DNA of 64,000 bases, taken from NCBI RefSeq assembly GCF_022808865.1, contig NZ_JAKZLB010000003.1:253875-317874 (forward strand), written 5' to 3'. A model generated the notes under the pieces. It ran no database searches. It was not told the DNA's origin and was given only the letters and a program-made list of their open reading frames with translations. This DNA is from Geothrix oryzisoli (lineage in GTDB: Bacteria; Acidobacteriota; Holophagae; Holophagales; Holophagaceae). Numbering within the stretch: position 1 is the first letter of the stretch; each line of letters begins with the position of its first letter. The position numbers were made by a program, and so were the translations under genes. Of this stretch, positions 1 through 64,000 are shown in pieces.

Positions 1-1
1 C

Positions 2-736
2 CACAGCGAACAGCAGGCGCTCATCCACCGGGACATGGAGCGCCGGAAGCAGGGCCTGCACCTGCTGGCCCAAGCCAATCCTGACGACCTGGCCGTGGAG
101 AGCCTGCGCAGCCTGCGCACCAGCCTCCATTTCACCATGATGGACGCCAAGAACCCCGTGGTGCTGATCACCGGACCGACGCCGACCATCGGCAAGACGT
201 TCGTGAGCAGCAATTTCGCGGCGCTGCTGGCCCAGGCCGGCGCGCGGGTACTGCTGGTGGATGGCGATCTGCGCAAGGGGTACCTGTACCGCCCCTTCGG
301 CCTGCCGGAGCGTGGCCGGGGTCTCTCCGAGATCCTGTCAGGCCAGGTCGATTGGAGAGAGGTGCTGCACGCGGCCGTGCTGCCGGGCCTCGACCTCATC
401 ACCACCGGGGCGCTGCCCCCCAATCCGGCCGAATTGCTGATGACCAGCCGCCTGTCGGGATTCATCCAGGAGGTGTCCGCTGCCTACGACCTCGTAATCA
501 TCGATGCGGCCCCTGTCCTGGCGGCGACGGATCCCGTCATTCTGGCCAAGCACGTGGGTACGGTCCTCCTCATCGCCAAGGCCCGGGCCCACTCCCTGGA
601 GGAGCTCCGCATCGCCCTCAAGCGCTTCGAAAGTGGTGGCACCAAGGTCAAGGGCTGCATCTTCAACGATGTGTCCGCCGTGTCGGTGGGGTATCAGCGC
701 TACCGGTACGCCTACCATTACGAGTACACCAAGTAG
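2..736 (+). CDS. Wzc/CpsD-type polysaccharide biosynthesis tyrosine kinase, C-terminal domain (5' partial)
   Basis: This is the cytoplasmic bacterial tyrosine kinase domain that controls chain length and export of capsule or exopolysaccharide. The reading frame is open to the left edge, so the N-terminal Wzz-like membrane part probably lies outside the window. Counting from the internal Met at base 35, the linker motif VESLRSLRTSLHF is typical of Wzc. The P-loop GPTPTIGKT is at residues 47-55, the Walker A' motif LLVDGDLRKG near 73-82, and Walker B LVIIDAAP near 153-160. The extreme C-terminus is a Tyr cluster with six tyrosines in the last 14 residues, the usual autophosphorylation tail. It faces the NTPase/TPR gene tail to tail. 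The family assignment is firm; the polymer it controls cannot be told. Confidence 0.93.
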   Translation, partial: HSEQQALIHRDMERRKQGLHLLAQANPDDLAVESLRSLRTSLHFTMMDAKNPVVLITGPTPTIGKTFVSSNFAALLAQAGARVLLVDGDLRKGYLYRPFGLPERGRGLSEILSGQVDWREVLHAAVLPGLDLITTGALPPNPAELLMTSRLSGFIQEVSAAYDLVIIDAAPVLAATDPVILAKHVGTVLLIAKARAHSLEELRIALKRFESGGTKVKGCIFNDVSAVSVGYQRYRYAYHYEYTK

Positions 737-795
737 CCCGCCCATCGCCTGAGTCTGTGATTCGGGGCTCCGCCTGGACTATGGGTACGCTGCCT

Positions 796-3700
796 TCACT
801 CGCCGTCGGGCACGACCGGCAGGTTCATCTGGGTGGGGGTCCAGTCGTGGAGGGGGTCGGCGCGCTCGGGGAGGACCCAGCGGAGGCCGGCGGCTTCGAC
901 GGTCTGGCGGAAGCGGTGGAGGTCCTCGCGGCCCAGGAAGGCGGTGCCCTGGGTTTCGGGCAGGCGGGACCAGAGCTGCTGGAAGCTGGGGAAGGCATCC
1001 TGCAGGCGGGCCTTGGCGCCCAGCTTCTCGCCCCGCTGGAGCAGGAGCTGCGCCCCTTCCGTGCTGGCCTCCACCACCTGGGCTGGGAACTGGAGGTCCC
1101 GGGCGGCGGCCAGCACCTCGCTCCAGGCGTGCAGCGCCTCCTCCGCCACGGCCTCGGTGGGCGGCACCGTGGACAGCAGCAGCGCGTGGGCCCGGTGCCA
1201 CTCCAGGTCCAGCCAGCGGGAACCGGCGCCTTCCACCGGGCCCTTCAGGTTCTCGAGGATGGCCCAGCCCTGCTCCGGGGCCTCCTGCCGGGTGCGCTGG
1301 GATTCCCGCGCCAGGGCCTGGGCCAGGCGGAGCCGGGCCAACCGGTGGCGCCAGAGCAGGCCGGCGGCCTCGAACTGGTCCGCGGCGGCCTTGAGCAGCC
1401 GGGCCGCATCCCGCCAGGCGCCGCGGAAGCGGGCGACCTCCCCCTGGAGCATGGTGTGGTCGCCCTGCTCCTCCGGCGCGAGGTGGGGCTGGCTGGTCCC
1501 GGCGGCCTGGAACTGGGCATGGTCGGCCGCCACGGGATCGCCCATGGCGGCGAAGGTGCGGGCCCGCCAGATCTGGATCATGGCCACCTGGCCAGCGTCC
1601 CCGAGCCGCTGGGCCTGGCCGAGGGCCCGGTCCAGATGGGTCTGGGCGGGGCCCAGGAACTGCTGGAGGCTGCGCACGGTGCCGAGGGCCAGGTGGCACT
1701 GGCACTGGAGGGCGAGGTCGCCCTGCAGACGGGCGGTCTGGAGGGCCTCCTGCAGCAGGCTGATGCAGGGATCCGCCTGGCCCTGGCCGAGGCGCACCTG
1801 GGCCAGGGCGATCTGGGCCGGTACGAGGCCGCGGAAGTCCTGGCCGTGCTCCAGGAGCCGCTGGGCTGATTCGAGGAGGTCCGCCGAGCGCTGGAACTGG
1901 CCCTGGGCGGCCAGGGCCCGGCCCAGGGCGGTGAGCAGGGCCGCCTGGTCCTGGGGCTGGGGCCGGCCGCCGCCACTCTGGCCTTGGGGGTGCAGGCCCT
2001 CCTCCAGGGCGCGGATCCCCTTGGTCAGGTGGCCCTGGAGCAGGTGGAGCTGGCCCAGGGCCAGCCGCAGCCGGGGCTGCTCGGGGTGGAGGGGGTGGTC
2101 CTTCAGGTGCTCGGCGGCGGCCATGACCGCCTCCTGCGCCTCGGCGGCCCGGCGCAGCTGGAGCAGCAGCATGGCCCGCTTCCGCAGCACCCGGGCCTCG
2201 GCCAGGCGGATGCCCTCGTGGAAGGCGGCCCGGCCCAGGGCCTCGAGCGCGTGGTCGAGGGCGGCGAGGGCGCGCTCGGCCACGGAGGGCGCGGATCCTT
2301 CCCCTTCGGCGGGAGGGGCCTGGGAACCCGCGGCCCAGGCATCCGCCAGGTGCTCGTGCAGGCGGGCCTCGTCCCAGGGGCGGGGCTGCAGCTGGAGGGC
2401 CTGGTCCACCATGCGCTGGGCCTCCAGGGGTGGCGCGGGCGGATGGTGGTCCAGGGCCTCCAGCACGGCGGCGAGGGCCGTGGCTTCGTCCGAGGCCAGG
2501 GCCTGGAGCGTCACCGAGTGGGCCACGGGACCGCCCTGTTCCTGGATGACGGCCAGGAGGGCGCGGGCCAGCCGCTTGAGTTCGGCCAGGGGCGTGTGGG
2601 CCAGCACCAGCTCCCGCCAGCGGGGATCGGGCAGCAGGGCCTGGCCGCCCTGGAGCTGCACCAGCCGTGAGCCCACGGCGCCCTGCTGGGCATCCTCCAG
2701 GGCATCGCCCGCCAGGCCCAGCAGGCGGCCGAGGGAGCTGGAGGGCATGGGCCGCTCGGCCAGGGCCAGCAGGCGCACCAGGGTGGCGGCCGCGGGCGTC
2801 AGGCGCTGGAGGCGGCCCAGGAAGACCTGCTGCACGAGGTCGGCCTGGGCTTTGAGGGTCGCGGGGCGGCCGGGGGCAAGGATCCAGTGGTCCTGGTCCC
2901 AGGCCAGGGCGCCCTCCTGCTGGGCCAGCTCCAGGACGTTCCGCAGCAGGCCGGGGTTGCCGAGGCTCTGGGTGAGCAGGTCGGTCACATAGGAGGCGGG
3001 CAGGGCATGGCGGCCCAGGAGGTCGTCGAGGATGCGGCGGAGGTCCTCGTCCTCCAGGCGGTTGACGCCCACCAGGGCGGCGGAGGCCTCCTGCCGCAGG
3101 TCGGCGATGAGGGGCTTCAGCCCGGCGCCCTGGGCCCCGGTGGTGAGGGAGAGCAGCCAGGGCAGGTCCGAGCGGTGGACCAGCTCCCGCACCAGGGCGA
3201 GGACTTCGGGGGTGCTGCGCTCCAGGTCGGACAGGTGGATGAGACGGGGATGGAGGAGGCGCGCGAAGTCGAGGGCTTCGAGGGCAGCCTTCACCTCCTC
3301 GGGCTCGGGGCCGGCCTCCTGGCGGTTCAGGCCCCGCCCGCCGGTGAGGAAGGCGAAGGCCTGCAGGCGCAGGGACAGGGCCCGGGCGGCCTCGGGGCGC
3401 TGGGCGTAGAGGTCGGCCTCGCTGCCGGCGAGCAGGGCCTCCAGCAGCCGGCCCAGGAAGCGCCCGGCGGATTCGTCCGTGGAAGCCTGCAGGTGGTGCA
3501 CCCAGATGCCCTCGCCTTCGGCCACGGCGCAGGCCCAGGCGGCCAGGTGGGCCTTGCCGACGCCCTCCTCGCCCTGGAGGAGGACGATGCGCTCCATGGG
3601 GATGGGGGCATTGAGGCCCAGCATGAGGGACTTGAGGTAGGGCAGCTCCTGGACCCGCCCCCGGAGGGGCCGGGAGATGAGCTCGGACAGGTCCCGCGCC

Positions 3701-4224
3701 TGAGTCCAGGGCCGGTCCTCGGACAGGGCCGGGGTGGGCACGGTGGCGGGCAGGAGGGCCGTCAGGGCGAGCAGGTCCCGGGGGGCCTCGCCGAGGGTCC
3801 GGGGGATCTGGAGGAGACCGGGGCGGAGGGTGATGGCCTCGGGGTGGAGGAACCGGGGGTGGAGGTCGCGCTCCAGCTGCTGCGCCAGGTGCTGGACTAG
3901 GGCCTGGCGCTGGGCGGGGCCCCAGCCGGGCCAGAGGCGGGCGAGGGGCGTGCCCTGGAGGGCCTGGAGGTGCCAGGCCTGCTCGCCATCGAAGCCGAAG
4001 TGGCCGAGGACGGGATCGAGGGGATCGGCGTCGAGGAAGCGGGCCAGGAAGGTGTCGCGCAGCTGGTCGAGGTCGCGGTCCGGGGGCAGGGGCGACCAGA
4101 GCTGGGCGAGAAACCGGGCCCCGTCCAGTTCCCGCCGAAGCAGCTGGAAGGTGCAGCCGGGCCCACGGCCCAGGTCCATGAGCCAGGCGTACCGGTGCGT
4201 CCCGAGGAAGCGCGTCACATCCAC
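796..4224 (-). CDS. large NTPase/TPR protein with degenerate P-loop and possible pseudokinase N-terminus
   Basis: A 1142-residue protein reading from a GTG start (VDVTRFLGTH). A nucleotide-binding domain lies at about residues 185-450. Its P-loop reads GEEGVGKA (218-225), so the Ser/Thr that binds Mg is replaced by Ala. A Walker B-like RLIHLSDLE and a sensor-like LLSLTTG follow. The C-terminal half is alpha-helical with tandem TPR-like repeats from about residue 640 on (for example ALGRALAAQGQFQRSADLLE). The first 160 residues carry faint echoes of a Ser/Thr kinase fold, such as ERDLHPRFLHPEAITL where a catalytic loop would be, but no intact kinase motif. The layout resembles PknK/MalT-like STAND regulators, which is inference. 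No TM segment is seen, so it is probably cytoplasmic. Its neighbour on the other strand is a capsule kinase, but nothing shows a shared role. Confidence 0.6.
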   Translation of the reverse strand: MDVTRFLGTHRYAWLMDLGRGPGCTFQLLRRELDGARFLAQLWSPLPPDRDLDQLRDTFLARFLDADPLDPVLGHFGFDGEQAWHLQALQGTPLARLWPGWGPAQRQALVQHLAQQLERDLHPRFLHPEAITLRPGLLQIPRTLGEAPRDLLALTALLPATVPTPALSEDRPWTQARDLSELISRPLRGRVQELPYLKSLMLGLNAPIPMERIVLLQGEEGVGKAHLAAWACAVAEGEGIWVHHLQASTDESAGRFLGRLLEALLAGSEADLYAQRPEAARALSLRLQAFAFLTGGRGLNRQEAGPEPEEVKAALEALDFARLLHPRLIHLSDLERSTPEVLALVRELVHRSDLPWLLSLTTGAQGAGLKPLIADLRQEASAALVGVNRLEDEDLRRILDDLLGRHALPASYVTDLLTQSLGNPGLLRNVLELAQQEGALAWDQDHWILAPGRPATLKAQADLVQQVFLGRLQRLTPAAATLVRLLALAERPMPSSSLGRLLGLAGDALEDAQQGAVGSRLVQLQGGQALLPDPRWRELVLAHTPLAELKRLARALLAVIQEQGGPVAHSVTLQALASDEATALAAVLEALDHHPPAPPLEAQRMVDQALQLQPRPWDEARLHEHLADAWAAGSQAPPAEGEGSAPSVAERALAALDHALEALGRAAFHEGIRLAEARVLRKRAMLLLQLRRAAEAQEAVMAAAEHLKDHPLHPEQPRLRLALGQLHLLQGHLTKGIRALEEGLHPQGQSGGGRPQPQDQAALLTALGRALAAQGQFQRSADLLESAQRLLEHGQDFRGLVPAQIALAQVRLGQGQADPCISLLQEALQTARLQGDLALQCQCHLALGTVRSLQQFLGPAQTHLDRALGQAQRLGDAGQVAMIQIWRARTFAAMGDPVAADHAQFQAAGTSQPHLAPEEQGDHTMLQGEVARFRGAWRDAARLLKAAADQFEAAGLLWRHRLARLRLAQALARESQRTRQEAPEQGWAILENLKGPVEGAGSRWLDLEWHRAHALLLSTVPPTEAVAEEALHAWSEVLAAARDLQFPAQVVEASTEGAQLLLQRGEKLGAKARLQDAFPSFQQLWSRLPETQGTAFLGREDLHRFRQTVEAAGLRWVLPERADPLHDWTPTQMNLPVVPDGE

Positions 4225-4296
4225 GGATGCGGCTTTCGCGCGGATTCGGCGGGGCGGACGGGCATGGCCGAGAGTGTACCCCAGCGCGGCCCGCGG

Positions 4297-5190
4297 CTAC
4301 CGGCTGAAGAAGGGATCCAGGATGACGGCGGCGGTGAGGACGAGGGCGAAGAGGTTGATGTTCATGAACACGCGGCGGTAGAGGGGGGCGTCCTGGCCTT
4401 CCTTCAGCAGCGGCAGGGAGCCGGCGATGAGCCAGGCGGCGCCGAGGCCCAGCATGACTTCCGACGGCCAGGAGACCAGCACCCGGAACAGCGGCAGCAG
4501 GCCGCAGGCGGCGGCGGTGCCGCAGGTCCAGGTGAAGGTGAGGCGCGAGAGCCGGGGCCGGCCGAAGACCGACACCAGGGTGGGGAAGCCCGCCTTCTCG
4601 TAGCCTTCAGCGTGGAGGCCCACCAGCAGCCAGAAGTGGGGCACCTGCCAGATGAAGAAGACGAAGGCCAGGGCCAGGACCGAGGGGTCCGCCACGCTGC
4701 CGCCCGCAGCGGTCCAGCCGATGGCCGGAGGCAGGGCCCCGATGAGCGAGCCCGGCACCACCGCGAAGGCGCTGATGCGCTTCAAGGGCGTATAGAAGCC
4801 GTTGTACCAGCCCAGGGCCAGGGCGCCGAGAAGCGCCGAGGTGAGGTTGTGGGCGGCCAGCAGCACCCCGAAGCCCGATACCGCCAGGATCACCGCCACG
4901 AGGGTGGCTCGGCCCGCCGAGATGTCGCCGTGGGGGATGGGCCGTCCCGCCGTGCGGGGCATCATGGCGTCGTAGCGGCGCTCCTGTACCTCGTTGAGGG
5001 CGCTGGAGCCCATGGCGAGGAGCAGGATGCCGATCAGCGTGGTGACCAGCCCGGCGTCCGCGCCCCGGAGGAAGGCCACATAGCCCGCCGCCGCCGTGAA
5101 GGTGGAGGCCCCGGAGATGCGCAGCTTGGTCAGCTCGAGGAAGGTCGAGACGGGGCTGGGCTTGGTCAGGGGGAGGGCGGCCACGCTCAA
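4297..5190 (-). CDS. ctaB: protoheme IX farnesyltransferase (heme O synthase)
   Basis: An integral membrane UbiA-family prenyltransferase that adds a farnesyl group to heme B, making heme O, the precursor of heme A for the oxidase encoded just upstream. The family motif around LNEVQERRYDAMMPRT (an N-x3-D-x3-D-type site) and a second conserved stretch YTPLKRIS are present, with about eight hydrophobic segments. I chose a TTG start (residues SVAALPLTK follow) because an AGGAG box at 5198-5202 sits seven bases upstream; the frame is open further up into the repeat region. That gives 297 residues, normal for the family. It is the last gene of the respiratory operon and is separated from coxB by three tandem 77-bp repeats. 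Confidence 0.93.
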   Translation of the reverse strand: MSVAALPLTKPSPVSTFLELTKLRISGASTFTAAAGYVAFLRGADAGLVTTLIGILLLAMGSSALNEVQERRYDAMMPRTAGRPIPHGDISAGRATLVAVILAVSGFGVLLAAHNLTSALLGALALGWYNGFYTPLKRISAFAVVPGSLIGALPPAIGWTAAGGSVADPSVLALAFVFFIWQVPHFWLLVGLHAEGYEKAGFPTLVSVFGRPRLSRLTFTWTCGTAAACGLLPLFRVLVSWPSEVMLGLGAAWLIAGSLPLLKEGQDAPLYRRVFMNINLFALVLTAAVILDPFFSR

Positions 5191-5208
5191 ATCATCGCTC
5201 CTGGTTAA

Positions 5209-5434
5209 GCCGGAGCCCAGCTTGGCTGGGCGAGGGCGGGGGTCCGGGGGTGTAGGGCGCAAGCCCGGTCCCCCGGGGAGTGTGAGCCGGAGCCCAGCTT
5301 GGCTGGGCGAGGGCGGGGGTCCGGGGGTGTAGGGCGCAAGCCCGGTCCCCCGGGGAGTGTGAGCCGGAGCCCAGCTTGGCTGGGCGGGGGCGCGGGGAGC
5401 CGGGGGTGCAGGGCGCGAGCCCGGTCCCCCGGAT
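5209..5434. repeat. three tandem copies of a 77-bp palindromic repeat
   Basis: Copies start at 5209, 5286 and 5363. Copies 1 and 2 are identical over all 77 bases; copy 3 is diverged and runs to the coxB stop codon. Each copy contains a short hairpin (GCCCAGC, loop TTG, GCTGGGC) and a larger one (CCGGGGG ... CCCCCGG outer stem, GGGC/GCCC inner stem). The inner loop is GCAA in copies 1-2 and GCGA in copy 3, so the stem is kept while the loop varies. The array separates coxB from ctaB within one transcription unit and looks like a REP/BIME-type intergenic element that could set mRNA stability or partial termination. No protein is encoded. Confidence 0.9.
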
Positions 5435-5436
5435 CG

Positions 5437-6390
5437 TTAGAGGGTCTTGATGTAGCGGACGACCTCAGCCAGTTCCTGCTCCGTCATGGGCGTCTGGGGC
5501 ATGGCCGGCGGATAGCCGCGCACCACTTGCTCCATGGGGTTGGTGATGGCCCGGCGCAGGTAGGATTCGTCCACGGTGATGGCGCGCATGGTCCCGGCCA
5601 CGAGGACTTCCTCCTGCTTGCCGTACAGGGCCTTGAGGGTGGGGCCGACTTTCGGCTTGCCGTCCACGGAATGGCAGGCGAGGCAGCCCTTGGAGGTGAG
5701 CACGGCGAGGCCGGGCGGCAGATCCTTGAGGTCCGGGTGGGCCTCGGCGGCGCGGATGGCCTTGCCGGGTTCCGGGGCATCCTCCCCACCGAAGTACCAG
5801 GCCTTGAACTCGTCCTCGGGCACGACGACGACCTTGCTCAGCATGAGGCTGTGGTCCACGCCGCAGATGACGGTGCACTCGATGTCGTAGGAGCCGAGCT
5901 TGGTGGCCTGGAACCAGGTGGTGTTGGTGCGGGCGGGCACGGCGTCGATCTTCAGGCGGAACGAGGGGATGAAGAACCCATGCACGACGTCGGCGCTGTG
6001 GACGTCCATCTTCATGGGCTTGTTGAGCGGGGCGAAGAGGACCTTGCTCTTCTTGCCGTTGGGATATTCGAAGGACCAGGCCCACTGGCGGGCGGTGACG
6101 TTCACGACCATGGCATCCCGCGGAGCCTGGCGCATGTATTCGTAGTTGGTCCAGCCGTAGTAGAAGATCGACAGGAACAGCACAAGGGGGACGCTGGTCC
6201 ACAGGATCTCCAGGCCCAGATGGCCTTCGATCTGCTCGGCGACCGGGTGGCGCTTCTTGCTGTAGCGCACCACGAAATAGATCATCAGCGCCGTGATGAA
6301 GACGAGGAACGCGACGGAGAGGCCGAACACGTAGAAGAAGACCGCATCGGACTTCTGGGCCGAAAGGGCGGCTTGATTCATCCAGTCCAT
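5437..6390 (-). CDS. coxB: cytochrome c oxidase subunit II fused to a cytochrome c domain (caa3 type)
   Basis: The electron-entry subunit of a caa3 oxidase. Two N-terminal TM helices (about residues 20-42 and 62-82) are followed by the periplasmic CuA cupredoxin domain with CTVICGVDHSLM, and then a C-terminal cytochrome c domain with the heme site CLACH and the Met-containing PPAMPQTPM near the end. The 317-residue length fits a caa3 subunit II. Unusually, the residue two after the first CuA cysteine, a Glu in the classical CSE(I/L)CG loop, is Val here. It lies seven bases after the subunit IV gene and ends at the 77-bp repeat array. Confidence 0.96.
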   Translation of the reverse strand: MDWMNQAALSAQKSDAVFFYVFGLSVAFLVFITALMIYFVVRYSKKRHPVAEQIEGHLGLEILWTSVPLVLFLSIFYYGWTNYEYMRQAPRDAMVVNVTARQWAWSFEYPNGKKSKVLFAPLNKPMKMDVHSADVVHGFFIPSFRLKIDAVPARTNTTWFQATKLGSYDIECTVICGVDHSLMLSKVVVVPEDEFKAWYFGGEDAPEPGKAIRAAEAHPDLKDLPPGLAVLTSKGCLACHSVDGKPKVGPTLKALYGKQEEVLVAGTMRAITVDESYLRRAITNPMEQVVRGYPPAMPQTPMTEQELAEVVRYIKTL

Positions 6391-6397
6391 GGGTGCC

Positions 6398-6724
6398 TCA
6401 GTGGAAAGCGACGTCGGAGAAGAGCAGGGCGAAGAAGATCAGCAGCGTGCCCAGGGTCACCAGGATCACGATCTTGAGCAGCGGGCCCTCGTATTTCAGG
6501 TGCATGAAGAAGTAGAACACCAGGCCCGCCTTGAGGGGGGTCAGGGTCAGCAGCCCCCAGACGGCGTAGGTCTGGCTGACGTGGCTCATGCCCACCAGAC
6601 AGGCGGTGAGGATCAGCAGGGCCACCCAGACTTTGATGAAGGTGCCGTAGCCCGGGTGCTCGGCCGGGTGCTCGGGCTGCTGGACGGTGTTGAGATCGGC
6701 GGAATGCTCGGCGTGTTGGCTCAT
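6398..6724 (-). CDS. cytochrome c oxidase subunit IV family protein
   Basis: A 108-residue membrane protein with a His/Glu-rich cytoplasmic N-terminus and three TM helices (about residues 30-50, 56-76 and 84-104). The pattern GLVFYFFMHLKYE is the hallmark of the prokaryotic cytochrome oxidase subunit IV family, where the Lys/His helix packs against subunits I and III. Two in-frame ATG codons lie six bases apart. I prefer the second, MSQHAEH, because AAGGG is seven bases upstream of it and too close to the first. Position between coxC and coxB in the oxidase operon supports the role. Confidence 0.9.
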   Translation of the reverse strand: MSQHAEHSADLNTVQQPEHPAEHPGYGTFIKVWVALLILTACLVGMSHVSQTYAVWGLLTLTPLKAGLVFYFFMHLKYEGPLLKIVILVTLGTLLIFFALLFSDVAFH

Positions 6725-6734
6725 GGTCATGCCC

Positions 6735-7337
6735 TTACGCGGCCAGGTAGAACAGCGGGAGGAGGAAGATCCAGATGACGTCCACCAGGTGCCAGTAGAG
6801 GCCGCTGTTCTCCAGGTGCACGTAGCGGTCCGGCCTGACGCGGTCCGTGGCCACCCACCAGAGCATGACGCTCAGGACCGAGAGCCCGGCGATGACGTGG
6901 AGCCCGTGGAGGCCGGTCATCGTGAAGTAGAGGCCGAAGAAGACCTGCTCCCCCGGGGGCAGCGTGCCCAGATGGGGGGCATTCGGGTAGAGGCCGTGAT
7001 GGAACTTGGCGGCCCATTCGAAGGACTTGATGATCAGGAAGGTGACGCCCAGGGCCAGGGTGGTGCCGAGGAAGGCCATGGCCCGCTTCTTCTCGGCCCG
7101 CTGGATGGCCACGATGGCGAGCACCACGGTGAGGCTGCTGGTGAGCAGTACCACGGTGTTGATGATGCCCAGGGTGGCGTTCAGCTCGGCGCCGCCGTGG
7201 TGGAACTCCATGGGGTACTTGTACCGCATGTACGAATAGCCGATGAAGAGGCCCCCGAAGAGGACGATCTCCGTCACCAGGAACAGCCACATGCCGAGCC
7301 GGGCGCCGAAGTCGTCGCGATGGACGTGCTCACTCAT
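6735..7337 (-). CDS. coxC: cytochrome c oxidase subunit III
   Basis: A 200-residue heme-copper oxidase subunit III, the short five-helix version found with caa3 oxidases. It starts MSEHVHRDDFGARLGMWLF and contains the conserved E-containing helix EIVLFGGLFIGY and the motif TGLHGLHV. The start overlaps the coxA stop as ATGA, so translation is probably coupled. It stabilises the catalytic subunit and may guide oxygen or protons; it has no redox centre. Confidence 0.96.
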   Translation of the reverse strand: MSEHVHRDDFGARLGMWLFLVTEIVLFGGLFIGYSYMRYKYPMEFHHGGAELNATLGIINTVVLLTSSLTVVLAIVAIQRAEKKRAMAFLGTTLALGVTFLIIKSFEWAAKFHHGLYPNAPHLGTLPPGEQVFFGLYFTMTGLHGLHVIAGLSVLSVMLWWVATDRVRPDRYVHLENSGLYWHLVDVIWIFLLPLFYLAA

Positions 7338-8953
7338 TTGGACTCCTGCTCGAAGTGGTAGGGGCCGTGGGTGATGGTGGGGATCGTCTCGAAGTTCTCC
7401 TGGATGGGCGGGCTGGGAAGGGTCCATTCAAGCGTGACGCCACCCCAGGGGTTGTCCTCCGCCTTCGGGCCCTTGAAGAGCGCGTAGAGCAGCGTCCCGA
7501 AGTAGGTCAGCAGGCCCAGCACCAGGAACCAGCTGCCGACCGTGGCCACCACGTGCATGGTGTGGAACTGGGGCAGGTGGACGTAGTAGCGGCGGGGCAT
7601 GCCCATCATGCCGAGGATCAGCATGCCGAAGTAGAGCATGTTGAAGCCGATGAAGATGGGGAACCAGGAGACGTAGATGGCCTTCTTGGAATACATCTTC
7701 CCGAACATCTTGGGGAACCAGTAGAGCAGGGCCGCGAAGAACCCCATGCCGGTGCCGCCGAACATCACGTAGTGGAAGTGGCCCACGATGAAGTAGGTGT
7801 CGTGGATGTGCACGTTGATGGCCAGCGCGCCCTGCATGACGCCCGTGAGGCCGCCGATGGCGAAGAGGAAGATGAAGGTGAGCGCGAACAGCAGCGGCGG
7901 CTGGAAGTCGATGCTGCCTTTGTAGAGGGTGCTCACCCAGTTGAAGACCTTGATGGCGCTGGGCACCGCCACGATCATCGTCAGCAGCGAGAAGAGCAGG
8001 GTGGCCAGGTTGCTCATGCCGGAGGTGAACATGTGGTGGGCCCACACCAGGCTGCCGACGCCGGCGATGGCCATGCTGGAGAACGCGATGGCCTTGTAGC
8101 CGAAGATGGTCCGCTTGGCGAAGGTGGGGATGATCTCGGTGATGGCGCCCATGGCCGGCAGGATCATGATGTAGACGGCCGGGTGCGAGTAGATCCAGAA
8201 GAGGTGCTGGTAGAGCAGCGGATCACCGCCCTTGGCGGGGTCGAAGATGCCAATGCCGAAGAAGCGTTCGAGGATCACCAGCACCAGGGTGATGGCCACG
8301 ATGGGGGTGGCGAGGAGCTGGATCCAGGAGGTGGAGTACAGCGCCCAGCACATGAGGGGCATGCGGAACCACTTCATGCCCGGGGCCCGCAGGCGGTGGA
8401 TGGTGGTGATGAAGTTGATGCCCGTCAGCATGGACGAGAAGCCCAGCACGAAGGCCGCGAAGACCGCCAGGCTCACGTTGGTGCCCGTCTTCAGGCTGAA
8501 GGGGGCGTAGAAGGACCAGCCCGTGTCCGGGGCGCCGCCGCCGGTGAACAGGGACAGGACGGCGAGGATGGCGCCCGCCATGAAGAAGTACCAGGAGGCC
8601 AGGTTCAGCCGCGGGAACGCCACATCCTTCGCGCCGATGAGGATCGGCAGGAAGAAGTTTCCGAAGACGGCGGGCAGGCCCGGGATGACGAACAGGAAGA
8701 TCATGATCACGCCGTGCAGCGTGAACAGGGCGTTGTAGGTCTGGGCGGTGATGAGCTTCTGGAAGGTGGTCAGCTGCACCAGGCGCATGACGAAGCCGAC
8801 GCCCATGGCGATGAGGAAGAAGCTGATCATCGAGTAGAGATAGAGCACCCCGATGCGCTTGTGATCGGTGGTGGTCAGCCAGGCCAGCAGGCCCTTGCGC
8901 TTGCCGGTGTCCACCAGATAGCTGGGCTGTGCGGTGGCAGCGTGGGTGGTCAT
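7334..8953 (-). CDS. coxA: cytochrome c oxidase subunit I, A2-type heme-copper oxidase
   Basis: The catalytic subunit, which reduces oxygen to water at the heme a3/CuB site and pumps protons. 539 residues, about 12 TM helices. Visible ligands are H80 (low-spin heme), H257 with the cross-link Tyr Y261 in IYSHPAVYI, the HH pair 306-307, and H392/H394 in GHFHYV. The D-channel end Glu of A1 enzymes (HPEVY) is Ala. The preceding Tyr-Ser pair Y255-S256 is the signature of A2-type oxidases such as those of Rhodothermus and Thermus caa3, where it is held to replace the Glu. HDTYFIV supplies the Mg-site residues. The start overlaps the stop of the SCO gene. Confidence 0.97.
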   Translation of the reverse strand: MTTHAATAQPSYLVDTGKRKGLLAWLTTTDHKRIGVLYLYSMISFFLIAMGVGFVMRLVQLTTFQKLITAQTYNALFTLHGVIMIFLFVIPGLPAVFGNFFLPILIGAKDVAFPRLNLASWYFFMAGAILAVLSLFTGGGAPDTGWSFYAPFSLKTGTNVSLAVFAAFVLGFSSMLTGINFITTIHRLRAPGMKWFRMPLMCWALYSTSWIQLLATPIVAITLVLVILERFFGIGIFDPAKGGDPLLYQHLFWIYSHPAVYIMILPAMGAITEIIPTFAKRTIFGYKAIAFSSMAIAGVGSLVWAHHMFTSGMSNLATLLFSLLTMIVAVPSAIKVFNWVSTLYKGSIDFQPPLLFALTFIFLFAIGGLTGVMQGALAINVHIHDTYFIVGHFHYVMFGGTGMGFFAALLYWFPKMFGKMYSKKAIYVSWFPIFIGFNMLYFGMLILGMMGMPRRYYVHLPQFHTMHVVATVGSWFLVLGLLTYFGTLLYALFKGPKAEDNPWGGVTLEWTLPSPPIQENFETIPTITHGPYHFEQESK

Positions 8954-9804
8954 TCGGCCTCCTCGGACTTGGACTTGCGGCCCCGGCGGACGAGGGCCAC
9001 CACGAAGATCAGGGCCGCGAGGATGATCACGGTGGCGCCGATGCTGGTGGTGTTCAGGACATACCTGCGTCCCGCGGGGTCATAGCTGAAGCAGAACTTC
9101 AGGAACTTGTTGATGGTGGGCTGGGCCTCGCCGCGGGCGGCCTCCTGGGCGGCCAGCTGGAGGTCGGCGGGCAGGTAGGTCACGCCGTACATGTAGCGCG
9201 TCACCTTGCCCTGGGGGCTGATGAAGATGATGGCGGCGGCGTGGACGAAGTCCTCGCCCACCTTCTTGTATTTGAATCCGACGGCATCCGCCAGGGCCCG
9301 GGTGGTGGCGCCGGGACCGGTGAGGAAGCGCCAGGCGGCGGGGGGGAAGGGCCGGGTGAGCTCGCCGAGGTAGTTGGTGCGCTTCTGGGCGGCGATTTCG
9401 GGCTCGTCCCGCTCGTCGAAGCTGACCGTGATGACCTGGAAGTCCTTTCCGGGAACGGCCTCGGTGCGGTTGAGCACCTCGACCACGCCGTTGAGCTGGG
9501 GCGTGCAGATGCCGGCGCAGCGGAAGTAGTTCAGGGTCAGGATGGTGGGCTTGTCGATGAGTTGGCGGAGGGTGACGGGCGTGCCGTCCTCGGCCTTCAG
9601 GACCAGGTCCAGGGGCACGGTGGCGCCGAGCTTCTCGTCGATGCCCACTTCCTGGGGCGTGAACGAGGGTGTGGCCGGACCCTCGACCTGCGTGGGAGCG
9701 GGGGCCGGGGGCGGCTTGGGGGTCTGGGCCTGGACGGGAACGCCCAGGAGCGCGGCGGCAAGGGCCAGGGGCGCAAGGGTGGTGCGGATCTGGCAGAGGT
9801 TCAT
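8950..9804 (-). CDS. SCO1/SenC copper chaperone-like protein
   Basis: A thioredoxin-fold protein that delivers copper to, or reduces, the CuA site of subunit II. The 284-residue protein has an N-terminal signal peptide ending near VQAQ, a Pro-rich linker, the copper-binding CAGICTP motif and the downstream histidine in EDFVHAAAIIF. It also has a C-terminal TM helix (about residues 247-270) followed by a basic tail, so it should be membrane-anchored facing the periplasm. It overlaps both neighbours by ATGA, inside the oxidase operon. Confidence 0.93.
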   Translation of the reverse strand: MNLCQIRTTLAPLALAAALLGVPVQAQTPKPPPAPAPTQVEGPATPSFTPQEVGIDEKLGATVPLDLVLKAEDGTPVTLRQLIDKPTILTLNYFRCAGICTPQLNGVVEVLNRTEAVPGKDFQVITVSFDERDEPEIAAQKRTNYLGELTRPFPPAAWRFLTGPGATTRALADAVGFKYKKVGEDFVHAAAIIFISPQGKVTRYMYGVTYLPADLQLAAQEAARGEAQPTINKFLKFCFSYDPAGRRYVLNTTSIGATVIILAALIFVVALVRRGRKSKSEEAE

Positions 9805-10493
9805 GGCCGGCCTTCTGGATGGGTCTCGGCGTACTCGCGGCAGAGGATGTCGACGGCGCGGGCGACGGGGATGCGGTTGGGGATCACCTCGCCGGCGCTG
9901 GCGAAGAGCTGCTCCATGGCCGCGATGGCCTTGGGATCGCTGGCGCCGTGATCGAAGGCGCCCAGGGACTGCACCACATGGACCAGGGCCATGCGGTCCT
10001 TCTTGGAGAGGTCGTTGTAGGACACCATGGAGCTGCCCTTGATGCCCTCGTTGAGGGTCTTGTAGATGTCCTCGATGCGGGTGCCGTTCTTCCAGCCTGC
10101 GTTCAGGGTGAAGTTGCGGGGCTTGGGATTCAGGCCGGTGCCGCCGGGGCCGTCCCCCTTACCATCAGGGCCGTGGCAGGTGGCGCAGGTCTGGGCGTAG
10201 ATCGCCTTGCCGCGGGCCATGAGGGCCGGGTTGGGCGTCATCACGGTCTTGGGATCGATGGGCGGGATGGTCTGGCTGGCCTGGGCGGGGTAGTCCGTGG
10301 GATCCAGCCAGCCGGTCTCGCCCTGCACGGCCTTCACGGGAGTCCCCGTGGTGGCCGTGTGGGCCTGGTAACGCAGGCCGGGCAGCACGGTGAAGCCGAA
10401 GAAGGCGGCGATGAAGATGAAGCAGATCACCACCAGCAGGGCGGAGAGCAGGCGCTTCAGTTCCTCGGGGGAAAGGTAGTCGTGGATCTTCAT
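9801..10493 (-). CDS. membrane-anchored monoheme cytochrome c
   Basis: A 230-residue cytochrome with one N-terminal TM anchor (about residues 14-38) and a single heme site CATCH at 103-107, followed by a class I cytochrome c fold with GPDGKGDGPGG and a likely Met ligand in GSSMVSY. It sits between actF and the SCO gene. The actDE fusion already supplies a monoheme ActE-like domain, so this may be an extra carrier linking complex III to the caa3 oxidase. Alternatively it could be the true ActE equivalent; sequence alone does not decide. Its start overlaps the actF stop. Confidence 0.9.
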   Translation of the reverse strand: MKIHDYLSPEELKRLLSALLVVICFIFIAAFFGFTVLPGLRYQAHTATTGTPVKAVQGETGWLDPTDYPAQASQTIPPIDPKTVMTPNPALMARGKAIYAQTCATCHGPDGKGDGPGGTGLNPKPRNFTLNAGWKNGTRIEDIYKTLNEGIKGSSMVSYNDLSKKDRMALVHVVQSLGAFDHGASDPKAIAAMEQLFASAGEVIPNRIPVARAVDILCREYAETHPEGRP

Positions 10494-11638
10494 AGGCGGA
10501 ACTCCAGACCCTCACGCAGGAAGGGATCGCCGACGGGCATGTCCTCGCCCTTCTGCATGGCACCGCGGATCCACAGGAGGATCCCGCCCAGGAAGAAGAG
10601 GGCGAAGCTGAGCTCGGGCCAGGAGAAGCGGGGGCTGGCGCCGAGGATGGGGAAGATGAGCCAGTAGACGTCCAGCACGTGCGCTCCGAGCATCAGGAAG
10701 GCCACGCGGCGGAGGCGCCGGGGATCCTTCTTCGAGTCCCGGGTCACCAGGGCGAAGAAGGGCAGGACGAAGTGCAGGCCGGCCAGAGCGAGGGTGATGA
10801 GCCGCCAGGATCCGGCCAGGCGTACCTTGTACCAGATGACCTCGTCCGGCAGGTTCGCGTACCACATGAGCATGTACTGGGCGAAGCCGATGTAGGACCA
10901 GAACACCGTGAAGGCGAAGAGGAAGCCGCCCAGGTTGTAGAGGTGGTCGCCCTTCACGCCCTCCAGGCGGCCTTCGTCCTGGAGGTGCAGGACGCAGAGG
11001 GCCGTGGTCGCGAGGCCGCTGAGGAAGGCGCCGGCGAAGACGTAGACACCGAAGATGTCGCTGTACCACTCGGGCGTAAGGCCAGAGAGCCAGTCGAAGG
11101 CGATGAGGGTGATCACCAGGGCGAAGATGGCCATGAAGGCCGGGGCGAACTTGCGGGCCCGGAAGTTGAAGGCGGGATCCTTCGTGGCGTCCTGCTTCAG
11201 CGAGCCGCCCACCAGCACCCAGAGGCCCAGGAGGCAGAGGGCCAGGGCCACGATGGTGCGGGCCGAGAAGAAGGGCAGGCTCAGCCAGAAGGCCTTGCCG
11301 GCCAGGAGCGGGTGGTGGGCCGCCTCGGGCCGCGCGCCGGGGTAGAGCACGGGAATGGCCGCCAGGGCGATGAGGCCGACCGGCACCGCGGGGATCAGGA
11401 GGGTGGCCAGGCGCTCGGGGATGCGCCGCACGGGCACGCTCCACTTGGCGCTGACGAGGTGCTCCAGGGCCACGATGAACAGCGAGCCCAGGCCCAGGGT
11501 GAAGAGCAGCACGAACCAGAGGATCCAGTTGGCCCAGAAGCGCTCGGGGCCGGCGGCGGCGTAAGCGCCGAGGACGCCGAGGGCACCCAGGGCCGTGGCG
11601 CCCCAGAGGAGGTTGGAGGTGTTCTTGGTCTGGCTCAT
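10490..11638 (-). CDS. actF: alternative complex III subunit ActF
   Basis: A polytopic membrane subunit (382 residues, about ten TM helices) of alternative complex III, the quinol:electron acceptor oxidoreductase that replaces cytochrome bc1. It has the ActF/ActC-like helical bundle with many aromatic helices (FWSYIGFAQYMLMWYANLP). I start it at MSQTKNTSNLLW, whose ATG overlaps the actDE stop as ATGA; the frame is open upstream but that part is only antisense-like. It has no cofactor motif, and stabilises the membrane arm in known structures. Confidence 0.92.
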   Translation of the reverse strand: MSQTKNTSNLLWGATALGALGVLGAYAAAGPERFWANWILWFVLLFTLGLGSLFIVALEHLVSAKWSVPVRRIPERLATLLIPAVPVGLIALAAIPVLYPGARPEAAHHPLLAGKAFWLSLPFFSARTIVALALCLLGLWVLVGGSLKQDATKDPAFNFRARKFAPAFMAIFALVITLIAFDWLSGLTPEWYSDIFGVYVFAGAFLSGLATTALCVLHLQDEGRLEGVKGDHLYNLGGFLFAFTVFWSYIGFAQYMLMWYANLPDEVIWYKVRLAGSWRLITLALAGLHFVLPFFALVTRDSKKDPRRLRRVAFLMLGAHVLDVYWLIFPILGASPRFSWPELSFALFFLGGILLWIRGAMQKGEDMPVGDPFLREGLEFRL

Positions 11639-12777
11639 CGGGCGGCCACCTTCAGGTCCTCGTCCTTGGCGTTCTGGGCGCGCTGGAGGGCGCGCACGTA
11701 GTGCACCACCGCCCAACGCTCCTGCTCGGAGAGGTAGGGAGCATGGGAGGGCATGGCGTTCTTCCCGTTCACGATGGCCCAGTAGATCTTGCCATCCGGG
11801 TAGTCGCGGAACTGCTGGGCCTGCAGGTTGGCGGGCTTGGCACCGTAGGCGGCGGTCAGGCTGCCCACACCGTTGCCGACGGCCCCGTGGCAGACCTCAC
11901 ACCGGTTGGTGTAGACCTTGCGGCCGGTGGCGAAGACGGCCTTGGTGCGGGGCAGGGGGTTCACCAGGGCGGCGGCCTCCTCCTGGGTGCCCGTGGCCGT
12001 GGGCAGGTAGCCCCGGGCCACGGTGCCCGGCACCGGCAGCTGCATGCCGTGGCCGTCCTTGAAGAAGGTGGAGGCCTTCTGCGCGTTGAGACGGGGCTGA
12101 TCCTGCATGTTGGCCATGGGCTTGAGCAGGGGGAACCACTTGGTGGCGAAATACATCCCCAGGCCCGCCACCACGCAGGCGGCGAAGATGCCGCCCAGGG
12201 TGCGCAGGATGTAGTCGCTGGTGAGGAAGGGGCTGCGATCGGGCGCGGGCAGGGTTTCGATCTCGATGGCACCGGCATCCCGGAGGGTCTTGGCGGCGGC
12301 CTCGCTGTCGAAGGCTTCGTTCTCGGCCTCCAGGGCCAGGACGTAGCGATCCCGGGTGATGCCCTTGATGGACTTGGAGGACAGCACCGGGTGGCCGAAG
12401 AAGGGCAGCTTGTTCAGCAGGTGCAGCATCCCCAGTCCCGCCGTGAAGGTGGCGAAGAGCACCGTCACTTCGAACATGATGGGGATGAAGGCTTCCCAGG
12501 AACCGGCCCCCTTGCCGCCGGTGATGATGGGGTAGTCGATGGCGCTGATCCAGTACTGGAAGCCGAAGGCTGTGAGGGCCCCCAGGATGCCCATGACCAG
12601 CACCATGCCGCCCAGGGGGGAGCGACGGAGGCCCAGGGCCTCGTCGATGCCGTGGATGGCGTAGGGGGTGTAGGCCTCCACGGTGCCCAGCTTGCTGGCG
12701 CGCACCTTGAGAATGGCCTGCATCAGGGCATCGGGCGTCTCGAAGACACCGAGAACCGAATACGAGGTCTCAGGCAT
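11635..12777 (-). CDS. actD: ActD-ActE fusion: DUF3341 domain plus monoheme cytochrome c
   Basis: Residues 1-185 form the ActD (DUF3341) part: SYSVLGVFETPDALMQAI, then two TM helices around residues 57-77 and 100-122, and a soluble DRYVLALEAEN region. A third TM (about 203-225) leads to a periplasmic cytochrome c domain with CEVCH near residue 292 and a candidate Met ligand in NAMPSHAPYLS. In the described Rhodothermus complex ActD and ActE are separate proteins, so this is a fused form. The second ATG (MPETSYS) is preferred because GGAG lies nine bases before it; it overlaps the actC end by eight bases. Confidence 0.92.
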   Translation of the reverse strand: MPETSYSVLGVFETPDALMQAILKVRASKLGTVEAYTPYAIHGIDEALGLRRSPLGGMVLVMGILGALTAFGFQYWISAIDYPIITGGKGAGSWEAFIPIMFEVTVLFATFTAGLGMLHLLNKLPFFGHPVLSSKSIKGITRDRYVLALEAENEAFDSEAAAKTLRDAGAIEIETLPAPDRSPFLTSDYILRTLGGIFAACVVAGLGMYFATKWFPLLKPMANMQDQPRLNAQKASTFFKDGHGMQLPVPGTVARGYLPTATGTQEEAAALVNPLPRTKAVFATGRKVYTNRCEVCHGAVGNGVGSLTAAYGAKPANLQAQQFRDYPDGKIYWAIVNGKNAMPSHAPYLSEQERWAVVHYVRALQRAQNAKDEDLKVAAR

Positions 12778-14176
12778 GGTGGTCGTCTCCATGGTGAGAG
12801 GGCTGCGCGTCCGGCAGGATCGCCTTCACTTCCGTGGTGGCGATGACCGGCAGAACCCGGGCGAAGAGCAGGACCAGGGTGAAGAAGATCCCGAAGGTGC
12901 CCAGGAGCACGCCGAAGTCCACCATGGTGGGCTTGTAGATGCGCCAGGCGGAGGGCAGGTAGTCCTGGTGCAGCGAGATCACGATGATCACGAAACGCTC
13001 GAACCACATGCCGATGGTCACGCCGACGGCCACCAGGATCATCCAGAAGTAGCTGGAGCGGGCCTTCTTGAACCAGAGGATCTGGGGGATGAGGATGTTG
13101 CAGCTGATGGTGACCCAGCCGGCCCAGCCGTAGGTGCCCGTGATGATGTTCATGAAGGCGTGGTGGAGGTACTCGTTCATGGAATACCAGGCCGTGAAGC
13201 CCTCCATCATGTAGCTGTAGCCCATGATGCAGCTCATGGCCAGGATCACCTTGTTCATCACATCCAGGTGCCGCATGGTGATCAGGTTCTTGAGCTGCAT
13301 GGTCTCGCGCACCACCACCAGCACCATGACCACCATGGCGAAGCCGGCGAAGATGGCGCCCGCCACGAAGTAGGGCGGGAAGATGGTCATGTGCCAGCCC
13401 GGCACCACCGAGGTGGCGAAGTCGAAGCTCACCACGGAGTGCACGGAGAGCACCAGGCCCGTGGCCAGGCCCGCCAGCAGCAGGTAGGCCTTCTCGTAGT
13501 GCTGCCAGTGGGTGGCGGCGCCGCGCCAGCCCATGGCCAGCACGGTGTAGATGACCTTCCGCAGCTTGCTGGTGGTGCGGTCGCGCATGGAGGCGATGTC
13601 GGGGATGAGGCCCAGGTACCAGAACATCAGGGACACGGAGAAGTAGGTGTTCACCGCGAAGACGTCCCAGAGCAGCGGCGACCGGAAGTTGGTCCAGAGG
13701 GCGCGCTGGTTCGGGTAGGGGAAGAGCCAGTAGGCCAGCCAGGGGCGACCCACGTGGATGAGGGGGAAGATCACGGCGCAGATGACCGCGAAGATGGTCA
13801 TGGCCTCCGCGAACCGGGCGATGGCGTTGCGCCAGCGCTTGCGGAACAGGAAGAGGATGGCCGAGATCAGCGTGCCGGCGTGGCCGATGCCCACCCAGAA
13901 CACGAAGTTGATGATGTCGAAGGCCCAGAACACGGGGCTGGTGTTGCCCCAGGCGCCGATGCCCAGGTAGAAGGTGTAGCCGATGGAGATGACGCCGATG
14001 AGGGCAGCGGTCAGGGTGATGGCCAGGGCGAAGTACCACTGCCTGGGGGGCCGGGTCTCCGGGAAGGCCAGCACCTGGTCATCGAGGCTGCCCGGCGTGA
14101 CCTTGCCCACGTAGAGGGAGGGTTCAACCAGGCCCTCCGGGATGTCGCCGGCGGACGTGGCGGCATCAAGCTTCAT
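12770..14176 (-). CDS. actC: alternative complex III subunit ActC (NrfD/PsrC family)
   Basis: A 468-residue NrfD-like quinol-oxidising membrane subunit with about ten TM helices. It takes electrons from menaquinol or another quinol and passes them to the iron-sulfur clusters of ActB. Conserved stretches include IGHAGTLISAILFLFRKRWR and the HVGRPWLAYWLFPYPNQR loop typical of ActC. The C-terminus is His/Asp rich. It overlaps the actB stop by 11 bases, as expected for subunits made in fixed ratio. Confidence 0.95.
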   Translation of the reverse strand: MKLDAATSAGDIPEGLVEPSLYVGKVTPGSLDDQVLAFPETRPPRQWYFALAITLTAALIGVISIGYTFYLGIGAWGNTSPVFWAFDIINFVFWVGIGHAGTLISAILFLFRKRWRNAIARFAEAMTIFAVICAVIFPLIHVGRPWLAYWLFPYPNQRALWTNFRSPLLWDVFAVNTYFSVSLMFWYLGLIPDIASMRDRTTSKLRKVIYTVLAMGWRGAATHWQHYEKAYLLLAGLATGLVLSVHSVVSFDFATSVVPGWHMTIFPPYFVAGAIFAGFAMVVMVLVVVRETMQLKNLITMRHLDVMNKVILAMSCIMGYSYMMEGFTAWYSMNEYLHHAFMNIITGTYGWAGWVTISCNILIPQILWFKKARSSYFWMILVAVGVTIGMWFERFVIIVISLHQDYLPSAWRIYKPTMVDFGVLLGTFGIFFTLVLLFARVLPVIATTEVKAILPDAQPSHHGDDHHA

Positions 14177-17165
14177 GGTGACCTCCCTCGACAGCGGGGT
14201 TCTTCAGATCGGCCAGGTAGGTGATGGCGGGCTTGACGCCCAGCTCCTCCAGCACCCGGTAGGCGCGGGACGCGGCCACCAGCTGGGAGACCTTGCTCTT
14301 GGGATCCTTCAAGTCGCCGAACACGATGGCGTCCGAGGAACAGCCGGCCATGCAGGCGGTGGTGATCTCGCCGTCGAGGATGGCGCGACCATCGCCCTTG
14401 GCCCGGATCTTCACATCGTTGATGCGCTGCACGCAGAAGGAGCACTTCTCCATGACGCCGCGGGGACGGACGGTGACCTCAGGGTTGTAGGCCAGGGTCT
14501 CGGGCTCGGTCTTGTAGGCGGTGTACTCGAGGAAGTTGAAGCGGCGCACCTTGTAGGGGCAGTTGTTGGCGCAGTAGCGGGTGCCCACGCAGCGGTTGTA
14601 GGCCATCTGGTTCAGGCCCTCGGGGCTGTGGTTGGTGGCGTTCACCGGGCAGACGTTCTCGCAGGGCGCGTTGTCGCAGTGCTGGCACAGCATGGGCTGG
14701 TGGACGACCTTGGGGTTCTCCAGCTCCCCCTCGTAGTAGCGGTCGATGCGGATCCAGTGCATCTCCCGGCCGCGGGCCACCTGCTCGGGGCCCACCACCG
14801 GCACGTTGTTCTCGGACTGGCAGGCCACCACGCAGGCGGAGCAGCCCGTGCAGGCGGCCAGGTCGATGACCATGCCCCACTTGTGGTCGGGGAACCGCTG
14901 CTCTTCGTAGAGGGTGACCAACTCGGGACCGTGGTGGTGGCCCTGGGGGTTGTGGGCGAACTCATCCATGGTGAGGGAGCGGACGAGGTCCCGGCCCTCC
15001 ATGCGGTGGTGGCTCTGGGTGCGGGAGAGCTCCTTCCGGCCGCCGGCCTTGGCCAGGCGGGCGCCGGTGCGCGCGTTGGCGGAGGCGGGGTCCAAGCCCA
15101 GGAAGGGGAAGGCGTCGACGCCCACACCCTTGGCCACGCCGCCGGTCGTGCGGCCGTAGCCCAGGGCCAGGGCCAGGACGCCCTGGGCCTGGCCGGGCTG
15201 GATGACGGCGGGCAGCTTGACGGTGACCCCGTCCAGGGAGAGGGTCACCAGGTCGCCTTCCTCGATGCCCAGGGCCTTGGCGTCCTGCACGGAGACGGCC
15301 ACGGGGTTGTCCCAGGTCATCTTGGTGATGGGATCCGGAGTCTCCTGCAGCCAGCTGTTGTTGGCGTGGCGGCCGTCGTGGGTGGCGAAGCCGGGGAAGA
15401 GCACCAGCTCCAGTCCTTCAGCCTTCGAGGCTGCGGCCTTCTTCGCGGCGGCGGCCACCGAGGCACCCTTGAACGCGGGGGCGGGGGTCTTGGCCTCGGC
15501 CTTCACCAGGCCGTCATGGAGGGCCTGTTCGAAGGAGGTGCCGAAGGGCAGTTCCTTCTTCCAGCGGGCCTGGAGGTAGGCGTGGTAGCCGTCGGGGGCG
15601 TTGGTGCCCAGGGCCTTGAGGGCGCCGAGGAGGATGTCCTCGCCCGGGCGCGTGTCGTAGAGGGTGCCGATGGCGGGCTGCTGGAGGACGGCGGCGCCGG
15701 GGGTGGCGTAGTCGCCCCAGCTCTCCAGCCAGTGGTTCTCGGGCAGGAGCAGCTGGCACTGGGCGGCGGTCTCGTCCTCCACCTGGCCGATCCAGGCGCG
15801 GACGGGCACCTTGGCCACGGCGGCCTTCCAGGCGGCGGCCTTCGGGAAGGTGTAGGCGGGGTTCACGTCCCAGAAGATCGCGGCGGCGTAGGCGCCGGAG
15901 GCCATCTTCTGGGCGGCGGCTTCGAGTTCCTTCACCGTGGCGAGGGGCTCGGTGGCGCGGACTCCCACGGCCTCGGAGCCCAGCATGGCGTTCAGCAGGT
16001 GGGCGGCCTGGTGGGCCTCGGCGGGCATCTGGGCCCCGCAGAGCACCACGGCGTTCCGGCCCGCGGTCCGCAGGTCCTTCACCAGGCTGGACCAGGTGGC
16101 CGCCGGGAACCCCGCGGGCGCGCCCGCGGGAATTCCGGACAGATCCGTGCCGGCGGGAAGCGCCACGCCCTTGGCGGCCAGCTCCTTCGCCAGGGCGAAG
16201 GCCGCGGCCCCGAGGCGCGAGGGCGCCACGGGCACGCGCTGGTCGGCGTTGGTGCCCGTCAGCGTGAGGGGGCCTTCCAGCACCCACAGGCGGTTGATGG
16301 GATCGTGGGCGCTCTTGAGGCGGCGCTGGGCGCCCCAGGCGGCCTGGGCCTCGGGATCCTCGCCGTTCAGGAAGTCCGCGCCGAGCGACAGGATGACCTT
16401 GGCCTTGTCCAGCCGGGGCTGGAGGTCCACGGGCTGGCCGTAGCTGGCCAGGCCGGCCACCTCGGCGGCGTCGCCGGCGGCGGGCTCGTAGGCCAGGTGC
16501 TCCAGGGTGGGCAGGGCGGCCTTGAGGTCCGCCAGCAGGGCCTTGCGGCTGGGCGAGGCCACGGCGCCGGAGATCAGCAGCACGGGCTTGCCGGCAGCCT
16601 TGGCGCCCGCCAGGGCCGCGTGGAGGCGGGATTCGGCGTCCGACCATCCGATGATCCGACCCTCCGCCTTCGGAGCCCGCAGGCGGTCCGGATCGTAGAG
16701 GCGCAGCACGTCGGCCATGGTGCGGGGGCTGGTCTTGCCCTTCACGCCGGGGTGTTCGTCATTGCCCGTGAGGTGGATGGGGCGGCCTTCGCGCGTCTTC
16801 ACCAGCAAGGGGTAGACGCGGCGGCCCTCATGGGTGGCGCTGGCGTAGTAGTTGGCCACGCCGGGCACCACTTCGACCGGGCGCTTGGTGTAGGGCACGA
16901 CGGTGCCCTGGCCCTTGCGGTCGCAGGCCACGGTGGCCGCGAGCGCCGCGGCGGCGCTCACCAGGCCCAGGAAATCGCGGCGGGACACGCCGCTCTGGGG
17001 GGGCAGGCCGTGGACATCGTCGTAGCTGGGTCCGGTCGGGATGGCGCCCGGCAGGAACTCGTCATGGGCGGCCTGCTGGGCCTCGGGCGTCTCGATGCGC
17101 TCCTCGAGGGTCCGCCAGAAGCGCGGGGTCTCGAGGGGGCCGTGATCAGGAAGTCGTGTCTTCAT
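14166..17165 (-). CDS. actB: alternative complex III iron-sulfur subunit ActB
   Basis: A 999-residue periplasmic subunit related to molybdopterin oxidoreductases but without the cofactor. A twin-arginine signal SRRDFLGLVSAAAALAATVAC lies around residues 61-81, behind a long N-terminal extension, as in other ActB proteins. The first 700 residues are the molybdopterin-like domain. The last 250 are an HybA/NrfC-type ferredoxin domain with cysteine motifs CTGCSACVVAC, CQHCDNAPCENVCPV, CANNCPY and CSFCVQRI, able to hold several Fe-S clusters. These accept electrons from ActC and pass them to the ActA/ActE hemes. It is followed five bases upstream by a 62-codon ORF. Confidence 0.96.
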   Translation of the reverse strand: MKTRLPDHGPLETPRFWRTLEERIETPEAQQAAHDEFLPGAIPTGPSYDDVHGLPPQSGVSRRDFLGLVSAAAALAATVACDRKGQGTVVPYTKRPVEVVPGVANYYASATHEGRRVYPLLVKTREGRPIHLTGNDEHPGVKGKTSPRTMADVLRLYDPDRLRAPKAEGRIIGWSDAESRLHAALAGAKAAGKPVLLISGAVASPSRKALLADLKAALPTLEHLAYEPAAGDAAEVAGLASYGQPVDLQPRLDKAKVILSLGADFLNGEDPEAQAAWGAQRRLKSAHDPINRLWVLEGPLTLTGTNADQRVPVAPSRLGAAAFALAKELAAKGVALPAGTDLSGIPAGAPAGFPAATWSSLVKDLRTAGRNAVVLCGAQMPAEAHQAAHLLNAMLGSEAVGVRATEPLATVKELEAAAQKMASGAYAAAIFWDVNPAYTFPKAAAWKAAVAKVPVRAWIGQVEDETAAQCQLLLPENHWLESWGDYATPGAAVLQQPAIGTLYDTRPGEDILLGALKALGTNAPDGYHAYLQARWKKELPFGTSFEQALHDGLVKAEAKTPAPAFKGASVAAAAKKAAASKAEGLELVLFPGFATHDGRHANNSWLQETPDPITKMTWDNPVAVSVQDAKALGIEEGDLVTLSLDGVTVKLPAVIQPGQAQGVLALALGYGRTTGGVAKGVGVDAFPFLGLDPASANARTGARLAKAGGRKELSRTQSHHRMEGRDLVRSLTMDEFAHNPQGHHHGPELVTLYEEQRFPDHKWGMVIDLAACTGCSACVVACQSENNVPVVGPEQVARGREMHWIRIDRYYEGELENPKVVHQPMLCQHCDNAPCENVCPVNATNHSPEGLNQMAYNRCVGTRYCANNCPYKVRRFNFLEYTAYKTEPETLAYNPEVTVRPRGVMEKCSFCVQRINDVKIRAKGDGRAILDGEITTACMAGCSSDAIVFGDLKDPKSKVSQLVAASRAYRVLEELGVKPAITYLADLKNPAVEGGHHEA

Positions 17166-17169
17166 CGGG

Positions 17170-17358
17170 TCATCCGCGGCGCTTGATGGCGTGTTCAGGG
17201 GGGGTGACGGTGATGCGGAGCGGGGCCGGGGGCGCCCCCGGGGATGCCTCCGGGTCCGGCCGGAAGACGAGGTTCATGGCCTCGCGCCCGAGCAGGAGGG
17301 GGCCGGCCACCAGGGCGGCCATGCGGTCGAGGATCGGCTTGCGGGTCTCGTCGGCCAT
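17170..17358 (-). CDS. small 62-residue protein between actA and actB, function unknown
   Basis: A short gene tucked between actA (16 bases away) and actB (4 bases away). A clear ribosome binding site GGGAG lies eight bases before the ATG. The protein begins MADETRKPILDRM, has one modest hydrophobic stretch (AALVAGPLLLG), and ends with a Pro-rich, basic tail. It is not one of the six classical Act subunits that I recognise. It may be an accessory or assembly subunit of complex III, judged only from position. Codon use matches its neighbours, so I think it is translated. Confidence 0.7.
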   Translation of the reverse strand: MADETRKPILDRMAALVAGPLLLGREAMNLVFRPDPEASPGAPPAPLRITVTPPEHAIKRRG

Positions 17359-17374
17359 CGTCGGATCTCCCGGC

Positions 17375-17950
17375 CTAGCGGTGGCAGGCGGCGCAGTTCT
17401 CGGCGCCCCTGGTGATCTTGGAGCCGGCGGGCAGCGCGGCGTGGGGATCCCGGTGGCAGGCCAGGCAGTTGCCCATTCGCATGCCCATCTCGCGGGTGAC
17501 CACCTTCATGGTCTGCACCTCGCCATGGCAGCTCTGGCAGGTGATGCCCGCGTTCACGTGGGGGCGGTGGTCGAAGAAGACGTGGTCCGGCAGGGTGTGG
17601 ACCCGCTGCCAGAGCAGGGGCTGGCCGGAGTTGGCGATCTGGGTCAGCTTCTGGATGGCGGGGGTCTCGGTCCTGGTGACCTTGTGGCAGCCCATGCAGA
17701 GATCCACGCTGGGGATGCCCGCCGTCCGGGACTTGTCCACGCCCGAGTGGCAGTACTGGCACTGCATCCGGAGGGTGCCGGCATGGAGCTCGTGGGAGAA
17801 GGCGATGGGCTGCTCGGGGGCGTAGCCCTTGGCGAAGCGGTCCGGTTGGGTGAACCAGCCCACGGTCAGGACCGTGAGGAGGACCGCCACGGCCCCCGCC
17901 GGCAGGACGAAGCGGAACGCCTGATCGAATCGGTGCATGCACAACCCCAT
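17375..17950 (-). CDS. actA: alternative complex III pentaheme cytochrome ActA
   Basis: A multiheme c-type cytochrome anchored by one N-terminal TM helix (about residues 13-35 in the 191-residue form). Five heme sites are visible in order: CQYCH, CMGCH, CQSCH, CLACH and CAACH. Histidines such as FSHELH and FFDHRPH can serve as distal ligands. It receives electrons from ActB and passes them to ActE or another cytochrome. The start is uncertain: ATG at 17950 (MGLCMHRF) or four codons later at 17938, which has GGGG six bases upstream. It is the first gene of the operon. Confidence 0.93.
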   Translation of the reverse strand: MGLCMHRFDQAFRFVLPAGAVAVLLTVLTVGWFTQPDRFAKGYAPEQPIAFSHELHAGTLRMQCQYCHSGVDKSRTAGIPSVDLCMGCHKVTRTETPAIQKLTQIANSGQPLLWQRVHTLPDHVFFDHRPHVNAGITCQSCHGEVQTMKVVTREMGMRMGNCLACHRDPHAALPAGSKITRGAENCAACHR

Positions 17951-18447
17951 GGAAAGCGCGGTCTCACGAAGGGAGCGGGAGGGCCATCGGGAACGGTGGG
18001 ACGGGTGGGCGCAGGCCGGATCGGGAGGTGGGGATCGCCGGAGATTCTGGCATGCGCCTAGGTCCGGGGAAGGGTTTTCCCCGAAATCCGGCACCTCCGC
18101 CCGGGGGCGCCGGTGGGATGTAGGTCGAATCAATCAATTCGGCCGCATCCGAAGCCAGGGGGCTGGGCCCGCTGGGGGCGACATTCTGATGAGTTGTGCC
18201 GCAGGTCACGATCATAGATCAATGGACTTAGATTGTTTACCTATTTTTTCTGAGGAAGTTCCACGCACTAAGGGGATTTTTGGGTGGTTTATCTTGGGCC
18301 GTCTGGGACAGGGCGATTTCCTCCATGGCGGGTGCTGACGACTCGGGCCCGCCTTCCCCCAGGGCGGAGGAGGCAGCTTCCGCCTGAGATTCCTCCCCAG
18401 AACCTCTTCTTTGCCAGCGATTTCGGAGTTTTCCGACGGGTCCGGGC
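17951..18447. other. gene-free region upstream of the act operon and downstream of maf
   Basis: About 500 bases without a credible gene on either strand. The part from 18205 to 18290 is distinctly AT-rich compared with everything around it and holds the best promoter candidate for the act operon. The roughly 250 bases between that promoter and actA are GC-rich and would form a long 5' leader. The part next to maf (18300-18440) contains GC-rich partial inverted repeats near 18350-18385 but no convincing terminator with a T-tract. Confidence 0.6.
18211..18239 (-). promoter_or_regulatory. candidate sigma-70 type promoter for the act-cox operon
   Basis: On the minus strand a TAAACA box (-35, 18234-18239) and a TATGAT box (-10, 18211-18216) are separated by exactly 17 bases, inside the only AT-rich pocket upstream of actA. 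Transcription would begin near 18204, leaving an untranslated leader of about 250 bases. Confidence 0.5.
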
Positions 18448-19071
18448 CTACCTGGGCAGGCCCATCCAGGGCCAGAGGAGGCCCAGCTGGAGGAACAGGT
18501 CACCCATGCGCTCCACAGGCAGGCCCATGACGGTGGAGAAGCTGCCCTCCACACCTTCGATGAACAGGGCCCCGATGCCCTGGATGGCGTAGGAGCCTGC
18601 CTTGTCCATGGGCTCCCGGGTGGCGATGTACCAGCGGATCTGGGCCTCCGACAGGGGGCGGAAGACCACCTGCGCCGTGTCCACGAAGCTGTAGGTGTCG
18701 TCATTCCTCTGGAGGCAGAAGCCGGTGTGCACCTGGTGGGCGCGGCCCTGGATCAGGGTCAGCATCCGGACGGCATCCTCCACGTCCGCGGGCTTGTTCA
18801 GGGTGTGGTGGTCCACGGCCACCGTGGTGTCCGCAGCCATGACCCAGCGGTCGGGGTTGCGGCGGGCCACCACCTCGGCCTTCAGTTCCGCCAGGCGCAG
18901 CACCAGGTCGCCGGGCTCCTCGTCCAGCAGGGGGGTCTCATCCACCTCGGGGGTCTGGATCTCGAAGGGGAGGCGCATGGCCTCCAGCCAGTGGCGGCGG
19001 CGCGGGCTGCTGCTGGCCAGGATCAGGGGCTGCAGGGGCATGGCCGGCAGGCCGGGCTGGGTTTCGGTCAT
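18448..19071 (-). CDS. maf: Maf-like nucleoside triphosphate pyrophosphatase
   Basis: A Maf/HAM1-fold house-cleaning pyrophosphatase that hydrolyses dTTP/UTP or modified nucleotides. The hallmark LILASSSPRRRHWLEAM is near the N-terminus, followed by TPEVDE, the AADTTV catalytic segment (Asp of the metal site) and TGFCL. 207 residues. The ATG overlaps the stop of the GNAT gene (ATGA); an alternative Met ten codons in would also be plausible for the family. It ends the lnt-GNAT-maf run. Confidence 0.93.
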   Translation of the reverse strand: MTETQPGLPAMPLQPLILASSSPRRRHWLEAMRLPFEIQTPEVDETPLLDEEPGDLVLRLAELKAEVVARRNPDRWVMAADTTVAVDHHTLNKPADVEDAVRMLTLIQGRAHQVHTGFCLQRNDDTYSFVDTAQVVFRPLSEAQIRWYIATREPMDKAGSYAIQGIGALFIEGVEGSFSTVMGLPVERMGDLFLQLGLLWPWMGLPR

Positions 19072-19568
19072 CGCAGGCCCCGCTGCTCGAGCTCGGCGAG
19101 GCCCACCCGCATGTGGAAGCTGTCGACCTCCGCCCCCAGGCGGAAGCCGAAGCGCGGATAGAAGTCCGCCGCATCGCGGGTCTCGAGGACGTAGCGCTGC
19201 ACCTCGCCGGCCCAGGGATGCCGCAGGGCCCACTTCACCAGTTCGGAGGCGATGCCCTGGCCCATCAGGTCACGGGCCGTCACCACGTCGTAGAGCTTGG
19301 CCTCGTAGGCGTGATCGGACCACAGCCGGGTGGCGCCCACCAGGCGGCCGCCCCGGTGGCCTTCGGGCACGAGCCGGGCCGTCAGCAGGCGGGAGCAGGC
19401 CAGCAGCCGCCGCCACTGGCCGATGGTGCGGTCCGCGGTCCAGTAGACCTCCTCCGCCTGGAAGAAGATCTGCAGCTCCCGGGGGTCCACGCTCCAGGTC
19501 TCGTCGAAGAAGGCCACGGTGCCGTGGGGGGTGGACATCGGCTCGGGTACGAGGAGATCGCGGTCCAT
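19068..19568 (-). CDS. GNAT-family N-acetyltransferase
   Basis: A 166-residue acyl-CoA-dependent N-acetyltransferase. The acetyl-CoA motif A region reads TARDLMGQGIASELVKWAL, preceded by a strand with KLYDVV and followed by YVLETRDAADFYPRFGF, the usual GNAT C-terminal pattern. The substrate cannot be predicted. The ATG shares one base with the lnt stop (TGATG) and its own stop overlaps maf, so the three genes are likely co-translated. An alternative start ten codons in (MSTPHGTV) is possible. Confidence 0.85.
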   Translation of the reverse strand: MDRDLLVPEPMSTPHGTVAFFDETWSVDPRELQIFFQAEEVYWTADRTIGQWRRLLACSRLLTARLVPEGHRGGRLVGATRLWSDHAYEAKLYDVVTARDLMGQGIASELVKWALRHPWAGEVQRYVLETRDAADFYPRFGFRLGAEVDSFHMRVGLAELEQRGLR

Positions 19569-21067
19569 CAGGCCTTCCGGGACAGGGCCTTCCAGCCTAG
19601 CAGCACCAGCAGCCCCGCCATGAGTCCCGGCAGCAGCCATGCGGATCGGGCCGGAGTGCGTACGGGCCGCCAGCGCAGCGGCACGGCGTAGGCGCCCTCG
19701 CTGAGGGGCTCCCCCCAGAGCTCGAAGCGGCCATCCTCGTGGAAGACGCCGGACTTGCCCGTGAGCGTGGCCCGGAGCAGGGGCACGCCCAGCTCCGGCG
19801 CGCGCAGGCGGATCTGCGCGGCGTGCAGGTCCGTGGCGATGCTGCGGTCGAACCAGCCGTCGTTGGTGTGGTTGCTCAGCAGGTCCGCCCGGCCCAGCTC
19901 GAAGCCGCGGCGCGCCCGCCCGGACATGAGGGCCTCGCTGCAGATCAGGGGATGGACCCGCAGGTCGCCGGTGGGGGTCGGCACGGCGAAGGCGCAGCCC
20001 GCTTTGAGTGCTCCGGCCTCCTGGGAGACGAAGCCCATCTTCTGGTCCAGCCACCGGCGGAAGGCCTCGGGGCCCGGCGTCCGCTCGCCGAAGGGCATGG
20101 GCTCGGTCTTGGCGAAGACAAAGGCGGGTCGTCCCGCGGCTTCGCCGCGCACCAGGTTGTAGGGGCCGCCCTCGGTGCCGAAGAGCCAGGCCACGCCGCG
20201 GGTGGCGGCCTCGGAGGCCAGCCGCGGTTCCGGGCGGCGGTCGTCCCGGCCCAGGACGGAACTCTCGGGCCAGAGCAGCAGGGTGGAGCGCCCCGTGCGG
20301 GGCCAGCCCTGCGCCTTCAGCAGCGCGTCGCTGCGCCGCCACATCTCGGCCTCCATGCCCAGCCAACGCTCGCCGGCCGGGAAGTTCGGCTGGATCATGG
20401 CCACGTCCAGGGTGCGTTCCGGTCCCCGTGGCAGCAGGAACCAGGCGCCGCCCAGGAGGAGCATCAGGCCCACCGCGAAGCCGGGACCCGCCAGGGTCCG
20501 CCGCCAGGGAGCGCCCCCCGCCAGGCCCGCCGCAGCCCACGCGCCGGCACCCCAGGCCAGGGCCGACAGCCCGGAGGCGCCCAGGAAGGCGGCCGAGCGC
20601 GCGGTCCACGGGAAGGAGCCGAAGGCCGCCCCCCAGGTCCAGGGATAGACATGGAAGGCCCAGGCCTCCCAGCCGATCAGCAGCAGGGCCGCCGCGCAGG
20701 CGGCCGCCAGGGCGCCGAGGCGCCGGAAGGCCCAGCGGGAGCCCAGGGCCACCAGCCAGAGCCCGGTGGCCTCCCAGAGACTGAGCAGCACCGTCCCCAG
20801 GACGGCCAGGCCGAACGGCAGCCCGCCTTTGGAGGCCAGGGTCTGCGGCACCCAGAGGTAGAGCAGGAGCAGCCCCGCCAGGATGGCGGCCCAGGTCCAG
20901 CCGGCGTGGCGCCCCCTGAACAGGCCCTCCAGCAGCAGCAGCGGGAAGAGCAGCGCCATGGCCGGCTCCAGCCACCCCCCCAGCGCGCCGGGAAAGCGGA
21001 AGGCCAGCACGAAGATCCCCGCCAGCACGGCGGTTTCCGGGGGGCGGAGGAGGGAGGTGCGGGTCAA
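19568..21067 (-). CDS. lnt: apolipoprotein N-acyltransferase
   Basis: Inner-membrane enzyme that N-acylates the lipid-modified Cys of lipoproteins, needed for Lol-mediated transport to the outer membrane. 499 residues: about six N-terminal TM helices (to residue 210), a nitrilase-like periplasmic domain, and a last TM helix near 475-493. The catalytic triad is visible as E268 (WPESSV), K320 (KTEPMPFGE) and C376 (ICSEALMSG). The presence of lolD and lolC/E later in the window fits. It starts inside the stop of the rRNA methyltransferase gene. Confidence 0.94.
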   Translation of the reverse strand: MTRTSLLRPPETAVLAGIFVLAFRFPGALGGWLEPAMALLFPLLLLEGLFRGRHAGWTWAAILAGLLLLYLWVPQTLASKGGLPFGLAVLGTVLLSLWEATGLWLVALGSRWAFRRLGALAAACAAALLLIGWEAWAFHVYPWTWGAAFGSFPWTARSAAFLGASGLSALAWGAGAWAAAGLAGGAPWRRTLAGPGFAVGLMLLLGGAWFLLPRGPERTLDVAMIQPNFPAGERWLGMEAEMWRRSDALLKAQGWPRTGRSTLLLWPESSVLGRDDRRPEPRLASEAATRGVAWLFGTEGGPYNLVRGEAAGRPAFVFAKTEPMPFGERTPGPEAFRRWLDQKMGFVSQEAGALKAGCAFAVPTPTGDLRVHPLICSEALMSGRARRGFELGRADLLSNHTNDGWFDRSIATDLHAAQIRLRAPELGVPLLRATLTGKSGVFHEDGRFELWGEPLSEGAYAVPLRWRPVRTPARSAWLLPGLMAGLLVLLGWKALSRKA

Positions 21068-21828
21068 CGCATGGACCTCCGGGCGACTTCATAGCAGGCG
21101 ATCCCCGCGGCCACCGCGGCGTTGAGGCTTTCCACCCCCTGGATGGGGATGGCGAGGCGCTGCACGCCCTCGGGCAGGGCCACGCCCTGCCAGCCGTGCC
21201 CCTCGTTGCCCACCCAGAGGCGCAGGGGCTCCGAGAGGTCCGCTTCGGCCAGGGGCACGGCCCCGGGGCCGCCGTCCAGGGCGTACCAGCGGCCCGGGTC
21301 GGGCTCCAGGCGGGCCACCCGGCGCAGGGGCAGGAGGAAGGCGGCGCCCATGCTGCCGCGCAAGGCCTTGGGATGGAAGGGATCGGTGCAGCCCGGGCCC
21401 AGCAGGACTTCCTGGAAGCCGAAGGCGGCGGCGCTGCGGAGGAGGGCGCCCAGGTTGCCGGGATCCTGGATGCCCCAGGCGCCGAGGACCCGGTCCGCCA
21501 GGGGGCCGGCGGGCTCGGGCCCCAGCTCCATGAGCAGGGCGTGGTCCGGCGGGCTGCCCGCGTCGGCCAGCTCGCGCATGAGGGCCTCGCCCAGGACCAG
21601 GGTCTCCGTGCCCAGGACCGCCGCCAGCGGATGCGGATCGGTCTGTTCGAGCCTCAGCCACAGGGCCGGGCGCAGGCGCTTCCCGGCGGTGGTCTGTCGT
21701 GCCTCGGCCCAGGCCTTGATGAGCTTCTCCCCCAGCAGCAGCGAGGCCTCGCGCCGCGCGCCGCCCGGCCGGAGACGGGCCAGGAGGTCTCTGAAGCGCG
21801 GATTGGCCTTGCTGGTGAGGGTGGGCAT
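21064..21828 (-). CDS. SpoU/TrmH-family RNA 2'-O-methyltransferase
   Basis: A SPOUT-class methyltransferase that modifies the ribose of rRNA or tRNA. The C-terminal domain has the motif chain DPGNLGALLRSAAAFGF, then LWVGNEGHGW, and finally IPIQGVESLNAAVAAGIACYE, motifs 1-3 of the SpoU family. The N-terminal 90 residues resemble the substrate-binding domain of the 23S-targeting members. 254 residues from MPTLTSKANPRF. No Shine-Dalgarno is seen before this ATG, and a likely -10 lies only about 20-30 bases upstream, so the mRNA may have a very short leader. Confidence 0.9.
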   Translation of the reverse strand: MPTLTSKANPRFRDLLARLRPGGARREASLLLGEKLIKAWAEARQTTAGKRLRPALWLRLEQTDPHPLAAVLGTETLVLGEALMRELADAGSPPDHALLMELGPEPAGPLADRVLGAWGIQDPGNLGALLRSAAAFGFQEVLLGPGCTDPFHPKALRGSMGAAFLLPLRRVARLEPDPGRWYALDGGPGAVPLAEADLSEPLRLWVGNEGHGWQGVALPEGVQRLAIPIQGVESLNAAVAAGIACYEVARRSMR

Positions 21829-21911
21829 GGGATGAATCAAACGGCGATGTATTAGACTAACCGCTCCATCCGACCTTTCTTTTCTTCCTACGTGCCTTTT
21901 CAGGAGCACCG
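21829..21911. promoter_or_regulatory. divergent promoter region between the rRNA methyltransferase and OPT genes
   Basis: An 83-base AT-richer gap between divergently read genes. It contains a perfect odd palindrome TTAGACTAA, whose two strands each offer a -10-like hexamer (TCTAAT on the minus strand, TAGACT on the plus strand). A pyrimidine-rich stretch and the SD AGGAG precede the OPT start. Exact start sites cannot be fixed by eye. Confidence 0.4.
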
Positions 21912-24026
21912 ATGCAACCCTTTGTCCCCTCCGACCAGAACCTGCGGGAGTTCTCCCTGCGGGCGGTGCTCATCGGCCTCGTCATGGCCGTGGTGCTGGG
22001 TTCCGCCAACGCCTACCTGGGCTTGAAGGCCGGCATGACCATCGCCGCCACCTATCCCGCGGCGGTCATCGGCATGGCCCTCATCAAGCTGATGAAGGGC
22101 ACCATCCTGGAAGAGAACATGGCCCGGACGGTCGGCAGCATCGGCGAGTCCGTGGCCGCTGGCGCCATCTTCACCGTTCCGGCCTTCGCCATCAGCGGCA
22201 TCTGGCCCAAGTTCTTCACGGCTGGCAACTACGTCACCAGCGCGCTGATCATGTTCGCGGGCGGCGTGCTGGGCATCATGTTCGTGGCCCTGCTCCGCCG
22301 GGTGATGGTCGAGGACGCCGAGCTGCCCTACCCCGAGAGCGTGGCCGCCGCCGAGATCCACAAGGCCGGCGCCCGCGGGGGCAGCGGCACGAAGTTCCTG
22401 TTCGGCGCCATGGGCATCGGCGCCGGCATCCAGGCCCTGGTGCAGATCTCGGTCTTCGCCAGCACCTGGGAGCGGTTCGTGGCCTTCAAGACCACCACCA
22501 TCAACCTGGTCGGCACCTGGAAGGCCAAGGTGGCGGGCGGCATGCTGCTCAGCTCCCCCGGCATCAGCCCCGCCTACATGGGCGTGGGCTACATCATCGG
22601 GCCCAAGCTCGGCGCCCTGAACTTCTCCGGCGGCATCATCGCCTGGGGCCTGCTGGTTCCCATCATCACCTACTTCCTGGCGCCCGGCGTCCTGCCTGAG
22701 GGCGCCTCCCAGGGCGACTGGATTGCGCTGTCCTACTCCGTGTGGAAGTTCATCGTCCGCCCCATCGCCATCGGCGGCATGCTCGTGGGCGCCGGCTTCA
22801 CCCTCTTCAAGATGCGCAAGAGCCTGGCCACGGGCCTCACCCGCTCGGTCTCCGACATGAAGAAGGCCGCGGCCGGCGAGCACGTGGTGGATCGCGTCAA
22901 CAAGGACCTGCCCTTCACGAACGTCCTGTTCGGCCTCGGCTTCGCGGCCCTGGTGACCTTCTTCATCACCTGGCGCATCTTCCAGGTGAGCCCGCTGGTC
23001 TCCTTCGTGGCGGCCCTGGTGGTGGTGATCCTCGGCTTCTTCTTCGCGGCCATCAGCGGCTACCTGGTCGGCATCATGGGTTCGAGCAACAACCCGATCT
23101 CCGGTCTGACCCTGACGGCCCTGGTGATCACGGCCCTCGTCATGGTGCTCCTCGGCGTGAAGGGCAAGGAAGGCGTCGCGGCGGTGCTGGGCGTGGCCGC
23201 CGTGGTCTGCGTGAGCGCGGCCGTGGCCGGTGAGATGCTCCAGGACCTCAAGGCCGGCCACATCCTCGGTGGCACCCCCTGGCGCATGGAGATGGGTGAC
23301 CTCATCGGCGTGGCCCTGGCCTCCGTGGTGCTGTTCATCCCCCTCATGGTGCTGCACGAGGGCGACATCTCCGCCCAGGGCACCAAGCGCATCGCCGAGT
23401 TGACCGCCCAGCAGGTGCAGGTCGTCACGGCGCCTGATGGCAAGACCTACACCCTGGACCAGGTGAAGCAGCTGCCCGCGGACCAGAAGAAGGCCGTGCT
23501 CTCCCTGGATGCCGGCTTCGGCTCCAAGCAGCTGGCGGCACCCCAGGCGGGCCTCATGGCCCTGCTCAGCAAGGGCATCGTGGAAGGCAAGATGGCCTGG
23601 CCGCTCATCATCGTGGGCATGATGATGGGCTTCGCCTTCATCCTCATGCAGGTGAAGAGCCCCATGCTGGTGTCGGTGGGCATGTATCTGCCCCTGGAGA
23701 CCACCTTCGCCATCTTCCTGGGCGGCCTCATCAAAGGCGCTGTGGAGATGTTCGGCGCCAAGCGGGGCCTCAACGAAGCCCAGAAGGTGCGCGTCGAGAA
23801 CAACGGCGTGCTCCTGGCGGCGGGCCTCATCGCCGGCGAGGCCCTGGTGGGCCTGCTCTTCGCGTCCTTCGCTTTCTTCGAGGTGAAGTACAAGATCTTC
23901 GCCGATCCCGGGATGTTCTGGATCAGCCTGCTGATCCTGGCCGGCATCGCCGTCTACCTGGTGAAGGTGCCCCTGGCCAACGCCGGCGAAGCCGACGAGC
24001 CCGCGCCACCCAGCGCCAATTTCTAA
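21912..24026 (+). CDS. OPT-family oligopeptide/metal-chelate transporter
   Basis: A 704-residue polytopic membrane protein (about 14-16 TM helices) of the oligopeptide transporter family, which takes up peptides or metal-ligand complexes with protons. The start MQPFVPSDQNLREFSLRAVL and the motif SANAYLGLKAGMTIAATYPAAV are typical of prokaryotic OPT proteins, as is EDAELPYPESVAAAEIHK. A soluble insert of about 60 residues (near 490-545) interrupts the helices. SD AGGAG lies eight bases before the ATG. It is transcribed alone, ending at a strong inverted repeat. Confidence 0.93.
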   Translation: MQPFVPSDQNLREFSLRAVLIGLVMAVVLGSANAYLGLKAGMTIAATYPAAVIGMALIKLMKGTILEENMARTVGSIGESVAAGAIFTVPAFAISGIWPKFFTAGNYVTSALIMFAGGVLGIMFVALLRRVMVEDAELPYPESVAAAEIHKAGARGGSGTKFLFGAMGIGAGIQALVQISVFASTWERFVAFKTTTINLVGTWKAKVAGGMLLSSPGISPAYMGVGYIIGPKLGALNFSGGIIAWGLLVPIITYFLAPGVLPEGASQGDWIALSYSVWKFIVRPIAIGGMLVGAGFTLFKMRKSLATGLTRSVSDMKKAAAGEHVVDRVNKDLPFTNVLFGLGFAALVTFFITWRIFQVSPLVSFVAALVVVILGFFFAAISGYLVGIMGSSNNPISGLTLTALVITALVMVLLGVKGKEGVAAVLGVAAVVCVSAAVAGEMLQDLKAGHILGGTPWRMEMGDLIGVALASVVLFIPLMVLHEGDISAQGTKRIAELTAQQVQVVTAPDGKTYTLDQVKQLPADQKKAVLSLDAGFGSKQLAAPQAGLMALLSKGIVEGKMAWPLIIVGMMMGFAFILMQVKSPMLVSVGMYLPLETTFAIFLGGLIKGAVEMFGAKRGLNEAQKVRVENNGVLLAAGLIAGEALVGLLFASFAFFEVKYKIFADPGMFWISLLILAGIAVYLVKVPLANAGEADEPAPPSANF

Positions 24027-24038
24027 GGCACTGATCTT

Positions 24039-24106
24039 CACCACCAAGGCACCAAGACACCAAGAAGGACTTGTTCTTTTCTTGGTGCCTTGGTGTCTTG
24101 GTGGTG
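24039..24106 (+). terminator. 28-bp imperfect inverted repeat, likely terminator after the OPT gene
   Basis: Arms 24039-24066 and 24079-24106 pair over 28 bases with two mismatches around a 12-base loop, followed by a T-rich run (AGCTTTTTCTTTT). Each arm is itself built from the short unit CACCAAG repeated three times with single-base spacers. The two mismatches arise because the GC and AC spacers occur in opposite order in the two arms. It works as an intrinsic terminator by form, but the internal repetition suggests a dispersed repeat element. Confidence 0.8.
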
Positions 24107-24132
24107 AGCTTTTTCTTTTGAAGGCCTGACGA

Positions 24133-24474
24133 ATGACCTCCTTCCCCGATGAATCCTTCCTGGCCCTCGTGCCGGTCCAGGCCCTGGCCTCAGAACCCGG
24201 CGAGGGCGGCAACCTGGTGCTGATCCGGCCCAAGGTCCTGTCGCCACGCTGGGGCTGGGTGCTGAAGCTGATACGGAAGCCCGTCTTCCGGGTGAAACTC
24301 GATGCCCGCGGCACGGCCGTGTGGCAGGCCTGCGACGGGACGCATACTGTGGCGCAGGTGATGGAGGCCATGGCCCAGGCCCACCCCGGCGAACCCGATG
24401 CCGGTTTCCGCGCCGCCCTGTTCCTGCGCGAGCTGGCGCGAGGGGGGTTCGTGCGCCTCAATCCGCTATCCTGA
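24133..24474 (+). CDS. PqqD-like (RRE-fold) protein of unknown role
   Basis: A 113-residue protein whose C-terminal 70 residues follow the PqqD pattern: VLSPRWGWVLKL, then LDARGTAVWQACDGTHTVAQVMEAM and FLRELARGGFVRL. PqqD domains are small winged-helix folds that bind peptides, best known as RiPP recognition elements. No radical SAM enzyme or precursor peptide gene is next to it. It lies 19 bases before clpS and so probably belongs to the clpS-clpA-aat operon, where a peptide-binding fold could in principle act on N-terminal degrons; that is speculation. Confidence 0.75.
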   Translation: MTSFPDESFLALVPVQALASEPGEGGNLVLIRPKVLSPRWGWVLKLIRKPVFRVKLDARGTAVWQACDGTHTVAQVMEAMAQAHPGEPDAGFRAALFLRELARGGFVRLNPLS

Positions 24475-24493
24475 TGCCCTGGAGGCGTCACCC

Positions 24494-24811
24494 ATGGCCA
24501 GGCAGGTGAAGGAGGCGGGCCAGGTCCTCACCCGCCAGCGGGCGAAGGTGAAGGAGCCCGGCCTGTGGAAGGTGCTCCTCCACAATGACGACTACACCAC
24601 CCAGGAGTTCGTGGTGTGGCTGCTGAAGACAGTCTTCCGCAAGGCCGAGCCCGAGGCCACGGCGATCATGCTGGCGGTGCACCGGGCCGGCGTGGGCGTG
24701 GCGGGCGTCTACACGAAGGATGTGGCCGAGACCCGCGCCGAGCGGGGCCGCCAGCTGGCCGAGCGCGAGGGCTTCCCCCTCCTGCTGACCGTGGAGGCGG
24801 AAGATGTCTGA
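24494..24811 (+). CDS. clpS: ATP-dependent Clp protease adaptor ClpS
   Basis: The N-recognin of the bacterial N-degron pathway. It binds N-terminal Leu, Phe, Tyr or Trp and hands the substrate to ClpAP. 105 residues. The core WKVLLHNDDYTTQEFVVWLL holds the N-D pair that contacts the substrate amino group, and VHRAGVGVAGVYTKDVAETR supplies the conserved His of the pocket. SD GGAGG is eight bases before the ATG. Its end overlaps clpA by eight bases, so the adaptor and its unfoldase are co-translated. Confidence 0.96.
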   Translation: MARQVKEAGQVLTRQRAKVKEPGLWKVLLHNDDYTTQEFVVWLLKTVFRKAEPEATAIMLAVHRAGVGVAGVYTKDVAETRAERGRQLAEREGFPLLLTVEAEDV

Positions 24812-27056
24812 ATCTCCCAACATCAGCGCAGACCTGAACCAGGGCTTCCAGCGGGCCTTCGAGCTGGCCAAGGCGCGCCGCCACGAGGACGTGGCCCTGG
24901 AGCATCTGTTGTTGGCTTTGCTGGACGACGCCCAGGCTGCCAAGGCTCTCAAAGCCTGCGGGGTGAAGCTGGACGCCCTCCGACGCGACCTGGAGGCCGC
25001 CCTGGAGCGCCTGTTCGAGCCGGTCCCCGAGGGCGAGGAGGTCCAGCCCCACAGCACCCTGGGTTTCGTGCGGGTGGTGGAGCGGGCCCTGGTCCACGCC
25101 TTCAGCGCCGGGCAGAAGGAGGTCCGTGGCGGGGAGCTGCTGCCGGCCTTCCTGGAGGAGGAGGCCAGCCACGCCCGTCATCTGCTTGAGAAGCACGGCG
25201 TGAAGCGGTTGGCCCTGCTGAAAGTGCTGAGCCACGGGCCCGCGGCCGCGAAGGCCAAGCCCTCCGCGAAGAAGCGGGTCGAGGAAGCGCCCGAGGAAGA
25301 AGGCACCGTGGCCGAGAACCCCCTGGAAGCCTACGCCACGGACCTGGTGGCCCGGGCCGCGGCGGGGCGGCTGGATCCCCTGGTGGGTCGCGACGCCGAG
25401 ATCACCCGCATGGCGCAGGTCCTCTGCCGGCGCCGCAAGAACAACCCCCTGCTGGTGGGCGAGCCCGGCGTGGGCAAGACCGCCATCGTGGAGGGCCTGG
25501 CCCGCCGCATCCATGAGAAGAAGGTGCCCGATCCCCTCAAGGCGGCCCGCATCTTCGCCTTGGACCTGGGCGCCCTGCTGGCCGGCAGCCGCTACCGGGG
25601 CGACTTCGAGGAGCGTCTCAAGGCCGTGCTGAAGGCCCTGGCCGATGAGCCCGGGGCCATCCTCTTCGTCGACGAGCTGCACACCCTGGTGGGCGCGGGG
25701 GCCACGAGCGGCGGGGCCATGGATGCGGCCAACCTGCTGAAGCCGGCGCTCGCCTCCGGCGACCTGCGCTGCATCGGCGCCACCACCTTCCAGGATCTCA
25801 AGGGCTCCCTGGACCGGGACCGGGCGCTGGCCCGTCGCTTCCAGGTGGTGGAAGTGAATGAGCCTTCCGCAGAGGATGCCCTGGGCGTGCTCCAGGGCCT
25901 GAAGGCCGCCTACGAATCGCACCACGGCGTGACCTACTCGGACGAGGCCCTGGCAGCCGCCGTGCGCCTGGCGTCCAAGCACCTGACGGACCGCAAGCTG
26001 CCGGACAGTGCCCTGGACGTGGTGGACGAGGCGGGGGCTGCGCAGAAGCTGCTGCCGAAGAAGGCGCGCGCCAAACAGGTGGGCTCCGCCGAGATCGAGG
26101 CCGTGGTGGCCCGCATGGCGCGGGTGCCCGTCAACTCGGTGAGCGCGGATGACCGCGAGGCTCTGGCGAACCTGGAGGGGGCCCTCAAGGGCCAGATCTA
26201 CGGCCAGGACGCGGCGTGCGAGGCCGTCGCCGGCGCCATCAAGCTGGCCCGGTCCGGGCTGCGGGATCCGCTGAAGCCCATGGGCTGCTTCCTCTTCGCC
26301 GGGCCCACGGGCGTGGGCAAGACGGAGCTGGCCAAGCAGCTGGCGAAGGCCCTGGGCATCGCCTTCCTCCGCTTCGACATGAGCGAGTACCAGGAGAAAC
26401 ACACAGTTGCGCGGCTCATCGGCGCGCCGCCCGGGTACGTGGGCTACGAGGAGGGCGGCCTGCTGACGGACGCCGTGCGCAAGCAGCCTCATGCTGTGCT
26501 GCTGCTGGACGAGCTGGAGAAGGCCCACCCGGACCTCTTCGGCATCCTGCTCCAGGTGATGGACCACGCCGCCCTCACGGACAGCCACGGTCGCAGCGCG
26601 GACTTCCGCCACACGGTGCTGGTGATGACCACCAACGTGGGCGCCCGCGAGCTGTCGGCCCGGCAGGTGGGCTTCGCCGAGGCCGGCGGCCGGCGCTCGG
26701 CCACCGGGACCATCGAAAAGGCTTTCAGCCCCGAGTTCCGCAACCGCCTGGACGCCATCCTCCAGTTCGCGCCGCTGGGCCGGTCGGAGATGGAGCGCGT
26801 GGCGGACAAGCACCTGCGGGAGCTGGAGGAGCAGCTCAAGGAAAAGGGCGTCAGCCTCGTCTGCACGCCCCCGGCGCGGGCCTGGCTGGCGGAGAAGGGC
26901 TACGACCCGGCCTTCGGCGCCCGGCCCATGGCGCGGCTCATCGAGCGCGAGCTGCGCCGGCCCCTGGCGGAAGCCATCCTCTTCGGGCCCCTGGCCAAGG
27001 GCGGCACCGCCACCGTGGACCTCAAGGACGGCCGGCTGTGCCTGTCTTTCGGCTGA
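24804..27056 (+). CDS. clpA: ATP-dependent Clp protease ATP-binding subunit ClpA
   Basis: Hexameric AAA+ unfoldase that feeds substrates to ClpP. 750 residues: an N-domain (residues 1-145) for ClpS docking, an acidic/Lys-rich linker, D1 with P-loop [10 protein letters not shown] and Walker [11 protein letters not shown], and D2 with [10 protein letters not shown] and [12 protein letters not shown]. No ClpB-type middle coiled coil is present, which fits ClpA. It lies between clpS and aat. clpP is not in the window. Confidence 0.96.
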
Positions 27057-27718
27057 CAAAGGCGCTGGTCTTTCCGGACCCGGAGCTGGCGGAGGACGGG
27101 CTGCTGGCCATCGGCGGCGACCTCAGCGTGGAGCGCCTCCTGCTGGCCTACCGCAGTGGCATCTTCCCCTGGTACGGCGAGGGCGATCCGCTGCTCTGGT
27201 GGTCGCCGCCGGAGCGGGCCCTGCTGCGCCCAGGCCACCTGCACCTGTCGGCCCGCACCCGCCGGAGCCTGCGCCACAGGCCCTTCGAGATCCGCTTCGA
27301 CACGGCCTTCGCGCAGGTCATCGGGCATTGTTCCCTGGTGCCGCGTCCCGGCCAGGACGGCACCTGGATCACGCCGGAGATGCGGGAGGCCTATGTCGCC
27401 TTGCACCATGCGGGCCACGCCCACAGCGTGGAGGCCTGGCGGGACGGCGAGCTGAAGGGCGGCCTCTACGGCGTGTCCCTGGGTCGGGCGTTCTTCGGCG
27501 AGAGCATGTTCAGCCTCGAGCCCGAAGCCAGCCGCGCCGCCCTCCAGGCCCTGGACGCCCAGCTCCAGGCCTGGGGCTTCGCCATGATCGACGGCCAGCT
27601 GCCCCACGAGGGCCTGACCGGCTACGGCTTCCAGGTCGTGCCCCGCGCCCTGTTCCTGGCGGAGCTGGCGGAGGCGCTCCGTGCGGAAGGGCGGCCGGGG
27701 AGTTGGTCAGGCGCCTGA
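27038..27718 (+). CDS. aat: leucyl/phenylalanyl-tRNA--protein transferase
   Basis: Transfers Leu or Phe from aminoacyl-tRNA to proteins beginning with Arg or Lys, creating the destabilising N-terminus read by ClpS. 226 residues. The start is a GTG inside the end of clpA (19-base overlap), giving [29 protein letters not shown], the normal family N-terminus, with AAGGA nine bases upstream. Conserved FPWY, WWSPPERALL, ESMFS and DGQLPHEGL-type segments are present. With clpS and clpA it completes a substrate-marking and delivery operon. Its 3' end overlaps the opposing phosphoesterase gene. Confidence 0.95.
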   Translation: MPVFRLTKALVFPDPELAEDGLLAIGGDLSVERLLLAYRSGIFPWYGEGDPLLWWSPPERALLRPGHLHLSARTRRSLRHRPFEIRFDTAFAQVIGHCSLVPRPGQDGTWITPEMREAYVALHHAGHAHSVEAWRDGELKGGLYGVSLGRAFFGESMFSLEPEASRAALQALDAQLQAWGFAMIDGQLPHEGLTGYGFQVVPRALFLAELAEALRAEGRPGSWSGA

Positions 27719-27720
27719 CC
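27705..27720. repeat. 16-bp perfect palindrome at a tail-to-tail gene overlap
   Basis: GGTCAGGCGCCTGACC is self-complementary and spans the ends of two convergent genes. Both strands therefore read TCA GGC GCC TGA, so both proteins end in Ser-Gly-Ala-stop. It could form a hairpin in both transcripts but has no T-tract. Confidence 0.9.
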
Positions 27721-28798
27721 GGATCTCTGTCGACCGCAGCCGGATCAGGCTGATCTCGCCCCGTCGCCACAGCCGCATGCGCGGGCCCCAGGTGCCGGTA
27801 CCCCGGCTGACGATCAGGGTCATGTCCCCCACCTGGGCCCGTCCGGCCAGGGTGGGATAGGCCCTTGCCACGAGGTGCCCGAAGGGCCAGATCTGGCCGG
27901 CGTGCGTGTGGCCCGAGAGCATGAGCCCCACGCCCGAGCGGGCCGCTGCCTCCACCTGGGTGGGCCGGTGGGACAGGAGCACCAGGGCGCCCTCCGGCCG
28001 GTCCCGGGGCGCGGTCCACGCGGCCTGGCGGAGGTTCCGGCCGGCATCCGCCCGACCGGCCAGGACCAGGCCGGGCAAGGGGCTGGCGAGGGCGTTCCGC
28101 AGGACCCGCACCCCCGCCGCCTCCATGGGAGCCCCGGCAACGCCGTAGTGCTCGTGGTTCCCATCCACGCCCCAGACGCCCAGCGGGGCCTGCAAGCCTC
28201 CGAGGGCCTGGATCGCGCGGGGGTCGGGCCGGCCGTGCCCCTCGAAGATGTCCCCGAGGAGCACCACCAGGTCCGGCCGCAGGGCCTGGACCTGCGCCAC
28301 CCGGGCCGCCAGCCAGTCCGGTCCCAGGATGGCGCCGACGTGGAGGTCCGACAGGGCCGCCACCACAAGGCCGTCCTGCTCCGGCGGCAGGCCGCGCAGG
28401 CCCACCTCGTAGGCCACGACTTCGGGCGGGCGCAGGCCCTGGACGGTCGCGAGGCCGGCCAACCCGAGACTGGCCAGGAGGGCCCAGCCGCGCAGGCGGG
28501 GCGCCGCGGCGCGGAACCACAGGCCGAACCCCGTGGCCAGGTCCACGGCCAGGAGGCCGACGAAGGCGAGGAAGAGGAGGCCCAGCAGGGTCATGCCCGC
28601 GAGGGCCACCCAGCCCGCGCCCGGGAAGGCGGCCTCATGGCCGAGGATCCCTCCGGCGAGCATCAGGACCCAGGCCCCCGTGAAGGTGGCCCGGAGGCGC
28701 CGCCGCGACCCTCGTGCGAACCAGGGCACCGAGGCGGTGCGCCAGGCCACGTAGGCCAGCACCAGGGCCGATACCAGGAGCAGGATGACGATGAACAT
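27707..28798 (-). CDS. membrane-bound metallophosphoesterase
   Basis: A calcineurin-like phosphoesterase with an N-terminal membrane region. 363 residues from MFIVILLLVSALVL. Four TM helices within the first 130 residues precede the catalytic domain with the metal-ligand blocks SDLHVGA, LLGDIFEGHG, GNHEHYG, LSHRP and GHTHAGQIWPFG. This matches YkuE/YaeI-like proteins, which can dephosphorylate membrane-linked substrates such as lipid A precursors or undecaprenyl phosphates; the substrate here is unknown. It follows ftsZ by 31 bases on the same strand and may be its last co-transcribed gene. Confidence 0.88.
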   Translation of the reverse strand: MFIVILLLVSALVLAYVAWRTASVPWFARGSRRRLRATFTGAWVLMLAGGILGHEAAFPGAGWVALAGMTLLGLLFLAFVGLLAVDLATGFGLWFRAAAPRLRGWALLASLGLAGLATVQGLRPPEVVAYEVGLRGLPPEQDGLVVAALSDLHVGAILGPDWLAARVAQVQALRPDLVVLLGDIFEGHGRPDPRAIQALGGLQAPLGVWGVDGNHEHYGVAGAPMEAAGVRVLRNALASPLPGLVLAGRADAGRNLRQAAWTAPRDRPEGALVLLSHRPTQVEAAARSGVGLMLSGHTHAGQIWPFGHLVARAYPTLAGRAQVGDMTLIVSRGTGTWGPRMRLWRRGEISLIRLRSTEIRSGA

Positions 28799-28829
28799 GG
28801 CCCAGCCTCCGGCCGGGGGCCCTCCCGGG

Positions 28830-30104
28830 CTACTCGATGGGCAGCCGCCCCTGGCCCAGCCGGATGATGGCGGGGACATGGAGGTCGTCGTTGCCGCCGG
28901 GCAGCTCGCCGCTGGGGGTGGGCGCCTGGGGAAGGAGGCGGGTGGGCGTGGGCCCCTGCTGCTCGCCGGCGGGCACCTCGCCGTAGACCCGGCCGCTGAC
29001 GCCGTTCACGGGGAGGATGGCCTGGCCGTCGATGGGCTGGACCGCGAAGGCGGGCGCGGCCAGGGACGCGGAGCTGGCTTCCACGGCACCACCCAGGTGG
29101 AGGCTGGACCTGCGGTCCTCCAGGAGCTTCTCCTCCTGGTCGAAGCCGCTGGCCAGGACGGTGACGAGCACGCGGTCCTCCATGCCCTCGCCTTCCACGG
29201 TGCAGGCCTTGATGTCGGGGCGGCCGTTGTAGTGGTCCTGCAGGTAGTTCATGGCGGTCTCGATCGCCGAGGCCTCCATGACCTCCCAGTCGGCGGTGAT
29301 GGACACCATGACGTTGGCCGCCGCGCCGGTCTGGGCGCGCTCGAGCAGGGGGCAGGCCAGGGCCTTCTTGAGGGCGTCCATGACAGCCTCCTCGCCGCGC
29401 CCGGCGCCGGTGCCGATGAGGGCCTCGCCGCCGTTGCGCAGCACGGCCTCCACGTCCGCGAAGTCGCCGTTGATGATGCCCGGCTTCAGGATGAGGTCCG
29501 CGATGCCCCGCACGCCCTGGATGAGCACGCCATCCGCCACGCGGAAGGCCTCTTTCATGGTCACGCGGGCGTCGCAGACATTCTTCAGGCGCTCGTTGCT
29601 GACCACGATGACGGTGTCGGCGGTGTCCCGCAGGTTGGCCAGGCCGGCCAGGGCCAGATCACCCTTCTTGCGGCCCTCCCAGGCGAAGGGCGTGAGCACC
29701 ACGGCCACGGTGAGGGCGCCCAGTTCTCGGGCGTAGCTGGCCAGCACGGGCGCGGCGCCGGTGCCCGTGCCGCCGCCCATGCCGCCGGTGATGAAGATCA
29801 TGTCGGCGCCCTGGAGGGCCGCCAGCACTTCCTCGCGGCTCTCCTCGGCCGCCACGGCGCCGCGCTCGGCGCTGCCGCCCGCGCCCAGGCCCCGGCTGCT
29901 CTGGGGCCCCAGGGGCAGCTTCAGGTGCGCCTTGCTCTGGGAGAGGCTCTGCTGGTCGGTGTTCATGGCGATGAACTGCACGCCGGTCACGCCGCTCTCG
30001 ATCATGCGGTTGATGGCGTTGCAGCCCGCGCCCCCCACGCCGAGCACCTTGATGTTCGCGCCGGGCAGACTGTGGGGGCAGGGGAGGAAGGGGGTCTCGG
30101 ACAT
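28830..30104 (-). CDS. ftsZ: cell division protein FtsZ
   Basis: The tubulin-like GTPase that forms the division ring. 424 residues from MSETPFLPCPH, chosen because GGGAG lies five bases before that ATG. The GTP signature GGMGGGTGTG is at residues 107-116, and the T7 synergy loop reads NGDFADVEAVL. A linker of about 70 residues leads to a C-terminal peptide DDLHVPAIIRLG, the FtsA-binding tail. Order ftsQ-ftsA-ftsZ is the usual one. Confidence 0.97.
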   Translation of the reverse strand: MSETPFLPCPHSLPGANIKVLGVGGAGCNAINRMIESGVTGVQFIAMNTDQQSLSQSKAHLKLPLGPQSSRGLGAGGSAERGAVAAEESREEVLAALQGADMIFITGGMGGGTGTGAAPVLASYARELGALTVAVVLTPFAWEGRKKGDLALAGLANLRDTADTVIVVSNERLKNVCDARVTMKEAFRVADGVLIQGVRGIADLILKPGIINGDFADVEAVLRNGGEALIGTGAGRGEEAVMDALKKALACPLLERAQTGAAANVMVSITADWEVMEASAIETAMNYLQDHYNGRPDIKACTVEGEGMEDRVLVTVLASGFDQEEKLLEDRRSSLHLGGAVEASSASLAAPAFAVQPIDGQAILPVNGVSGRVYGEVPAGEQQGPTPTRLLPQAPTPSGELPGGNDDLHVPAIIRLGQGRLPIE

Positions 30105-30139
30105 CGGAACTCCCGAAGAGGGCATCGCGGAAGGCATGG

Positions 30140-31354
30140 CTAGAACATCTTCTTGATACGGCCGAGGAAGCCATCGCCCCGGTCCTGCTTGCCGCGGGTC
30201 TCGCCCATGTCGCGGGCGAGGGCTTTCACCGCGCCCAGGGCGTTCACGAAGTAGGGGTTGCCGGTGGCCTGGGGCAGGCCGGTGACGCCCAGGATGCGGC
30301 CCAGCACCACGCGGGGGCGGCCCAGGATGGTCTGGGCCAGGATGGCAAGGTGCGTGAGGAGCGCACCGCCGCCCACCAGGTGCACGCCGCCATGGATCTC
30401 ATGCATGAGGCCGGTGCGGCCCATTTCGGCCAGCACCAGGTTGAGCAGCTCCGCCGCCCGGGCCTGCAGCACCTCGGCAATCTCGCGGCGGGACACCAGG
30501 CGTCCCTCCTCCTCGAGCTCGACGGATTCCTCGACGGGCACATGGCTGTGCAGCACCGTGCCGAAGCGGATCTTGATGCGCTCGGAGGCGGCGATGCCGC
30601 CCAGGTGCTTGGTGATCTCGAGGTCGCGGGTGAAGTGCATCCCGCCGATGGGGATGACCGCGGAATGGAACAGGGTGCCGTGCAGGAAGATGCCCAGGTG
30701 GGTGAGGTGCTCGCCGATGTCCACCACCACCGCGCCGTTCTCGCGATCCTCGCGGCTCAGCACGGCCTCGGCGCTGGCCAGGGGCGAGTACATCAGCTCG
30801 GCGCCGTGGAGCCCCGCGTTCTTGAGGGCCAGGTTGATGTTCATGATGACGGGGCTGGGCGCCACGATGATGCGGACTTCGGCCTCCAGCGACTCGCCGA
30901 ACATGCCCACGGGGTTGCGGATGTCGCGCTGGCCCTTGATGTGGAACATCTGGGGGATGCGGTGCAGGACCAGTTCCTCCTTGGCCAGCTTGCAGCCGTT
31001 GGTGGCCTGCTCCAGCACGCGGTCGCGGTCCGAGGCGGTGATGATCTTGTCGCCGCTGCTGATGGTGATGGAGTCGCGGAGGTTCTCGCCCTTGAACTGG
31101 ATGCCGTCCACGGCCACGCGGATGCCGTCCACCTTGGTCTGGCCGGCGGTGTTCATGGCCTCTTCCACGGCCCGCACGATGGCGCGGGTGCAGAGGTCCA
31201 TGTCCGTGATCTGGCCCTGAGTGAAGCCGCCCTGGGGCGACGCCTGCCCCGTGCCGGTCACATTCAGCGTCCCGTCTTCCTCCTGGACGGCCACCACCGC
31301 CACCACTTTGCTTGCACCAAGGTCGAGGCCTAGGAGAACGGCACGCTGAGGCAT
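30140..31354 (-). CDS. ftsA: cell division protein FtsA
   Basis: Actin-like ATPase that anchors FtsZ to the membrane. 404 residues. It starts GLDLGASKVVAVVA (phosphate 1 motif), has the SHS2-type 1C domain, VVVDIGEHLTHLGIF (phosphate 2) and VHLVGGGALL (adenosine motif). The end GFLGRIKKMF is the amphipathic membrane-targeting helix. The phosphate 2 site has GEHLT where GxGT is common, a mild departure. SD AAGGA is close to the ATG. Confidence 0.96.
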   Translation of the reverse strand: MPQRAVLLGLDLGASKVVAVVAVQEEDGTLNVTGTGQASPQGGFTQGQITDMDLCTRAIVRAVEEAMNTAGQTKVDGIRVAVDGIQFKGENLRDSITISSGDKIITASDRDRVLEQATNGCKLAKEELVLHRIPQMFHIKGQRDIRNPVGMFGESLEAEVRIIVAPSPVIMNINLALKNAGLHGAELMYSPLASAEAVLSREDRENGAVVVDIGEHLTHLGIFLHGTLFHSAVIPIGGMHFTRDLEITKHLGGIAASERIKIRFGTVLHSHVPVEESVELEEEGRLVSRREIAEVLQARAAELLNLVLAEMGRTGLMHEIHGGVHLVGGGALLTHLAILAQTILGRPRVVLGRILGVTGLPQATGNPYFVNALGAVKALARDMGETRGKQDRGDGFLGRIKKMF

Positions 31355-31447
31355 GAAGATCCTTTTCCTTGCTCTAGGTTTACACCAGTTCCGTGCCGGG
31401 TTCGAGCCTTTGCGCGTGGAAAAAACGCCGCTTTCTTCCCGCGCGGG

Positions 31448-32236
31448 TCAGCGTGGCGTCTTGGCGGGGGCCGGGGCGTCCTCGGGTTCCCCCACGGCGA
31501 CCTCCTCGTCCCAGCGCAGGTCGATGTAGCGGAGCCGGGCCAGATCCGGCCGCTGGGACAGGCGATCCACGAACAGACCCTGGAAATTGGGCACGTTTTT
31601 CGTCACATCCTGGCGGGACAGGAAGATCGGGGCCGGGAGGCCCTCGATGTAGGCCACAGGCCCCTTGGGGCTCCATCTCAGCTCGGTCACCCGGTCATAA
31701 AATCCAGCCTGCTTTTCCCTCAAAGTCCGTGCAGCGCTCACGAGCCGGGCCAGGCCCTGGTCTGTCTGGCTGGCGGGATCCACCACCACGGGAATGGGAC
31801 TTAGGTTGGCCTGATTCACCCGATCCAGCAGGATGCCGTCGTCCGAGACCAGGAACACCCCGTTGCTGCGCACCAGCCAGAGGACGGGGCGCCGTTCCTC
31901 CACCACCAGGCTCAGGCGGTCCGGGGGGTCCTTGCGGATCTGGAGGTTGCGCACCCAGCGCTTGGCCTCGATCCGGGCCCGCAGTTCCTCCGCGTCGACC
32001 CAGAAGAGGGGCTTGCCCAGCACCAGCTTCTCGGCGAGAGCCTGGATCTCGGCCTGGCGCTCGCCCCGGCAGCCGCTCACGTTCACCTGCTCGATGGTGA
32101 GTTTCTGCAATCCGAGGTACCGCGTGCCCAGCTCCATCAGGGCCCAGGCGCCCCCGCCCAGCACCGCCACGGTGATCCCCGCCCGCACCCAGGGGAACCA
32201 GGGACGCTTGGGGCGGGTGCGGGGGAGCATGGACAT
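31448..32236 (-). CDS. ftsQ: cell division protein FtsQ
   Basis: Bitopic divisome protein linking FtsB/FtsL to the ring. 262 residues: a short basic cytoplasmic tail rich in Arg/Pro, one TM helix (about residues 17-36), a POTRA domain ([13 protein letters not shown] ... [29 protein letters not shown]) and the beta domain with [12 protein letters not shown]. It is the first gene of ftsQ-ftsA-ftsZ here. The next gene upstream points away and is a sigma factor, not murB or ddl as in a standard division cluster. Confidence 0.93.
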
Positions 32237-32291
32237 GGGGGCCAGTCTACCGCCTGGGGGCGGCGGTCTGGATGGCCTGGAAGCCTCCTAT

Positions 32292-33566
32292 ATGCTCTAT
32301 GACCTGGGAGGGTGCCCCTTGGCCTCGATCGTCCCCGAAGGCATTCCGGATCTCCTCGATTCGCTCTTCCGAGAGGAGTCGCGCCGGATCCTGGCCTCCT
32401 TGATCCGGCTGCTCGGGGATTTCGACCTGGCCGAAGACGGCCTGCATGATGCCTTCGCAGCCGCCTTGGAGGTCTGGCCCAGGGACGGGGTGCCGGACCA
32501 TCCCCGCGCCTGGCTGGTGTCCACCGGGCGCTTCAAGGCGATCGACCGCCTGCGGCGGTCCGCGCGCTTCAGCACCTCGCTGGAGGCCGTGGCGGAGTTG
32601 CCCGATGAGGGCCCCACGGGAGGGGTGGAAGAAGACGGGGTTGAAGATGACCGCCTGCGGCTCATCTTCACCTGCTGCCATCCGGCCCTGCCCCCGGAAG
32701 CCTGCACCGCGCTGACCCTCCGGGAGGTGTGCGGCCTGACGACGGAGGCCATCGCGCGGGCCTTCCTCACCGCTCCGTCCACGCTGGCCCAGCGGATCGT
32801 CCGGGCCAAGGCGAAAATCCGGGAAGCAGGCATCCCCTATGAGGTCCCCGGCCGGGCCGACCTGCCGGACCGGCTGGACGCGGTGCTGAAGGTCGTCTAC
32901 CTGGTATTCAACGAGGGCTACTCCGCCTCCTCCGGGGAGACGCTGATGCGTCCGGACCTCTCGGGGGAGGCGATCCGCCTGGGACGGTTGCTCCTTGAGT
33001 TGCTGCCCGATCCGGAGGTGATGGGCCTCCTCGCCCTCATGCTGCTGCAGGAGTCCCGGAGGGCCGCGCGGGTCTCGCCGGAGGGGGATCTGGTGCTGCT
33101 GGAGGACCAGGACCGCTCCCGGTGGGACCGGGCCCTGATGGCCGAAGGGAAAGCGCTGGTAGACCAGGCGCTGGCGTCCCGCCGGGTGGGTTCCTACACG
33201 CTCCAGGCCGCCATCGCCGCGGTCCACGCCGAGGCGGCCGAGGCCTCGGCCACGGACTGGGACCGGATCGTCGGGCTGTACACCCTCCTGGCCCGGGTGG
33301 CGCCTTCCCCCGTGGTGGACCTCAACCGCGCCGTGGCGGTGGCCATGCGGGGTGGTCCCCAGGCCGGTCTGGACCTCGCCGACGCCCTCCTGGCGCGCCG
33401 CGACATGGCGGAGTACCACCTGGCGCACGCGGTTCGCGCGGACCTCTGCCGCCGCCTGGGGAGGACGGAAGAGGCGCTCGCCTCCTACCGCCAGGCCCTC
33501 GGACTGGTCCAGCAGGGGCCCGAGCGCCGGTTCCTCGAGCGGCGGGTGGCCGAGCTTGAAAAATAA
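32292..33566 (+). CDS. ECF42-like RNA polymerase sigma factor with C-terminal TPR-like extension
   Basis: A 424-residue extracytoplasmic-function sigma factor. Region 2 covers about residues 25-90 ([21 protein letters not shown]), region 4 about 130-180 ([21 protein letters not shown]), and the remaining 230 residues are the helical extension typical of the ECF42 group ([16 protein letters not shown] ... [22 protein letters not shown]). ECF42 factors are generally encoded with DGPF/YCII proteins, and one follows 82 bases downstream. No anti-sigma factor is present. The ATG has GGAAG eight bases upstream; a TTG nine codons later, preceded by GGGAGGG, is an alternative. Confidence 0.9.
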
Positions 33567-33648
33567 TTCGCAGGCCCCTGTCGAAAAGGGCCCTCCCCAA
33601 TCGACCAGGGGGTGAAGGCGGTCCGAACGACCCCCCATAGGAGCCACC

Positions 33649-34056
33649 ATGAAATACATCTGCTTCGGGTACCTCGACGTCCAGCAATGGTCGACCCTCT
33701 CCCAGAGCGAGCAGAACGCCAGGTTCGACGCGTGCTTCACCTACGATGAGGGCCTCAAGAAGGACGGCCACTGGGTGGGCGGGGAGGGGCTGCAGGGCCC
33801 GGATACCGCCGTCATGGTGCGCCTCGAGCAGGGCAAGGTGTCCGTGACGGACGGCCCCTATGCCGAGACCAAGGAGCTGCTGGGCGGCCTCCTGATCCTG
33901 GAGGCCAGGGATCTCAACCACGCCATCCACCTGATCTCGAACCACCCGGGCCTGAAGATGGGGCCTTGGGAGATCCGGCCGGCAGCGGACCTGGACAAGA
34001 TGATTCGCGAAAGCGAGGCACGACGTGCCAAGGCCAAGGGGAAACCTGCTTCCTGA
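33649..34056 (+). CDS. DGPF-domain (YCII-related) protein partnered with the ECF42 sigma factor
   Basis: A 135-residue ferredoxin-like-fold protein of the YCII/DGPF family. The eponymous motif appears as VTDGPYAETKELLGG near residue 66, and the N-terminus MKYICFGYLDVQQW is also typical. Such proteins sit beside ECF42 sigma factors and are thought to take part in their regulation or output, but no activity is established. It has a good SD (AGGAG, six bases before the ATG). The downstream DNA changes abruptly in composition. Confidence 0.9.
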   Translation: MKYICFGYLDVQQWSTLSQSEQNARFDACFTYDEGLKKDGHWVGGEGLQGPDTAVMVRLEQGKVSVTDGPYAETKELLGGLLILEARDLNHAIHLISNHPGLKMGPWEIRPAADLDKMIRESEARRAKAKGKPAS

Positions 34057-34066
34057 GCAGGGCGCA

Positions 34067-34186
34067 TCAGGCCCGCCAAATCTCCACTTCGGATTCCAAC
34101 TCCCTGCCTTGGTTTGCATGCACTTTCTTCTGCACGCGGATCATGAGTTCAACGAGTTTTTCCTTGCCGTAATCCCGAGCTTGCAT
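34067..34186 (-). pseudogene. murB: orphan murB 3'-end fragment
   Basis: About 40 codons on the minus strand reading KLVELMIRVQKKVHANQG then RELESEVEIWRA and a stop. The intact MurB in this window ends with FAELMEQVRTRVRERHG then VELEPEVEIWREHP. The two tails are clearly homologous, and at DNA level the last 36 or so bases differ at only about four positions. Homology is lost upstream of about 34186. The fragment is much lower in GC than the local murB, so it looks imported from another organism rather than a local duplication. Confidence 0.8.
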
Positions 34187-34213
34187 GGCATCTAAACATA
34201 CGAGAGGAAAATC

Positions 34214-34846
34214 ATGAGCAAGGTATTTGTGAACATCGCGCTTAGCCTCGATGGCTACATGGCGCCGGAAGGAATGACCATGGAGAACCCCGCGTATAAG
34301 AACTGGGGTGCCAAGTGGGGTGCGCTGATGGCTTGGCTCATCAATCAACAGTACTTTCGCGAGAACCTCCTCAAGCTCGAATCAGGAGGAGAAACCGGAC
34401 CGGTCAATGACCTGGTTCGCAGGACCACCGAGCGCATCGGTGCCAACATCATGGGCAAGCGGATGTTCGACCAAGGCGAGCGCGCCTGGCCAGAAGAGGC
34501 TCCGTTTCACACACCGGTATACGTTCTTACCAATGAGAAACGCGAGCCCTGGATGCGCCCCGGTGGCACGACCTTTTTCTTCGTCAATGAAGGGCCAGAG
34601 CGCGCCCTAGAACTGGCTCGGGAATCCGCAGGCAGTCGTGATATTCGTGTCGCGGGTGGACCGGATGTGATCCAGCAGTATCTGAACCTAGGTGTCGTTG
34701 ATGAGCTGGAAATCGCCTTGGCACCCGTGTTTTTCGGCGGCGGGCGGCGTCTCTTCGAGAACCTAAGCGAGCCTGGGCCGCAGTTTCGCATAGACAAGGT
34801 TCTTGATGGTCCAGCCGCCACACACCTGCGCTATGTCCGTCAGTGA
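34214..34846 (+). CDS. dihydrofolate reductase-like (RibD C-terminal domain) protein
   Basis: A 210-residue member of the RibD-C/DHFR superfamily. Motifs: MSKVFVNIALSLDGYMA at the start, ANIMGKRMFDQGERAWPEEA, the cofactor loop RVAGGPDVIQQYLNLG and LAPVFFGGGRRLFENL. These NADPH-binding proteins (YyaP/YwjB-like) are often not true folate enzymes, so activity is unknown. GC content and codon use are visibly lower than in its neighbours, which argues for recent transfer. It is flanked by a murB tail fragment on one side and the intact murB tail on the other. SD GAGAGGA precedes the ATG. Confidence 0.88.
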   Translation: MSKVFVNIALSLDGYMAPEGMTMENPAYKNWGAKWGALMAWLINQQYFRENLLKLESGGETGPVNDLVRRTTERIGANIMGKRMFDQGERAWPEEAPFHTPVYVLTNEKREPWMRPGGTTFFFVNEGPERALELARESAGSRDIRVAGGPDVIQQYLNLGVVDELEIALAPVFFGGGRRLFENLSEPGPQFRIDKVLDGPAATHLRYVRQ

Positions 34847-34851
34847 GGGCG

Positions 34852-34902
34852 GCCTAACCCCGCTTAACTGGCCATCAGATCTCGAGGCGCTGGCCGTTGG
34901 AA
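34852..34902. other. possible degenerate integron attC-like site
   Basis: Right after the DHFR-like stop come GCCTAAC (34852-34858) and GCTTAAC (34862-34868), both fitting the attC RYYYAAC core. An imperfect stem AAC-T-GGCC (34866-34873) pairs with GGCCGTT (34892-34898) with one bulged base. The end GTTGGAA (34896-34902) matches GTTRRRY except for the last base. It stops one base short of the murB stop codon. Only about 50 bases long and imperfect, so this is a suggestion, not an identification. Confidence 0.3.
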
Positions 34903-34903
34903 A

Positions 34904-35797
34904 TCAAGGGTGCTCCCGCCAGATCTCCACTTCGGGTTCCAGCTCCACGCCATGCCTTTCCCGCACCCTCGTTCGCACCTGTTCCATCAGTTCCGCGAAC
35001 TCGGCGGCGGTGGCATGGCCGTGGTTGATGAGGAAGTTGGCGTGCTCGGAGCTCACCTCCGCATCGCCCACGCGCAGGCCCTTGAGGCCCGCCTGGTCGA
35101 TGAGGCGGCCGGCGCTCCCGCCCGGAGGGTTCTTGAAGATGCAGCCGGCATTGCGCTTCGACAGGGGCTGACTGGTGCCGCGCTTGGCCCGGTACTCCGC
35201 TACCTGGGCGCGGATGGCGGTGGGATCGCCCTCCGCCAGCTGGGCCGTGGCCGACAGGACCACACGGCCCCCGGTGAGGAAGCTCCAGCGGTACTTGAAC
35301 TCGCCGGGGTCGGGGGCCTTCTCCACCAGGTCGCCATCGGGGGTGAGGAAGCGGTAGCGCGCCAGCACATTCACCCACTCGCGGCCGTAGGCCCCGGCGT
35401 TCATGCGGATGGCACCGCCCAGCGAGCCCGGAATCCCGCTGGCGAACTCCAGGCCCGACAATCCCGCGGCGGCGGCGGCCTCGGCCAGGGCGATGTGGCC
35501 GTGGCTGGCGGGCGCCGTGAGCTGCGTGCCGTCGCGCTGGACGGTCTTCGGCAGGGCGAGGCGCAGGACCGGGGTCTCGACATTCCCCAGCACCACCAGG
35601 TTCGAGCCGCCGCCCAGCACCCGCCAGGGCAGGCCCTCCCGGGCGCAGGCGCGCACGAAGGCCTGGGCCTCGGCTTCCGTGGTGGGCTCGAAGAGCCAGC
35701 GGCAGACGCCTCCGACGCCCAGCGTGGTCAGGCGTGCGAAGGGCACGCCCTGGCGGTGGGGGACCTTCAGCAGATCATCGGGCAGGGGGCGCGTCAT
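34904..35797 (-). CDS. murB: UDP-N-acetylenolpyruvoylglucosamine reductase
   Basis: FAD enzyme of peptidoglycan precursor synthesis, making UDP-MurNAc with NADPH. 297 residues. Seen: LTTLGVGGVCRWL, LGGGSNLVV, FASGIPGSLGGAIRMNAGAYG (FAD-binding), YRWSFL (catalytic Tyr region), KRNAGCIFKNP with the Ser/Cys acid site, and ELEPEVEIW at the end. It reads in the same direction as ftsQ-ftsA-ftsZ but is separated from ftsQ by 2.7 kb of oppositely oriented genes. The upstream neighbour on this strand is a TetR gene, not murC. Confidence 0.96.
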   Translation of the reverse strand: MTRPLPDDLLKVPHRQGVPFARLTTLGVGGVCRWLFEPTTEAEAQAFVRACAREGLPWRVLGGGSNLVVLGNVETPVLRLALPKTVQRDGTQLTAPASHGHIALAEAAAAAGLSGLEFASGIPGSLGGAIRMNAGAYGREWVNVLARYRFLTPDGDLVEKAPDPGEFKYRWSFLTGGRVVLSATAQLAEGDPTAIRAQVAEYRAKRGTSQPLSKRNAGCIFKNPPGGSAGRLIDQAGLKGLRVGDAEVSSEHANFLINHGHATAAEFAELMEQVRTRVRERHGVELEPEVEIWREHP

Positions 35798-35821
35798 CGG
35801 GTCCAGTATGGACTCATGGCC

Positions 35822-36397
35822 TCATGGGCCGGCAGGGGGCCGGAGGGAGGCCAGCACCATCTCGAGCAGCCCGTCGATCATGGCGCGAAGCTCGTCGGCA
35901 TCCCTGGCGGACTCCTTGAAGCCATGGACGGCACGGGTGAGGACCCGGGCGATCTGCTCGGGAGGGAGGGCTTTCGCCGGGGCGCTCGCGCTCAAGGGCG
36001 CGAGGATGCCCACCAGCTCGGCCTCGAAGGCCGCGATGGCCTGGTCGATGGCCTCCCTGGCGAAGGCGAGGCCGCCGTGGAGGGGCTCGCGCAGTTCCGG
36101 TGAGGCCTCGAAGAACCCGAAGGGACGCACGGCCCAGAGGTCGAAGGCGAAGCGGAGCTTCTCCAGGGGAGTGGGGTGGGCGTCCAGGCCCTGCCGGATC
36201 TCCTCCAGCGTGCGGGCGGTGAAGGCGCGGAGGACGGCCTCGAAGACCTCCTCCTTGTTGCAGAAGACCAGGTAGAGGGCCGGCCGGGACATGCCTGCGG
36301 CGGTCGCGAGGTCGCCCATGGTGGTCCGCCGGTAGCCGAACCGCAGGAACACGGATTCGGCGGCCGCCAGCACCCGGGCCTTCTTCTCGTTTCCCAT
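35822..36397 (-). CDS. TetR/AcrR-family transcriptional regulator
   Basis: A 191-residue repressor with an N-terminal helix-turn-helix: KARVLAAAESVFLRFGYRRTTMGDLATAAGMSRPALYLVFCNKEEVF. The C-terminal ligand domain is not recognisable further. It diverges from the SDR gene across a 90-base AT-rich region with two inverted repeats, so it most likely represses itself and the SDR-lactamase-reductase genes. Confidence 0.92.
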   Translation of the reverse strand: MGNEKKARVLAAAESVFLRFGYRRTTMGDLATAAGMSRPALYLVFCNKEEVFEAVLRAFTARTLEEIRQGLDAHPTPLEKLRFAFDLWAVRPFGFFEASPELREPLHGGLAFAREAIDQAIAAFEAELVGILAPLSASAPAKALPPEQIARVLTRAVHGFKESARDADELRAMIDGLLEMVLASLRPPAGP

Positions 36398-36407
36398 GAA
36401 AAGAGTG

Positions 36408-36466
36408 TTGACAATATTTGTCCGATTGTCAATATTGGCTTTCTGACATTATTGGTCAATATGTCA
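36408..36466. promoter_or_regulatory. overlapping divergent promoters and inverted-repeat operators for TetR/SDR
   Basis: Plus strand: TTGACA (36408-36413), 17 bases, AATATT (36431-36436). Minus strand: TTGACC (36459-36454), 17 bases, the same AATATT, which is palindromic. Over these lie two inverted repeats: TTGACAAT/ATTGTCAA (36408-36415 and 36425-36432) and TGACAT/ATGTCA (36444-36449 and 36461-36466). A dimeric TetR protein bound here would block both promoters. Confidence 0.65.
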
Positions 36467-36486
36467 AATTCATCATGGAGAACGAC

Positions 36487-37404
36487 ATGGCGCAAAATGA
36501 TTGGACCTGGGCCCAGATCCCCGATCAGACCGGTCGGGTGGCGGTGGTCACCGGGGCCACCTCCGGCACCGGCTTCGAGGCGGCCCGCATCCTGGCGGCC
36601 TGTCGGGCCACGGTGGTCCTGGCCTGCCGGAACCTGCCCAAGGCCGAGGGGGCCGCGCAGCACATCCGGGCGCTGCATCCCGGCGCCCGGGTCGAGGTCC
36701 AGGCCCTGGATCTGGCCTCCCTGGCCTCCGTACGGACGGCGGCTGCGAACCTCCTCGCGCGGTTCGATCGGCTGGACCTGCTCCTCAACAACGCCGGCGT
36801 GATGGTCCCGCCCTACGGGAAGACCGAGGACGGGTTCGAGCTGCAGATCGGAACGAACCACTTCGGGCCCTTCGCGTTGACCGGCCTCCTGCTGGGGCGA
36901 CTGCTGGCCACCCCGGGTTCCCGCGTGGTGACCATGAGCAGCGGGGCCCACCGGATGGGCCGCATCTACGCCGATGACATGCACTTCGACGGCGGCTACC
37001 GGGCCTGGGCCGCCTACGGCCAGTCGAAGCTGGCCAACCTCCTCTTCGCCTATGAGCTGCAGCACCGCCTGGCGGCGGCCGGTTTGCCGACGCGTTCCGT
37101 GGCCGCCCATCCCGGCTGGGCGAGGACGGAACTCCAGCGCCACGCCGGCTGGATCCGCTGGCTCCGGACGGCGGGCCTGGAGACCCTGCTGAGCCAGGAC
37201 GCCTTCGGCGGGGCCCAGCCGCTGCTGCGGGCCGCCACAGATCCCTCCGTGACGGGGGGCGAGTACTTCGGGCCTTCGGGCTTCCAGGAGATGAAGGGAG
37301 CCCCGGTGAGGGTCCGGTCCAACGCCCTCTCCCAGGACAGGGGCCTCCAGCGCTGGATGTGGCGGCACTCCGAGCAGAGCACGGGGGTGGTCTATCCGAT
37401 CTGA
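36487..37404 (+). CDS. short-chain dehydrogenase/reductase (retinol dehydrogenase-like)
   Basis: A 305-residue classical-type SDR. The cofactor site reads VTGATSGTGFEAA (TGxxxGxG; Thr instead of the common Ile), then LLNNAGVM, the catalytic Ser in TMSSGAH, and YGQSKLAN. The YGQSK motif and length match the retinol dehydrogenase/protochlorophyllide-reductase-like group, but the substrate is unknown. Start MAQNDW is preferred because GGAG is six bases upstream. Likely under control of the divergent TetR. Confidence 0.92.
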   Translation: MAQNDWTWAQIPDQTGRVAVVTGATSGTGFEAARILAACRATVVLACRNLPKAEGAAQHIRALHPGARVEVQALDLASLASVRTAAANLLARFDRLDLLLNNAGVMVPPYGKTEDGFELQIGTNHFGPFALTGLLLGRLLATPGSRVVTMSSGAHRMGRIYADDMHFDGGYRAWAAYGQSKLANLLFAYELQHRLAAAGLPTRSVAAHPGWARTELQRHAGWIRWLRTAGLETLLSQDAFGGAQPLLRAATDPSVTGGEYFGPSGFQEMKGAPVRVRSNALSQDRGLQRWMWRHSEQSTGVVYPI

Positions 37405-37420
37405 CCGTCTCCGCAAAACC

Positions 37421-38551
37421 GTGGCCCTGCTCTTTGCCGCTGCGGTAGCCGGGGGCTTCTGGGCCGCCGGTTCCTCTCTCGATCTGACAAGGAGTCCCCG
37501 CATGGAACGATCCCCGCAATGGCGCGATGGGCGCTTCCGCAACCCCCAGCCTCTTTGGAACGACATGAGAGGGGCCATCGGCAGCCTCTTCCGGCGGGAC
37601 CGGCATTCAACGCCCCGGGAGCCCCTGCCCGTGGCGCGTCCCACCCGCGCCGACCTGGATGCGGCCGCTCCCTCGGGCCTGCGGGCCACCTGGCTGGGCC
37701 ACTCCACGGTGTACCTGATGGTGGACGGCACGCGCATCCTCACGGATCCCATGTGGGGCCGGCGGGCCTCGCCGGTGGTCTGGGCCGGGCCGCGCCGCTT
37801 CTACGCGCCCCTCATCCCCCTGGATGAGGTGCCCGTACCCCAGGTGGTGGCCATCTCCCACGACCACTACGACCACCTGGACGAGGGCACCCTGCGCCGC
37901 CTGAAGGACTGGGACACGCGCTTCGTGGTACCCCTGGGCGTGGGGGCGCGTCTCGCGCGCTGGGGCGTGCCCGTGGTCCGCATCACGGAGCTCGACTGGT
38001 GGGAGTCGGTGCGCGTGGGCGACTTGGAGGTGGTGCTCACGCCGGCCCGCCATGCCTCGGGTCGGGGCCTGCGGGACAAGGACCGGACGCTCTGGGGTGG
38101 CTTCGCCTTTCTCGGTCCCCGGCACCGGGTCTACTTCTCCGGCGACACGGGGATGTTCCCGGGCCTGGCGGACATCGGCGAGCGCCTGGGACCCTTCGAT
38201 CTCACCATGATCGAGGCCGGCGCCTACAACCCGGCCTGGCCGGACTGGCACCTGGGCCCGGAGCAGGCGGTGGCGGCCCACCGGATGGTCCGGGGCCGCG
38301 TGCTCCTGCCCATCCACTGGGGCCTCTTCGACCTGGCCGCCCATGGCTGGACCGAGCCCGTAGAGCGGGTGCTGGCGGCGGCGGGACCAGCGGGCGCCAC
38401 CGTGGCGCTGCCCCGGCCCGGGGAGGGCTTCGAGCCTGAGGCACCGCCCCACCAGCGCTGGTGGCCCACGCTGCCCTGGAAGACCGGGGCGGAGGTCCCC
38501 ATCCGTGCCACGCTGGATGGGCGGCCCGCTGTCCAGGGAGGTCTGCCATGA
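37421..38551 (+). CDS. membrane-anchored metallo-beta-lactamase-fold hydrolase (UlaG/NAPE-PLD-like)
   Basis: A 376-residue MBL-fold hydrolase starting at GTG 16 bases after the SDR stop. The N-terminus VALLFAAAVAGGFWAAG is a signal or anchor helix. The zinc motif is ISHDHYDHLD, with further ligands in LTPARHASGRG, YFSGDTG and LPIHWGLF. The long N-terminal region with HSTVYLMVDGTRILTDPMW and the family pattern resemble NAPE-hydrolysing phospholipase D and UlaG-type lactonases; substrate not predictable. Its stop overlaps the next gene (ATGA). Confidence 0.88.
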   Translation: MALLFAAAVAGGFWAAGSSLDLTRSPRMERSPQWRDGRFRNPQPLWNDMRGAIGSLFRRDRHSTPREPLPVARPTRADLDAAAPSGLRATWLGHSTVYLMVDGTRILTDPMWGRRASPVVWAGPRRFYAPLIPLDEVPVPQVVAISHDHYDHLDEGTLRRLKDWDTRFVVPLGVGARLARWGVPVVRITELDWWESVRVGDLEVVLTPARHASGRGLRDKDRTLWGGFAFLGPRHRVYFSGDTGMFPGLADIGERLGPFDLTMIEAGAYNPAWPDWHLGPEQAVAAHRMVRGRVLLPIHWGLFDLAAHGWTEPVERVLAAAGPAGATVALPRPGEGFEPEAPPHQRWWPTLPWKTGAEVPIRATLDGRPAVQGGLP

Positions 38552-39237
38552 AGGTCCTGCTCTTCGGCGCGACGGGCATGATCGGCCAGGGCGTGCTGCG
38601 TGAGTGCCTGGGGGATCCCGGTGTCAGCCAGGTGGTGGCCCTCGTGCGGAAGCCCTCGGGCCAAGCCCGCCCCAAACTCCGGGAGATCGTCCACGATGAC
38701 TTCTTCGACTATGGGGCGGTGGAGCCGGACCTCACCGGACTGGACGCCTGCTTCTTCTGCCTGGGGGTGTCGGCAGCGGGGCTGTCGGAGGCCGAGTACC
38801 AGCGCCTGACCCACGACCTCACCCTGGCGGCGGCGACGACGCTGGCCCGGCTCAACCCGGCCATGACCTTCGTCTATGTGTCCGGCGCCGGGACGGACAG
38901 CACCGAGCAGGGCCGCACCATGTGGGCACGGGTGAAGGGGCGGACGGAAAACGCCCTGCGACGCCTGCCCTTCCGTGGCGTCTACCTCTTCCGCCCTGGA
39001 CTCATCCAGCCCCTCCACGGCATCCGGTCGCGGACGGGCTGGTACCAGGCCGTCTACATCGTACTGGGGCCCGCCTTCCCGCTGCTGCGACGGCTGTTCC
39101 CGAGGGCCATCCTCACCACGGAGGAACTGGGCCGGGCCATGCTCCGCGTGGCGCGGGACGGGGCACCGACGGCGGTCCTCGAAGCCGCCGACCTCATCGC
39201 CCTGGGGGCGCCTCCAGCTCCAGCAGCCGCGCCTTGA
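38548..39237 (+). CDS. NAD(P)-binding Rossmann protein, NmrA/epimerase-like
   Basis: A 229-residue atypical SDR. MKVLLFGATGMIGQGVLREC holds the nucleotide-binding GATGxxG. A later FVYVSGAGTD and RVKGRTENALRRLPF resemble oxidoreductase HTATIP2/YbjT-like proteins. The usual YxxxK is replaced by a VKGRTE-type segment. Translationally coupled to the MBL gene. Its 3' end overlaps the opposing ogt gene by 44 bases, which is long for convergent genes. Confidence 0.85.
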   Translation: MKVLLFGATGMIGQGVLRECLGDPGVSQVVALVRKPSGQARPKLREIVHDDFFDYGAVEPDLTGLDACFFCLGVSAAGLSEAEYQRLTHDLTLAAATTLARLNPAMTFVYVSGAGTDSTEQGRTMWARVKGRTENALRRLPFRGVYLFRPGLIQPLHGIRSRTGWYQAVYIVLGPAFPLLRRLFPRAILTTEELGRAMLRVARDGAPTAVLEAADLIALGAPPAPAAAP

Positions 39238-39673
39238 CCTCCGGCGATCCGAAGGCGCTCCAGCCGCCGGGGCCATCCGAGGCCACCACGCGATGGCAGG
39301 GCACGAGGATGAGGATGGGGTTCACCTTCACGGCCTGGCCCACGGCCCGGGCGGCGCCGGGCTGGCCCGCCAGCAGGGCCACCTCGCCGTAGGTGAGCGT
39401 CTGCCCGGGTGCGGTGGCATGAAGCACCTCGGCCACGCGGCGCTGGAAGGGGGTGAGATCCGAGAGATCCAGCGGGATGCCCCGAAGGTCCTGTGGCTGG
39501 CCCGCCAGGTGGGCCATGAGCCGCCGCACGGCTTCCAATACCCAGGCCGGGGCCTTCCGGGCCTCCTCGCGGTCGGGAGTGTCCGTGAAGCGCAGCAGGC
39601 AGACGCCCGCCGGCGTCCAGCCCAGGCGGAGCCGCCCCAGGGCGGTGGCGAAGGTGAGGGCATGGACCGGCAT
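39194..39673 (-). CDS. ogt: methylated-DNA--protein-cysteine methyltransferase
   Basis: Suicide DNA-repair protein removing alkyl groups from O6-alkylguanine. 159 residues. The C-terminal domain has TPFQRRVAEVLHATAPGQTLTYGEVA, the helix-turn-helix ARAVGQAVKVNPILILVPCHRVV with the acceptor Cys in PCHRV, and the usual GGWSAFG. The N-terminal domain is short. It diverges from ruvX with only 17 bases between start codons. Confidence 0.94.
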   Translation of the reverse strand: MPVHALTFATALGRLRLGWTPAGVCLLRFTDTPDREEARKAPAWVLEAVRRLMAHLAGQPQDLRGIPLDLSDLTPFQRRVAEVLHATAPGQTLTYGEVALLAGQPGAARAVGQAVKVNPILILVPCHRVVASDGPGGWSAFGSPEVKARLLELEAPPGR

Positions 39674-39690
39674 GGGGCTAGGATGGCACC

Positions 39691-40128
39691 ATGCGCTGGC
39701 TTGCCCTCGACCACGGCACGAAGAAGATCGGCCTCGCCTTCTCGGACGAGCTGGAGATCCTGGCCTCGCCCTTCGAGGTGTGGCCCCAGGAGGACGAGCG
39801 CACGCTGGACCGGCTCGCGAGGCTCTGCCGGGCGGAGGGCGTGCAGGCCCTCTGCGTGGGCCTGCCCCGCCACAAGGACGGCGCGGAGAGTGCCACGGCG
39901 CCCGCCGCCCGGGCCTTCGGCGAGGCCCTGGCGGCCCGCACGGGCCTGCCCCTGCGCTTCGTGAACGAGCATCTCAGCAGCGCCGAGGCCGAGCGTCTCC
40001 TGCGGGAGCGGGGCGTGAAGCCGGACAAGCGCAAGCTCCTGCTCGACGCCGCCGCGGCGGCCGTCATCCTGAACGAGCTGCTGGAGGACCGGCGGGCCAA
40101 GGGGATCTCCGCCGGCCGCCTGGACTGA
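39691..40128 (+). CDS. ruvX: Holliday junction resolvase-like RuvX (YqgF)
   Basis: RNase H-fold nuclease family protein involved in 16S pre-rRNA 5' processing and implicated in recombination. 145 residues. ALDHGTKKIGLAFSDE carries the first catalytic Asp, VGLPRHKDG and FVNEHLSSAEAE the second acidic site, and LDAAAAAVILNELL the last Asp. SD AGGA lies in the short gap to ogt. Confidence 0.93.
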   Translation: MRWLALDHGTKKIGLAFSDELEILASPFEVWPQEDERTLDRLARLCRAEGVQALCVGLPRHKDGAESATAPAARAFGEALAARTGLPLRFVNEHLSSAEAERLLRERGVKPDKRKLLLDAAAAAVILNELLEDRRAKGISAGRLD

Positions 40129-40149
40129 TCCCCATCACGGGAGGAAACC

Positions 40150-41028
40150 ATGCGAGTCGCATTCCTGGGCCTGGGACGGATGGGCGATCCCATGGCGCGT
40201 CGGCTGGTGGGCGCCTTCGAACTGTCGGTCTTCAACCGGGACATGGCCCGGGCCCGCCCCTTCGCGGCCCTCGGGGTGCGGGTCGCAGGCTCCGTGCGCG
40301 AGGCGGTGGAAGGCGCCGAGGTGGCCATCACCATGCTTTCGGACGACGCCGCGGAAGAGGCTATCACCTTCGGTCCCGGTGGCCTGTTGGAGACGCTGGC
40401 CCCTGAGGCCGTCCACGTCTCCATGAGCACCATCGGCATCGCGGCCTCCGCGCGGCTGGGCGAGGCCCATGCCGAGGCCGGGCAGGGCTTCGTCGCAGCG
40501 CCGGTCTTCGGTCGCCCGCCCGCGGCGGCCTCGGGCCAGCTCTGGCTATTGGCCGCCGGTCCCGACGACCAGGTGGCCCGGTGCCAGCCCCTGTTCCAGG
40601 TCCTGGGCCAGGGCGTCTTCCCGCTGGGGGGACGGGCCTCCACGGCGCACGCCATGAAGCTGGCGGGCAACGGCCTCCTCGTCACGGCCGTGGAGGCCCT
40701 CAGCGAGGCGTTCGCCTTCGGTGAGAAGGCGGGGGTGCCGCCGGAGACTACCCTGAAGATCCTCAACACCGCCCTCCTGAAGTCCCCCCTGGCGGATGCC
40801 TACGGAGGCGCCGTGGTGCGGGGCGACTTCGAGCCTGCGGGCTTCGCCCTGCGCCTGGGGCTGAAGGACGTGAGCCTCGCCCTCCGCGCGGCCGAGGCCT
40901 ACCAGGCGCCCATGCCCATCGCCAGCCTCCTGCGGGACCGGCTCCTGGCGGCCGTGGCCAAGGGCTATGGGGACCAGGATCTGGCGGCGCTCTCCCGCAT
41001 CAGCCGCGAGGACGCAGGCCTGGCCTGA
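40150..41028 (+). CDS. NAD(P)-dependent beta-hydroxyacid dehydrogenase (3-hydroxyisobutyrate dehydrogenase family)
   Basis: A 292-residue two-domain oxidoreductase. The N-terminus VAFLGLGRMGDPMARRL is the dinucleotide site, MSTIGIAASARLGEAH is the substrate loop, and the catalytic Lys is in AHAMKLAGNGLLV. GLYR1/garR/YfjR-type relatives reduce small 3-hydroxy or 2-keto acids; the substrate is not evident. SD GGGAGGA is well placed. It follows ruvX by 21 bases and may share its transcript. Confidence 0.92.
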   Translation: MRVAFLGLGRMGDPMARRLVGAFELSVFNRDMARARPFAALGVRVAGSVREAVEGAEVAITMLSDDAAEEAITFGPGGLLETLAPEAVHVSMSTIGIAASARLGEAHAEAGQGFVAAPVFGRPPAAASGQLWLLAAGPDDQVARCQPLFQVLGQGVFPLGGRASTAHAMKLAGNGLLVTAVEALSEAFAFGEKAGVPPETTLKILNTALLKSPLADAYGGAVVRGDFEPAGFALRLGLKDVSLALRAAEAYQAPMPIASLLRDRLLAAVAKGYGDQDLAALSRISREDAGLA

Positions 41029-41270
41029 GGGGCCTGGCGACCCGGTTGCGTCTTATTTTGCCGATCTGGGGCCAGGACGGGTGACGGTTTTCTTATGTGA
41101 GCGGCCGGGCGAACCGATGCATGATGGGTCGCACGGAGACGGTCTCCAGGTTGCCCTGGAAGCCTCGCCTCCCACTCCAGGGGTCCAGGCATGGCCACTT
41201 CCCCCAGCGCGCTCCGTCCCGGCTTCCGGAAGGCGGCCCCCGGTCCGGGGACCCTGGAGGGATCCCGGCC

Positions 41271-43574
41271 GTGAGCCGGCGGGGGGGCCAGGGGCCGGGC
41301 GACGGCTCCACGGGTGAGGCCCGATCCTTGGAGCAGCGCGGTCGGCGGTTCCAGGATGCCATCACCAACTTCCTGCCCCGGATCGGCCGGATGGCCAAGG
41401 TGGGGGGCTGGAGCTTCGATGTGGACACGGGCGAGGGCTGGTGGACGGAAGAGGTCGCCCGTATCCACGACCTCGATCCCTCGACGCCCGCCTCCTCGGA
41501 GCTGGGACTGAGCTTCTACACGGCCGAGTCCCGGCCCCTGATCGAGCGGGCCATCCAGGAGGCCATCGAGAAGGGCCGTCCCTACGACTTGGAGCTGGAA
41601 CTGGTGAGCGCCAAGGGCGTGCGCAAGTGGGTGTGGACCCAGGGCCAGCCGGTGGTCATGGAGGGACGGGTGGTCCGGATCCAGGGCACCTTCCAGGACA
41701 TCACGGACCGCAAGCGCTCGGAATTGGCCCTCCGCGAAAGCCAGGAGCGCCTCCAGATGCTCATCGACCACGCCCCGGCGGCCCTGGCGATGTTCGACCG
41801 GGAGATGCGGTACCTCGCCGTGAGCCGGCGCTGGCTCAGCGACTTCCACCTGGGCGAGCAGGCCATCCTGGGGCGCTCCCACTACGAGATCTTCCCCGAG
41901 ATCCCCGAGGCGTGGCGGGAGGCCCACCGGCGGGGCCTGGCCGGCGAGGTGCTGCACTCCGAGGAGGACCGGTTCGTCCGGCAGGACGGGACCGTGTACT
42001 GGCGGCGCTGGGAACTCCGGCCCTGGCATGCCGCCGACGGGACCGTGGGCGGCATCGTGATCTTCTCGGAGGACATCACCGGGCGGGTGGAGGCGAGCCA
42101 GGCCCTTCGCGAGAGCGAGCAGCGCTTCCGCCTGGCCCTGCGGAACGCGCCGGTGTCGGTGGCCGTCCAGGATCGGGACCTGTGCTATGTCTGGGCCTAC
42201 AACCAGCGGACCGCCCGGGCGGAGGACGTGGTGGGCCGGCGCGATGCCGACCTGTTTTCGCCCGACCAGGCGGCCCGGCTGGATGCCCTGAAGCGGCAGG
42301 TGCTCGACGAGGGCGCGGAGATCCACCAGCAGATGTGGCTGGACCGCCCGGGGCGCCGCCTGTTCCTGGACCTGTACTGCGAGCCCATGCGGGACGCCGA
42401 GGGCCGGATCACGGGGGTGGGGACCGCGACCGTCGACCTGACCCCGATCCACAAGGCCGAGGAGGAGCGGCGGCGGCTCGAGGCCGAGGTCGCCCATGGG
42501 CAGAAGCTGGAGTCCCTCGGCGCCCTGGCGGGCGGTGTCTCCCACGACATGAACAACGTGCTGGCCGCCATCATGGCGGTGGCCTCCCTGCTCAAGGAGA
42601 AGCGCCAGGACGACCCGGATCTCGTGAAGGCCATGGACACCCTGCTCCATGCCGCGGGCCGGGGCCGGGACCTGGTGAAGGGGCTGACCGATTTCGCCCG
42701 CAGGGACCTCCCTGAGCCCCAGCCCCTGGACCTCAACGAGCTGGTCCGGAAGGAGGCCGCCCTCCTCCAGCGGACGACCCTGCAGAAGGTGGAGGTGGAG
42801 CTGGCGCTGACCGAGGGGCTCCCGCTGGTGATGGGCGATCCCAGCGCCATCTCCAACGCCCTCATGAACCTCTGCGTCAATTCCCTGGATGCCATGCCCG
42901 AGGGGGGCCGCCTCCGCCTCGCCACCCGCTCCGGCGCGGGCGGAAGGGTGGAGCTCGCGGTGGAGGACTCGGGCCACGGCATGCCGCCGGAGGTCCTGGC
43001 ACGGGCCCTGGAGCCCTTCTTCACCACGAAGCCGCCGGGCCGGGGCACCGGCCTGGGCCTGGCTCTGGTCTACGGCGTGATGAAGGCCCACGGCGGGCGG
43101 GTGGACCTCCACAGCACCCCAGGCCAGGGCACGGAGATCACCCTCGCCTTTCCGGGGTACCGGGCCGACCTTCCCTTCGACACCGGGATCCCCCCGGAGG
43201 AGGAGGTGCGGGCCCGGCGGCTCCGCATCCTGCTGGTGGACGACGACGAGCTGGTCCGGGGCACGGTGCCGGTCATGCTCGAGGCGCTGGGGCACGAGGT
43301 CCTGGCCACGGCCGGCGGACCCCAGGCCCTGGAGCGGCTCGCGGCGGGCCATGCCCCCGACCTCGTGATCCTCGACCTCAGCATGCCGGGCATGGACGGC
43401 GAGGTGACCCTGAAGCGCCTCCGGATCCTAAGGCCCGACCTGCCGGTCCTGCTGGCCACGGGCTACCGGGACGAGCGGGGCGACCGGATCCTCGAACGGG
43501 ACCCCGGCGTGGCGTTGATCCTGAAGCCGTTCACGCTCCTGGACCTCAAGGTGAAGCTGGGGCAGATCGGCTAG
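41271..43574 (+). CDS. hybrid sensor histidine kinase with PAS domains and C-terminal receiver
   Basis: A 767-residue soluble sensor kinase. Start GTG is chosen because GGAGGG lies nine bases upstream; the frame is open further but that part looks non-coding. Order: three PAS/PAC domains (about 40-155, 165-285, 290-405; for example GRVVRIQGTFQDITDRK), HisKA with the phospho-His near residue 425 in GGVSHDMNNVLAA, HATPase with NLCVNSLDA, DSGHGM and GTGLGLALVYG, then a receiver whose acceptor Asp is near 702 (LVILDLSMPG). No TM helix. There is no response regulator next door, so the partner is unknown. It ends five bases from the opposing lolD. Confidence 0.93.
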   Translation: MSRRGGQGPGDGSTGEARSLEQRGRRFQDAITNFLPRIGRMAKVGGWSFDVDTGEGWWTEEVARIHDLDPSTPASSELGLSFYTAESRPLIERAIQEAIEKGRPYDLELELVSAKGVRKWVWTQGQPVVMEGRVVRIQGTFQDITDRKRSELALRESQERLQMLIDHAPAALAMFDREMRYLAVSRRWLSDFHLGEQAILGRSHYEIFPEIPEAWREAHRRGLAGEVLHSEEDRFVRQDGTVYWRRWELRPWHAADGTVGGIVIFSEDITGRVEASQALRESEQRFRLALRNAPVSVAVQDRDLCYVWAYNQRTARAEDVVGRRDADLFSPDQAARLDALKRQVLDEGAEIHQQMWLDRPGRRLFLDLYCEPMRDAEGRITGVGTATVDLTPIHKAEEERRRLEAEVAHGQKLESLGALAGGVSHDMNNVLAAIMAVASLLKEKRQDDPDLVKAMDTLLHAAGRGRDLVKGLTDFARRDLPEPQPLDLNELVRKEAALLQRTTLQKVEVELALTEGLPLVMGDPSAISNALMNLCVNSLDAMPEGGRLRLATRSGAGGRVELAVEDSGHGMPPEVLARALEPFFTTKPPGRGTGLGLALVYGVMKAHGGRVDLHSTPGQGTEITLAFPGYRADLPFDTGIPPEEEVRARRLRILLVDDDELVRGTVPVMLEALGHEVLATAGGPQALERLAAGHAPDLVILDLSMPGMDGEVTLKRLRILRPDLPVLLATGYRDERGDRILERDPGVALILKPFTLLDLKVKLGQIG

Positions 43575-43579
43575 ATCGC

Positions 43580-44230
43580 CTAGCCCAACCTCACCGTCCG
43601 CATGCAGCGTCCGGCCAGGCCGGGGTTGTGGGTGACGAGCAGGGTGGTGGGGCGCAGCTCAGCGTGGAGGCTCAGCAGGAAGCCGAACACCTCCTCGGCG
43701 GTGGCGGGGTCGAGGTTACCGGTGGGCTCGTCCAGCAGCCAGAGGGTGGGCTTGCGCACCAGGGCGCGGGCCAGCCCGGCGCGGGCGGCTTGGCCGCCGG
43801 AGAGCTGGCCGGGCAGCCGCTCGCCCAGGTCGCCCAGGCCCACGGTGGCCAGCAGCCGGCCGATCCAGGCCTCGGCCTCGGCGGAGCCGTCGCCGTCGAT
43901 GAGCAGGGGCATGCGGAGGTTCTCCCGCACGGTGAACTCCGGCAGCAGGTGGGGCTGCTGGAAGGCCAGGCCCACCCGGCGGCGGCGGTAGAGGGCCCGG
44001 TCCTCGGCCCCCTCGGGCACGGGCTCGCCGCCCACGGCGATGCCGCCGCCTTCCCAGTGGTCGAGGCCCGCGACGCAGTTCAGGAGCGTGGTCTTGCCCA
44101 CCCCGGACACGCCCACGATGGCGCAGAGGCTGCCGGCCTCGACGGCCAGGGAGAAGCCGTCGAAGACCGGATGGGCGTTGCCGGGGTAGGTCTTGTGCAG
44201 GCCGGTGATGGAAAGGGGCTGTCCGATCAT
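43580..44230 (-). CDS. lolD: lipoprotein-releasing ABC transporter ATP-binding protein LolD
   Basis: A 216-residue ATPase of the MacB/LolD type. P-loop GVSGVGKTT, Q-loop FQQPHLLPEFTVREN, signature LSGGQAARAGLARAL, Walker B LWLLDEPTGNLD and switch His in LLVTHNP. FQQPHLLPEFT is characteristic of LolD. Its ATG overlaps the stop of the permease gene, so the pair forms one transporter that detaches lipoproteins from the inner membrane for outer-membrane delivery. Confidence 0.93.
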   Translation of the reverse strand: MIGQPLSITGLHKTYPGNAHPVFDGFSLAVEAGSLCAIVGVSGVGKTTLLNCVAGLDHWEGGGIAVGGEPVPEGAEDRALYRRRRVGLAFQQPHLLPEFTVRENLRMPLLIDGDGSAEAEAWIGRLLATVGLGDLGERLPGQLSGGQAARAGLARALVRKPTLWLLDEPTGNLDPATAEEVFGFLLSLHAELRPTTLLVTHNPGLAGRCMRTVRLG

Positions 44231-45453
44231 TCGGCCCTCAGCGCGTCGACGGGGTCCAGGGCCGCGGCCTTCCGGGCGGGATAGCGGGCGGCCAGCCAGG
44301 AGACCAGCAGGGGGAAGAGGCCCACCAGCAGGACATCCAGCAGCTTCAGGCGGAAGGGCATGTAGGTGATGAAGTCGTAGACGGCGGCGGGCAGCTTCAG
44401 CAGCTTGTAGTGGTCGAGGATCAGGCAGAGGGGCACGCTGGTGCCCAGGCCCCAGGCCGTGCCCGCAGCGCCGATGCGGAGGCCCTGGAGCTCGAAGAGG
44501 CGCTGGATCTGCTTCGGGGTGGCGCCCAGGGCCAGCAGCACGCCCAGGTCCCGCCGCTTCTCCGTCACCAGCAGCACCAGGGAGGCCACGATGTTGAAGG
44601 CGGCCACCAGCACGATGAGGCTGAAGACCGCTGCAAATCCCCATTTTTCCAACGCTAGCGCGGCAAAGAAGGTCTTGTTGGACTCCCGCAGGTCCGTGGC
44701 CTGGTAGGCGGGGCCCAGGGTCTCGAGCACCAGGGGCTTCACCTGCTCGATGGCATCGATGCTCTTGGCGCGGACCTCGATCATCTCGGCCCGGCCGTCG
44801 GACCGGGCGATCCGCATGGCGTCCGCCAGGTGGATGAAGGCCCAGGTCTTGTCGTACTCGGAGCTGTGGCTGTAGAAGGTGCCAGCCACCCGGAAGGCCG
44901 CCACCTTGGGCTGCTGTCCGCCCAAGCCCAGCTCCAGGCGGAAGAAGGCCAGGGCCACCGTGTCCCCCACGCGGAGGCTGAGGCGCTGGGCCAGTTCCTT
45001 GCCCAGGATGATCTCGCCCTCCTGCAGCTGCTCCACGGGGAAGGGCTTCATGGAGTCGAAGATGCTGGAGGTGCCGTGGGCCGTGGCCGGGTCCACGGCC
45101 TTCACGACCACGGGCTCCGGCGGCATCTCGCTGCCGGCCGGGCGCAGCAGCCCTTTCTCGAGCCGGATGGGCGAGGCGGCCTGGACGCCGGGTACGGCCC
45201 GGATGGTCTTCAGGGCGCCCTCGGTGTCGGGGATGTCCCCGGCGAGGTTGAACACCGTGAAGTGCGCCGTGGCGCTGAAGAGGGTGGCCTGGACCTCTTC
45301 GCGGATCCCGGTCATCAAGGCCAGCGTCACCACCATGGCGAAGACGCCGAGGGCTGTCCCGAAGCGGGTGAGGAGGACCATGATCCGCACGAAGGCCCCC
45401 TTGCGGTGGGTCTTCAGGTAGCGGTCGGCGATGGTGCGTTCGAACAGGGCCAT
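44227..45453 (-). CDS. LolC/LolE-type lipoprotein-releasing permease
   Basis: A 408-residue inner-membrane permease with one N-terminal TM helix (about 27-48), a large periplasmic MacB-like domain, and three C-terminal TM helices (about 275-300, 325-350, 368-390). AFNIVASLVLLVTEKRRDLGVLLALGATPKQI is the FtsX-domain signature. A single permease gene is present, so it may work as a homodimer (LolF-like) rather than a LolC/LolE pair. Confidence 0.92.
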   Translation of the reverse strand: MALFERTIADRYLKTHRKGAFVRIMVLLTRFGTALGVFAMVVTLALMTGIREEVQATLFSATAHFTVFNLAGDIPDTEGALKTIRAVPGVQAASPIRLEKGLLRPAGSEMPPEPVVVKAVDPATAHGTSSIFDSMKPFPVEQLQEGEIILGKELAQRLSLRVGDTVALAFFRLELGLGGQQPKVAAFRVAGTFYSHSSEYDKTWAFIHLADAMRIARSDGRAEMIEVRAKSIDAIEQVKPLVLETLGPAYQATDLRESNKTFFAALALEKWGFAAVFSLIVLVAAFNIVASLVLLVTEKRRDLGVLLALGATPKQIQRLFELQGLRIGAAGTAWGLGTSVPLCLILDHYKLLKLPAAVYDFITYMPFRLKLLDVLLVGLFPLLVSWLAARYPARKAAALDPVDALRAE

Positions 45454-45550
45454 GGCACCAGAGTAGCCGGAGGGCCGCCCGCCCGGCGCCGGCGCCTGGT
45501 TCCTGCTCAGGGGGCTTGATTATTGTCCTCCGGCACGGCAGCTTTGGCTC

Positions 45551-46738
45551 ATGGCCGAAACCCCTCCCCGCTGTCTGCTCATCGCCCGCCAGGGCCCCGA
45601 AGACCGGGAGGAGCCCATCGAGGACCACCTGCTGGAGCTGGCCGAGCTGGCCCGCAGCTGCGGCTTCGAGGTCTGGGCCCGGCGGCGCCTGAAACGGCCC
45701 CAGATCGCGCCCAGGACCTTCTATGGCTCCGGCCAGCTCCAGGCCCTGGCCGAGGAGGCGGCCCGGCAGGGGGTGCGCCACCTCATCTGCGACGACGAGC
45801 TGAGCGGCAGCCAGGTGAACGCCATCGGCAAGCAGACCAACCTCATCTGCCTCGACCGCACGGGGCTCATCCTCAGCATCTTCGAGCAGCGGGCCCAGAG
45901 CCGGGAGGCCAAGGCCCAGGTGGAGCTGGCCCGGCTCGAGTACGAGCTGCCCCGTCTCAAGGGGGCCTGGACCCACCTGGAGCGCCAGGGGGGTGGCGTG
46001 GGCCTGCGCGGGGGCCCAGGGGAGACCCAGATCGAGGTGGACCGCCGCATGATCCGCACCCGCATCAGCCAGCTCAAGCGGGAGCTCACCCACCTGGAGC
46101 AGGTGCGGGAGACCCAGCGCCAGGGCCGGCCCCAGGGCCTGCCCCGGGTGGCCCTGGTGGGCTACACCAACGCGGGGAAGACCACCCTCCTGAAGGCCCT
46201 CACGGGGGAAGGTGAGCCCCGGGACCTGCTCTTCGCCACGCTCGACACCACCACCCGCAAGGCCTGGCTGGGCCAGGACTTCGATCCCGACACCGGCGCG
46301 GGCAGCCTGGAGCCCAAGCACTGCCTGGTGGCCGATACCGTGGGCTTCATCCGCAAGCTGCCCCACCAGCTGGTGGCGGCCTTCCGCAGCACCCTGGGGG
46401 AGGTCCGCACGGCGGATGCCCTGCTGGTGGTGGCCGATGCCGCTCATCCGGATCTGGAGGACCACCTGCGGGTGGTGGGAGCGACCCTCCGCGAGATCGG
46501 CTGCGCCCCCGAGGATGGCGATGCCCAGCCCCGCCTCCTGGTGCTGAACCAGGTGGATCGGCTGCACCGGCCCCAGAAGCTGGACCTGAAGAAGCGCCAC
46601 CCGGGGGCGGTCCAGGCCTGCGCCATCCAGGGCACCGGCCTCCCCGAGATCCGCAGCTGGCTGCGGGAGCTGATTCCCGGGCCGCCCAAACCCCGGGAAC
46701 TGGAGGACTGGGAACTGCCGGACCCGGCCTATTCCTGA
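45551..46738 (+). CDS. hflX: ribosome-associated GTPase HflX
   Basis: GTPase that splits stalled ribosomes under stress. 395 residues. N-terminal nucleotide-binding and coiled-coil domain (RTFYGSGQLQAL, GPGETQIEVDRRMIR), then the G domain with G1 GYTNAGKTT near residue 203, G2 LFATLDTTTR, G3 DTVGFI and G4 NQVD. The N-terminal GPGETQ motif is specific for HflX. Ends tail to tail with the DUF4149 gene, overlapping by ten bases. Divergent from the Lol permease. Confidence 0.95.
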   Translation: MAETPPRCLLIARQGPEDREEPIEDHLLELAELARSCGFEVWARRRLKRPQIAPRTFYGSGQLQALAEEAARQGVRHLICDDELSGSQVNAIGKQTNLICLDRTGLILSIFEQRAQSREAKAQVELARLEYELPRLKGAWTHLERQGGGVGLRGGPGETQIEVDRRMIRTRISQLKRELTHLEQVRETQRQGRPQGLPRVALVGYTNAGKTTLLKALTGEGEPRDLLFATLDTTTRKAWLGQDFDPDTGAGSLEPKHCLVADTVGFIRKLPHQLVAAFRSTLGEVRTADALLVVADAAHPDLEDHLRVVGATLREIGCAPEDGDAQPRLLVLNQVDRLHRPQKLDLKKRHPGAVQACAIQGTGLPEIRSWLRELIPGPPKPRELEDWELPDPAYS

Positions 46739-47241
46739 TCGCCCCGGGGCAGCATCCCCACCGTGGCCGCCAGCCCCAGGGCCAGCAGGATGCGCAGGAA
46801 GAAGAGGTTGCGGCTGATGCCATGGGCCTTGTTGTAGGCCACGCGGTCCGCGTGCTCCGGCGCCAGAGTCTCGATGGGAGCGCCGATGCGGGCGCGGATG
46901 GCCCGCACCTTGGGCGTCACCACGAAGGTGCTGGCCAGGCACATGAGCATGGCCACCAGCCAGGCGGCGCTCCAGAGGCGGATGGGGCCGATGATCTCCT
47001 CCTTCACCTCGGCCATCCAGCGCGCGCCCCAGCTGAGGCCGGCCAGCCCGAAGACCGTCCAGGCCGCCCAGTCCAGGCGTCCGAGGATCAGTCCGGCGAT
47101 GTGCCCCGCCAGGTCGCGGCTGGGCAGCTCACGGAAGAAGACCGGCGCGGAGAACACGCCGAAGCCGAGGGCCGCCCCCGCCCAGAGGAGCAGGAGGGCC
47201 ACCGAAATGCGGTCAAGACGGCGAAGGGTGGTGGGGCTCAT
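46729..47241 (-). CDS. DUF4149-family membrane protein
   Basis: A 170-residue protein with four TM helices (about 12-34, 55-72, 90-110, 145-163), similar in layout to DUF4149/TMEM205-like proteins. No catalytic motif is seen. The loop before the last helix is charged (APEHADRVAYNKAHGIS), a pattern typical of the family. It lies 30 bases downstream of the pseudopilin gene on the same strand. Function unknown. Confidence 0.75.
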   Translation of the reverse strand: MSPTTLRRLDRISVALLLLWAGAALGFGVFSAPVFFRELPSRDLAGHIAGLILGRLDWAAWTVFGLAGLSWGARWMAEVKEEIIGPIRLWSAAWLVAMLMCLASTFVVTPKVRAIRARIGAPIETLAPEHADRVAYNKAHGISRNLFFLRILLALGLAATVGMLPRGDQE

Positions 47242-47271
47242 GGATTCCTGGACCGAAGGCTGGCGACCGCC

Positions 47272-47676
47272 CTACCACTCGTTGTAGGGGATCTGGTTGA
47301 TGGGGCTCTTGTCGGCCGAGCCGCTCCGCACGCGGAAGACGCCCAGTTCGGCATCGGGGTTGTCGGGATCCGGGGGCTCCAGTTCCAGCTGCCAGGTGTC
47401 CCGGGATTGGGTGATGGGATCCCAGGGGATGTCCCGCAGGTAGCCCAGTTCCCGCAGAGGGGCCAGGCTGGAGGGGTATTTGCCGCGGTCCGCCCGGTAC
47501 TGCTCCAGGGCGTGGTTGATCTGGAAGAGGTTCTCCTTGAGTACGGCCTCGCGGGCCACGGTCGTCTTGTACCGGTACCCCACCAGGCCCACGGTGGTGA
47601 GCAGGGCCAGGATGGTCATGACGACCAGCAGTTCCATCAAGGTGAACCCGCGCTGGCGGGAAGGGAAAAAGCGCAT
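47272..47676 (-). CDS. type II secretion/type IV pilus pseudopilin (GspG-like)
   Basis: A 134-residue class III signal-peptide protein. The leader MRFFPSRQRG is cut before FTLMELLVVMTILALL, the methylated Phe and Glu5 being present. The C-terminal globular part has GKYPSSLAPLRELGYLRDIPWDP, like the GspG/PulG major pseudopilin. No other secretion genes are nearby, so it must work with a system encoded elsewhere. Confidence 0.9.
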   Translation of the reverse strand: MRFFPSRQRGFTLMELLVVMTILALLTTVGLVGYRYKTTVAREAVLKENLFQINHALEQYRADRGKYPSSLAPLRELGYLRDIPWDPITQSRDTWQLELEPPDPDNPDAELGVFRVRSGSADKSPINQIPYNEW

Positions 47677-47732
47677 GGGATTACCTTACCTCAGTCTGGA
47701 GACCGGGGGCAGGAAGCTGGCTCCAGTCGGTC

Positions 47733-48842
47733 TCAGAGCACGCCGCGCTTCTTCTGATCGAGCTCAATGGAGTCGTACAGCGCCTGGAAGTTGCCCTCGC
47801 CGAAACCCATATTCCCCCGGCGCTGGATGATCTCGAAGAAGAGCGGCCCCAGCTGGTCCTCGGTGAAGATCTGGAGCAGGTAGCCGGTCCCGTCGCCGTC
47901 GATCTGGATGCCCAGTTCCTTCGCCTCCTCGAGGCTCTCCTGTACGGTGTAGCCGCTTGAGGCGATGCGGCCGGGCAGCAGCTCGTAATAGGTGTCCGGC
48001 ACGCGGAGGAACTTGAACCCCTGGGCCTGGAGGGTGCGCAGGGTGTGGAAGATGTCGTTGGTGGACAGGGCGATGTGCTGCACGCCCTGTCCCTTGTGCC
48101 GGTTCACATACTCCTGCACTTGGCTCTTCTCGTCCGTGGGCTGGTTGATGGGGATGATCACGCGGTTGTTGGCGCTCTGCACGACCTTGGAATCCAGGCC
48201 CGTGCCCAGGGCGCCGCGGATGTGGAACTCGCGGGTGACGACGAAGCCGTAGACGCGCTCGTAGAAGTCCACCAGGGCGTCCATCTCGGCGGGGCCCACG
48301 TTGTTGGTGAGGTGGTCCACCCGGACGAGGCCCGGGTTGCAGAGCGCCGGGGCCTCGTCCGGCGCCAGTCCGGGCCAGAAGGTGGCCGGCTCGCCCTTGC
48401 GCTCGACCAGGAAGTTCCAGACGTCGCCCACGCCCTGGATGGCCGCGAAGCGGACCGAGCCCGCGCCGAGGGCATGGATCTCGGGCTCCAGCATCACGCG
48501 GGCCCCCTGGGCGCGGGCCTGGGCGAGGGCGGTCCCCAGATCCTCGACCTCGAAGTTGAGGGCGCAGACGCCCTCGCCGTGGGCCTGGAAGTAGCGGCCG
48601 GCCGGGTGGCTCCCGTCCGCCTCGAAGATCAGGATGTCCATGCGCTGCTGGCGCAGGTGCATGACGCTTCCCCAGGCGTGCTTTCCGCTGGCCAGCCGGG
48701 CGAACCCCAGGCGCCGGTAGAGGGGCTCCAGGCGGGCGATGGAACCGGTCAGCTGGAAGTGGTCGATGCCCACCAGCCCCAGGGGGTTGCTGGCGGCTTT
48801 CTGGTGGGAGGGTGCGGTGAGGGCGAAGCTGGGAGCGGACAT
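47733..48842 (-). CDS. hppD: 4-hydroxyphenylpyruvate dioxygenase
   Basis: Non-heme iron dioxygenase converting 4-hydroxyphenylpyruvate to homogentisate in tyrosine breakdown. 369 residues. The iron ligands are H177 (RVDHLTNNV), H256 (GVQHIALST) and E337 (LFFEIIQR). The C-terminal helix MGFGEGNFQALYDSIELDQ is typical. No homogentisate dioxygenase is adjacent. It has its own promoter region immediately after the infB terminator. Together with the pterin-carbinolamine dehydratase at 56 kb it hints at Phe/Tyr catabolism. Confidence 0.96.
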   Translation of the reverse strand: MSAPSFALTAPSHQKAASNPLGLVGIDHFQLTGSIARLEPLYRRLGFARLASGKHAWGSVMHLRQQRMDILIFEADGSHPAGRYFQAHGEGVCALNFEVEDLGTALAQARAQGARVMLEPEIHALGAGSVRFAAIQGVGDVWNFLVERKGEPATFWPGLAPDEAPALCNPGLVRVDHLTNNVGPAEMDALVDFYERVYGFVVTREFHIRGALGTGLDSKVVQSANNRVIIPINQPTDEKSQVQEYVNRHKGQGVQHIALSTNDIFHTLRTLQAQGFKFLRVPDTYYELLPGRIASSGYTVQESLEEAKELGIQIDGDGTGYLLQIFTEDQLGPLFFEIIQRRGNMGFGEGNFQALYDSIELDQKKRGVL

Positions 48843-48903
48843 GGAGACCTCGTCGGAGCGGACCGCCCAGTCTGCTGCCGAAGGGGCGTGACGAGAATCA
48901 CAT

Positions 48904-48951
48904 GTAAACGGTTACTTCAATATAATCAGCATTTAAATACCATTGAGTCAA
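48904..48951 (-). promoter_or_regulatory. candidate hppD promoter with a palindromic operator
   Basis: In an AT-rich pocket the minus strand has TTGACT (48951-48946), then about 17-20 bases, then a -10 region around 48928-48920 (TGATTATAT). GTAAACGGTTAC at 48904-48915 is a near-palindrome that would overlap the start point, resembling LacI-type half sites. The reading of the -10 is uncertain by a few bases. Confidence 0.45.
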
Positions 48952-48963
48952 TTATGGAGTTCA

Positions 48964-48995
48964 ATGAAAAACGGGCCCGCGTGGCGGGCCCGTTT
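48964..48995 (-). terminator. intrinsic terminator of rimP-nusA-infB
   Basis: On the minus strand AAACGGGCCCGC, loop CAC, GCGGGCCCGTTT makes a 12-bp stem that runs into TTTTT. It lies 26 bases after the infB stop and just before the hppD promoter. Confidence 0.9.
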
Positions 48996-49021
48996 CCGAT
49001 CTGCGCCAGGCGCAGGGCGTC

Positions 49022-52000
49022 TCAGCTGAGGCTGGTGGCGATCACCTTCTCCTTGCTGAAGAACTCGAGGATGTCCCCTTCCTTCAGCTCGTCGAAGCCG
49101 TCGAGGGAGATGCCGCAGTCGAGGCCGTTCTTCACCTCGGTCACGTCCTCCTTGAAGCGCTTGAGGTTCTTGAGGCCGCCCTCGAAGAGGACCTCCTCGC
49201 CGCGCTTCACGCGGACCTTGTTCGCCTTCTGGACCTTGCCTTCGGTGACGAAGGAACCGGCGATGACGGTCTTGCCGATCTTGAAGAGCTGGCGCACCTC
49301 GGCCTGGCCGTGGATGGTCTCCTTCTCCGTGGCGTCCAGCATGCCGACCATGGCCTGCTCGATCTCCTCCGTGATCTTGTAGATGATGTCGTGGAAGCGC
49401 AGATCCACGCCCTCTTCACGGGCGAGTTCCTCGGTCTTCTTCTCGGCCCGGGTCTGGAACCCGATGATGGTGGCCTTGGAGGCCTCGGCGAGGAGCACGT
49501 CGTTCTCGGTGACGGTGCCGGCGGCGCTGTGGATGATGCGCACCCGGACCTTGTCGGTGCTGAGCCGTTCCAGCTGGCCCACCAGGGATTCCACCGAGCC
49601 CTGGGTATCCGCCTTGATGATGAGGGGCAGTTCCTTGACCTGGCCGTCCTTGAGGGTGCTGAAGAGGGTCTCGAGCGTGGCGCGCTGCTTCTGCTGGGCG
49701 GCCTGCTTGGCCTTCTCCTGGCGGAAGGAGACGATGGTGCGGGCCTTGCCCTCGTCCTCCACCACCTGGAAGTTGTCGCCGGCGCTGGGCACTTCCTCGA
49801 AGCCGAGGATCTGCACGGCGGTGGACGGCTCGGCCTCGGTGACGCGCTGGCCCAGGTAGTCGAACATGGCGCGGACGCGGCCCATGGTGGCGCCGGCCAC
49901 GAAGATGTCACCGGCCTTCAGGGTGCCGCGCTGCACGAGCACCGTGGCGACGGGACCGCGGCCCCGGTCCAGGCGGCCTTCGATGATGGACCCGGCGGCG
50001 GGGCAGTCGTAGACGGCCTTCAGTTCCTTCAGGTCCGCCACGAGGAGCAGCGTCTCGAGCAGCTCGTCGAGGCCCTGCTTGGTCTTGGCGCTGACGAGGA
50101 CGGCCGGCACATCGCCACCGTAGGCCTCGGTCTGGACGCTGTGCTGGAGCAGGCCCTGCTGGACCTTGTCCGGGTTGGCGCCGGGCTTGTCGACCTTGTT
50201 GATGGCGACGACCAGGGGCACGTCCGCGGCCTTGGCGTGGTTGATGGACTCCACGGTCTGGGGCATGACGCCGTCATCGGCGGCCACCACGAGGACGGCG
50301 ATGTCCGTGACCTTGGCGCCGCGGGCGCGCATCTTGGTGAAGGCTTCGTGACCCGGGGTGTCGAGGAAGACCACCTTGCGCATCTCGCCGGTGTTCGGAT
50401 CCTTCACGGCCACGTGGTAGGCGCCCACGTGCTGCGTGATGCCGCCGGCTTCGCCCGCGGCCACCTTGGTCTTGCGGATGGCGTCCAGCAGCGAGGTCTT
50501 GCCGTGGTCCACGTGGCCCATGATGGTGACGACCGGGGGACGGGGGAGCTTCTCGCCCACCACCTCGCCGGATTCGTCCGCGGCGATCTGCACGTCCTCC
50601 TCGAAGGAGACGATGTCGGCCAGGTAGCCGAACTCGCGGGCGATGTCCTTGGCCATCTCGGTGTCGAGGGGCTGGTTGATGGTGGCGAAGATGCCGCGGT
50701 GGAGCAGCTTGGCGACGACATCCTTGGCAGGGCGGTTGCACTTCTCGGCGAGTTCCTTGACCGTCACACCCTCGGAGAGCATGACGATGCCGATCTCCTC
50801 CTCGATGTACTCGCTGGCGACCTGCTGGGCGCGGGAGCGGGGCTGGCGGAGCTTGAGGTCGAGTTCCTCCTCCTTGCTCCGGACGTAGCCGCCCTTCTTC
50901 TTCTTGCCGCCCACGTGGGCACCGCGGCCGGGGCCCTTCTGGCTGTTGGGATCGATGGGACCGGAGGCCGGGATGGAGGGACCGCGGCCGGGACCGCCGG
51001 GACGGCCGCCAGGGCCGCCGGGACGCGAACCCATGCCGGGACGGCCAGGGCCACCGGGGCGGGAACCCATGCCGGGACCGCCGGGGCGGCCGCCGGGACC
51101 ACCCGGACGCGCGCCGGGGCCGCTGGGGCGGCTGCCAGGCGCGGGGCGGGCCTGGGGCAGCTGGATGTACCGGGCGGGCTCCGAGGACCGCGGGGGCGGG
51201 GGCGGAGTGTCCGAGGTCTTGATGCGGCTGAAGCCCTGGTCGGGCCTCATCTCCGTGATGGCGGGCGGGATGTAGGGCCGCCGGCTGGGCGTGACCGGGG
51301 CGGGCGCGTCATGACGGACCTCGCCGCGGCCGGTGTTGGTGGCCATCTGGAGAACGGCCTTCTCCTTCTGGGGCATGCCGGACCGCTGGACGTCCCGGGG
51401 CGCGGGGGCCTGGCCGGGGCGCTGGACGATGGGACGGGCGCCCGCTTCGGGGCGGGGGCCGGAGCCCGAAGTCGGGCTGGGCCCGGAGGGCTGGGCCGGG
51501 CGCTGGGGGGCCTGGCCGCCCGTGGGACGGGCCGGGGGCAGCTGGATGTACCGGGCGGGCTTCTCCTCCCGGGGGGCCGGGGCGGTTCCCGTCGACACCT
51601 TCAGGCGGGAGAAGGTCTCCTGCGGGGCTTCGACGGGGGCGGCCACCGGAGCGGCCGGAGCCGCGGGCGCCTTCGCCGTGGCCGGTTCGGGGGTGGTGGG
51701 CGCGGGGGCCGCGGCCGGGGAGGGCTCGGCCGCCTTCACCTGGGGGGCCGGAGCTGCGGGGGTGGCCGGCGCCGGGGCTTCGGGTTCCGGCTCGGGCTTG
51801 GGTTCGGCCTTCTTCACCAGCACGGCGGGGGCCGGCTTGGGCGCTTCGGGTTCGGGCCGGGCCTCGGCCTTGGCGGGCGCCGGATGGCTGGGCGCCTTCA
51901 CGACCTTCACGGCGGCAGAGGGCTTGTGCAGCGCGAGGGGCGGAGCGTCGCTCTCACCCTTGTGCTTGCCCTGGAAGGACCGACGCAGCTGGTCTGCCTG

Positions 52001-52120
52001 GTCGTCGGTCAGGTTGGAGCTGTGGCTCTTCCCTTGGAGGCCCAGACGCTTCTCGCAGGCCTCGATGACCTCCTGATTGGCGACTCCGAGCTCTTTGGCG
52101 AGTTGGTTGATACGCAGCAT
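49022..52120 (-). CDS. infB: translation initiation factor IF-2
   Basis: GTPase that brings initiator tRNA to the 30S subunit. 1032 residues. Residues 1-55 are the IF2_N fold ([21 protein letters not shown]). A long Ala/Pro-rich then Gly/Pro/Arg-rich disordered segment follows to about 410, including repeated GSRPGGPG and paired PARYIQLP motifs. The second IF2_N-like region ([20 protein letters not shown] ... [19 protein letters not shown]) precedes the G domain with [12 protein letters not shown] near residue 533, DTPGHEAF and NKVDKP, then domains II-IV. Third gene of its operon, followed by a strong terminator. Confidence 0.97.
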
Positions 52121-52177
52121 GTAAGCGGATTACCTCGGCCTGGGGGTGGGGAACGGGAAGGGCTGCAGGACTACAGC

Positions 52178-53506
52178 CTACTCCCCGAAATGAGCCTGCA
52201 CGGCATCGATGAGACGGAAGGCCAGATCCTGATCCATGCCTTCCACCTGCATGAGCTGCTCGGCAGTGACAGTGTAAAGGGATTTGACATCGGGATAGCC
52301 CGCGGCGGCAAGACGGTCCGCGAGGGCGGCGTCCAGTCCCTCGGCCTGGATCTCGTCCAGCAGGGTGGAGGCGGGCGCGGCGGCCACGGCGGCCGGGGCC
52401 GCTTCGGCATCGACCTCCGGAAGGGCCAGGCCCATGGCGATCTCGGCCTCGCGGCGCTTGTCGGCCTCGCTGCGGACATCGATGTTCCAGCCCGTGAGCT
52501 TGGCGGCCAGGCGGACATTCTGTCCGCGCTTGCCGATGGCCACGCTGAGCTGCTCGTCGTCCACCACCACCTCGACCCGGCGGCTCTCGGGATCACCGAG
52601 GTTCACGCGGATGGCCTTGGCGGGGTTCAGGGCGTTGGCAATGAACTGGGCGGGGTCGTCGGAGTAGCGGACGATGTCGATCTTCTCGTTCTTCAGCTCG
52701 CGGATGATGGCCTGCACGCGGCTGCCCTTGAGGCCCACGCAGGCGCCCACGGGATCGACATCGGGGTCGAGGCTGTGGACGGCCACCTTGGCGCGGTCGC
52801 CGGCCTCGCGCACGCAGTTGCGGATGACCACGGTGCCGTCATGGATCTCGGGGACTTCGTTCTCGAAGAGCTTGATGAGCAGCCGCGGATCGGTGCGGCT
52901 GACCTGCACCTGGGGATCCTTGGCGCTGCGGTCCACGCTGACGATGACGACCTTGATGCGCTGGCCCTTGTCGAAGCGGTCGCCGCGGAGCGCCTCACTG
53001 CGGCGCAGCATGGCCTCGACGCGGTCGATCTCGAGGATGATGGCGCTCTTCTCGAAGCGCTTGACCTCGGCCACCACCACCTCGCCGATGCGATCGGCGA
53101 ACTCGGTGAAGATGCGCTCGCGCTCAGCCTCGCGGACCTTCTGCACCAGCACCTGCTTGGCGGCTTGGGCGGCGATGCGGCCCAGCTGGCTGGTGTCCTG
53201 GGGCAGCCAGAGGGTATCGCCCTCGGCAGCGTCGGGGTTCAGCGTCTGGGCCTCGGTCAGGCTGATCTCCAGGTCCTCTTCCTCGACCTCGGCCACCACC
53301 TGCTTCAAGGCATAGACATGGAACTCGCCGGTCTCCCGGTCCATCTGGGCCTGGAAGTTGCCGTAGAAGTCCTGGGCATTGAAGTATTTGTCCGCGGCCT
53401 TCGCCAGGGCTTCCTCGACCGCCGCAAAGACATCCTCTTCGGGGATGCCCTTCTCGGCGGCGATCATCTTCACGCTATCGAAAAAGGTCGTAGCCACGTT
53501 TGCCAT
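52178..53506 (-). CDS. nusA: transcription termination/antitermination protein NusA
   Basis: RNA polymerase-binding factor affecting pausing, termination and antitermination. 442 residues: N-terminal domain (1-125), S1 domain (about 130-200, GEVVVAEVKRFEKSAIILEIDRVEAML), KH1 with DPVGACVGLKGSRVQAIIREL and KH2 with SVAIGKRGQNVRLAAKLTGW. After an Ala-rich linker there is one C-terminal helix-hairpin-helix-like unit. It lies between rimP and infB as in most bacteria, one base after the rimP stop. Confidence 0.97.
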   Translation of the reverse strand: MANVATTFFDSVKMIAAEKGIPEEDVFAAVEEALAKAADKYFNAQDFYGNFQAQMDRETGEFHVYALKQVVAEVEEEDLEISLTEAQTLNPDAAEGDTLWLPQDTSQLGRIAAQAAKQVLVQKVREAERERIFTEFADRIGEVVVAEVKRFEKSAIILEIDRVEAMLRRSEALRGDRFDKGQRIKVVIVSVDRSAKDPQVQVSRTDPRLLIKLFENEVPEIHDGTVVIRNCVREAGDRAKVAVHSLDPDVDPVGACVGLKGSRVQAIIRELKNEKIDIVRYSDDPAQFIANALNPAKAIRVNLGDPESRRVEVVVDDEQLSVAIGKRGQNVRLAAKLTGWNIDVRSEADKRREAEIAMGLALPEVDAEAAPAAVAAAPASTLLDEIQAEGLDAALADRLAAAGYPDVKSLYTVTAEQLMQVEGMDQDLAFRLIDAVQAHFGE

Positions 53507-53507
53507 C

Positions 53508-54077
53508 TCAGGCCTCCTCGTCCTCGGCAGCGCTTGTCTCTACGCCGTCGGTATCAGGTACTTCGGTGAGCCGCGCGGCCAGGTGCTTGGGCCGCGGGGT
53601 CTTCTCTTCGTCGAACGGCGCCAGCCGCGCCTTCTGGATGGCCTCGACGGGGATGGTCTTGAGGACGCCATCCTCTTCGAGGGTGATGTCGTCGCCCTCC
53701 AGGGGGCCGATCCAGCCCTTGAACCGCTTCTGGCCGTTGATGGGGGCGGCGGTCTGCACGCGGCAGAGGCGGCCCGCAAAGCGGCGGAAGTGGTCGGCCT
53801 TGACCAGGGGACGCTCCATGCCGGGACTGCTGACCTCGACGCCGAACTTCTCGCGCAGGTCGGGGAATTCCACATCCATCCAGAGCACGAGGCCCTCGTT
53901 GGCGGCGGTGCAGTCGTCCAGGGTGATCTTGCGGCCGCTGGTCTCGGCATCCAGGTGGTCGATGTAGAGGCGCACCATCTCGTCGCGGCCTTCGCGGACG
54001 ATCTCCAGATGCACCAGCTCGTAGCCCAGCAGGGCCAGCTGGCGCTCGAGGAGGGGCTGCGCTTTCTTCAGATCCAA
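53508..54077 (-). CDS. rimP: ribosome maturation factor RimP
   Basis: Factor for late 30S maturation. 189 residues. It has the conserved VRLYIDH, LDDCTAANEGL and VSSPGMERPL (the family signature), then an Sm-like domain with RFKGWIGPLEGDDITLE. The start is a TTG (LDLKKAQ) with GGAG five bases upstream. The C-terminus extends in an acidic tail. First gene of rimP-nusA-infB, behind a leader containing a terminator-like hairpin. Confidence 0.95.
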   Translation of the reverse strand: MDLKKAQPLLERQLALLGYELVHLEIVREGRDEMVRLYIDHLDAETSGRKITLDDCTAANEGLVLWMDVEFPDLREKFGVEVSSPGMERPLVKADHFRRFAGRLCRVQTAAPINGQKRFKGWIGPLEGDDITLEEDGVLKTIPVEAIQKARLAPFDEEKTPRPKHLAARLTEVPDTDGVETSAAEDEEA

Positions 54078-54097
54078 GGAAACTCCGGACTAACAAC

Positions 54098-54145
54098 AAA
54101 AAAGGTGGGCCGAACCCACCCAGTCTTGGCACCCGAGTCCGGGTG
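54098..54145 (-). promoter_or_regulatory. putative transcription attenuator in the rimP-nusA-infB leader
   Basis: Reading the minus strand, hairpin 1 is CACCCG-GACT-CGGGTG (54145-54130). Next comes a terminator GGTGGG-TTCGG-CCCACC followed by six T (54120-54098), just 20 bases before the rimP start. CCACCC in hairpin 1 is complementary to GGGTGG in the terminator stem, so an alternative antiterminator pairing is possible. A complete terminator between promoter and first gene makes sense only as an attenuator. Confidence 0.6.
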
Positions 54146-54167
54146 GCCATGGCCGAATTGAATTCCA

Positions 54168-54196
54168 AGTCTAGCGCTCATGGCCGGGAATCTCAA
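54168..54196 (-). promoter_or_regulatory. promoter of rimP-nusA-infB
   Basis: Minus-strand TTGAGA (54196-54191), a 17-base spacer, and TAGACT (54173-54168). Transcription would start near 54161 and produce a leader of about 84 bases that contains the attenuator-like hairpins. Confidence 0.6.
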
Positions 54197-54288
54197 GGAT
54201 GGTTAATGATCTCCGGGGTTTCCCCCCGGTCGCGCGTGCGTGGCCAGGATCCAGGGGCCCGCTGCGCGCCCAGCCCCGGACGCCCCGT

Positions 54289-54401
54289 GCCCAGGCGCGG
54301 TCGAGCCGCGCCTGGGCTGAAACCATCGGTCCCGGGGGAGGGGAGAGATGGCCTCCAGGCCCCCGGAGCCCGTGCAGGTTCAGGGACAAGCCGTGTCCCT
54401 G
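54289..54401 (+). other. structured leader upstream of folD with two strong hairpins
   Basis: The 380-base divergent gap between rimP and folD holds no gene. On the folD side there is a 12-bp perfect stem (GCCCAGGCGCGG at 54289-54300, loop TCGAG, CCGCGCCTGGGC at 54306-54317). An 8-bp stem follows (CAGGGACA, loop AGCCG, TGTCCCTG at 54381-54401). Neither is followed by a T-tract. folD genes often carry ZTP or folate riboswitches, but I cannot match either consensus convincingly. Confidence 0.5.
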
Positions 54402-54460
54402 CGGAAAATCTTGATGAGGGCCACGGTCCCCCTGGGATTCAATGGAGGGTGGAGGAACCC

Positions 54461-55375
54461 ATGGCCACCATCCTGGACGGCAAGGCGCACGCGGATCGCA
54501 TGCTCGAGGTGGTGCGCCGGGGCGTGGAGGCCCGGCTGGCCCGGGGGCGGCGGGCCCCGGCCCTGGCGGTGGTCCTGGTGGGCGACGATCCCGCCAGCCA
54601 TGTCTATGTCCGCAACAAGGCCGCCGCCTGCGCCAAGGTCGGCATCACCTCCCTGGAGCACCGACTGCCTGCGGAGACGCCCCAGGCGGAGCTGGACGCC
54701 CTCATCGACCGCCTGAACGCCGACCCGGCCGTGGACGGTATTCTCGTGCAGCTGCCCCTGCCCAAGGGCCTGGATTCCAAGGAGGCCCTGCACCGCATCA
54801 GTCCTGCCAAGGACGTGGACGGCTTCCACCCCATGAACCAGGGCCTGCTGCTCGAGGGTCTGCCGGGCCTGCGCCCCTGCACGCCCAGCGCCTGCATGTC
54901 CCTGCTGGCCCACCACGGGGTGGACCTCAAGGGCCTGCGGGCCGTGGTCCTGGGCCGCAGCGAGATCGTGGGCAAACCCATGGCCCTCATGCTGTTGGAG
55001 CAGCATGCCACCGTGACCATCGCCCACAGCCGCACGAAGGACCTGCCGGCCGTCTGCCGCGAAGCGGACCTCCTGGTGGCCGCGGTGGGCCGGGCCGGCC
55101 TGGTGGAGGGATCCTGGATCAAGCCCGGCGCCGTGGTGGTGGACGTGGGCATCAACCGGGTCGAAGATCCGGACCTGGCGGCCCGGATCTTCGCGTCTGA
55201 ACCGAAAAAGCTGGAAGCCTTCCAAGCCAAGGGCGCCGTCCTCTGCGGCGATGTGCGCTACGGCGAGGCCATGCAGGTGGCCTCCGCCGTGACCCCCGTC
55301 CCCGGCGGCGTCGGGCCGCTCACCATCGCGGGGCTGCTGACCAACACCCTCCAGGCGGCGAATCAGCCGGGCTGA
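54461..55375 (+). CDS. folD: methylenetetrahydrofolate dehydrogenase/cyclohydrolase
   Basis: Bifunctional enzyme interconverting 5,10-methylene-, methenyl- and 10-formyl-THF. 304 residues. Seen: VGDDPASHVYVRNKAAACAKVGI (with the active-site Lys-containing VxxKxxA pattern), DGILVQLPLPKGLD, the KDVDGFHPMNQG segment, GRSEIVGKPMALMLL (NADP site), and the C-terminal TPVPGGVGPLTIAGLL. SD GGAGG is five bases before the ATG. It ends 15 bases from the opposing FabG-like gene. Confidence 0.96.
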   Translation: MATILDGKAHADRMLEVVRRGVEARLARGRRAPALAVVLVGDDPASHVYVRNKAAACAKVGITSLEHRLPAETPQAELDALIDRLNADPAVDGILVQLPLPKGLDSKEALHRISPAKDVDGFHPMNQGLLLEGLPGLRPCTPSACMSLLAHHGVDLKGLRAVVLGRSEIVGKPMALMLLEQHATVTIAHSRTKDLPAVCREADLLVAAVGRAGLVEGSWIKPGAVVVDVGINRVEDPDLAARIFASEPKKLEAFQAKGAVLCGDVRYGEAMQVASAVTPVPGGVGPLTIAGLLTNTLQAANQPG

Positions 55376-55390
55376 TCCGCCGGGGGAGGC

Positions 55391-56149
55391 TTAAGGGCAC
55401 AATCCCCCGTCCACATTGACGATCTGGCCGCTCATGTAGCTGGCCCAGTCGGAGCAGAGGAAGGCCACCACGCCGGCGACCTCCTCGGGCTCGCCTTCGC
55501 GCTTGAGGATGGCGGGTGCGAGCATCTCCCGCCGGACCTCCTCGGGCACGTCCCGGGTGAGCTCGGTGCGGATGAGGCCGGGGTTCACGGCGTTCACCAG
55601 CACGCCGAAGGGGGCCATCTCCCGGGCCAGGCTGCGGGTGAGGGCGATCACCGCGCCCTTGCTGGCGCCGTAGTTGGTCTGGCCGGCCTTCCCGATGATG
55701 CCGGTGGGGCTCACGATGTTGACGATGCGGCCCCACTTGCGGGCCATCATGCCGCGCACGAAGGCCTTGGTGGCGTACACGGTGCCGCGGAGGTTCACGT
55801 TCATGACCTCCTCCCACTTCTCGTCGCCCATGAGGATGAAGGGGCCATCCTGCCGGGTGCCCGCATTGTTCACGAGGATGTCCACGGGACCCAGTTCGGC
55901 CTTCACGCGATCCGCGGCGGCCTCCAGCTCGGCCTTCACGCGGACATCGGCCAGCACGGCGATGGACCGGCGGCCCATGCTGCGGATCTCGGCCGCCACC
56001 GCCTCGGCGAGCTCTCCGTTCTTCTGGGCATGGACCACCACGTCTGCGCCCCAGCGGGCGAATTCCACGGCGATGGCCCGCCCGATGCCCCGGGAGGACC
56101 CGGTGACGAAGGCGGTGCGGCCGAGCAGGGGTGGCTGGTTGAAGGGCAT
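55391..56149 (-). CDS. FabG-like SDR, 3-oxoacyl-ACP reductase family
   Basis: A 252-residue SDR from MPFNQPPLLGRTAFVTGSS. Cofactor motif TGSSRGIGRAIA, NNAG, catalytic Ser in NIVSPTG, YGASK and the C-terminal SYMSGQIVNVDGG, all as in FabG. The GRAIAVEFARWGADVVVHAQ segment suggests NADPH preference is not obvious. No other fatty-acid genes are beside it, so a role in another reductive pathway is possible. It diverges from the pterin dehydratase gene. Confidence 0.92.
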   Translation of the reverse strand: MPFNQPPLLGRTAFVTGSSRGIGRAIAVEFARWGADVVVHAQKNGELAEAVAAEIRSMGRRSIAVLADVRVKAELEAAADRVKAELGPVDILVNNAGTRQDGPFILMGDEKWEEVMNVNLRGTVYATKAFVRGMMARKWGRIVNIVSPTGIIGKAGQTNYGASKGAVIALTRSLAREMAPFGVLVNAVNPGLIRTELTRDVPEEVRREMLAPAILKREGEPEEVAGVVAFLCSDWASYMSGQIVNVDGGLCP

Positions 56150-56195
56150 GGCGCGATTCCAGGGCAACGGATTAGGATGCCCCATGGGGGAAAGC

Positions 56196-56504
56196 ATGTC
56201 CAAGGATCTGGTCAACCCTGACGCCATGGAGGCCTTCCTCAGGGCGCACCCGGAATGGGTCGCGCAGGGGGATTCCCATGGCCTGACCCTCCGGCGCCGC
56301 TACGTTTTTTCCGCCTACCCGCGTGGCCTGGGCTTCGTGATGGCCGCCGCCGAACACGCCGAGAAGGTGAACCACCATCCTGACCTGACCCTCGGCTACC
56401 GGTGGGTCGTGGCCGTCCTCACCACCCACGTGAGCCGCGGCGTCACCCAGCGGGACCTGGACCTGGCCGAGGCACTGGACCGGATGTATCTGGAGCACAT
56501 CTAG
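56196..56504 (+). CDS. phhB: pterin-4a-carbinolamine dehydratase
   Basis: Recycles 4a-hydroxytetrahydrobiopterin for aromatic amino acid hydroxylases. About 102 residues. The signature HAEKVNHHPDLTLGYRWV followed by LTTHVSRGVTQRDLDLA gives the three active-site His. Two starts are possible; MSKDLVNPDAM has GGGGGA just upstream, whereas the ATG twelve bases earlier has AGGA. No phenylalanine hydroxylase is adjacent. With hppD in the same window it suggests Phe to Tyr to homogentisate catabolism. Confidence 0.92.
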   Translation: MSKDLVNPDAMEAFLRAHPEWVAQGDSHGLTLRRRYVFSAYPRGLGFVMAAAEHAEKVNHHPDLTLGYRWVVAVLTTHVSRGVTQRDLDLAEALDRMYLEHI

Positions 56505-56536
56505 GCGGGAGGCCAGCCTCCAGCTTCCAGCCTGTC

Positions 56537-56977
56537 TCACTGCACCGGCATGGCGCGGGGGGGCGGGTTGAACCGTTCCTGCATGGACTGCACCTTGGTG
56601 AGGTTCAACTGCTCCGGATGGGACGGATCGGAGAGCATGAATTCACCCAGCTCCAGGGCCTGGTGCTTCGGCGGCGGCAGTTCGAAGGCCGCGGAGAGGC
56701 GCTCCCGCAGGGCCTTGAGGTAGAGGGTGAACACCTCGTGGCGCGGGGACTCACGGTAGGCCAAGTCCCACACCTCCACCGTGGCGCCTGGAGGCTCCCG
56801 GCGGGAAGGTTTCAGGGGCTTCGCGGTGACCCCGAGGATCAGGCCGTCCCAGCACCCGGGCGCGACCAGACGGATCGGCTCGGTGGGGGCGCCCAGTTCC
56901 GTGTGCAGCGCCAGCTTCCACACCTCCTGCGCGGTCAGGCAGGAGGTGAGAAGGAGACCGGAGAGAACTCGGCGCAT
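56537..56977 (-). CDS. small exported protein, possible lipoprotein, function unknown
   Basis: A 146-residue protein with N-terminus MRRVLSGLLLTSCLTAQEV, which is a signal peptide with a lipobox-like LTSC or a normal cleavage after TAQ. The mature part is rich in Pro, Leu and Glu, with VRLVAPGCWDGL-like segments and no motif I recognise. No clear ribosome binding site precedes the ATG. It follows the RluA gene by 34 bases. Start and localisation are inferred. Confidence 0.6.
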   Translation of the reverse strand: MRRVLSGLLLTSCLTAQEVWKLALHTELGAPTEPIRLVAPGCWDGLILGVTAKPLKPSRREPPGATVEVWDLAYRESPRHEVFTLYLKALRERLSAAFELPPPKHQALELGEFMLSDPSHPEQLNLTKVQSMQERFNPPPRAMPVQ

Positions 56978-57011
56978 GAAAGCAGGATGATCCGGGCGGC
57001 GGCCCGGTTCC

Positions 57012-58829
57012 TCAGGGTTTTCGAGGCTTGGGCTTGCCCGTGCGGGGGGCTGGTTTCCGGGCCGGGCGCTCACCCGGGCCTTCGCGGCGCGGACCCGTGG
57101 GGCGGCCGGCGGCACTGTAGGTGCGGGGCGCGCCTTCGTCTCGTCGTGACCCGGCCGGACGGCCCGCGGGTCCAGAGGCGCGGCGGGGTCGCTCGTCGCT
57201 GTCCGGGCGGGACCGGGCGGGGCGATCGCCGGGGGTGAAGGGCTTGCGGGGCCGGGCCTCGCCGTCCTCGCGGCGCGGGCGGGCGGGGCGCTCGGTGGAA
57301 CCGAAGGTGCGGCGGGGGCGCTCGTCGCTGTCCGGGCGGGGCCGGGCGGGGCGGTCCCCGGGGGTGAAAGACTTGCGGGGCCGGGCCTCGCCATCCTCGC
57401 GGCGCGGACGGGCGGGGCGCTCGGTGGAACCGAAGGTGCGGCGGGGGCGCTCATCGCTGTCCAGGCGGGGTCGCGCGGGGCGGTCGCCGGGGGTGAAAGA
57501 CTTGCGGGGACGCTCATCGCCGTCCTCGCGGCGGGGTCGAGCCGGACGCTCACCAGGGGTGAAGGGCCGGTGGGGGCGTTCGTCACCATCCTCGCGGCGC
57601 GGACGGGCGGGGCGCTCGGGGGAACCGAAGGCGCGGCGGGGGCGCTCGTCGCTGTCCGGGCGGGGCCGGGCCGGGCGCTCGCCGGGGGTGAAGGGACGCC
57701 GGGGCCGCTCGTCGCCATTCACGGGGCGGGGCCGGGGCGTGCGGGCGGGGGCCGAGCGTTCGTCGCGGTCATCGAAGCGCTTGGCCCGGGCCACACGCTT
57801 GAGCTTGTGATCGCGGGTTTCCGTCGGCTGATAGATCCCCTCCTCGCCCTTCACGCCCGTGACGGCGCGGTGGATGCGGGCCTGGTTGCGCAGGGCCTTG
57901 AGGGCCGCCTCCATGTCCGCGGGCATGGGAGCGGTCACCGTGACCTGCTCCTCGGTGACCGGGTGCTTGAAGCCGAGCAGCTCGGCGTGCAGGGCCTGAC
58001 GATCCAGCAGCGGGCTTTCGGTGCCGTAGACCTGGTCGCCCAGCAGGGGGAAGCCTCGGTCGGCGAACTGCACGCGGATCTGGTTGCGGCGGCCCGTCTC
58101 CAGGCGCACTTCCACCACGGTGTGGCCGGGCAGGCGCTCGATGACGCGGTAGTGGGTCACGGCCTCCTTGGCGCCGGCGGGCATGCGCTTGCCGCCACCG
58201 GGGCCCTTGCGGACCTTGGCCACGGACATCTTCAGGGACTTGGCGTGCTCGATGAGATGGCCCGCGAGGGTGCCGCTGTTCTCGGGCAGCTCACCCACGA
58301 GGACGGCGAAGTAGACGCGCTGGAGGCGGTGCAGCTCGAAGTGCTTCTTGAGGCCGTGCAGGGCCTCCGGGGTCTTGGCGAAGACCAGCACGCCGCTGGT
58401 GAAGCGGTCCAGGCGGTGGACGATGAAGAGGTTGAAGCGCTTGAAGCCGCGGCGGCGGTAGGACTCGGTGATGGCTTCGGCCAGGCTGGGCTCACCACCC
58501 TGCTCAGCGGGCACGGTCAGCAGGCCCGCGGGCTTGAAGACGAAGAGCAGGTGGTTGTCCTCCCAGAGGGTCTCGAAGGGGCCCGACTGCAGCTTCTTGG
58601 TCGGCGGCATCACGTCATAGGTGCGCTCAGGGTCGAAGGCCACCTTCACGGTGTCTCCGGCATTCAGGCGCAGGCCATGCTTCTCCGCGGTCTCGCCGTT
58701 CACCGTGACGCAGCGGCCGTCGATGAAGCCCTTGGCCTGCCGGTGGCTGATGACCATCACCTTGTGCAGTTCCGAGGCCAGGGCCATGCCCTCGTGCTCA
58801 GCCTGCCATTCCCGTTCGATGCGTGCCAT
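57012..58829 (-). CDS. RluA-family pseudouridine synthase with long arginine-rich repetitive tail
   Basis: A 605-residue enzyme that isomerises uridine in rRNA or tRNA. The start MARIEREWQ has GGAGGG seven bases upstream. An S4 RNA-binding domain (about 15-75) is followed by the catalytic domain with HRLDRFTSG, the Asp being D141, plus RVYFAVLVGELPE and LLGDQVYG. From about residue 355 the protein is a disordered tail of about 250 residues, made of roughly nine 21-22 residue units, alternating DERPRR-FGS-ERPARPRRED and GDERPRK-FTPGDRPARPRPDS types. RluA proteins are normally about 300-330 residues, so the tail doubles the length. It may bind RNA or nucleic acid partners. Confidence 0.92.
   Translation of the reverse strand: MARIEREWQAEHEGMALASELHKVMVISHRQAKGFIDGRCVTVNGETAEKHGLRLNAGDTVKVAFDPERTYDVMPPTKKLQSGPFETLWEDNHLLFVFKPAGLLTVPAEQGGEPSLAEAITESYRRRGFKRFNLFIVHRLDRFTSGVLVFAKTPEALHGLKKHFELHRLQRVYFAVLVGELPENSGTLAGHLIEHAKSLKMSVAKVRKGPGGGKRMPAGAKEAVTHYRVIERLPGHTVVEVRLETGRRNQIRVQFADRGFPLLGDQVYGTESPLLDRQALHAELLGFKHPVTEEQVTVTAPMPADMEAALKALRNQARIHRAVTGVKGEEGIYQPTETRDHKLKRVARAKRFDDRDERSAPARTPRPRPVNGDERPRRPFTPGERPARPRPDSDERPRRAFGSPERPARPRREDGDERPHRPFTPGERPARPRREDGDERPRKSFTPGDRPARPRLDSDERPRRTFGSTERPARPRREDGEARPRKSFTPGDRPARPRPDSDERPRRTFGSTERPARPRREDGEARPRKPFTPGDRPARSRPDSDERPRRASGPAGRPAGSRRDEGAPRTYSAAGRPTGPRREGPGERPARKPAPRTGKPKPRKP
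57165..57720. repeat. tandem coding repeat in the pseudouridine synthase tail
   Basis: About nine imperfect 63-66 bp units encoding alternating Arg/Pro-rich blocks. The units pair into a higher-order dimer repeat, and some neighbouring dimers are almost identical, which points to recent unequal crossover or slippage. Confidence 0.85.
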
Positions 58830-58912
58830 GGCAACGCCCTCCGTCATCGCCCCGCGTCACTGATCAACGCCGAGCGGACATCCAGCAGACCATGAAAGGC
58901 TTCTCCCACCTA

Positions 58913-58950
58913 GCAAAATGGGGGAGCGGCACGCCGCTCCCCCATTTTGC
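58913..58950 (-). terminator. strong hairpin terminator after the M16 peptidase gene
   Basis: A perfect 17-bp inverted repeat (GCAAAATGGGGGAGCGG, loop CACG, and its complement) lies 14 bases after the M16 stop. On each strand the descending arm contains TTTT, so it may act in both directions, but the only gene ending here is on the minus strand. Confidence 0.75.
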
Positions 58951-58964
58951 CGGCACGAGAAAGG

Positions 58965-61769
58965 CTATTTCTTGGCGAAATCCCCCGCCTTCACGATGAC
59001 GAACTTCGCGGGATCCAGATACTGGCGCAGGGCGGCGTTGACCTCGTCCAGTTTCAGGGCCTTGACCTTGGCCTCCAGCTCCGCCTCGAAGCGCACGGAG
59101 CGGCCGAGGTAGAGGGCGCTGCTCAGCCAGCCGGCGATGGCGCGGTCCTCCTGGCGCTGGGCCTCCTCGCCCTGGAGCCAGGTCTTTTGGGCGAAGGCCA
59201 GCTCCTCTTGGGTGAAGCCGTCCTTCAGGGCCTTCTGGAGTTCCTCCTGGAAGGCGGCCTCCAGCTTTGCGGCGTTCTGGGGCGCGTAGATGGCGTAGCC
59301 CTGCCAGGAGGCGAGGGGATCCTGGCTGCTCACGTTGACGAAGGAGCCGGCGCCGTAGCTGAAGCCCTCCTTCTGCCGCAGGCGGTCCGCGATGCGGCTC
59401 TTGAGGGCGCCGCCGCCGAGGATCTGGTTGGCCATGAGGAAGGCCGGATAGCCGGGATCCGTGTCCTTCATGGCCCAGCGTTCCGCCGCGATGAAGATGG
59501 CCATCTGCTTGTCGGGTGTCTCGAGGACCTTGGACTGGCCGGGAACCGCCTTCAGGCGGGCGGGGATGCGCTCGTAGGGTGCCGCAGAGACCCAGCCACC
59601 GAACAGCCCCGTCACGAGCGCCTGCAGTTCCTTGGCGTCGAAGTCGCCCGAGGCGGCGAAGGTCGCATGGTCCGCGCCGTAGAAGGCGGCATGGAAGGCT
59701 CTGAGCTCCTCGGCCTTGGCGGCCTTCAGGTCCTGGATCCGGGTCTCGGGGGAGCGGTAGGCCGAGGGATGGCCGGCCGGGTAGGCATCGAAGGTCTGGC
59801 CCAGGAACTCCATGGCCTTGGCCTGGGGCTCCTGGCGCTGGGACTCGATGCCGGTGGTCTGCTGTTTCACGAGGGTCTCGAGTTCCGACGCCGGGAAGGC
59901 CGGCTCGCGCAGCACTTCGGCCACCAGCTTCAACGTGGCGGCGAGGTTCTCCCGGGGAACGGTGAACCGGGCCTGGGCAGAGGTGGCGCCCCCCGTGACC
60001 ATGACGTCCGCCTTCAGCCGGTCGAAGGCATCGGCGAGTTCCTGGCGCGAGTGCTTGAGGGTGCCGCGCAGGAGCATGGCGCCCGTGAGTTCCGGTGTGG
60101 CCCGCCGGTCGCGCAGGGAGGCCTCCTGGCCGAAGCGCAGGGTGAGCTGGACGGAGGCCATGCTGCCCTTGGTCTTCCGGGAGAGCAGGGCCCCCTTCAG
60201 GCCGTTGGGAGCCGTGAAGCGCACGGTGCGCAGGTCCACGTTGGCGGGGCTGGCGTCGAAGGCCTCGCCCTGGGCGATGGTCTGCTTGCCCGTGTAGGCC
60301 TTCACGTCCGCCGCCACGTCGGGCACGCCCGGCACGATGGTCCGGTCCGGCTTCTCCGTGGGGAGGTACTCCCCGAGGGTGCGGTTGCTGGGCTTGAAAT
60401 ACCCCACGGCCGCCGCCTGGACCTGCTCGAGGCTGGCGTCCATGGTGCGGTCGCGATCCAGGAACCACTCCCGCCAGTCGCCGGCCGCCATGGCTTCGCT
60501 GAGGCTGATGGCCATGGTCTTGGTGTCGGACAGGGCTTGGTCGATGCCCTTCTGGACCTGCGCCTTGGCGCGGTCGAGTTCGGCCTGGGTGATGGGCTTG
60601 TCCTTCAGGCCCTCCACTTCGTGCAGGAGGATCTCCTTCGCCTTCTCAACCTCCCCATCCTTCGGCAACATCACGCCGAACATCTGGAGGCCGGGCTCGT
60701 AGGTGGTGAAAGAGAACGGGAAGATCTGGGCGGCCAGCTTGGGCTCCACCAGGGCCTTGTAGAGGCGCCCGCCGGGCGCGTCGGTGAGGATCGCCGTCAC
60801 CAGGTCCGTGGCGCTGCGGTCCGCCCGGGCCGAGGGGGCGACGTGGTAGCCGACGATCAGGAGGGGGGCGCCCCCCACGCGCCGGACGGTGACGAGCCGC
60901 TCGCCGTCCTGGGTGGGCTCCACGGTGTAGGTGGGTTCCAGGACGCGGGCCGGCTTGGGAATGCGCCCAAAGGTCTCGTTGATGAAGGTCAGGGTCTTCG
61001 GCCCGTCGAACTGCCCCGCCACCACCAGGACGGCGTTGTCCGGCTGGTAGTAGGTCCGGTAGAAGGCCCGCAGGTGGTCCACGTTCACGTGCTCGATGTC
61101 GCTGCGGGCGCCAATGACCGGCTTGCCGTAGTTGTGCCAGTCGAAGGCCACCGACAGCACCCGGAGGCCCGTGACGCCGATGGGGCTGTTCTCGTTCTGT
61201 TCGAATTCATTGCGGACGACGGTCATTTCCCCGCTCTTGCCGTCCTTGCCCCACAGCGTCTCGGCGGTGAAGGTGCAGTTCAGCATCCGGTCCGCCTCCA
61301 GGGCCAGGGCCTTCTGCAGGTTCTCTTCGGAGGCCGGGAAGGAGACGTAGTAGTTCGTGCGGTCGAAGTTGGTGGTGCCGTTGGCGTCGCCACCCAGCTC
61401 GTTGAGGATCTTCCAGGTGTCCGGGCGATCCTTCGTGCCCTTGAAGAGCATGTGCTCCAGCAGGTGGGCCATGCCCGTCTCGCCGTAGTGCTCCATCCGG
61501 CTGCCGACCAAGTAGGTGATGTTGGTGGTGATGGTGGGCTTGCTTGCGTCGGGGTAGAGCAGCACCCGCAGGCCGTTGGCCAGGCGGTACTCGGTGATGC
61601 CCTCCACCGTCGTCACCTGGACGGGAGCCACCAGCGGAGCGCCTTGGGTCGCCTTCCCCTGGGCGCCTACCTTGCCTGGGGGCGTGGCCTGCCTGGGGGC
61701 GTCTCCCGCCACCAGCGTGAAGGCCAGGGCCCCCACGAGGGGCAGCATGGCTCGACGGGAGAGAGACAT
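58965..61769 (-). CDS. exported M16-family zinc metallopeptidase, two-domain
   Basis: A 934-residue pitrilysin-like peptidase. The N-terminus MSLSRRAMLPLVGALAFTLVAG is a signal peptide. The first M16 domain has the inverted zinc motif HLLEH (residues 102-106) and a downstream Glu in VVRNEFEQNEN. The second domain (from about 480) has the same fold but no HxxEH, so it is probably the inactive partner. This one-chain arrangement is usual for bacterial periplasmic M16B/pqqL-like proteins. It probably degrades peptides in the periplasm. Confidence 0.93.
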   Translation of the reverse strand: MSLSRRAMLPLVGALAFTLVAGDAPRQATPPGKVGAQGKATQGAPLVAPVQVTTVEGITEYRLANGLRVLLYPDASKPTITTNITYLVGSRMEHYGETGMAHLLEHMLFKGTKDRPDTWKILNELGGDANGTTNFDRTNYYVSFPASEENLQKALALEADRMLNCTFTAETLWGKDGKSGEMTVVRNEFEQNENSPIGVTGLRVLSVAFDWHNYGKPVIGARSDIEHVNVDHLRAFYRTYYQPDNAVLVVAGQFDGPKTLTFINETFGRIPKPARVLEPTYTVEPTQDGERLVTVRRVGGAPLLIVGYHVAPSARADRSATDLVTAILTDAPGGRLYKALVEPKLAAQIFPFSFTTYEPGLQMFGVMLPKDGEVEKAKEILLHEVEGLKDKPITQAELDRAKAQVQKGIDQALSDTKTMAISLSEAMAAGDWREWFLDRDRTMDASLEQVQAAAVGYFKPSNRTLGEYLPTEKPDRTIVPGVPDVAADVKAYTGKQTIAQGEAFDASPANVDLRTVRFTAPNGLKGALLSRKTKGSMASVQLTLRFGQEASLRDRRATPELTGAMLLRGTLKHSRQELADAFDRLKADVMVTGGATSAQARFTVPRENLAATLKLVAEVLREPAFPASELETLVKQQTTGIESQRQEPQAKAMEFLGQTFDAYPAGHPSAYRSPETRIQDLKAAKAEELRAFHAAFYGADHATFAASGDFDAKELQALVTGLFGGWVSAAPYERIPARLKAVPGQSKVLETPDKQMAIFIAAERWAMKDTDPGYPAFLMANQILGGGALKSRIADRLRQKEGFSYGAGSFVNVSSQDPLASWQGYAIYAPQNAAKLEAAFQEELQKALKDGFTQEELAFAQKTWLQGEEAQRQEDRAIAGWLSSALYLGRSVRFEAELEAKVKALKLDEVNAALRQYLDPAKFVIVKAGDFAKK

Positions 61770-61991
61770 AGGACCTCCAGGTTATGAAAGATTCCGCGTG
61801 GGAAGCCCTCAGCATACGCGGCAGGCGGAGGGCGGTTTGTTAAGAGATGTTAAGTCTTGGCTCAATGGCGTTTGAAGTCATTTGATCTCAGCCGGGAATC
61901 CAAGGATGGTGGGAAGGACATTCCCGAGAAAGACCTCGTGTATGACCCTGCCTGGGCTCATCCCCGGGGCGTGCCCGCCGATGAGGCCACC

Positions 61992-63344
61992 ATGCGCGTT
62001 CCTCCCGCTCTCGCGACCATCCTGCTGGCAGGCGGATCTCTGCTTGCCCAGAGCGCCCTCGGGCAGCTGGAGTCCATGACGGGGCAGAAGGTCCAGCGCT
62101 TCCAGGGATCCAGCGCCTACCGGAAACAGATCACGCGGCCCGTGCCCAGCCGCACGACGACGAAGGTTCCGCGGATCACGCCCGATCAGCGCGCCGCGGG
62201 CCTGCTGGCGGGAGTCTTCGGCGGCATGCTCTCCCAGGCCCTCCAATCGGGCCCACGGTCCGGCGTCGGCACCGCCCTCCACGACGACCAGCAGGCCCAG
62301 TTGGAGGCCCGGCTCGCCCAGCAGCGCCAGGACGCCATAGCCCGGGACCAGCAGGCGCTCCATGCCTGGGCCCAGGACTATTCCTCGCAGCTGAACCGGC
62401 AGCTCCTGGCCCAGCGGGGCGGCAGCCTAGAGAGCCAGGCCGCTGCCCAGTCGGCCCTGTGGGACGGGGGCGCGCGGCCAGCGGGCGTCGACCCTCTGGC
62501 CGTGGACCTGAGCGATGCGCGGGCCCTCACGCCCGGCAACCTGAAGGAGCTTCCGGCGCCGAAGCCGGTCACGGCCGACGAAGTGCTTGCGCGCCGGGCC
62601 GAAGCCCAGGCCCGCCTCCAGCGGATGATGGTGGAGAACGGCGATCTGAAGGTCCTGGGCCAGCGCTTCTATGAGCTGGAAGACGAGCTGGCCCGCCTGA
62701 AAGAGGAGGCCGCGCGGCTGGGCTCCGACGGCCGCCAGTTGATGCGGGAGCATGAGGCCTGGGGCGCCCAGGTGGACCGGGCCGTGCAGAACTCCCTGGA
62801 GCGTGGCGCCAGCCTGCTCACCGGCACCATCATCCCCGACGGGACCGCGGACGGCCTCAAGACCCTCCGGAAAAACCCCAAGGTCTGGAACGGCACTCTG
62901 GAGGCCCTTTCCGGCGTGAACGACTTCACAGACTTCGTGACGGAGCGCGCGGACCGCGCCATGGCGGCTCGCGATGCCGTGGACTGGGCCCGGGCCAAGC
63001 AGTCGCTCTTCCAGAATGTCGACTACCTCGCCTCCAACCTGTCGCAGGTCAGCAAGGCCTGGAAGCCCCTCAGCACGCAGTGGGAGCTGGGCAAGAACAT
63101 CGTGGGCTCGGGGCTGGACGTGGCGCAGGAGCTGGATGCCTGGGGGAACCTGAAGGGCGCCGCCGGCGACCAGGCCCTCCTGAGCCAGAAGCAGAAGGCC
63201 CTGATGGGGAAGCTGACCGCCCTGGCGGGGCAGCTCCAGGCCTCCCGCACCACCATCGCGGGACGGCTCGGCGTGCGCCCCGAGGACCTCATCCCCGCAC
63301 AGGTCCAGCCCAAGGGGCTGGGCAGCGCCGTGCCCCGTCTCTGA
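61992..63344 (+). CDS. exported coiled-coil protein, function unknown
   Basis: A 450-residue protein with a signal peptide MRVPPALATILLAGGSLLAQ. The start is set by GAGG five bases before the ATG; the frame is open upstream but without a good start. The mature part is rich in Gln, Ala and charged residues, with long predicted helices (RLAQQRQDAIARDQQALHAW; ELEDELARLKEEAARLGS) suited to coiled coils. A mid-region GGMLSQALQSG is hydrophobic. No family is recognised. It is followed 20 bases on by a TPR protein gene, so the two may act together. Confidence 0.7.
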   Translation: MRVPPALATILLAGGSLLAQSALGQLESMTGQKVQRFQGSSAYRKQITRPVPSRTTTKVPRITPDQRAAGLLAGVFGGMLSQALQSGPRSGVGTALHDDQQAQLEARLAQQRQDAIARDQQALHAWAQDYSSQLNRQLLAQRGGSLESQAAAQSALWDGGARPAGVDPLAVDLSDARALTPGNLKELPAPKPVTADEVLARRAEAQARLQRMMVENGDLKVLGQRFYELEDELARLKEEAARLGSDGRQLMREHEAWGAQVDRAVQNSLERGASLLTGTIIPDGTADGLKTLRKNPKVWNGTLEALSGVNDFTDFVTERADRAMAARDAVDWARAKQSLFQNVDYLASNLSQVSKAWKPLSTQWELGKNIVGSGLDVAQELDAWGNLKGAAGDQALLSQKQKALMGKLTALAGQLQASRTTIAGRLGVRPEDLIPAQVQPKGLGSAVPRL

Positions 63345-63364
63345 TGTCCCTTCCTGGAGCCGCC

Positions 63365-64000
63365 ATGTGTCTGTTGCCCCTCCTCCTGCTCGCCGGTACC
63401 GGCCTGGCCGCGTCCGCTCAGTCCCCTGCTCCGGCCCCAGCTCAGGCACCGGCCCAGGGGCCCCTTCCGTCGGCGGCGGGGACCTTCGAGGATGCGCGCC
63501 GCCACCTGGTGCGGGGCGCCGCCGCCATCGAGATGGCCAAGGCTGATTCGGACCTGGCCCTGGCCGCGGACGAATTCAAGAGGGCCACGGAGATCGCTCC
63601 CGAATGGGCCTTCGCGTGGATGAACCTGGGCCAGGTGCAGGCGCGCCTGGGCCGCCTGCCGGAGGCCATGGCCAGCTACAAGCGCTACCTGGCTCTGGCC
63701 CCCAACGACAAGGACGCGGCCCGCATCGGGGACGAACTCATCAAGCTCGAATTCCGGATGGAGCAGACGGCGCGGATCCAGAGCCGCGCTGGCGTCTGGC
63801 TGGGCAGCGGCCGCGGCTGGTGGACGGCCACCGCCGAGGGCAACCGCCTGGTGCTGAAGTGCGCCAACGAGTTGATGTCCTCGACGGAACTGGACGCCAA
63901 CACCTTCTGGACGGACACCCCCAAGCCTCCCCAGCGGGAATTCCAGCTGGAACTCCAGGGGACGAAGGTGACGGGCAGCAGCAGCCGGAGCGAGGTGATC
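63365..64000 (+). CDS. exported TPR-repeat protein (3' truncated by the window)
   Basis: Starts MCLLPLLLLAGTGLAASAQS, a signal peptide, and continues in frame to the right edge. Residues 40-115 hold one and a half to two tetratricopeptide units (ADEFKRATEIAPEWAFAWMNLG; LGRLPEAMASYKRYLALAPND). The remainder, with LKCANELMSSTELDANTFW and a beta-rich pattern, belongs to no family I recognise. Likely co-transcribed with the preceding exported protein. Confidence 0.75.
   Translation, partial: MCLLPLLLLAGTGLAASAQSPAPAPAQAPAQGPLPSAAGTFEDARRHLVRGAAAIEMAKADSDLALAADEFKRATEIAPEWAFAWMNLGQVQARLGRLPEAMASYKRYLALAPNDKDAARIGDELIKLEFRMEQTARIQSRAGVWLGSGRGWWTATAEGNRLVLKCANELMSSTELDANTFWTDTPKPPQREFQLELQGTKVTGSSSRSEVI

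Follow-up and report, generated by a model that had tools for sequence, protein, structure and literature searches.

A stray murB 3' end and a damaged integron cassette lie between a YCII-domain gene and the intact murB of Geothrix oryzisoli, within the window studied here (the whole stretch of 64,000 nucleotides from contig NZ_JAKZLB010000003.1), and the same arrangement is found nearly identical in at least five Geothrix species. On balance, we favour an account in which the murB end and the cassette arrived together, entered through short homology at the end of murB, and then spread between species by homologous recombination.

The orphan murB 3' end occupies positions 34067–34186. Its minus-strand reading (34186–34067) gives MQARDYGKEKLVELMIRVQKKVHANQGRELESEVEIWRA followed by a stop codon, 39 codons in all. 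A profile of MurB tails from Geothrix and other Holophagaceae, built with the carriers left out, matched the stretch at profile positions 26–54 (E = 1.3e-9); among 1000 shuffled versions of these residues, none scored better than E = 0.32. Pfam MurB_C was matched at profile positions 71–98 of 99 (E = 0.0078), with a score below the gathering score, as is expected for so short a piece. It is confirmed that the stretch ends in a genuine MurB C-terminus. The sequence-only reading had described forty MurB codons: the C-terminal match holds and reaches well beyond the short EVEIWR stretch, but it covers no more than the final 29 residues (~34070–34156). The ten codons upstream, MQARDYGKEK, resemble the MurB ATARD motif but contain extra residues, and this similarity is not significant; MurB sequence is absent upstream of the 29 residues, and the orphan is thus not a complete murB gene. 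As had been noted from the letters, the tail has a lower GC content than the window (51.7% vs 69.6%). In the G. fuzhouensis copy, a one-base deletion breaks the frame.

The intact murB (34904–35797, minus strand) forms the right flank of the insert. It scores above the NCBIfam murB cut-off as a UDP-N-acetylmuramate dehydrogenase, its product is 91–93% identical to MurB of the other carriers, and its C-terminus reads FAELMEQVRTRVRERHGVELEPEVEIWREHP followed by the stop. The ends of the two copies lie ~718 bases apart, both on the minus strand, in agreement with the earlier statement of an intact murB some 700 bases away in the same orientation. The claim that the tail mirrors the C-terminus of this gene, supported at the protein level by both profiles, also holds for the DNA: the murB end is present on either side of the cargo as an imperfect direct repeat, with 28 of 31 bases equal between 34073–34103 and 34916–34946 (both minus strand). 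The longest exact run, as read from the sequence, is 13 bp, and BLASTN aligned the two murB ends with 85% identity over 40 bp. Across Geothrix, murB varies most in its last ~88 bp (34904–34992), the EPEVEIW codons excepted, and the C-terminal extension after IWR is species-specific. A foreign origin of these 88 bp in the intact gene was considered and rejected. Identity between carriers and non-carriers drops to 68% here, but it is 67% among the non-carriers themselves, so the drop marks a variable stretch and is not evidence of replacement.

The 39 orphan residues were searched against 297 Acidobacteriota genomes, and all non-self matches were MurB C-termini from the same family, in Geothrix (which we take to belong to the Holophagaceae) and four other genera. 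The best matches make a donor in this family most likely, as far as the earlier question of a donor lineage can be taken, since 29 residues are too short to name a donor genus; the tail is about equally similar to the low-GC genus g16 (ELMIQVQSKVQ vs ELMIRVQKKVH) and to Geothrix. The EVEIWR motif was discarded as a family signature, as MurB of another family ends in EVEIWRDEA. At the DNA level, the mean identity of the tail to Geothrix is 53%, and 74% over the last 30 bp. The tail keeps the conserved codons ELM..V...V....G.ELE.EVEIWR, and its variable positions are as divergent as those in other genera. Because the conserved positions are intact and the variable ones are not, the tail most likely diverged inside another working murB, rather than being a decayed copy of the local gene.

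The cargo gene (34214–34846, plus strand) encodes a predicted RibD_C/dihydrofolate-reductase-like protein of 210 residues. It matches Pfam RibD_C (E = 3.8e-15; 56.6 bits vs a cut-off of 24.1) and resembles over its full length (residues 1–209, E = 2.7e-110) the bifunctional deaminase-reductase domain protein of PDB 3kgy. This putative reductase is only distantly related to RibD models, falling below the NCBIfam cut-offs. Foreign homologues with 82–92% amino-acid identity are found in Proteobacteria, Acidobacteria, Chloroflexi, Gemmatimonadetes and Planctomycetes.

This gene belongs to an integron gene-cassette lineage, an origin that is not visible by eye and had been missed in the sequence-only reading. 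When 72 foreign copies were aligned on the start codon, cGTTAGGCCGACATCCGAACATGCGAGAGGAGAATC was common to them and nothing was shared upstream of it; conservation sets in sharply with GTTAGGC, 35 bp upstream of the start codon, and cGTTAGGCCGACATCCGAACATGCGAGAGGAGAATC consists of an R' core followed by a cassette leader. In nine foreign loci (L052, L064, L075, L078, L080, L099, L113, L119, L122), an attC site lies on the gene strand directly 3' of the gene. One of them, L078 from a Terriglobia metagenome-assembled genome (MAG), carries the cassette gene within an array that comprises nine attC sites, and the attC of L075, a typical one, folds into a hairpin with z = –5.3. These sites were called with a strict scan and controls, in place of a loose scan that gave about one match per kb in the window (false positives); the strict scan returned none in 164 kb of control sequence. 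An integron-integrase-like reading frame lies near the gene in two foreign loci. Locus L110, from a Planctomycetota MAG, has four attC sites together with an integrase-like reading frame. In many of the 76 foreign loci the attC is not recognizable, so the gene stands outside an integron in most of these genomes too. A search of plasmids gave partial matches only (60–80% identity, mostly in actinobacteria), and the cassette was absent from them.

The window copy of the cassette is damaged at both ends. By blastn, similarity to the foreign cassettes runs from ~34187–34189 to 34858. A remnant of the cassette leader (34187–34213, plus strand; consensus CGACATCCGAACATGCGAGAGGAGAATC, from the leader profile of the 72 foreign copies) has lost the GTTAGGC core, and the start of an attC (34847–34858, plus strand) ends in GCCTAAC (R''), with the rest lost. 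Neither an R' core nor a complete attC is present in the window copy, which retains only GCCTAAC at its 3' end, and a putative hairpin at 34847–34905 folds no better than shuffled sequences (z ~ 0). With both recombination ends missing, the copy should be no substrate for an integrase, and is probably immobile. The 45-bp spacer between the cassette remnant and the murB stop (34859–34903) gave no significant match in the fetched loci beyond the five carriers, nor elsewhere in its own genome. The sequence GCCTAACCCCGCTTAAC (34853–34868) resembles the native Geothrix attC start GCCTAACCCCTAGCTCAAC with a two-base gap, and could be a hybrid attC remnant or a chance likeness.

Integrons are present in the host genus itself. 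All five carriers (5/5) encode an intact integron integrase, which in the genome of the window lies at G000:C4:518770–519714 (L166:13768–14784, L168; 466 bits), and an integron integrase above the cut-off was found in 29 of the 47 Geothrix genomes. The arrays adjacent to these integrases contain uniform attC sites of ~124 bp wherever the contig continues; in three carrier genomes the contigs break off close to the integrase, an effect that repeats would have. Chromosomal integrons were also seen at further Geothrix loci (L169, L170, L172–L174), and no paper describing them was found in the literature searched. The attC type to which the window cassette is related differs from this one, so the arrays of Geothrix itself were probably not its source.

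The insert interrupts a division and cell-wall cluster with the order ftsA-like gene, ftsQ-like gene (both names presumed, by recognition), sigma-factor gene, YCII gene, insert and murB. The YCII-domain gene (33649–34056, plus strand; Pfam YCII, E = 1.1e-16) is the left flank. In the spacer between the sigma-factor gene and YCII, at window position 33572, G. terrae and G. paludis have ~150–300 extra bases that the window lacks. Besides G. oryzisoli, the named species with the insert at this locus are G. terrae, G. campi, G. fuzhouensis and G. paludis. The DHFR-like gene was found at 99–100% identity in only five of the Geothrix genomes searched, and the whole orphan tail in only five of 47, the identical set. 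Weaker DNA matches to the tail in three further genomes (G019, G028, G031) were traced to an ESEVEVWR/ETEVEVWR motif that occurs by chance in a membrane protein, and were set aside. Seven Geothrix genomes show the empty site, in which YCII is convergent with murB and the two stop codons are 30–99 bp apart; no murB fragment was seen at the empty sites of these seven YCII-bearing relatives, so the insert consists of the tail, the cassette gene and the 45 bp. The earlier description of a transferred gene beside the tail is supported.

Across the five carrier species, the insert is 98–100% identical, against a divergence of roughly 10% in the flanks. Over ~33946–34991 the carriers differ by ~0–3%; in the sigma-factor gene and the greater part of murB the figure is ~5–15%. 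The left edge of the near-identical tract, towards YCII, shifts from one pair to the next, as would be expected of recombination, and the divergence between carriers falls towards the 3' end of YCII; on the murB side, the edge lies near 34991 in all pairs. In a tree of the murB body, the carriers are interleaved with two non-carriers (L011, L013) with supports of 0.82–0.90, which is moderate support from one recombining gene. Because the insert is near-identical while its flanks differ, it most likely spread recently from species to species; homologous recombination through the flanks is the simplest route, with the YCII gene probably serving as the left homology arm. The near-identity of the insert makes descent with loss the less likely reading. 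However, independent recombination events should give differing edges, and the fixed right edge near 34991 does not fit this expectation.

For the origin of the insert, we hypothesize that a divergent murB 3' end, most likely from another member of the Holophagaceae, entered together with a damaged solo integron cassette. The crossover between the incoming molecule and the Geothrix chromosome would have fallen within the conserved final ~30 bp of murB: a circle would have entered by this one crossover, and a linear fragment would have had its second end joined illegitimately. Such an event would add the cassette and leave a short direct repeat, with the foreign tail at YCII and an intact native murB at the cassette. 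Since neither of the ends recognized by an integrase is left on the cassette, later transfer of the locus from one Geothrix species to another would have relied on homologous recombination in the YCII and murB flanks. Tail and cassette gene are always found together, in the same five genomes. Work in Acinetobacter has addressed the transfer of cassettes through natural transformation (PMC3410848).

Besides the fixed right edge, the moderate support of the single-gene tree and the unassigned ten codons of the orphan, two further points weigh against this account. A murB end joined to the cassette was not found among the 76 foreign loci: on the earlier question whether donors carry murB beside a DHFR-like gene, no MurB was present in the fetched flanks (up to 6 kb) of these homologues. 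In addition, the repeat at which the crossover is placed coincides with the most conserved part of murB, and the repeat alone is no proof of a crossover there. The proposal that the tail came with the cargo from another species is retained in part, in that the tail appears to have diverged outside the local murB, whereas its joint arrival with the cassette is what we infer. Likewise, of integration or illegitimate recombination at a gene end, entry through short homology is the part we would keep; a gene-end-targeting island does not fit an insert without an integrase between non-identical repeats.

Insertion of the cassette by a Geothrix integron integrase at an attG-like site beside murB, with the tail as a separate and older feature and the ends decayed later, is possible but rather unlikely. 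According to Loot et al. (2024), as cited in PMC12901181 and PMC12444791, attG insertion by the integrase is an established route; the enzyme is intact in every carrier, and a GTT lies at 34895–34897, near the right junction. However, the product should begin with a TTRRRY remnant and keep a complete attC, and the window copy has neither: no complete cassette joined at a G/TT-type point was found here, both ends being truncated. The ends may have been lost by decay after insertion, but the constant co-occurrence of tail and cassette also speaks against independent origins.

A local duplication of the host murB end, since decayed and drifted to lower GC and unrelated to the cargo, would account for the family signal that the orphan shares with the host MurB. 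We consider it improbable: neutral decay would not respect a pattern in which conserved codons are kept and variable ones differ, the fragment is nearly identical in five species, and no less diverged tandem copy was found in the 47 Geothrix genomes. Quite improbable, too, is an integrative element that targets the murB 3' end and brings a replacement end, comparable to islands at tRNA genes, which would make the orphan the displaced original end. The same-orientation gene-end duplicate flanking the cargo, and the near-identity of the last 88 bp of the intact murB in the carriers, would suit such an element, but this murB stretch is equally variable among the non-carriers, and it is the orphan, not the intact copy, that is foreign to Geothrix in composition. 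The insert, moreover, has one gene between the repeats and no recombinase or other mobility gene, and the 28/31 repeats do not supply the two flanks with an identical att core. That a short motif resembles MurB by chance is hardly credible, for although ESEVEVWR/ETEVEVWR occurs within an unrelated membrane protein of other Geothrix genomes, the orphan matches over 29 residues with conserved columns kept and ends one residue before the stop (E = 1.3e-9).

The preferred account, joint arrival followed by short-homology entry and homologous spread, has parallels in known systems. Like solo integron cassettes outside integrons (SALIN-type with a single attC, or attG-inserted), the cargo is a single promoter-poor cassette-type gene with a canonical leader, at a chromosomal site without an adjacent integrase; unlike them, the window copy lacks both recombination ends and has a gene-fragment duplicate at its flank. 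Homology-facilitated illegitimate recombination, or short-homology integration, in natural transformation likewise joins foreign cargo to a short recipient-like stretch and leaves a partial duplicate, and the scar is what suggests it here. With gene-end-targeting integrative elements such as tRNA-gene islands, the locus shares cargo at a gene 3' end and a direct repeat, but its insert has no integrase, and its repeat is imperfect and has diverged in the manner of an independent murB.

The locus is a well-preserved transfer scar of a kind already known, and its novelty is modest. A broader reading, in which cassettes repeatedly dock at the murB 3' end in Geothrix and arrive there fused to a spare murB end, is very doubtful; if true, the essential murB would stay whole while integron cargo is fixed outside the integron and then shared by ordinary recombination. 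Comparison of the five carriers with related empty sites, together with the gene-fragment scar, makes several of the steps testable. As the locus shows, no integrase-borne island is needed for a short gene-end duplicate at a low-GC gene to be a transfer scar, and it offers a readable case of a cassette that has left its integron, has been stripped of its recombination ends and has turned into an ordinary chromosomal gene spreading between species.
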